A program made the position numbers and the translations under genes. Positions 1 through 21,427 of a DNA stretch of 21,427 nucleotides are shown here, piece after piece (the stretch's first letter is position 1; the number at the start of each line of letters is the position of its first letter). The notes under the pieces were generated by a model. That model worked only from the letters and a program-made list of their open reading frames with translations, was not told the DNA's origin and did no database searches. Source of the stretch: a virus; IMG/VR virus record IMGVR_UViG_3300025128_000408, positions 1 to 21,427 of that record; one strand, given 5' to 3'.

Positions 1-1212
1 TCCCTCCTTACCAATTGTCATTGCTGCATCTTTCATACCTCGAACTAAATCTAAAGCATCATCTACACCATTTCTTGCTTTAATGAATTTTTTTGCTGAA
101 GTTTTTGGTAGTAAAACTCTTTTATTACTAGGATTATTCTCATCGTAAGCTAATGTGAGTTTGAAGAATTCACCATCTCCTCCACCCTCTAAAAATTTAA
201 TATCTTGTTTTTTGTCAAATTTTATAGGTGTATTTAATAACTTAACTTTTTCTATATCAAGTTTATTACTGGCTTCTAAATTTTTTAAATAAATATCTCT
301 AAGAAAATCCTGAGAAGCTGCGGCAGAGGCTCTTTCAGTAGCTAGATCTTGAGCCTTTCTTTCTAAAGCATATTTACTAGCTGATAGCTTAATCTGCTGT
401 TCATACGCTCTTTTTTCTTTTGCATCATCTGTAAAAGTATCACCCATGGCTAAAAAACCTTTTGATATGTTTTGTATTGCATTAGGGCTTTCTCCTGCTG
501 CTATAGCCATACCAAGTTTGGCTAAATCCATACCTTTTTCGTATTTACTTTTACCTTTGTATTCAGGCATAGCCTCCATAAACTCCGAAACGTATGTATC
601 TATAGCATCTTTTTTAACTTCATCTGCTACTGGTTGATTTAGTAATCCAGTAAGATCGTTCACATCCTGTTTATTGTCAGGATTTTTAAATGACGAGCCA
701 ACATTAACTTTTGCTTCTTTTCTTGCGTCACCCTCTTGCATTCTTTTTTGCGTTTCTGGAGATTTTATAGACTCTCTAAACTCTTTCTTACTTAAAGGTT
801 TTTCTTCGATTTGCTTTAAGGCTTGTGTTGTTTCTTTTTCTTTTTGTTCTACTCGTTTCGCCTCTTCTCTGTCCAAATAAGATTGTAACAACTCTCCTGT
901 TTTTGGAGACTGATTATTTAACTGCTCAGAAACTGTAATTGGTTTTTGTGCAGCCCCAAATGCAGTAAATGGATTGATAACATCTAAAATATTTTTTCCA
1001 GTAATAGGACTTTCCTCTAATATTTTTTCACCAGCTCCAGCAATAAGTTTTGTTGGTATTTCCATCCCTTGCCCAATAATTCTTGACAAAAGATTAGCGT
1101 CACTACCGCCTTTACCCTCACTTATATCCCTTATTGTTTGAGGAGACACATCTATCCTGTCACCACCTTCTTGTTGCTGTCGCATTAGTTCTCGTAATTG
1201 ACCTATTCCCAT
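1..1212 (-). CDS. internal virion / DNA-ejection-type protein, 3' end cut by window
   Basis: Reading the minus strand from ATG at 1212 gives 404 codons without a stop up to base 1, so the C-terminus lies outside the window. The start follows the previous stop by 9 nt and has TAAGGA, overlapping that stop, as ribosome site. The protein starts MGIGQLRELMRQQQEGGDR. Residues about 105-180 are charged and Lys/Glu rich. A central segment with GMDLAKLGMAIAAGESPNA and then a helical, Ala-rich stretch around 215-300 looks like a pattern I associate with large marine-phage tail or internal proteins. The last visible part is less helical. No enzyme motif is visible. Its place at the end of the ejection-protein run, after the tail hub and two other internal-type proteins, suggests a packaged or ejected protein. 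Function is inferred from context; the ORF itself is secure. Confidence 0.85.
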   Translation of the reverse strand, partial: MGIGQLRELMRQQQEGGDRIDVSPQTIRDISEGKGGSDANLLSRIIGQGMEIPTKLIAGAGEKILEESPITGKNILDVINPFTAFGAAQKPITVSEQLNNQSPKTGELLQSYLDREEAKRVEQKEKETTQALKQIEEKPLSKKEFRESIKSPETQKRMQEGDARKEAKVNVGSSFKNPDNKQDVNDLTGLLNQPVADEVKKDAIDTYVSEFMEAMPEYKGKSKYEKGMDLAKLGMAIAAGESPNAIQNISKGFLAMGDTFTDDAKEKRAYEQQIKLSASKYALERKAQDLATERASAAASQDFLRDIYLKNLEASNKLDIEKVKLLNTPIKFDKKQDIKFLEGGGDGEFFKLTLAYDENNPSNKRVLLPKTSAKKFIKARNGVDDALDLVRGMKDAAMTIGKEG

Positions 1213-1221
1213 AATTAATCC

Positions 1222-2124
1222 TTACTGAAAAAATCCTGATAGGCTTGGCAGTCCTGCTGCTCCTCCTAAACCTGAAACAGCTAATCCTGTACCAATGGCC
1301 GTGGACAACGGACTAGCACCAGGGGCTTGTGTTGAAGTTATTTGTTGTTGAAACGAAGGTACACCCCTTAAAATATCACTTTGAAACTGTAATCTCGTAA
1401 ATGGGTCTTGAGCTTGTGCTTGTCTATTTAAGAAATCTGTATCAAGCTGTCTTTGTCCAAAGGCTTGTTCAAGTCCACCTAACCCTAATTGTGCTTGTTG
1501 TCCTTGTAGCCCTATATTACCTAATAAAGTAGCTAACCCAGCTTGTCTTGCTTGTTGATTCTCGAAGGCTTTTTGCGCGTCTTGAAACGCTTGTGACTGC
1601 AAACCTGCAATAGTTTTTGCACGAACGTCTTGTAGTCCTCTACCTAATTCTGCTTCTTGAACTGCTTGTCGAGTACCACCAAACGCACCTTGCGCTACTT
1701 GATTACCACGTAATGTATTAAGTTGTTGTAAACCGCCTCTGTCTATTTCTTTTAAAGCAGCATCTCTTACTAACGCAAGGTTAGGATCCATAAACTGCTG
1801 TAGTGTTTCAGCAGTAGGAGCCTGTGCTGTTCCTCTTGCTAAATCGGCAGCCTCAGTTAAAAATGGTAAAAATGAGGGTAAGCCTTTTGCTGCCTGTATA
1901 TCTCTAGCTTGTAAATCACTTAGAGGAGCAACTTCTTGTGTCGGTAAAGTTCTAGGTGTTGAACCCAACGCAAAAACAGGATCTAATAACCTTCTAGTGA
2001 AATCCTCTAAGAATGGTGCCTGTCTATTAATTACTGACTGGGTTGTTTCATTTGGATTCGTGCTCATATTACTTCCTGTTGGTGTGATACCTGCTTTTTC
2101 TAGGCCTTTTTCTAAAATTTTCAT
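1222..2124 (-). CDS. putative DNA-ejection / internal virion protein
   Basis: 300 residues, mostly alpha-helical and very rich in Gln, Ala and Leu. The central part (about 110-170) carries a pattern I recognise from podovirus ejection-type proteins: a FMDPNLALVRDAALKEI segment followed by GNQVAQGAFGGTRQAVQEAE, then long Gln/Ala helices (170-245), then ILRGVPSF. The C-terminus is Gly/Ala/Ser rich and could be membrane-interacting. The ATG overlaps the upstream stop as TAATG, which favours this start over the Met at residue 20. It lies between two other internal-type proteins. In P22-like and T7-like phages, proteins in this position leave the capsid with the DNA and form a channel across the envelope. 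That role is inference here. Confidence 0.8.
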   Translation of the reverse strand: MKILEKGLEKAGITPTGSNMSTNPNETTQSVINRQAPFLEDFTRRLLDPVFALGSTPRTLPTQEVAPLSDLQARDIQAAKGLPSFLPFLTEAADLARGTAQAPTAETLQQFMDPNLALVRDAALKEIDRGGLQQLNTLRGNQVAQGAFGGTRQAVQEAELGRGLQDVRAKTIAGLQSQAFQDAQKAFENQQARQAGLATLLGNIGLQGQQAQLGLGGLEQAFGQRQLDTDFLNRQAQAQDPFTRLQFQSDILRGVPSFQQQITSTQAPGASPLSTAIGTGLAVSGLGGAAGLPSLSGFFQ

Positions 2125-3326
2125 TAAGCCATTCGTTCGAATCTACTCATTAAATCATACATTCTTGCTGCGCCTAAATCTCTATCTCCGTTTCCCGCAC
2201 CTCTTACTGCTTGTGCTGTTAATACAAACTCACCATCAGACAATCTTGCAGGTATGCTGTCCGATGTGCCAGTGCCTGGACCCACTATCTCACCGCCCAT
2301 AGCTGCTAAAACCTCACCTGGATAAGCAGATCTTAAATAACTTTGTGCATCTCCTACATCTATACCTGTAATTCTAGCTAATTCACTTGCATTAAAAGAT
2401 GGCATTATACCTGCTAATCGTCTGTTTGCTATCGCTTCTGCACTACCTCTTTCTGATAACGGAGTGCTAAAATATGCTTGTCCTGCGGTTTGTTGTGGAT
2501 TTACATCAGTCCTTCGTTTATTAAAATCTGATTGATACTTAGCAGCCAAGGCCGCTGCTCCTACTGGTAATACTACTCCTGCAATATTTTTAAACGCATC
2601 ACTTTTTAAAAAGTCTGTTACTCCAGCTAAACCTCTTCCTTTACCTTGAGCTTCTTGTTCGGGTTGAACAACTTTTTTTAGGGCTTCTCTACCCGCTTGT
2701 GTAAATTCTCCAGTGGCTTTTCTAAATGCTTCTTTGCCCATTTCTGGATCTCTACCAAATAATTGACCAATGCCTATTCTTTTACTTTTTGAAGGATCTA
2801 AAGATAAATTTTGTTGTGCCCCTGTAAAACCTGAACCTAATTTTTGCAGAAAGGTTGAACCCTGAGGTGCTCCTTGAAAACCTTGTACTCCGCCCGCTAA
2901 CGCTTGACTTCCAAAATAAGCTGATGTAGCTGAACCTAAAATTTCTTTTGCTGATTTACCTTCTAAAGCACCTATGCCCCCTGCTACTGCTGCTCCTGCT
3001 GCGGGACCAGCTACTGCGCCTACAACAATAGGAGCTGCTACTTTTGCTACTTTTACTACTTTCTTGAATAACTTTTTAAAGAAAAATTCTGGTTGACCAG
3101 TTACAGGATTTAAACTATTAAGCGTATTACCTACAACATAACGATTAGGGTCTTGAATACCCATTAATTGCATTTGTCTAAATAATTGGTCTTTTAAATT
3201 TGGGTTAGCTTCTAATATTTCCGCAGGAATAACAGTCTCACCCTCTGCTGCGTGTACCATATAGGTATCACCATATCGCCCAAACTCTGCTAAATTATTT
3301 GCTAATTGTTGTATGCCGTTAGTCAT
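2124..3326 (-). CDS. putative internal virion protein with membrane-active segments
   Basis: 400 residues. Near the N-terminus (28-37) there is a GETVIPAEIL motif, followed by NPVTGQPEFFFKKLFKKVVK (73-92) and an Ala/Gly/Val-rich stretch (93-120) long enough to span a membrane. A second hydrophobic stretch, IAGVVLPVGAAALAA, lies near 250. The last 57 residues hold a conserved phage motif, GGEIVGPGTGTSDSIPARLS then GEFVLTAQAVRGAGNGDRD, which I have seen at the ends of marine phage tail and internal proteins. Basic amphipathic and hydrophobic segments together suggest insertion into the host envelope during DNA ejection. The gene overlaps its upstream neighbour by 8 nt (ATGACTAA), a sign of translational coupling. 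Exact role uncertain; no lytic transglycosylase or peptidase motif seen. Confidence 0.8.
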   Translation of the reverse strand: MTNGIQQLANNLAEFGRYGDTYMVHAAEGETVIPAEILEANPNLKDQLFRQMQLMGIQDPNRYVVGNTLNSLNPVTGQPEFFFKKLFKKVVKVAKVAAPIVVGAVAGPAAGAAVAGGIGALEGKSAKEILGSATSAYFGSQALAGGVQGFQGAPQGSTFLQKLGSGFTGAQQNLSLDPSKSKRIGIGQLFGRDPEMGKEAFRKATGEFTQAGREALKKVVQPEQEAQGKGRGLAGVTDFLKSDAFKNIAGVVLPVGAAALAAKYQSDFNKRRTDVNPQQTAGQAYFSTPLSERGSAEAIANRRLAGIMPSFNASELARITGIDVGDAQSYLRSAYPGEVLAAMGGEIVGPGTGTSDSIPARLSDGEFVLTAQAVRGAGNGDRDLGAARMYDLMSRFERMA

Positions 3327-3669
3327 CTCTAGTTGTCTCTAAATAGCTGCCTACTACGTGTAAGCGGTTAGCGTTACCTGCTGTAACTTTTAAAGCCTCC
3401 CCTTCTTCTACTACTAATGGCGCAGATAATAATTCAACTGTGCCATTACCAGTGGTGGCTTTGACGTTAAACAATACGAATACGTTAGATGACGCATCAG
3501 TAATTGTCAATGTTATAGTGGAAGCTGACCCACTATCGTCTGCAACTAGAATAGATTTGAAGATAGCTGTAGCTGGACTAGCGGTGCTTGAGGCCGTTGG
3601 TGCAGTATATAAAGTAGTAATACCTGTAGTAGTTAAATCTACTTTTGCATTTTTATAAAACGTACTCAT
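3319..3669 (-). CDS. small beta-rich virion protein (hypothetical)
   Basis: 116 residues, Thr/Ser/Ala/Val rich, with alternating hydrophobic residues expected for an all-beta sandwich: KVDLTTTGITTLYTAP, then SILVADDSGSASTITLTITD, then a C-terminal segment with EEGEALKVTAG. This is a familiar pattern for small phage head- or tail-surface proteins, but I cannot name the family. The ATG follows the 55-residue gene's stop directly (TAGATG). No signal peptide or membrane segment. It sits between the tail hub and the ejection proteins, so a tail or virion-surface position is the best guess. Confidence 0.75.
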   Translation of the reverse strand: MSTFYKNAKVDLTTTGITTLYTAPTASSTASPATAIFKSILVADDSGSASTITLTITDASSNVFVLFNVKATTGNGTVELLSAPLVVEEGEALKVTAGNANRLHVVGSYLETTRDD

Positions 3670-3837
3670 CTAGCCTAAAAACCACGCTAAACTACGAGAG
3701 TTATCTTTACCCTCTACTTGTTGTGGAAAATCTTTGCTTTGCAAAGCTAGTTCAATTTCTCGAAAAATGCTTTGTAGGGTATCTGGATCGTATTCATCAG
3801 GTGCCTGTGCTAACGATGACAGAAGTAATTTAGCCAT
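3670..3837 (-). CDS. 55-residue conserved-type phage protein (hypothetical)
   Basis: A short gene that fills the gap exactly. ATG at 3837 overlaps the tail-hub stop as TAATG, and its TAG (3670-3672) touches the next ATG. The product begins MAKLLLSSLAQAPDEYDPDT and continues with LQSIFREIELALQSKDFPQQ, an amphipathic helix; it ends in LAWFLG. A short protein with a xxYDPxxLxxIFRxIExAL pattern next to tail-hub genes is, as I recall, common in marine phages, function unknown. The exact fit at both ends and the coding character (mostly helix-compatible, AT-rich third positions) support it as a real gene in spite of its size. Confidence 0.8.
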   Translation of the reverse strand: MAKLLLSSLAQAPDEYDPDTLQSIFREIELALQSKDFPQQVEGKDNSRSLAWFLG

Positions 3838-6137
3838 TATCGCCTCCCATCAGGTCTAAGGTCAAGTCTGGTATCTCCCAATGTCCAGTTAACATTAGAT
3901 ATATTACTTTCGATACGTAACGCTATTTGTCGCGCTCGCGCTCGAGTAAAAGACTGTTGCGTATTTGGTAAAATTGCATTGGTTGAATTGGTTGCCAAGG
4001 TATCGCCAGGAAAGTTTCTAGTTTTTAACACAAAATCTACCTGATCTGTAGAAGAGATATCAGGAATAATACGGCTGACTAACATAAAATTATTGCCATC
4101 TGGGTCTAAATCTATATCGGCAGACTCAACAAAACTAGTCATAGCTGCTCCATCATCAGTTGTGCCTGTTTCATGTGTGAATATAGAAGTATTCCCGTTA
4201 CTGTCATTACCTGCCGCTCTCGGTAAAGTATGAATATTAAAATCTAACCAAGCGGTTCGAGACAATACACCAATGTCCCATGTTTTTTCAGCATAGTTGT
4301 ATTTAACGTACTTATCATTCTCTTCAGAACCAGAAGACGGATAGAACCAAAATATCTCATCAAACATTTTATTCGACCCTGCTACAATTTTTTCGCTCTG
4401 GTCAATGTTAATATCGTCAAAAATATGGCGTAACACAGTACAAGGTATAATAGATAAACGACCTGCATACACATAAAAGTTTTCTGTGCTCATCCAAAAC
4501 ACACTATCAGCAACTGTAGTTACTGCATTAGGGCCTATTAAAGATGTATTACTAGCTAATAAAATAATACCAAAAGTATTAGGTGGCCCTAGAAATTTCA
4601 TAGAGTGCGTATTTACATCGGTATAAATTAGTATTTCTTGTTTTGTTTTTACCGCACGAATAATTTCTGAACCAGAAGATATAGTTAGACCACCAGCGGT
4701 ATTAGTAATTCTTGGTGTCCAAACAAAAGGATTTTCTTGATCTGAAAATCTTACATGTAAAGGATTACGCACTGTAGAGCCAACCTCATTACAACCAAAA
4801 GCTAAAACATGCCTATCTTCAGTAGAAACCATTATTTGTCTAACTATCGTTGGTGCATCTGACGCACCAGACTGAGAGGCTAAATCGGTGGCTCTAGTTC
4901 CTACTGTAAGGGTTCTATCCCAATAATACGGAGTATTATCTTTTGCATTAAAAACTAAATCTTCACCAAAATTATCTTGAAACCACAATCTTAATTGTAA
5001 GTTGACGCTTGTGTTGTCAGATAAATTACCCCATCCTGAAAAATCATTTGCCAATACCACAACATCTCCATCGCTATGAGATGAGTTTGATGTAGTAGGA
5101 GAGCTTCTATCTGTGCCGCTATAAACAGAAGTATTTCTAGCAGAACGTGTTAAGTCACTTAAGGTGTTAGTAGACACCGTGTCATATAAAATTAATTCGT
5201 CATTTATTTTTATTAAGCCTAATAATTTTACAGCCGCACTACTACTTGCTGTTGCAGCTGTTGTGCTATCTGCACCCCTAGTCAAACCACTAAAAGTATT
5301 GTTAGCATTACCTGTATAAATAATATTTTCACTACCAATTTTTATAGTGCCTTTTGCAGGAAAACTAGAGCTATCAGCTACAGCAATAGTTGCAGAACTT
5401 ATTTCTATATCAGCGGATAAAGTAGTATCTGAAGGTAAAGCAAAACCAGTCGCACTAGTTAATGTTATAGAACTAGCACTCGTGCTCACAGCTCCATTTA
5501 AAGTAGTTGCCACCACATCATTTAAATTACCGCCATATAAACCCGCACCCCAACCTATACCTGGCACAGCAGAACTAGTACCTACTGATATTTCATATTT
5601 AGCAGTTACGGTTCCTCCTCCAGTTCCTGAACTAGAGGCTGCATCACCAGTATCTACTTTATATTGTGAACTACTTAAAACTTCAGTTATTTTTAAGTTT
5701 GTGTTAATCGCAGATGCGGCTACACCGTTAAATGTAGATGCTCCTGAAAAAGTAACAAAGTCTCCTGTTTTAGCACCATGATCTGTATCAGTAACTGTTA
5801 AAATTGAACTTAAATTTACGGAAGTAAATGGACTAGATAAACTCGTTTGTGTAGCTCTTAAAGGAGTAATATCATTATAAATACCTCCTTCTTCAATTAA
5901 AAATTTTTCACTCGTTCCCACACCCATAAACTTAGAACCATCTAAAGCTACCCAAGTAAAAAGAGAACGAACGGTGCCTAAAATAGTATTAGTGCTTAGT
6001 TTCAACCAACCACCTAGCTTTTCAGCACGGCCTTTACGAAAACGTATTAAACTAGAATCAAACCAACCCATCTCATTTGCATAAGATGTGCTCTCTTTAT
6101 TAACCCCTGGTCTAAACTGTAGTTTTACTAGTGGCAT
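3837..6137 (-). CDS. tail hub / nozzle protein (P22 gp10-like, putative)
   Basis: 766 residues, the largest gene in the window. The N-terminus (MPLVKLQFRPGVNKESTSYA, then NEMGWFDSSLIRFRKGRAEK, GGW) is the typical start of P22 gp10-like packaged-DNA-stabilisation or nozzle proteins. Residues 55-95 and 375-766 form the conserved beta-rich body, with DNTPYYWD (400-407) as a recognisable landmark and a Lys/Arg-containing tail ending LDLRPDGRR. Between them lie inserted modules: a HGAKTGDFVTF module (about 112-176) and two copies of a GTIKIGSENIIYTG / LTR(G or S)A repeat (about 248-306 and 307-362). In P22 this protein plugs the head after packaging and joins the tail needle. The overlap with the downstream gene (TAATG) and with the upstream gene suggests coupled translation. 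Assignment is by pattern recognition; the body is long compared with P22 gp10 because of the insertions. Confidence 0.8.
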   Translation of the reverse strand: MPLVKLQFRPGVNKESTSYANEMGWFDSSLIRFRKGRAEKLGGWLKLSTNTILGTVRSLFTWVALDGSKFMGVGTSEKFLIEEGGIYNDITPLRATQTSLSSPFTSVNLSSILTVTDTDHGAKTGDFVTFSGASTFNGVAASAINTNLKITEVLSSSQYKVDTGDAASSSGTGGGTVTAKYEISVGTSSAVPGIGWGAGLYGGNLNDVVATTLNGAVSTSASSITLTSATGFALPSDTTLSADIEISSATIAVADSSSFPAKGTIKIGSENIIYTGNANNTFSGLTRGADSTTAATASSSAAVKLLGLIKINDELILYDTVSTNTLSDLTRSARNTSVYSGTDRSSPTTSNSSHSDGDVVVLANDFSGWGNLSDNTSVNLQLRLWFQDNFGEDLVFNAKDNTPYYWDRTLTVGTRATDLASQSGASDAPTIVRQIMVSTEDRHVLAFGCNEVGSTVRNPLHVRFSDQENPFVWTPRITNTAGGLTISSGSEIIRAVKTKQEILIYTDVNTHSMKFLGPPNTFGIILLASNTSLIGPNAVTTVADSVFWMSTENFYVYAGRLSIIPCTVLRHIFDDINIDQSEKIVAGSNKMFDEIFWFYPSSGSEENDKYVKYNYAEKTWDIGVLSRTAWLDFNIHTLPRAAGNDSNGNTSIFTHETGTTDDGAAMTSFVESADIDLDPDGNNFMLVSRIIPDISSTDQVDFVLKTRNFPGDTLATNSTNAILPNTQQSFTRARARQIALRIESNISNVNWTLGDTRLDLRPDGRR

Positions 6138-6325
6138 TACAATCTCAACAATAATGTAATAATTACACCCGCCATACCTGTCAATAAGGCAAATGTGTGT
6201 TGTCTAATATTTCTCTCTATGTTCTCTAATCGGTTAAATACAGTTTTATCACGCTCCTCTGAACGAGCTACATGAGCTTCTAATTTAGCCGCAACATCAT
6301 GTACTTTTTCATCCATATTATTCAT
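6137..6325 (-). CDS. small coiled-coil membrane protein, XhlA/holin-like
   Basis: 62 residues: a charged helical N-terminal half (DEKVHDVAAKLEAHVARSEE, then NRLENIERNIRQ) followed by one C-terminal membrane segment (about 43-60, FALLTGMAGVIITLLL) and a final Arg-Leu. A short coiled coil plus a single C-terminal membrane helix is the layout of XhlA-type haemolysin/holin accessory proteins, which take part in host-cell lysis; it is also common in small phage proteins of unknown role. The start overlaps the previous stop (TAATG); a Met at residue 4 is an alternative start. No endolysin is visible nearby, so lysis function is only a suggestion. Confidence 0.7.
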   Translation of the reverse strand: MNNMDEKVHDVAAKLEAHVARSEERDKTVFNRLENIERNIRQHTFALLTGMAGVIITLLLRL

Positions 6326-6516
6326 TAAGCACCTACATTAGCAATAGTTAAGTTGCCAGCATTAACTTCCTTTTGTATGGCAATATAATCACTATTTTTT
6401 GTGTCTATAGGCACTACGATATCTCTACCATCAAGTGTGCATTTAATGTTTCTAATAGTTGGGCCACCCTCAAAAAGTGTATTTTCTATATATTGTGCAT
6501 TTGCATATGTTGACAT
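6325..6516 (-). CDS. 63-residue conserved phage protein (hypothetical)
   Basis: Begins MSTYANAQYIENTLFEGGPT and contains IKCTLDGRDIVVPID followed by NSDYIAIQKEV and a short Ala/Gly-rich end. The pattern (a beta hairpin with a DGR turn, then IPxDxxNxDYxAIxxxVxxGxLTI) is, as I recall, common in small phage proteins found just after tail fibre genes. Function unknown; a fibre-assembly or virion accessory role is conceivable from position only. A GGAGC ribosome site lies in the last codons of the fibre gene, 7 nt before the ATG, and the 3' end overlaps the next ATG, so it is coupled on both sides. Confidence 0.75.
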   Translation of the reverse strand: MSTYANAQYIENTLFEGGPTIRNIKCTLDGRDIVVPIDTKNSDYIAIQKEVNAGNLTIANVGA

Positions 6517-6518
6517 TT

Positions 6519-8168
6519 TTAAGCTCCTAATTCACATGAAATAAAACAACGTGATGTTCCTGATTCTGCTGTATCTAAAAAAAGTGCAACTTGACCTCCT
6601 GTTGTGAAAGATGTGGTTGAATAAGAAGCAACAAAAGTAAGCCCATTTTGTCCAGGACCTACTGTGCCTATTGAACTAATTGTGGTTACATTGGCTGCTG
6701 TGCTTGATAAAATCAGTAACTCATTTTGATCTATTGTTGGGGTCGCACGAAAGGGCACTACATTAAATAATTGTATTCTTGAACTCGTTGTAAAACTATG
6801 TCCAGTAGCGATTGCACTAGCATTTGCAGAATCGTCACTTGTTTCTAACCAACCTCTAAAGTATCTTGCACATTTTAAAAATTGATCGCTATAATTTGTA
6901 AAAGAAAAATTAGAGGCTGATGAGGCTTTTTCTAATTGTACTTGCCCTATATGCAGTTTATCTGTTCCTGCCGTAGTTCCAGTAACATTTGACCATATAA
7001 AAACAGCTATATTTTTTGCACTAGAAGTATCTGTCGTTGCCGTAACAGAATACTTTGCAAAGGAAGTAGTTACATTTAAATCAGCGGGTGTATTTTCAAA
7101 GGTAAAATTAGATACTAAAGTTGGGTTAGTTCCCTCAGCCTCCCATGAATTAATTATATCTTTAGTAGGCGCATCTTCTGTTCCTGCCCATGAGATAATC
7201 CCAACCCTAACATCATCAAGATTTGCAGTTGCTTTAGCTTGAAAACTTACGGTTACTTCTTGATTTATAATAGATTCACAGTTTATATTTTCAATAAATT
7301 GAACTATACCAAATTTTTTGTTGGCAGTTTCTACTTCTAATTCTATTGCGTTTTGACTACCTGTAGGTACGTCTGAACTAGTTTGAGCAACATCGACAAC
7401 ATCATTACCATCGCTTAGTAGAACCCATTTATCTAAAGTATAATTACCATCATTATTAGCGTTTGCAAAAGGGGTTGTTGCATTTATAACTTTACCACGT
7501 TGGGCTACATTAAATTCTGGATTAAGTATATAGTTATGTGCTTGTAAACCAGCCCCATTAATCGTGGCAACACCAGAAATATCTTTATCATTTAAGGTTA
7601 TTCCTGTGTTGTGATTATGTGTAATGGTAACATCACTGTCTGCACCAAAACTTAAAACAGATGAATCGGACAACAAAGTAAGATTATCACCTATTTCTAA
7701 ATTAGTGCCTATTACTGGATTATCTAAAACATTTACAATTGTTGATGAAGAACCTCCGCCTGGAAACTTTAAAATATAATCCTTACCATTTTTAATTTCA
7801 AAATCTCTTCCAGTATCATAAGTACCCTGAAATATTAAAATACTTTGACTACCTGATAAACTATTCCTAATAAATACTATTTTTTCAGCATCATTAGGGG
7901 TAAGTTGAACAAATGCTGTTCCTCCTAAATCCCCTCCATCTACAAATTCTATAAATTTGTTTCTACCGTTGGAAGAAGTTGAATTTGTTATTGGTAGATC
8001 ATTAGGAGATCCAGAGCTACCTGTTGCTGCTAATGTAATACTAACTACACCATTAGTTGCTTCATCAATTAAGTCCATGTTGGTATTTGTCATGGTTCCC
8101 CATGTTCCAGCTTTATCTCCAGTTGCTGGTTTTTCTATACCTAAATTCGTTGTAAATGTACTAGCCAT
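6519..8168 (-). CDS. tail fibre / receptor-binding protein (putative)
   Basis: 549 residues. The N-terminus (TNLGIEKPATGDKAGTWGT, then NTNMDLID) is the virion-attachment domain seen in many marine phage tail fibres. Residues about 40-150 are beta-rich. At 160-195 a TLLSDSSVLSFGADSDVTIT motif with NHNTGITLN is typical of fibre shaft regions. At 212-440 there is a carbohydrate-binding-like jelly-roll: NYILNPEFNVAQRG, then TLDKWVLLSDGNDV, then VSFQAKA, and HIGQVQLEKAS followed by FSFTNYSDQFLKCARYF. The last 110 residues are a separate, probably variable, receptor-facing domain. The fibre sits in the virion and contacts host surface glycans or proteins. Ribosome site TAGGA overlaps the upstream stop. 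The fibre call is strong; the receptor is unknown. Confidence 0.85.
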   Translation of the reverse strand: MASTFTTNLGIEKPATGDKAGTWGTMTNTNMDLIDEATNGVVSITLAATGSSGSPNDLPITNSTSSNGRNKFIEFVDGGDLGGTAFVQLTPNDAEKIVFIRNSLSGSQSILIFQGTYDTGRDFEIKNGKDYILKFPGGGSSSTIVNVLDNPVIGTNLEIGDNLTLLSDSSVLSFGADSDVTITHNHNTGITLNDKDISGVATINGAGLQAHNYILNPEFNVAQRGKVINATTPFANANNDGNYTLDKWVLLSDGNDVVDVAQTSSDVPTGSQNAIELEVETANKKFGIVQFIENINCESIINQEVTVSFQAKATANLDDVRVGIISWAGTEDAPTKDIINSWEAEGTNPTLVSNFTFENTPADLNVTTSFAKYSVTATTDTSSAKNIAVFIWSNVTGTTAGTDKLHIGQVQLEKASSASNFSFTNYSDQFLKCARYFRGWLETSDDSANASAIATGHSFTTSSRIQLFNVVPFRATPTIDQNELLILSSTAANVTTISSIGTVGPGQNGLTFVASYSTTSFTTGGQVALFLDTAESGTSRCFISCELGA

Positions 8169-8179
8169 TGTATTTAATC

Positions 8180-8845
8180 CTATGCTGCTCTATCTTGTGA
8201 GTCGTCAATTTCTATAAATATTGTTGTCTCTGCATTTTCTATTTCTGAATAAGTTACACTATCACTAGGAGTTATTTCAATAAAATTTACTAGTTGAGAG
8301 TCATCTATTTGTGAATAAGTAATACTCTGAGAGTCATTAATATTTGCATAAGTAATACTTTGAGAATCATCTATTTCGAGCCAACCTAATAAAACTCCTA
8401 CCTCACCAGTCGCTGATTGACCGTCTAAAGTTACATCAACACCTGTTCCTTCAACAATAGTGGGCGATCCTACTGATCCTGTGCTCGATTGACCAGTTAG
8501 AGTTACATCGACCCCTGTACCCTCAACTATAGTAACTGAACCTACGGCACCTGTGCTTGATTGACCAGTTACAGCAACAGTGATACCTAATACAACGGTT
8601 ACTGTGCCTACAGCACCTGTGCCAGATTGACCAGTTACAGAAACAGTAGCTCCACCTGTAGCTGTTACTGTGCCTACAGCACCTGTAGCAGATTGACCAG
8701 TTACAGAAACGGTAACACCTGTACCTTCAACTACAGTGACTGAACCAACCGCACCTGTACCACTTAAACCCGTTACTGTGATCGATGTATCAGTGGTTCC
8801 CCATGAACCTTCACTCCATCCATCTCTCCCCCAACCAATTGCCAT
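8180..8845 (-). CDS. two-tier repeat virion protein (fibre-like, hypothetical)
   Basis: 221 residues made almost entirely of repeats. A short Trp/Gly-rich cap (GWGRDGWSEGSWG, 4-16) is followed by six 22-24-residue units of the form VTGQSxTGAVGxVTVVxG (about 24-157) and then by five and a half 11-residue units of the form IDDSQSITYxx (158-221). Alternating hydrophobic and small residues predict a regular beta structure, as in a thin fibre or spike. A Trp/Gly cap, TGAVG units and DDSQ units together are a pattern I have met in marine phage structural proteins next to fibre genes. A role in attaching to or extending the tail fibre is inference. No enzymatic motif. The start has AAGGA in the last codons of the gene before it. 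Confidence 0.8.
   Translation of the reverse strand: MAIGWGRDGWSEGSWGTTDTSITVTGLSGTGAVGSVTVVEGTGVTVSVTGQSATGAVGTVTATGGATVSVTGQSGTGAVGTVTVVLGITVAVTGQSSTGAVGSVTIVEGTGVDVTLTGQSSTGSVGSPTIVEGTGVDVTLDGQSATGEVGVLLGWLEIDDSQSITYANINDSQSITYSQIDDSQLVNFIEITPSDSVTYSEIENAETTIFIEIDDSQDRAA
8183..8374 (-). repeat. 33 bp tandem repeats encoding 11-residue IDDSQ units
   Basis: Five full 33 bp units and one partial unit in exact frame: IDDSQSITYAN, INDSQSITYSQ, IDDSQLVNFIE, ITPSDSVTYSE, IENAETTIFIE, then IDDSQDRAA. The first two are nearly identical and the middle ones have drifted, as expected for an array grown by duplication. Confidence 0.85.
8375..8776 (-). repeat. six tandem 66-72 bp repeats inside the repeat protein gene
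   Basis: The string gattgacc recurs on the plus strand at 8415, 8487, 8559, 8625 and 8691, giving spacings of 72, 72, 66 and 66 bp; a divergent sixth copy lies near 8763. Each unit encodes one VTGQSxTGAVG beta repeat. Nucleotide similarity between units is high, with the clearest matches around the gaccagtt segment, so unequal recombination could change copy number. Confidence 0.85.
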
Positions 8846-9277
8846 TTAAGCTATCCTTATAATAGCGTTAGATGCGTCAGCAGCTGGAAAAGTTATAGTA
8901 AAATCACCTGCACTACTAGTTTTGTCTGTGCTGAAATTTATCACGACAACAGAGGTATCACCGCTAGTATCTTCGTTAAAAATCAAAGCTCCTCGCGCCG
9001 TAATTGAGCTGCTTGAAAATGTAGTATCAGCAAAATCAGTTATTGCAGTGGTGCCATCAGTGCTTGGGTCAACTCTAGTTAAAGTATTACCTTTTGCTGT
9101 ATATCCTGTGCCGCTAGCCTCATTACTAGTGGTATATCCTGTGGTGCTTGCACCTAAACTAGCACTAGAAGTATATAAAGCTAATTTAAATGTATCACCA
9201 CCACTATTTAAAAAATTATGTTTTCCCTCTAATATTTCTTTTTTAAAAGAGGTACACATTGCAGATGTAATCGCCAT
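8846..9277 (-). CDS. conserved phage virion protein (hypothetical)
   Basis: 143 residues starting MAITSAMCTSFKKEILEGKH. The TSFKxExLxGxHNF start, followed by DTFKLALYTSSASLGAST and a Thr/Ser-rich beta body, is a pattern I recall from many tailed-phage structural modules, usually placed near tail fibre genes. A late GDFTITFPAAD strand closes the fold. No signal peptide or membrane segment. I take it to be a minor tail or virion protein; biochemical role unknown. The ribosome site GAGGATAT is embedded in the last codons of the upstream gene, one base before its ATG-proximal stop region. Confidence 0.8.
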   Translation of the reverse strand: MAITSAMCTSFKKEILEGKHNFLNSGGDTFKLALYTSSASLGASTTGYTTSNEASGTGYTAKGNTLTRVDPSTDGTTAITDFADTTFSSSSITARGALIFNEDTSGDTSVVVINFSTDKTSSAGDFTITFPAADASNAIIRIA

Positions 9278-9278
9278 A

Positions 9279-9569
9279 TTAAATATCCTCTATATTTTTT
9301 GCGATGTCTAAATGACCTTGTTGTTCTAAAACACGTTTGATCGTAGACCTTTCACTTTTTGCTACTTGTTGAAAGTAACCTATTAATAAACTTTTTATAC
9401 GCCCTTTATATGCAATAGCTTGTTCACGTAAGGGTAAAGGAGTATCGGCTGAAATTTGTACTATTCTATTTACCGCTATATCGGCCCATTCTTCAGCGTT
9501 CAGACCTCTATTTTTAGAAGTAACAACACTAACACTTCCTACATTAGAATCCATTTTAAGATTAAACAT
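9279..9569 (-). CDS. 96-residue conserved phage protein (hypothetical)
   Basis: All-helical after a short N-terminal strand: VGSVSVVTSKNRGLNAEEWA, then VNRIVQISADTPLPLREQA and a long Lys/Arg/Gln helix to the end. The layout (xxxGxxxEEWAxxxVxxIxxxSxxxPxPxREQA) is common in small phage proteins found in tail modules, with no known function. The ATG overlaps the upstream stop (TAATG) and AGAGG lies 10 nt upstream, so translation is probably coupled to the adaptor gene. A chaperone or accessory role during tail completion would fit but is not shown. Confidence 0.75.
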   Translation of the reverse strand: MFNLKMDSNVGSVSVVTSKNRGLNAEEWADIAVNRIVQISADTPLPLREQAIAYKGRIKSLLIGYFQQVAKSERSTIKRVLEQQGHLDIAKNIEDI

Positions 9570-10216
9570 TAAGCAATAACCTCTTTTCTAAGTTTGTCAT
9601 AACGATACTCATCTCTAGTATTTTTACCTTCACCAAGATTTTTTAGATAAGCTAACGCTTCTTGATATCTTCCATTATATATTTGAAACATGTCTGCCTC
9701 ACCTTTCATAAAGGTGTAAGCCTCAACTAATGAAGCATATAATAAGGCTAATTCTGCGTTAGTTCCCAACCAACTTGTACCATCACTTGTTGCGGTTATT
9801 GAGGTTGGTTTATGGTAATAATGTAATTCAGCATTAAAGCCAGAACTTGGTGTTGGAGCTAATAAAAAAGTAGTTTCATCAAAATCTGCATAATATTGTG
9901 GCACTCCTGTTGTACTTGGATCAGGCGTATAATCCTGTAAAAAAGTAGGGTGCTTACGTAATAAAAAAACATTTTCAGAATTATTTAAAACACTTAAGGA
10001 AAAAGTAGACAAGTAATCAGTAGGTTTTGTTAGAAACTTATTACCCGCAGTTATCGCACCATTTACATTTTTGCGAAATACATCTAATTGCACTTCTTTA
10101 AAAATGCGTTCCTCTGCATTTAAAATAAATCTGGATAAATTATTAACAAAAGTAGTTTCACTATTTTGTGTGTAATCTTGTATTGCTGTTTTTAATGTTG
10201 TAAAGGTAAATGCCAT
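9569..10216 (-). CDS. putative head-tail adaptor / tail tube-like protein
   Basis: 215 residues with a helical N-terminus (FTTLKTAIQDYTQNSETTF, then FILNAEERIFKEVQLD) and a beta-rich middle (LTKPTDYLSTFSLSV, KHPTFLQDY, GVPQYYADFDETTFLLAPTP, ELHYYHKPTSIT), ending in helices (NAELALLYASLVEAY and the RYDKLRKEV end). This helix-beta-helix arrangement is typical of adaptor proteins that connect portal and tail in short-tailed phages. It follows a second adaptor-like gene (10721-11620) and a tail module protein. The assignment is by pattern; the exact ring it forms is not determinable from sequence. Confidence 0.75.
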   Translation of the reverse strand: MAFTFTTLKTAIQDYTQNSETTFVNNLSRFILNAEERIFKEVQLDVFRKNVNGAITAGNKFLTKPTDYLSTFSLSVLNNSENVFLLRKHPTFLQDYTPDPSTTGVPQYYADFDETTFLLAPTPSSGFNAELHYYHKPTSITATSDGTSWLGTNAELALLYASLVEAYTFMKGEADMFQIYNGRYQEALAYLKNLGEGKNTRDEYRYDKLRKEVIA

Positions 10217-10217
10217 A

Positions 10218-10721
10218 TTATGCGCTCACTGTTACTGGACCTGCTGAAGCAAAACCGCCACCGCCTTTTACACTGCCTGTTGTAGCAGTTCCGCTACTAG
10301 CAGTAAACGTGTAGCTATCAGCGTCCACTTTTGTTATCGAATAACCTGAAGATAACTCTATTACAGACTCTGTAAAGCCATCAAAGTTCTCTACATTTCT
10401 AAATCTAACTGTATCGCCTGTCGTTCTACCGTGACCAGGCTCTGTAACGGTAATTACTGCCGAGCCACTATCACCTGTTCTAAAACCATCAAAAGGTAAT
10501 AATACTTCAGCTGCAGGTTCTGTTCTGTCTGGTCTGCTTTGACGTAATGCCTGTGGATCTGCTTTCGTGTGTCTAGGTTCTAGTTGAGGTTGTTTAGACT
10601 CATATTCATCTTTACCTACCAATAAACCATTCCACTCTTTAATCATTTCACGCAACTTATAAGTTCTACCTGATCTATCAGATATGCCCAAAGCGTGTTT
10701 TCCAGAAGCAAAGTTAGCCAT
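10218..10721 (-). CDS. tail/virion protein with HGxxTGD beta module
   Basis: 167 residues in two parts. The N-terminal part (7-50: KHALGISDRSGRTYKLREMI, then EWNGLLVGKDEYESKQPQLE) is a pattern known to me from structural modules of marine phages. The C-terminal part (about 86-155) is a separate beta module: VITVTEPGHGRTTGDTVRF, then FDGF, YSITKVDADSYTF and a Gly-rich end. The same module is inserted in the tail hub protein. No strong Shine-Dalgarno is seen, but the ATG overlaps the upstream stop (TAATG), so translation likely depends on coupling. Function not known; virion location inferred. Confidence 0.75.
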   Translation of the reverse strand: MANFASGKHALGISDRSGRTYKLREMIKEWNGLLVGKDEYESKQPQLEPRHTKADPQALRQSRPDRTEPAAEVLLPFDGFRTGDSGSAVITVTEPGHGRTTGDTVRFRNVENFDGFTESVIELSSGYSITKVDADSYTFTASSGTATTGSVKGGGGFASAGPVTVSA

Positions 10722-11620
10722 TATATATTCAACGATGAGTAAGAGGGAACTAGACGTAGCGCAGTTCTTTCGCCATCCTCAGCCGCAGCTCGAGCAAATT
10801 CTTCTTCATAAATATCTTTTAAAACACCTATTCTTTGTGGTGATTTTTTAACCGCAAGATGATATGCCAATCCTGCTACTAAACAAGGTAAAAATCTAAA
10901 TGGAACATCTGGACTATTAGTTCCTGCATCAGCATCTTGTATTCTTTTAACTCTATAAAAAATTAATTGGTCGGTAGAGTTCTCTGGTGTTGGCCACAAA
11001 TTTATAGTAGGTGTAATTAACCTGTCTACAAAATATTGAGTCGGTCTACCTTGTTGTGTTTTATTAGGAATATTAAGATACTCAGCCCTTGATATTCTGC
11101 TTACATTTATATCCGTATTATCCCTTCTAATCACAACCTCTAGTAAATCCACCGTTGATTGTGCGTCTACTAAACTAGGATTAGCAGAAACGGTTGTTGT
11201 AGCAGAACTAGACGAACCAGTAATAGTTTCTGATGCCGTAAAGTCACCACTAGGAATAGTAATAGTAAATGTTGTGGAGGTAGGTTTAGTAATAACACTA
11301 GCCGTAGAACCACTAGTACCACCCGTAATAGTTTCACCAACGCTAAAACTAGAGCTATCTGCCACCGTCATAGTAATTGCACCAATCGGATAGGTAGATA
11401 TACCAGAACTAGTGGACAAATTAGCTAGAGTTTGTGTTACCTGCTCTACCGTCCATAAATTTAAACCACGATTAGCCCAATCTGCAAAAACTAAATTTAG
11501 TGACCGTCTAGCAGTTTTAGCATCATAACCTGTACGTAATTCAAGACCACAACGCTCAAACGCCTCTTCAGTAATCTCAGCCATGTCTAAATTAAAATCA
11601 CTTGAACCTGAAGTTGCCAC
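10721..11620 (-). CDS. head-tail adaptor (P22 gp4-like, putative) with inserted beta domain
   Basis: 299 residues. The N-terminal helices (FNLDMAEITEEAFERCGLEL, then AKTARRSLNLVFADWANRGL) and the later segment (TVDLLEVVIRRDNTDINVSR, YLNIPNKTQQGRPTQYFVDR, ITPTINLWPTP) are typical of tail-accessory proteins that bind the portal ring, like P22 gp4. The C-terminus (PFRFLPCLVAGLAYHLAVKK) is the usual helical end. Residues about 80-152 interrupt this fold with a Thr/Ser-rich beta insert containing two GETITG-type units. The GTG start has TAGGAG overlapping the upstream stop. The adaptor call is moderately strong; the insert is unusual for a gp4-like protein. Confidence 0.75.
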   Translation of the reverse strand: MATSGSSDFNLDMAEITEEAFERCGLELRTGYDAKTARRSLNLVFADWANRGLNLWTVEQVTQTLANLSTSSGISTYPIGAITMTVADSSSFSVGETITGGTSGSTASVITKPTSTTFTITIPSGDFTASETITGSSSSATTTVSANPSLVDAQSTVDLLEVVIRRDNTDINVSRISRAEYLNIPNKTQQGRPTQYFVDRLITPTINLWPTPENSTDQLIFYRVKRIQDADAGTNSPDVPFRFLPCLVAGLAYHLAVKKSPQRIGVLKDIYEEEFARAAAEDGERTALRLVPSYSSLNI

Positions 11621-11629
11621 GTTATGCTC

Positions 11630-12031
11630 CTAATATTCTTTTATACATTGAATAATAATACTATAACTATCTCCAGATGAATGACCTACAGTTGTTAGCA
11701 ATACATCTCCAGTTTTACCACTACCTGAGTAGTTAGGAAAACCACTAATATCGCTATAATCTAATGTATCAGATAAATCAGCAGCTAATTGAATTGCCAA
11801 CACATCGGTTGTTGCGTCAAAAGTTAATTTTACTCCCATACCAACATTAGAATAAGTTATTTTAGTTATCCTGACACCCGTACAGGCAGTGCCGTCTTGT
11901 AAACTAGACAATGCCGATACATCAATCTTTTTTACATTAGCCTCACCGCTTCCATCACTAATATTAGTAAGATAAAAAACGGCATTTCTTGGGCCATCCT
12001 CAATAGTCGTTACGGCTACAGCGTCAGCCAT
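11630..12031 (-). CDS. conserved virion protein (hypothetical)
   Basis: 133 residues beginning MADAVAVTTIEDGPRNAVFY. The IEDGPRNAVFYLTNISDGSG pattern followed by VKKIDVSALSS and beta strands is, as I recall, shared by many marine phage structural modules close to the capsid gene. No helices or membrane segment of note. The end (SGDSYSIIIQCIKEY) is a final strand. It lies between the small Lys-rich gene and the adaptor. A head-completion or surface role is likely from position only. The start has an excellent TAGGAGG ribosome site overlapping the upstream stop. Confidence 0.75.
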   Translation of the reverse strand: MADAVAVTTIEDGPRNAVFYLTNISDGSGEANVKKIDVSALSSLQDGTACTGVRITKITYSNVGMGVKLTFDATTDVLAIQLAADLSDTLDYSDISGFPNYSGSGKTGDVLLTTVGHSSGDSYSIIIQCIKEY

Positions 12032-12040
12032 GTTGACCTC

Positions 12041-12169
12041 CTATTTTTCTTTAATTTTGCCTTGTAAAACCAAAGATTTATATTCAGCACTCCCCTTCGG
12101 AGGAACGGGAGTGCTTTTCTTTGTAACCTTAGGTTTAGTCGTGCTTGAGGCTTTTTTAGTTTCAGCCAT
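12041..12169 (-). CDS. 42-residue Lys-rich protein (hypothetical)
   Basis: A short gene that fills a 139 nt gap. ATG at 12169 with AAAGGAA 7 nt upstream; TAG at 12041-12043 forms part of the next gene's ribosome site. The product begins MAETKKASSTTKPKVTKKST, continues PVPPKGSAEYKSLVLQGKIK and ends EK. The first half is disordered and basic, the second a short helix. The MAETKK start is also that of the basic protein at 18929-19567. The good ribosome site and exact fit support it; a small virion or DNA-binding protein is possible, but the function is unknown. Confidence 0.75.
   Translation of the reverse strand: MAETKKASSTTKPKVTKKSTPVPPKGSAEYKSLVLQGKIKEK
12086..12115 (+). terminator. terminator-like hairpin, plus-strand orientation
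   Basis: Arms AGCACTCCC (12086-12094) and GGGAGTGCT (12107-12115) form a perfect 9 bp stem around a 12-base loop containing CTTCGG. On the plus strand it is followed by TTTTCTTT, the layout of an intrinsic terminator; on the minus strand, where the genes are read, no U-tract follows. It lies inside the 42-residue gene. It may stop antisense transcription, or be a coincidence of coding. Confidence 0.5.
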
Positions 12170-12180
12170 TTTTTATTCCT

Positions 12181-12897
12181 TTATCTGTTTTGTACAGCCA
12201 TCAGGTAATCAATAGTCATCGACTTGGTTCCTGTTGCAGAACCAGATAATTCCATCGCACCAATAGCTAAATTTTCATTATCAGGAAGATTAGCTGTATG
12301 TGTTGCAACTTTGTTTCTATTTACAAAAAATTCAACACTTCCAGTTCCCTTTACATGAAAGCCTAAAGTAACAGATGTACCACTTACAATATCAATACCT
12401 GAGTCAGTAGTTGTAGCTGTTCCGTCTTTTTCAGTAACACAATCAATATTGCTGTCACCGTCATCTATCTGAAATACTATTCTATCTGCTGCGGTTAGCA
12501 TAGCTTCTGGATTAGTTGCAAAGTTAACTGTCAAACCAACGCAAACGTCCATAGCATCGCCTTCTGCATCAGTGATAAATAATTTAGTTTCAAACCAAAT
12601 ATCACGAGTAGCAGATAACGCAAATATTTCGTTACCTTGAACAGAAGCACCGTCATTATCAGTAGTTGCTTCAGAACTTAAAACTAACGTACCATTTTCA
12701 GCGTCTGCACCTAAAGCACCTGAAGCTGAACTGTCCTTTATTAATGTCCAATCGTTAGTAGTGTCTAATGCGATACCAGTAAAATCATCCATGTACATTA
12801 AATAGTCAGGATTGTTCGCTACTGGTAAATTTTCAAACCATTGTCTTTGTCCGTCTTTACCTGCGTAAAGCACTGGGCCAGTAAAATGTACTGCCAT
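12181..12897 (-). CDS. lectin-like (jelly-roll) virion protein, putative
   Basis: 238 residues starting MAVHFTGPVLYAGKDGQRQW. The body alternates beta strands with Asp/Gly/Thr turns: DDFTGIALDTTNDWTLIKDS, NGTLVLSSEATTDNDGASVQ, DIWFETKLFITDAEGDAM, then GTSVTLGFHVKGTGSVEFFV with NRNKVATHTANLPDN. This order (binding-pocket strand, FETKLxI, then a FVNRNKVATH strand) resembles concanavalin-A/LamG-type sandwiches used by phages as head-surface or fibre domains. It is the first gene after the capsid gene and is preceded by the structured leader. Head decoration or surface adhesion is a reasonable inference; no enzymatic residues seen. The strong AAGGAGG lies 8 nt before the ATG. Confidence 0.75.
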   Translation of the reverse strand: MAVHFTGPVLYAGKDGQRQWFENLPVANNPDYLMYMDDFTGIALDTTNDWTLIKDSSASGALGADAENGTLVLSSEATTDNDGASVQGNEIFALSATRDIWFETKLFITDAEGDAMDVCVGLTVNFATNPEAMLTAADRIVFQIDDGDSNIDCVTEKDGTATTTDSGIDIVSGTSVTLGFHVKGTGSVEFFVNRNKVATHTANLPDNENLAIGAMELSGSATGTKSMTIDYLMAVQNR

Positions 12898-12905
12898 TTA
12901 AATAT

Positions 12906-12982
12906 CCTCCTTACCAAAGGTTTCGCCCTAGAGTCTTGGTAAGCGTCTGCTGGGACAGTCGCTAGGGCTAGTTATTTCCCAG
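12906..12982 (-). ncRNA. pseudoknot-forming 5' leader overlapping a ribosome site
   Basis: In minus-strand RNA order: CTGGGA (12982-12977), GCCCTAG (12968-12962), a hairpin GCGACTG / CAGACGC with one A-A mismatch and loop TCCCAG (12962-12943), TTACCAA (12942-12936), CTAGGGC (12931-12925), TTGGTAA (12917-12911) and the ribosome site AAGGAGG (12912-12906). GCCCTAG pairs CTAGGGC, enclosing the hairpin. TTACCAA pairs TTGGTAA across that stem, giving H-type pseudoknot order. CTGGGA can also pair the hairpin loop. The last pairing reaches the ribosome site of the next gene. It looks like a translation-controlling RNA. I do not recognise a known riboswitch class; the structure is predicted by eye. 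Confidence 0.5.
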
Positions 12983-13012
12983 ATTAATGGGGGAGACTAG
13001 CTCCCCCTAATC
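12982..13012 (-). terminator. strong hairpin directly after the capsid gene
   Basis: GGGGGAG (12989-12995) and CTCCCCC (13001-13007) form a 7 bp GC-rich stem with a 5-base loop, extended by gatta (12982-12986) and taatc (13008-13012) across a 2-base bulge. It starts 2 nt after the capsid stop. No U-tract follows on the minus strand, so it may be a partial terminator, a pause site or a 3'-end stabiliser that raises capsid mRNA over the downstream genes rather than a full stop. Confidence 0.6.
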
Positions 13013-13014
13013 AT

Positions 13015-13923
13015 TTATGCACCTGGCGAACCAAATACGCAACGTGGATCTGAGAAACCAAAGCTATAACGCTCTCGAGCCTTAAATCTCATGTTACCTG
13101 TATCGAAGTCACCTTCCATCTTAGTTGACATTGGCAATCTTTCAAAGTGCAAGAAACCTCTTGGGGTATCTGTCTTAATAAAGAAAGCGTCTGAATCTGT
13201 AAGATAGTGATTTACAACATAACCCTCAGGCAACATTCCCATGTTACGAGAAGCGTTAATGTCGTTATCTGCGGTTCCTGGTCGTAGAGTAGATTCTAAC
13301 AATCTATCTGCAACGAACTGTAACGCAGGTGGTACAATAAGTTTAGTACCTCTTACAGACACTTTAAGTCCACGCTCATCTACGAACGCAGAAATGTCAA
13401 TTAAAGAGTTTTCTAAACTTGTTTCGTTCAAGTCAGCAGCTGTGCTTAACTCATTTCGAAAAGTGTTACCATTTGTTAGAGGGTGGTCTGTAGCGCAAAG
13501 CTCTTTTCCATCTCCACCTGTAACAGTGCTATCGAATGCGTTATTTAATACCGCAGCAGACTTAACCTGTTTAGTGTGTGCCATACTTCTAGCTAATGCT
13601 TTGGTATAGCGGCTTGCAAGACGATCATAAAGATTATCTTCAATTGCTTCTTCAGTAATTGAAAAAGCTAAAGAAATAGTCTCATGTGTATATCGTGCTG
13701 TGAAAGCCTCTTGTGCATCATCAAATGTAACCGCGGCACCTTCAGATTTAACGGGTGCAGACCCAAAACCTGTAAGCATCACTTCTTCTTCAAACGCTCT
13801 GTCTGAAGATTCTGTTTCATAGATTTCTGCGTGTTCATCGTCATACCTAGCATACTCCATCCCAAAAAGGGCATTGAGGCCAGGCTCTAGCTCTTTCGCT
13901 AATTGTGCTCTACTAATAGCCAT
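13015..13923 (-). CDS. major capsid protein (HK97-fold, gpT-like)
   Basis: 302 residues. The N-terminal part is helical and acidic (AQLAKELEPGLNALFGMEYA, then ETESSDRAFEEEVMLTGFG). From about 65 the HK97-type body follows: FTARYTHETISLAFSITEEA, LARSMAHTKQ, then VLNNAFDSTVTGGDGKELCA and TDHPLTNGNTFRN, KLIVPPALQFVADRLLES, and a C-terminal RFKARERYSFGFSDPRCVFG. The FDSTVTGGDGxxLxATDHP segment is typical of the Mu gpT-like branch of capsid proteins. It assembles with the scaffold and portal into the procapsid. An excellent AAGGAGG ribosome site overlaps the upstream stop, as expected for the most abundant virion protein. Assigned with high confidence from sequence plus position after the scaffold. 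Confidence 0.92.
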   Translation of the reverse strand: MAISRAQLAKELEPGLNALFGMEYARYDDEHAEIYETESSDRAFEEEVMLTGFGSAPVKSEGAAVTFDDAQEAFTARYTHETISLAFSITEEAIEDNLYDRLASRYTKALARSMAHTKQVKSAAVLNNAFDSTVTGGDGKELCATDHPLTNGNTFRNELSTAADLNETSLENSLIDISAFVDERGLKVSVRGTKLIVPPALQFVADRLLESTLRPGTADNDINASRNMGMLPEGYVVNHYLTDSDAFFIKTDTPRGFLHFERLPMSTKMEGDFDTGNMRFKARERYSFGFSDPRCVFGSPGA

Positions 13924-13935
13924 GTTTTAACCTCC

Positions 13936-14580
13936 TTATACGCCAGTAGTTGATGGTGTTCCAGCAGCAATAGAACCAGTAGGAGCGTTGAAACTATTGT
14001 TTAAACGCACAATAAGTCCTATACCTGCGGATGCAAAGTCAGCATTTGATGGGTCTTCTTGCCAACCCATAATCCTGAGATGCAGTGAATTGGTTGTTGC
14101 AATAGTGCTAACCGCTAATGCAGCTGAAGACATACCAGTAGTATTATCTCCGCTTTGACCACTTGAAAAGTTGGCATTAGCAAATACAGCAGCCCTTGTA
14201 GTTGCTTCACTAGTTAGCGAAGCATCTGACGCAATCAAAAACAATTGATTAGGGTCATCTGCAACAAAAGCCTTTACAGGGTGATTACTATCAGCACCTG
14301 AACCAGGCCAGTTATTAGAAAATACAACTTTACCAGTTGTACTAGATACAAACTCACAACCCATGAAAGCACCTACTAAACTAACCGAACCACCTGCCGC
14401 AGCTCCTACACGGTCGATAAAACCTGTGCTTAAAGGAATTACTGGCATACCTTGGTAAATTCGATTTGAGTTATCAGATGCAATTTCATAAGGAGTATAG
14501 CCTGTAAAACCAGTAGAATTAGATCCTTGCCCTAACTTAGCGATAGGACGAAGACCAAAAGCTCCGTTTATATTAGCCAT
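13936..14580 (-). CDS. putative capsid decoration / cement protein
   Basis: 214 residues starting MANINGAFGLRPIAKLGQGS, a typical start of decoration-type proteins encoded beside the capsid gene in marine phages. The rest is beta-rich with small residues: FTGYTPYEI, RIYQGMPVIPL, SLVGAFMGCEFVSSTTGKVV, then KAFVADDPNQLFLIASDAS and LHLRIMGWQEDPSNADFA. A Gly/Ser/Thr-rich end (TGSIAAGTPSTTGV) would lie on the outside. Such proteins bind capsid protein joints after expansion and stabilise the head. The decoration call is inferred from fold type and position. The ribosome site TAGGAGA overlaps the upstream stop. Confidence 0.7.
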   Translation of the reverse strand: MANINGAFGLRPIAKLGQGSNSTGFTGYTPYEIASDNSNRIYQGMPVIPLSTGFIDRVGAAAGGSVSLVGAFMGCEFVSSTTGKVVFSNNWPGSGADSNHPVKAFVADDPNQLFLIASDASLTSEATTRAAVFANANFSSGQSGDNTTGMSSAALAVSTIATTNSLHLRIMGWQEDPSNADFASAGIGLIVRLNNSFNAPTGSIAAGTPSTTGV

Positions 14581-14593
14581 AATTTATTATCTC

Positions 14594-15091
14594 CTAGCCC
14601 TCCTCTTTACGGGGGCCTCCAAATGTTACACTTGTTTGCCGATCAGGTTTACTAATAGGCATTGCTGGGTGCTGTTCTCGCGCTAAATCGTTATCAACAG
14701 CAGTCATCTGATCGCGGGTCATTCCCCGAAAATAAGCATTGCGTTCGTCCACAATGTCAATAGGCACTCTTGCTAGTAGTAAACCTCCTACACCAATCAC
14801 TCCTGCGTGTTTCCCATCCTCAATGGTCGGAGCATCAAACTCAGGATAATCCTCAGCTCTCACTAAGTTCCATCCTTCGCGCATTCTTGCAGATATGTTC
14901 TTTCTATCATCAAAGCCCATAACTTCTGCACGAATCCAACGATGCTTGTAACCCTCTGGTGCTGGAGGTGCTTCAAGAGCTGAAGGTGGCCTCCAAGGTT
15001 GTCTTCGAGACTCCCTTTTTCGGGTTTCACTGTTTCGTGAAGTTCTACTTCTAGTTGTTTGGCGAGTTGTGTTCTCGTTTTGTTCTGTCAT
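14594..15091 (-). CDS. conserved capsid-module protein (hypothetical)
   Basis: 165 residues. The first 35 residues are disordered and Arg/Thr-rich (RQTTRSRTSRNSETRKRESR). A conserved domain follows: APPAPEGYKHRWIRAEVMGF, DDRKNISARMREGWNLVRAE, then GVIGVGGLLLARVPIDIVDE and RNAYFRGMTRDQM. I recognise the PEGYKHRWIRxE / REGWxLVRxExYP pattern from marine phage genomes, where it is encoded between scaffold and capsid genes, but its function is unknown. The basic N-terminus could bind DNA or the capsid interior. A structural or assembly role is inferred from position. Ends KPDRQTSVTFGGPRKEEG. Confidence 0.75.
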   Translation of the reverse strand: MTEQNENTTRQTTRSRTSRNSETRKRESRRQPWRPPSALEAPPAPEGYKHRWIRAEVMGFDDRKNISARMREGWNLVRAEDYPEFDAPTIEDGKHAGVIGVGGLLLARVPIDIVDERNAYFRGMTRDQMTAVDNDLAREQHPAMPISKPDRQTSVTFGGPRKEEG

Positions 15092-15101
15092 TATCTAACT
15101 C

Positions 15102-16001
15102 CTACACGTATTTTGCATATTCCTCAAGAGGAACATTTAGTCTTTTCGCTATCGCTACCTGTGAAGGGGTTAGACGAACTGTTTTCTGTCCACCCTTTCT
15201 GCGTGATGCGGAAGATTCGGCAGATGCCACCTTCCTGCTTGCCACGTTTTTATTGAACTTATGCGGAAACTCCGCAGCCATTCGTTTATCTATCTCAGCA
15301 TAATACTCATCGCTCATCGGGTCAAATCCTTCTTGATTGACCAATCTGTCGTCAATAAGCCTAGCAGCGTATGTCATTACCTCATCTTTACCAAACCATT
15401 CATTTTTTTGTACCCAATCTTTCAATAATGGTTCCTGTTCAAAAACCTGTTGCATAGATTTTTGTGGTTGTTGAGGTTGAGCTTGTTGCGTTGCAACAGG
15501 ATCAGATTCGGCTGTTTGTGCCGCAGTATCCTCTGCTTGTTTTTTAGCGGTAGCTAAACGCACTTTGTCAACAGATAAATTAGCTAACGCCTCTTGTGCT
15601 TCAACTATTTTATCTACATCACCTGACTCATGTGCGTCTTTTAATACTTTTTTAGCCACATCTAACTGAGATTGTACTCGAGTATTAAATTCTTCTTGAT
15701 AACCTTGATCAAGTCTTTCTAACCTCTTTTCAAGCTCTTCGTTACGCTTTTTAACATTTTCAGCAAAATTTATTGCTTCTTGTTTTTGACGCTCCTCTTC
15801 TCTATAACGATGAGTTAGCTTGTTAATACGTGACTTTACATTGTCACTGTATTGTTCTAATTCATCTTCTTTTTTATCATCAGTGGTTTCTAATTTAAGC
15901 TCTGCTTGTTTATTATCATCCACTACCTTTTTTTCTTCTAAGTCAACATCGACCGCAGTTTCTTCACTGTCGCCAACTTCTATTGGTTTTTCATCTTGCA
16001 C
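15102..16001 (-). CDS. capsid scaffolding protein (putative)
   Basis: 299 residues, strongly acidic N-terminus (KPIEVGDSEETAVDVDLEEK), then a long charged coiled coil (about 50-160: DELEQYSDNVKSRINKLTHR, QEAINFAENVKKRNEELEKR), a Gln-rich linker (about 165-185), a second helical domain (EPLLKDWVQKNEWFGKDEVM, YYAEIDKRMAAEFPHKF), a basic Ser/Lys patch (KVASAESSASRRKGG) and a conserved end (VRLTPSQVAIAKRLNVPLEE, YAKYV). Acidic coiled coil plus basic C-terminal capsid-binding end is the classic layout of podovirus scaffolds, and it lies two genes before the capsid gene. GTG start with AAAAAAGGAC, 8 nt upstream. The scaffold would fill the procapsid and leave before DNA entry. Confidence 0.85.
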   Translation of the reverse strand: MQDEKPIEVGDSEETAVDVDLEEKKVVDDNKQAELKLETTDDKKEDELEQYSDNVKSRINKLTHRYREEERQKQEAINFAENVKKRNEELEKRLERLDQGYQEEFNTRVQSQLDVAKKVLKDAHESGDVDKIVEAQEALANLSVDKVRLATAKKQAEDTAAQTAESDPVATQQAQPQQPQKSMQQVFEQEPLLKDWVQKNEWFGKDEVMTYAARLIDDRLVNQEGFDPMSDEYYAEIDKRMAAEFPHKFNKNVASRKVASAESSASRRKGGQKTVRLTPSQVAIAKRLNVPLEEYAKYV

Positions 16002-16020
16002 GTTGATTGTCCTTTTTTAA

Positions 16021-16482
16021 TTAAACGTGTTGTATATCATCGGGTTCTAATATAGTAGCTATTACCTCATCATCATTAATTATTCTGACTTCACCGCCTT
16101 CTATGCGAAAACGAGCACCAGCATAACGACCAATACAAACCCAATCACCTTCCTTGCACCATGCTTTTTCAGAATCTTCACCAAATTTAGCAATATCCTG
16201 ATAAGCCAGTGGTCCTACTTTCAAAACATAAGCTACAACCGTAGCTAATGCTTCTCGAGTTCTAACAGCATCTGGGATGGCAATACCCCCATCGCTTTTG
16301 GCACGACCTTGATATGGCATAACTAATATGCGCCAACCTGTAGGTTGTGGTAATCTTTCAGTAAGTTTTCTATCTAGTAACTCTGGATTTAAAACTTTTT
16401 CTTCTTTATTTACATAAGCGTCCGATAATGATGTTTGTTTTTCTTGCTCTTCTTTTGCAACATGATCTGGAACGTATAACAT
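16021..16482 (-). CDS. phage GroES-like co-chaperonin
   Basis: 153 residues. An N-terminal extension (about 1-43, charged, with MLYVPDHVAKEEQEKQTSLS) precedes a GroES/Cpn10 domain. PTGWRILVMPYQG (47-59) is the first strand, GGIAIPDAVRTRE (65-77) is the mobile loop with IAI in place of the GroES IVL tripeptide, VVAYVLKVGPLAY (82-94) and KEGDWVCIGRYAGARFRIE (110-128) are the core strands, and VRIINDDEVIATILEPDD (132-149) closes the barrel. GroES caps GroEL and helps fold phage capsid protein, as T4 gp31 does. No GroEL is encoded, so it must act with the host chaperonin. TAATG overlap with the upstream gene. High confidence. Confidence 0.9.
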   Translation of the reverse strand: MLYVPDHVAKEEQEKQTSLSDAYVNKEEKVLNPELLDRKLTERLPQPTGWRILVMPYQGRAKSDGGIAIPDAVRTREALATVVAYVLKVGPLAYQDIAKFGEDSEKAWCKEGDWVCIGRYAGARFRIEGGEVRIINDDEVIATILEPDDIQHV

Positions 16483-16676
16483 TATTCAACCTCTATCTTT
16501 TTTAAAATATCTCTTATTTCACCTTCGCAAAATCTTAAACCAGTTAACTCACCTACAAGTTTTTGATAACTAGAATAATCTTTTGTACTGCCCTCTAATA
16601 TATTTTGCTCTACTAATTCAATGCGCTCTCTAAGGGCTTTGAGCACATGATACGAAAAAGTAGTTGGATCTTCCAT
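16482..16676 (-). CDS. 64-residue conserved phage protein (hypothetical)
   Basis: All-helical: DPTTFSYHVLKALRERIELV, then EQNILEGSTKDYSSYQKLVG, then ELTGLRFCEGEIRDILKKIE. Two antiparallel helices with a Lys/Asp turn. The pattern (KxLRERIExVExxIxxGSxKDxxxYxxLVGxLxGLR) recurs in phages beside co-chaperonin genes; function unknown, perhaps capsid assembly or packaging. Its stop overlaps the GroES-like start. The upstream ribosome site AAAGGA is about 15 nt before the ATG, longer than usual, so expression may rest on coupling. Confidence 0.75.
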   Translation of the reverse strand: MEDPTTFSYHVLKALRERIELVEQNILEGSTKDYSSYQKLVGELTGLRFCEGEIRDILKKIEVE

Positions 16677-16682
16677 AGTTTA

Positions 16683-17447
16683 TTAAAAATTTCCTTTAAA
16701 ATAACTTCCGCCTTTCGCCATATTTTTTGGTGGAGGTAATTTTTTTCGTGGCCCTGTTAATTTTCTTGTAAACGGCAACCTATCAAGTGTCAAAGTTTTT
16801 AAAAAAGTTCTTGGTCTTGCAATAGTAAAAATAGGATCTAAAAGTCTTCTTGCTTGTTCTAATTTTTCGTTTTCGGCAGCCTTAGCATCCATGTCAAATT
16901 TAGTACGAGCTGCAATTTCTCTTTTTTGATCTGCTACACCTGTTCTTAGTTTTGTGCCTGTCAACCCAATTCTTCGAGCATCTTCTAATCCAATTTTTTT
17001 AACACTGGTTCCTCGAAATGGCTTATCTTTTTTAGTTGTAGTTGTAGCTGTAGCTGTTTTAGTTGTTGTATTTGGTTTAGTCGTAGCTGTAGTTGCTTTA
17101 GTTGCTTTAGTTGATTTTATAGTGCTTGAACCTCGCTTAACTCCTGAAGGCACTTTACCAATAACTTTTGCTCTATCTTCTTTAGTTTGAACATTATACC
17201 TTTTGCCCTTAAACATAAAGGTTGCTTTTGCTGGTTTACCAGTCTTGGGATCTATCTTTTTGCCAATAAAATTTCTTCTGGCCGTGGCAAACGCTTTTTC
17301 AAAATCTGACAATCCACTTTTTTTCTTTGTGGTCGTTGCGGTATTTGTTTTAACTTTTGCTTTATCAGATGCAATTTTATTTTTTCGATTTTTATCGTCT
17401 CGTAATTTTTTAAAACGCTCTTGTGTTTTTTTGAATGTTAGTGACAT
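16683..17447 (-). CDS. Lys/Thr-rich basic protein, histone-H1-like composition
   Basis: Start set at ATG 17447 (TAACATG after the upstream stop, AAAGGA 10 nt before it) rather than the in-frame GTG at 17474; this gives 254 residues. After a basic head comes a DFEKAFATARRNFIGKK segment and ATFMFKGKRYNVQTKED, a short pattern seen in marine phage proteins (AFxxARxxG, then FxFKGKxYxT). The middle is a low-complexity KSTKATKATTATTKPNTTT / ATATTTTKKDKPFRG stretch, similar in composition to eukaryotic H1 tails. The end is KNMAKGGSYFKGNF. Strongly positive overall. Likely a packaged DNA-binding or condensing protein, but no domain of known function is visible. Not recognised beyond the short patterns. 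Confidence 0.8.
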   Translation of the reverse strand: MSLTFKKTQERFKKLRDDKNRKNKIASDKAKVKTNTATTTKKKSGLSDFEKAFATARRNFIGKKIDPKTGKPAKATFMFKGKRYNVQTKEDRAKVIGKVPSGVKRGSSTIKSTKATKATTATTKPNTTTKTATATTTTKKDKPFRGTSVKKIGLEDARRIGLTGTKLRTGVADQKREIAARTKFDMDAKAAENEKLEQARRLLDPIFTIARPRTFLKTLTLDRLPFTRKLTGPRKKLPPPKNMAKGGSYFKGNF

Positions 17448-17448
17448 G

Positions 17449-18342
17449 TTAAAAAGTTCCTTTAAAAGTTCCACCTGCTCTCATTTTTTGAGCTTGTTCT
17501 TCCTTTCTTTTATTAGCTTGTTTAGCTGCTGCTGAACTTGTTGCCGCAGCAGTGATGGTTGGTGCTGCAATTTTAGTTCCTTTTCTTAAATTTCTGCCTC
17601 TTTTTACTGTTTTAGCAGAAATATTACCTCTAATGACATTAAACCCATCTCTTTCAGTCTGAGTTCCTTTCCGCCCTTTACCAACGCCAACTCCTGTAGC
17701 ACTTTTAATTGTTTTTCTAGTTTCATCCACAGCCTTTTTAGCTTTAGATCCAACTTTTTGCAATGTTTCGCCACGTTTTATATTTTTGTTAGAAACCCTA
17801 CTAATTTCACCTTTTTTATTTCTGATTACTTGTCTATCTTTTAATTTTTCTGTCTTATTTCTAGCAACTGCTGTTACATCTTTTCCAGTCTTTATAGCCG
17901 TTGCTACTTTTGTTGCAACCTTAGGTAGAACTCCTGTAGCAACTTTACCTGCACCCGTAAGTGCTAATGCAGCACCAGCAGTTCTTTCTCCTTTTTTCTT
18001 TTCTGTTTTTCTTCTTTGTTCAGCTTTTTTTACACCTGCCTTTATTTGTTCTTGACTTTTTTTAATCTCTTTTTTGTCTTTAAATCTTGCTAATCTTGGG
18101 TCATTTAACTCTGTACCTACAACTTTTGGTTTAGCTTTCCGTTGATTTAAAAGCATTCGAAGAGCCTCTTTGTTAGACCCTTTAAATTTTTGTCTCTTTT
18201 TAAATCTATCTAACTCTTCTTTCGTTACATCAGCTAATCCCTTTTCCTTTAATCTTTTAGATATAGCTTCTCTAGCTTGTTGTTTTTTAGTGCCGCCACT
18301 CTGCATCTTAATTTGTTTTATACCTTTTTTTAAACCTGGCAT
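17449..18342 (-). CDS. Lys-rich basic protein (hypothetical)
   Basis: Start set at ATG 18342 because the longer in-frame start at 18360 is TTG and lies in the ribosome site itself (GAGGGGG, 9 nt before ATG). This gives 297 residues: MPGLKKGIKQIKMQSGGTKK, then charged helices rich in Lys/Arg/Glu (KKQQAREAISKRLKEKGL, KEELDRFKKRQKFKGSNKEA, KEIKKSQEQIKAGVKKAEQR). A short Ala/Gly/Leu segment (GERTAGAALALTGAGKVATG) may be a weak membrane or helix element. The remainder is Lys/Thr rich and ends QKMRAGGTFKGTF. Contains KMxxGG twice. Probably a virion-internal nucleic-acid-binding protein; no known family recognised. Confidence 0.8.
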   Translation of the reverse strand: MPGLKKGIKQIKMQSGGTKKQQAREAISKRLKEKGLADVTKEELDRFKKRQKFKGSNKEALRMLLNQRKAKPKVVGTELNDPRLARFKDKKEIKKSQEQIKAGVKKAEQRRKTEKKKGERTAGAALALTGAGKVATGVLPKVATKVATAIKTGKDVTAVARNKTEKLKDRQVIRNKKGEISRVSNKNIKRGETLQKVGSKAKKAVDETRKTIKSATGVGVGKGRKGTQTERDGFNVIRGNISAKTVKRGRNLRKGTKIAAPTITAAATSSAAAKQANKRKEEQAQKMRAGGTFKGTF

Positions 18343-18343
18343 C

Positions 18344-18673
18344 TTAGAATACCCCCTCAAAGTCGAAACCTTTTATCATTGCACCCGTACCACGAACACC
18401 TGAAGAATCACCGTCTTGCACTAACGTCTTTCTATCTGTTTCGGCAAAACCACCGTCAGCCATTTTCATACCCTCTGCCATTTGCATATCTTCTGACGGG
18501 TCAAGCTCTATGGTTTTTTTGGTAATAATTACCTTTTTCATAGTATCGTCTGTCATATCTGCACCACCTAAATTAAATTGTTTTTCATTCATCTCTCTAG
18601 CTTTTTTTAACAGCCTATTGGCTTCACTAGGAGACAAATTCATTTGTTTTTGCATTTGTGTTCTGCGTACCAT
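18344..18673 (-). CDS. 109-residue small protein with KMxxGG and IKGF motifs (hypothetical)
   Basis: Basic N-terminal helix (MVRRTQMQKQMNLSPSEANR, LLKKAREMNEKQF), then an acidic middle (DMTDDTMKKVIITKKTIELD) with EDMQMAEGMKMADGGFAETD, then a Gly-rich end, MIKGFDFEGVF. The motifs KMADGG, GGFAE and IKGF are shared with the neighbouring basic genes. Adjacent to the secreted-protein gene (TAGATG) with GGAAG in the last codons as ribosome site. No enzyme motif. Likely a partner of the other basic proteins, function unknown. Confidence 0.75.
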   Translation of the reverse strand: MVRRTQMQKQMNLSPSEANRLLKKAREMNEKQFNLGGADMTDDTMKKVIITKKTIELDPSEDMQMAEGMKMADGGFAETDRKTLVQDGDSSGVRGTGAMIKGFDFEGVF

Positions 18674-18928
18674 CTAATCTTCCATTAAAATATTAAAACA
18701 AGGTTCAACTATTTTATCTTGCGGTATGACAACATTTTCTCTTTCAACCTCAAAATAATATTGAGTAAAAGGTATATTATCTAAATCCGTTATGCGAGGA
18801 ATGACATAACCACTTTCTAACGGGACAATAATTTTGTCGTTAATCCTCGGTATATTAGTATCATAACCAAAAACTGGTAATGAAATAAATACTAAAATAA
18901 ATATTTTTGTAAGTTTCACGTGAAACAT
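18674..18928 (-). CDS. small secreted protein with signal peptide (hypothetical)
   Basis: 84 residues. The N-terminus is a plausible Sec signal: MFHVKLTKIFILVFISLPVF, with G at 21 as a likely cleavage border. The exported part is short and has three IP-containing stretches: NIPRINDKIIVP, VIPRITDLDNIP and VVIPQDKIVEP, a possible internal duplication. One Cys near the C-terminus; no lipobox and no membrane anchor after the signal. Its location between DNA-binding-type virion genes is unusual. Possibilities include a periplasmic lysis or superinfection protein, or a host-surface modifier, but nothing identifies it. The start codon ATG overlaps the parS-like site; AAAGGGAGA lies 9 nt upstream. 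Confidence 0.7.
   Translation of the reverse strand: MFHVKLTKIFILVFISLPVFGYDTNIPRINDKIIVPLESGYVIPRITDLDNIPFTQYYFEVERENVVIPQDKIVEPCFNILMED
18912..18927. promoter_or_regulatory. parS-like centromere site
   Basis: AGTTTCACGTGAAACA on the plus strand (TGTTTCACGTGAAACT on the minus). It matches the bacterial chromosomal parS consensus TGTTTCACGTGAAACA at 15 of 16 bases, and the 14-base core GTTTCACGTGAAAC is a perfect palindrome. ParB binds this sequence in most bacteria. It begins at the second base of the start codon of the small secreted gene, so the codons for FHVK are part of the site. No ParA or ParB is encoded here. A second CACGTG core was not seen in the window. The match is seen; ParB binding is inference. 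Confidence 0.65.
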
Positions 18929-19567
18929 TTAAAACTGTCTCCCTTTAGTAAAACCTTTAATAATTCCGCCTTCTGCAAAACCGCCTTTACCAAACGGTTC
19001 GTTTTTCTTTTTATCTTTCCGTTTAAGAATTTGATCTACTACGTCAGGTTCGTCTTTTTCTAAAGCTCTTAATCCTGCCCCTTCTGGCCCAGGTGGTATT
19101 TGTTTTGCCATAACTGCTGTTCCTTCACTTGCTTTTACTGTTATTTTCTTACGCAAAGATTCCTTTGCTTTTTTAGCTAATCGAGCTTGTTCTGGTTTAC
19201 CCGCAAACTTAGCTCGTTGTTCTAGTACCGTTAAAATTTGAATCTTTCGCGCAAACGGCTTATTAATATTTTTAACTTTTTTGATAGTTTCTTTAGCATC
19301 TTGCACTGTAGCATATTTTATTCTCACTGTATCTTTTGGGTTTTCATCGGTATAAAGTCTTCTATCACTGCCTTTGGGTTTTTTACCAGTGCCAACCTTA
19401 GGATCTCGTTTGACACCACCTTTAGACATTTTTTCTGCCTGACTCAAGGCAATGGCAATCGCTTGTTTTGGGTTGGTTATAGTTTTGTCATCTCTGCCTT
19501 TAAGTTTTTCACCCTTAAACTCACGCATCACCTTAGCAATTTTTTTTTGCTTTTTAGTTTCTGCCAC
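18929..19567 (-). CDS. basic protein with DUF6496-like N-terminus (hypothetical)
   Basis: 212 residues. The N-terminal 50 (KIAKVMREFKGEKLKGRDDK, then ITNPKQAIAIALSQAEKM) resemble a short domain common in phages and bacteria, similar to DUF6496 (vMxEFKxGxLKxxxxKxVxxxKQAIAIALSxA). A Lys-rich middle with a DTVRIKYATVQDAKETIKKV segment and RARLAKKAKESLRKKITV-like helices follows. The end is KGGFAEGGIIKGFTKGRQF. Contains KMSKGG. GTG start overlapping the portal stop (TAGTG) with GAGG upstream. A DNA- or capsid-binding protein is likely; the function is unknown. Confident as a gene. Confidence 0.8.
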   Translation of the reverse strand: MAETKKQKKIAKVMREFKGEKLKGRDDKTITNPKQAIAIALSQAEKMSKGGVKRDPKVGTGKKPKGSDRRLYTDENPKDTVRIKYATVQDAKETIKKVKNINKPFARKIQILTVLEQRAKFAGKPEQARLAKKAKESLRKKITVKASEGTAVMAKQIPPGPEGAGLRALEKDEPDVVDQILKRKDKKKNEPFGKGGFAEGGIIKGFTKGRQF

Positions 19568-21426
19568 TATTCGCCTCGACCTGGTGTACTACGATTAATG
19601 CGCTCTAGGTTTACATCTGCTCGTAACTGAGCAATGTCTTCAGTTGAATCTATCTTCTCTCTAGTTAAGTCTTGACGCGATGCTTCTTTATCCACCTCAA
19701 AACCTTGCCTTTGTTGAAACTCTGATGCTTTACGCTGTAAGTCTAGCTCTTTAATATCTAGCTCTCTTGCCCTCAATGCTACTAATGGATCTGGGCCTTT
19801 CGGTGGTGGCATTAATTGTGCCATTACTTCTTGCGTAATTACCGCAATAAGTTGAGCAACTCGAGACTCTACGTCAAATGGTATAGGCTGTTGTCCTAAG
19901 CTCATTGCTTCCTGCATCATTTGTTCCATTTCTGCATTTGCCATATTTCTTGCTTTCAGCGCAATATGCTCTGAAACATGAGATAGTAGCGCACCAAAAA
20001 TGGCAGGGGAGTTTGCAGTAACAGGAGTTTTCATGAATGCTAAGTGGGAGGCTATATGTGCATCATGATCTTGCTGAGGGAACGCCTTCAAGGGTTTTTG
20101 AAGTAGAGCCATCGAGTTCTCTATAGCTGGATCCATTGGTTGTGGGGGTTGAGGAGGAGGCAAAATAGTCTCTATATTCTGTACTCCTATCGACTCGTAC
20201 ATCCTACGGTACGCCTCATAAATATTATGTAACTGCGGATTAGATTGTGCTAACTGTAGTTGCGTTTGTGCTAACGTCATACGTTGTGCCATTGAAAAGA
20301 TGTTTGGGTCGGCAACTGGCACCACATCTACCCTGTCGTCAAAATCAGATTGTTTTATCATTGCATCGACACCTACATGCTGATAAGGGTACATAGGTGG
20401 TAATGACTCTGAAAAAATACGAGCTAACATACGAAACTCTTGTTTTTGGGCGTAATACATACGTTTATGTATCGCTGACATGACCCGTGAACCACGTTCC
20501 AATAACGCTAAAGTTGTTCCAACTGCTTGATTTTGCTTAGTTTCTCCAGTTTGCATGTCCGCTACCATCGCAAATCTTCGCCCTGCATCGACCACGAAGC
20601 CTAATAACGACATCAGCGTTTGTGACGGTTCCTTATAAGGTAATGGGATAATACTTTCTCTTAAAGCACCCCCAGGAGAGTCAATATCCCTAAATTCACC
20701 AGGCGATAACGGCTCATCGGAGTCCCTTATCCTAATACCACGGGCCTTGAACCCTGCGGGGAGGTTCGCTAACGTCCCTGCATCGATTAATTGACGCAAA
20801 ATGGAGGTTGCCGAGCGTCCTAGCCCACCAATCATGTGTAAAAGCCCAAATCCGTAGAATCCTAAGCCTGGTAAAAACTTATAATGGGTAAAATATTGCT
20901 GTTTGCGGAAAAATTCGTCCCCTTCAGTGTAATTTCTGCGAATTGCTAATACTTTTTGACTACTTAAGTCGATTGTGACGATGTAAGGTATCTTAATACC
21001 CGTTTTTTCTTCATCTAACGGGTTAATATGCTCAAAACCAGTCAAATCTAGGTCGGTATGTATCTCTAACAGTGTACATTCCTCCCCATCTGCCGTTTTT
21101 TGTACCCCAGAAAGCTCTCTTTCCTTCTTTTTTAGCTCATCATCTTCGGTATAAGGCGATAATTCAATGTCCCTATAGAACCCACCTGCCTGATATTTAC
21201 GCACATCGTTCATGCTCATGCGTACTACGTGGGTAATTCTGGATGCTGACGCTAAATCAGTGGCATTATAGGGTACCACTAGGTCATCTGCGGGTACGAA
21301 ACGAGAAACTGCACGATCTAAAATGTCGTCAAAGTATACTTTTTTGAAAGCACTACCCGCCAGTGGTAGATAAAACAATAATCTATCCATCTCAGGGTCG
21401 TATTCGTCCATAACATGAACTATCTG
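19567..21426 (-). CDS. portal protein (P22-like), 5' end cut by window
   Basis: At least 619 residues; the frame is open to the window edge, with five more codons (QIVHV) before the first Met. A typical N-terminal part of about 100-150 residues is therefore missing. MDRLLFYLPLAGSAFKKVYF is a conserved landmark of marine P22-type portals. The wing and stem follow (VVPYNATDLASASRITHVVR, LPGLGFYGFGLLHMIGGLGR), then the clip and barrel region with KARGIRIRDSDEPLSPGEF, PLPYKEPSQTLMSLLGFVVD and the helix LALLERGSRVMSAIHKRMYY. The end is a long charged coiled coil (LDIKELDLQRKASEFQQRQG, DKEASRQDLTREKIDSTED). The portal forms the dodecameric ring that admits DNA. High confidence. Confidence 0.92.
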   Translation of the reverse strand, partial: QIVHVMDEYDPEMDRLLFYLPLAGSAFKKVYFDDILDRAVSRFVPADDLVVPYNATDLASASRITHVVRMSMNDVRKYQAGGFYRDIELSPYTEDDELKKKERELSGVQKTADGEECTLLEIHTDLDLTGFEHINPLDEEKTGIKIPYIVTIDLSSQKVLAIRRNYTEGDEFFRKQQYFTHYKFLPGLGFYGFGLLHMIGGLGRSATSILRQLIDAGTLANLPAGFKARGIRIRDSDEPLSPGEFRDIDSPGGALRESIIPLPYKEPSQTLMSLLGFVVDAGRRFAMVADMQTGETKQNQAVGTTLALLERGSRVMSAIHKRMYYAQKQEFRMLARIFSESLPPMYPYQHVGVDAMIKQSDFDDRVDVVPVADPNIFSMAQRMTLAQTQLQLAQSNPQLHNIYEAYRRMYESIGVQNIETILPPPQPPQPMDPAIENSMALLQKPLKAFPQQDHDAHIASHLAFMKTPVTANSPAIFGALLSHVSEHIALKARNMANAEMEQMMQEAMSLGQQPIPFDVESRVAQLIAVITQEVMAQLMPPPKGPDPLVALRARELDIKELDLQRKASEFQQRQGFEVDKEASRQDLTREKIDSTEDIAQLRADVNLERINRSTPGRGE

Positions 21427-21427
21427 A

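Follow-up and report, generated by a model that had tools for sequence, protein, structure and literature searches.

A conserved pseudoknot before phage capsid-decoration genes: a probable translational control element related in plan to Mu-gpT-DE

The leader behind the capsid gene

What purpose is served by the non-coding DNA behind the capsid gene of this virus? The window analyzed here is a 21,427-base virus record with its structural genes on the minus strand. The gene upstream of the leader (13015-13923, minus strand) encodes the major capsid protein (PHROG 371; Pfam Phage_capsid_4 and Mu-like gpT), the match to PF10124 (Mu-like_gpT) having an E value of 3.3e-9. The gene downstream (12181-12897, minus strand, AUG at 12897) encodes a 238 amino acid protein of the capsid-decoration (cement) type, with the tag MAVHFTGPV and a jelly-roll body. 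Between them are 117 non-coding bases (12898-13014), the largest such gap of the window. An earlier note on this DNA had called the gap the only sizeable intergenic one and this holds up, because a seemingly longer gap at 3670-3836 is filled by a 53-codon minus-strand open reading frame (MAKLLLSSLAQ...). Elsewhere in the window, a gene upstream of the capsid gene (16021-16482) occupies the place of the GroES co-chaperonin, as it is annotated in related phages, and 8180-8845 encodes a protein with TGQSxTGAVGxVT repeat units, which is probably a fibre-like repeat protein.

The earlier note had proposed a pseudoknot in this gap, and every letter that it named can be read from the minus strand at 12906-12982. 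The following description of the parts is based on the parse and alignment of the leaders referred to below as class A. In the order of the mRNA strand, the leader begins just past the capsid gene with a G+C-rich hairpin, GGGGGAG-ctagt-CTCCCCC (12989-13007). Next come CUGGG, the 5' strand of helix P0 (12978-12982), GCCCUAGCG, the 5' strand of P1 (12960-12968; GCCCUAG followed by CG), a single A (12959), CUG, the 5' strand of P2 (12956-12958), and U. These are followed by CCCAG, the 3' strand of P0 inside the P2 loop (12950-12954, pairing with 12978-12982), and CAG, the 3' strand of P2 (12947-12949). The 3' part then consists of AC (12945-12946), G, CUUACCAA (5' strand of P3, 12936-12943), GA (12934-12935), CUCUAGGGC (3' strand of P1, 12925-12933; CUAGGGC preceded by CU), GAAACCU, UUGGUAAG (3' strand of P3, 12910-12917, pairing with 12936-12943) and GAGG. 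The last strand of P3 overlaps the AAG of the Shine-Dalgarno (SD) sequence, read from the sequence as AAGGAGG (12906-12912). In class A the SD is paired only in part and GAGG remains free. Three helices of the window are perfect: GCCCTAG-CTAGGGC, TTACCAA-TTGGTAA (8 bp if the next C-G pair is included) and CTGGG-CCCAG.

The G+C-rich hairpin resembles a terminator. However, it is not followed by a run of T and is not listed by the terminator scan. Most class A relatives have a G+C-rich hairpin of another sequence at the same place. A sub-threshold match to the frameshift element blv_FSE at this hairpin lies on the plus strand and was rejected.

Judged from the window sequence alone, the case for the pseudoknot is modest and chance is barely excluded. 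Of 5000 dinucleotide shuffles, 87 contain a pair of perfect stems, each 7 bp or longer, that cross. The free-energy check suggested in the earlier note gave a nested fold no better than shuffled sequence (z = -0.88), but this is not decisive because nested folding cannot score crossing helices. It is the comparison of homologues that decides.

Compensatory changes in class A relatives

Homologues came from a capsid-protein scan, which yielded 80 viral loci, and from a pattern scan of the core, which added more. The resulting class A set consists of 95 distinct leaders parsed from viral contigs. P0 reads CTGGG-CCCAG in 82 of the 95 and CTAGG-CCTAG in the other 13, with zero exceptions. This is the pairing of CTGGGA with the hairpin loop that the earlier note had suggested. 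On the tree of the major capsid protein both sides of P0 change seven times, and all five of the supported independent pairs agree, in a test where such pairs are few and where leader and gene may travel as one cassette.

P1 occurs as 23-24 types among the 95 leaders, nearly all with eight or nine of the nine positions paired, and both sides vary in six of the nine pairs. Permuting the partners of 23 distinct P1 pairs 2000 times gave at most 7.70 pairs on average, compared with 8.43 of nine in the real combinations. P3 is represented by 21 distinct pairs. It has at least five contiguous pairs in every leader, and the first G of the SD is invariably the last base of its 3' strand. Thus both the stem GCCCTAG-CTAGGGC and the helix TTACCAA-TTGGTAA, which the earlier note had seen crossing it and touching the SD, covary. 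An alignment of 40 diverse class A sequences provides the covariance analysis that the note had called for: 94.6% of the cells are standard pairs (at most 48.2% with the partners slid), and there are 54 double-change cells vs. 12.7 in shuffles. Comparative sequence evidence therefore confirms the predicted pseudoknot, with all three long-range helices (P0, P1 and P3) kept by compensatory changes.

The exceptions to standard pairing are informative about the kind of molecule involved. In P1 of class A there are 13 G-U and two A-C, and the numbers are 15 and 0 in class B and 28 and 2 in class C, the two further classes described below. This excess of G-U over A-C indicates that the element is an RNA of the coding (mRNA) strand and not a DNA feature.

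A covariance model of class A also finds leaders outside the sample. Pelagibacter phage HTVC023P scores 43.3 bits (E = 5e-9), with its helices respelled but kept as ATTTTGTAG-CTACAAAAT (P1) and GTATAG-CTATAC (P3). The same is true of phage DSL-LC04 (34.6 bits, E = 1.5e-6), with CTCGTATCT-AGATACGAG (P1) and TAGTAG-CTACTA (P3). Hundreds of relatives, in a large group of aquatic phages, retain the knot while its letters change. A blastn comparison of the leader with phage records returned short unrelated matches only. A pattern scan of GTDB gave 43 matches, one of which, on a short Maricaulis MAG contig, was confirmed by the covariance model; the rest look like chance. The confirmed match is a class A leader (703-797) on a 4.6-kb contig that is binned with the MAG but is probably a phage contig.

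The hairpin GCGACTG-CAGACGC of the earlier note fared less uniformly. Its inner part, CTG-CAG, is P2 and is invariant in class A. The outer part is not fixed and competes with P1, in that the outer C of the hairpin has two alternative partners, one in the 3' strand of P1 and the other just behind CAGAC. Of 76 leaders whose P1 is unable to pair the outer C, 72 have G at the position behind CAGAC, compared with only 1 of 13 whose P1 is able to do so. Since the G tracks the inability of P1 to pair, the outer hairpin is an alternative rather than a fixed helix.

Mu-gpT-DE and the three classes of leader

Is the element already known? The window has no match at gathering threshold to any Rfam family, and for RF03012 (Mu-gpT-DE) in particular there is none up to an E value of 10 in 12700-13200. 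Nevertheless, the Rfam comparison advised by the earlier note leads to a catalogued relative, because RF03012 itself is present at many loci whose capsid genes are related (53-77 bits; gathering 49). These leaders of the RF03012 type, of which 132 sequences were collected, are called class B here. In the literature found, Mu-gpT-DE appears as a metagenomic motif only, with no assigned function. The Rfam structure shows no helices besides P1 and P2, the model stops at the AUG, and the family type is given as "Gene; sRNA". The authors of CaCoFold described the drawn structure as lacking covarying pairs and the Rfam and ZWD versions as different (PMC7657543).

Class B has a third helix that is absent from the Rfam structure. 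Its 5' strand, nine bases long and located behind P2, pairs with the first two codons of the downstream gene, the start codon included, as in UAGCCA-UGGCUA, ACCCA-UGGGU, UUGCCA-UGGCAA and UCGCCA-UGGCGA. The strand has G in all 105 leaders whose gene has an Ala second codon (GCN) and C in 25 of 27 with a Gly second codon (GGN); the other two re-pair by a shift. With this P3 included, 94.2% of the structure is paired across 52 sequences. Mapped on the capsid tree, the codon has changed 15 times and the strand 14. All eight of the supported independent pairs that differ in both codon and strand agree (p = 0.008), with the caveat that leader and gene may move together and that the support in the leader's own tree is too low for a test. 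An orphan metagenomic RNA thereby gains a corrected structure and a testable role.

The window leader is like RF03012 in several respects. It too lies between an upstream Mu-gpT-like capsid gene and a downstream gene with an FxGP tag (see below). The order P1, P2, core (A...AC...GA) and 3' strand of P1 is the same, with P1 enclosing the P2 hairpin and a CUGAC..GAC-type strand before the 3' strand of P1 (alignments A1 and A2). In addition, a relative of the window's cement gene (84% identical) sits behind a class B leader at another locus (L282). However, there are also differences. P2 is CUG-CAG in the window and CAG-CUG in RF03012. Class A has the extra helix P0 and a longer P1 that is free of the SD. 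In RF03012 the 3' strand of P1 is the SD (CAGGAG), whereas in class A it is CUAGGGC and the SD follows the 3' strand of P3 instead. P3 of the window pairs beside the SD, and that of class B pairs the start codon. Because the window falls short of the curated score of 49 bits and lacks the pairing of P1 with the SD, its element is filed as a relative of RF03012 by architecture and not as a member.

A further capsid-protein scan, around phage HTVC027P, revealed class C, with 55 parsed leaders. Here P0 has 6-7 bp and P1 has 8-11 perfect pairs in 30 types. Permutation of P1 gave at most 6.57 pairs, compared with 8.00 of eight observed. P3 is CCTAG-CTAGG in 49 leaders, CCTAA-TTAGG in five and CCAAG-CTTGG in one, and the SD starts with its 3' strand. 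All three classes share the plan [P1]G-A-[P2]-AC-x-[P3]-(x)GA-C[P1'], where P1' is the 3' strand of P1. The common core around P2 and P3 corresponds to A 12959, AC 12945-12946 and GA 12934-12935 of the window (12934-12959), according to alignments A1 and A2 and the class C parse. In each class the ribosome-binding site is in a helix: the SD in P3 in classes A and C, the SD in P1 and the start codon in P3 in class B. Classes A and C are unmatched by Rfam, and the window element is related by plan to a known RNA. These two classes are thus added to the catalogued one, and all of them precede genes of a single kind, namely capsid-decoration genes. Carriers include cultured Pelagibacter and Roseobacter phages.

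Related capsid genes accompany class A, B or C leaders, and on a capsid-protein tree of 200 loci the leader changes between A and B 16 times. It is as if leader and cement gene were exchanged as a cassette. There may be more classes. A tentative fourth leader, of Planktothrix phage Pag-Yong1 (L323, 2904-3010), precedes a gene whose protein begins MSTTLFPAPV; it consists of GACCCGGGG-CCCCGGGTC, crossed at the SD by CCGTCT-AGACGG. At three other loci (L051, L058 and L073) the leader upstream of an FxGP gene does not fit any of the three classes cleanly, the first having class B ends and a longer strand without the start-codon pairing.

How the leaders are transcribed seems to differ between classes. 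Of 130 class B leaders, 84 have a -10-like TA(T/C)NNT at the same distance (10 or fewer at any other offset), and the predicted transcript start is the A of AUCCCUG. In class C there are TATA-type boxes at -12 (48) and -14 (41) of 58 from P0. These fixed distances imply that in classes B and C the transcript should start where the element does. For HTVC027P, dependence on the host RNA polymerase has been reported for the whole of infection (PMC12753301). A -10-like box is absent from the window and from most class A leaders, and promoter and terminator scans at the window leader found nothing. These leaders are probably transcribed together with the capsid gene, by a polymerase that reads on through the hairpin.

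The gene behind the leader and its control

A script found an FxGP-tagged gene after all but two of the 95 class A elements (93) and all but one of the 132 class B elements (131). By eye, the three misses look like two slips of start calling and one TYNGPV. The consensus of the protein start is (A/G)x(T/S)(T/H/R)FxG(P/A)(V/I). Class C leaders were gathered by searching for FxGP genes, so in their case the link with the tag is not independent evidence. What follows the tag is far less constant. Without their first 20 residues, the class A and B proteins fall into at least 16 body families, six of which occur behind both classes, and cement proteins from loci of different class (A vs. B) can be up to 92% identical over 162 aa. 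The decoration genes share only the short tag (FxGPVRS), like a tag-plus-body system for capsid display with swappable bodies.

The earlier note had called the window's own protein lectin-like, and this is right. In an AlphaFold model (pLDDT 78, pTM 0.81) the tag is disordered, and Foldseek matches the body to GH16, legume lectins and SO2946. A Pfam match to SO2946-like is below cut-off, and sequence searches of the PDB with the capsid and cement proteins gave no useful relatives. The modeled body is a jelly roll of the concanavalin/glucanase type. However, since the same leader precedes at least 16 unrelated body families, the fold appears to be incidental, and the sequences point to the capsid-decoration (cement) gene as the controlled feature. 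That FxGP-tagged proteins are cement proteins follows from annotation plus inference. In phage DSL-LC04 the gene after the class A leader is annotated as a cement protein. In Pam1 it is the N-terminal loop of the cement protein that touches the capsid protein (PMC9698820), in line with bodies that change behind a conserved N-terminal tag.

What, then, does the leader do? The 3' strand of a conserved pseudoknot overlaps the SD of the post-capsid gene, and a translation switch, as the earlier note proposed, would be the natural reading. There is thus good reason to regard the leader as a cis-acting translational control element of the capsid cement gene, and the knot probably sets the amount of cement protein made. 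Comparison of sequences is the source for which helices form, for the strand that carries them and for their overlap with the ribosome-binding site. It also shows that the element stands exclusively before FxGP-tagged genes and that leader classes replace one another in front of the same gene families. In the proposed mechanism P1 and P3 would form the pseudoknot, and the loop of the short P2 hairpin would be tied by P0 to upstream sequence. The 3' strand of P3 would then occupy the first SD bases, and the closed pseudoknot would give the 30S subunit poor access to the start site. Opening, whether spontaneous or by a factor that reads the A/AC/GA core, would govern the timing and amount of cement relative to capsid protein. 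Repression in class A may be mild, because only part of the SD is paired.

What might the factor be? Tentatively, the three classes, as one superfamily of pseudoknots that bury the ribosome-binding site around a common A/AC/GA core, may be a new kind of regulated phage leader, in which a specific effector (the capsid protein, its assembly state or the FxGP tag) couples cement translation to capsid assembly across aquatic phages. A little more tentative still is the guess that a conserved phage protein, either the capsid protein or the tag, exerts feedback, and that this is likelier than sensing of a metabolite. The reason for it is that leader classes interchange and that cement bodies differ, in contrast to the capsid protein, tag and core, which do not vary. 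At a guess, the ranking is a conserved phage protein first, a damper without any effector second and a small molecule third.

The damper would be a pseudoknot that sets a low, constant or delayed initiation of cement translation relative to the capsid gene. The ribosome-binding site is indeed occluded in three ways in three seemingly interchangeable classes, and capsid and cement proteins are needed in a fixed ratio, with 540 copies of each (540:540) in phage GP4 (PMC9698820). However, a simple hairpin would suffice for this, and the unpaired A/AC/GA core of three classes and the loop tied by P0 exceed the need, which leaves a fixed damper rather unlikely. The same unpaired core, conserved in A, B and C, could instead bind a small molecule or ion and make the leader a translational riboswitch, and its layout of crossing helix and SD is that of the preQ1 riboswitch of T. 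tengcongensis (PMC4735710). This is improbable, as no Rfam riboswitch matches, no metabolic gene is under the leader, and the only gene that it precedes, in hosts that range from SAR11 to lake bacteria, is a structural phage gene of one kind.

No likelier is a 5'-end stabilizer or processing element, whose fold would protect a strongly expressed late mRNA from 5'-end-dependent decay with the overlap of the ribosome-binding site as a by-product. In classes B and C transcription is predicted to begin at the very first base of the element, which would suit it, and parts of the structure could simply be an efficient or protective 5' leader. However, a protective hairpin needs neither an SD nor a start codon, the class B pairing follows the second codon, and class A has no promoter. 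The shuffling of leaders and bodies among phages might also suggest a DNA recombination joint for cement-gene exchange, or a chance repeat, in place of an RNA. This can practically be set aside: pairing survives complete sequence change (28 distinct class C P1 types, all 8/8 paired), crossing helices are impossible as a DNA cruciform and the G-U vs. A-C bias is strand-specific. The balance of capsid and cement can now be tested directly in reporters with the leaders of HTVC023P, HTVC027P and CRP-901.

Known RNAs offer partial parallels. The preQ1 and SAM-II riboswitches are compact pseudoknots whose crossing helix occupies part of the SD, as in the window leader. For preQ1 of T. tengcongensis the overlap is partial (PMC4735710). 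Neither has a sequence or model match here, the window topology differs (P2 hairpin, P0), and the gene is a phage structural one. Covariance models of the riboswitches and ribozymes of Rfam 15 have no match in the window. The layouts of HDV-like and pistol ribozymes were considered and rejected, because the hairpin would have to lie on the other side of the crossing strand; Rfam finds none. Translation-controlling phage pseudoknots are rare in the literature, and a 2010 review regarded that of the T4 gene 32 leader as possibly the only viral example of translational control (PMC3014915). The gene 32 knot is likewise in a phage mRNA leader and used for translational (auto)control. However, it is 67 nt upstream, where it nucleates protein binding, whereas the window knot itself contains the ribosome-binding site. 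The rpsO (S15) and alpha operon (S4) leaders are pseudoknots that do include the ribosome-binding site, in this case of cellular genes with a known regulator, and the S4 leader pairs into the start of the coding region, as class B does.
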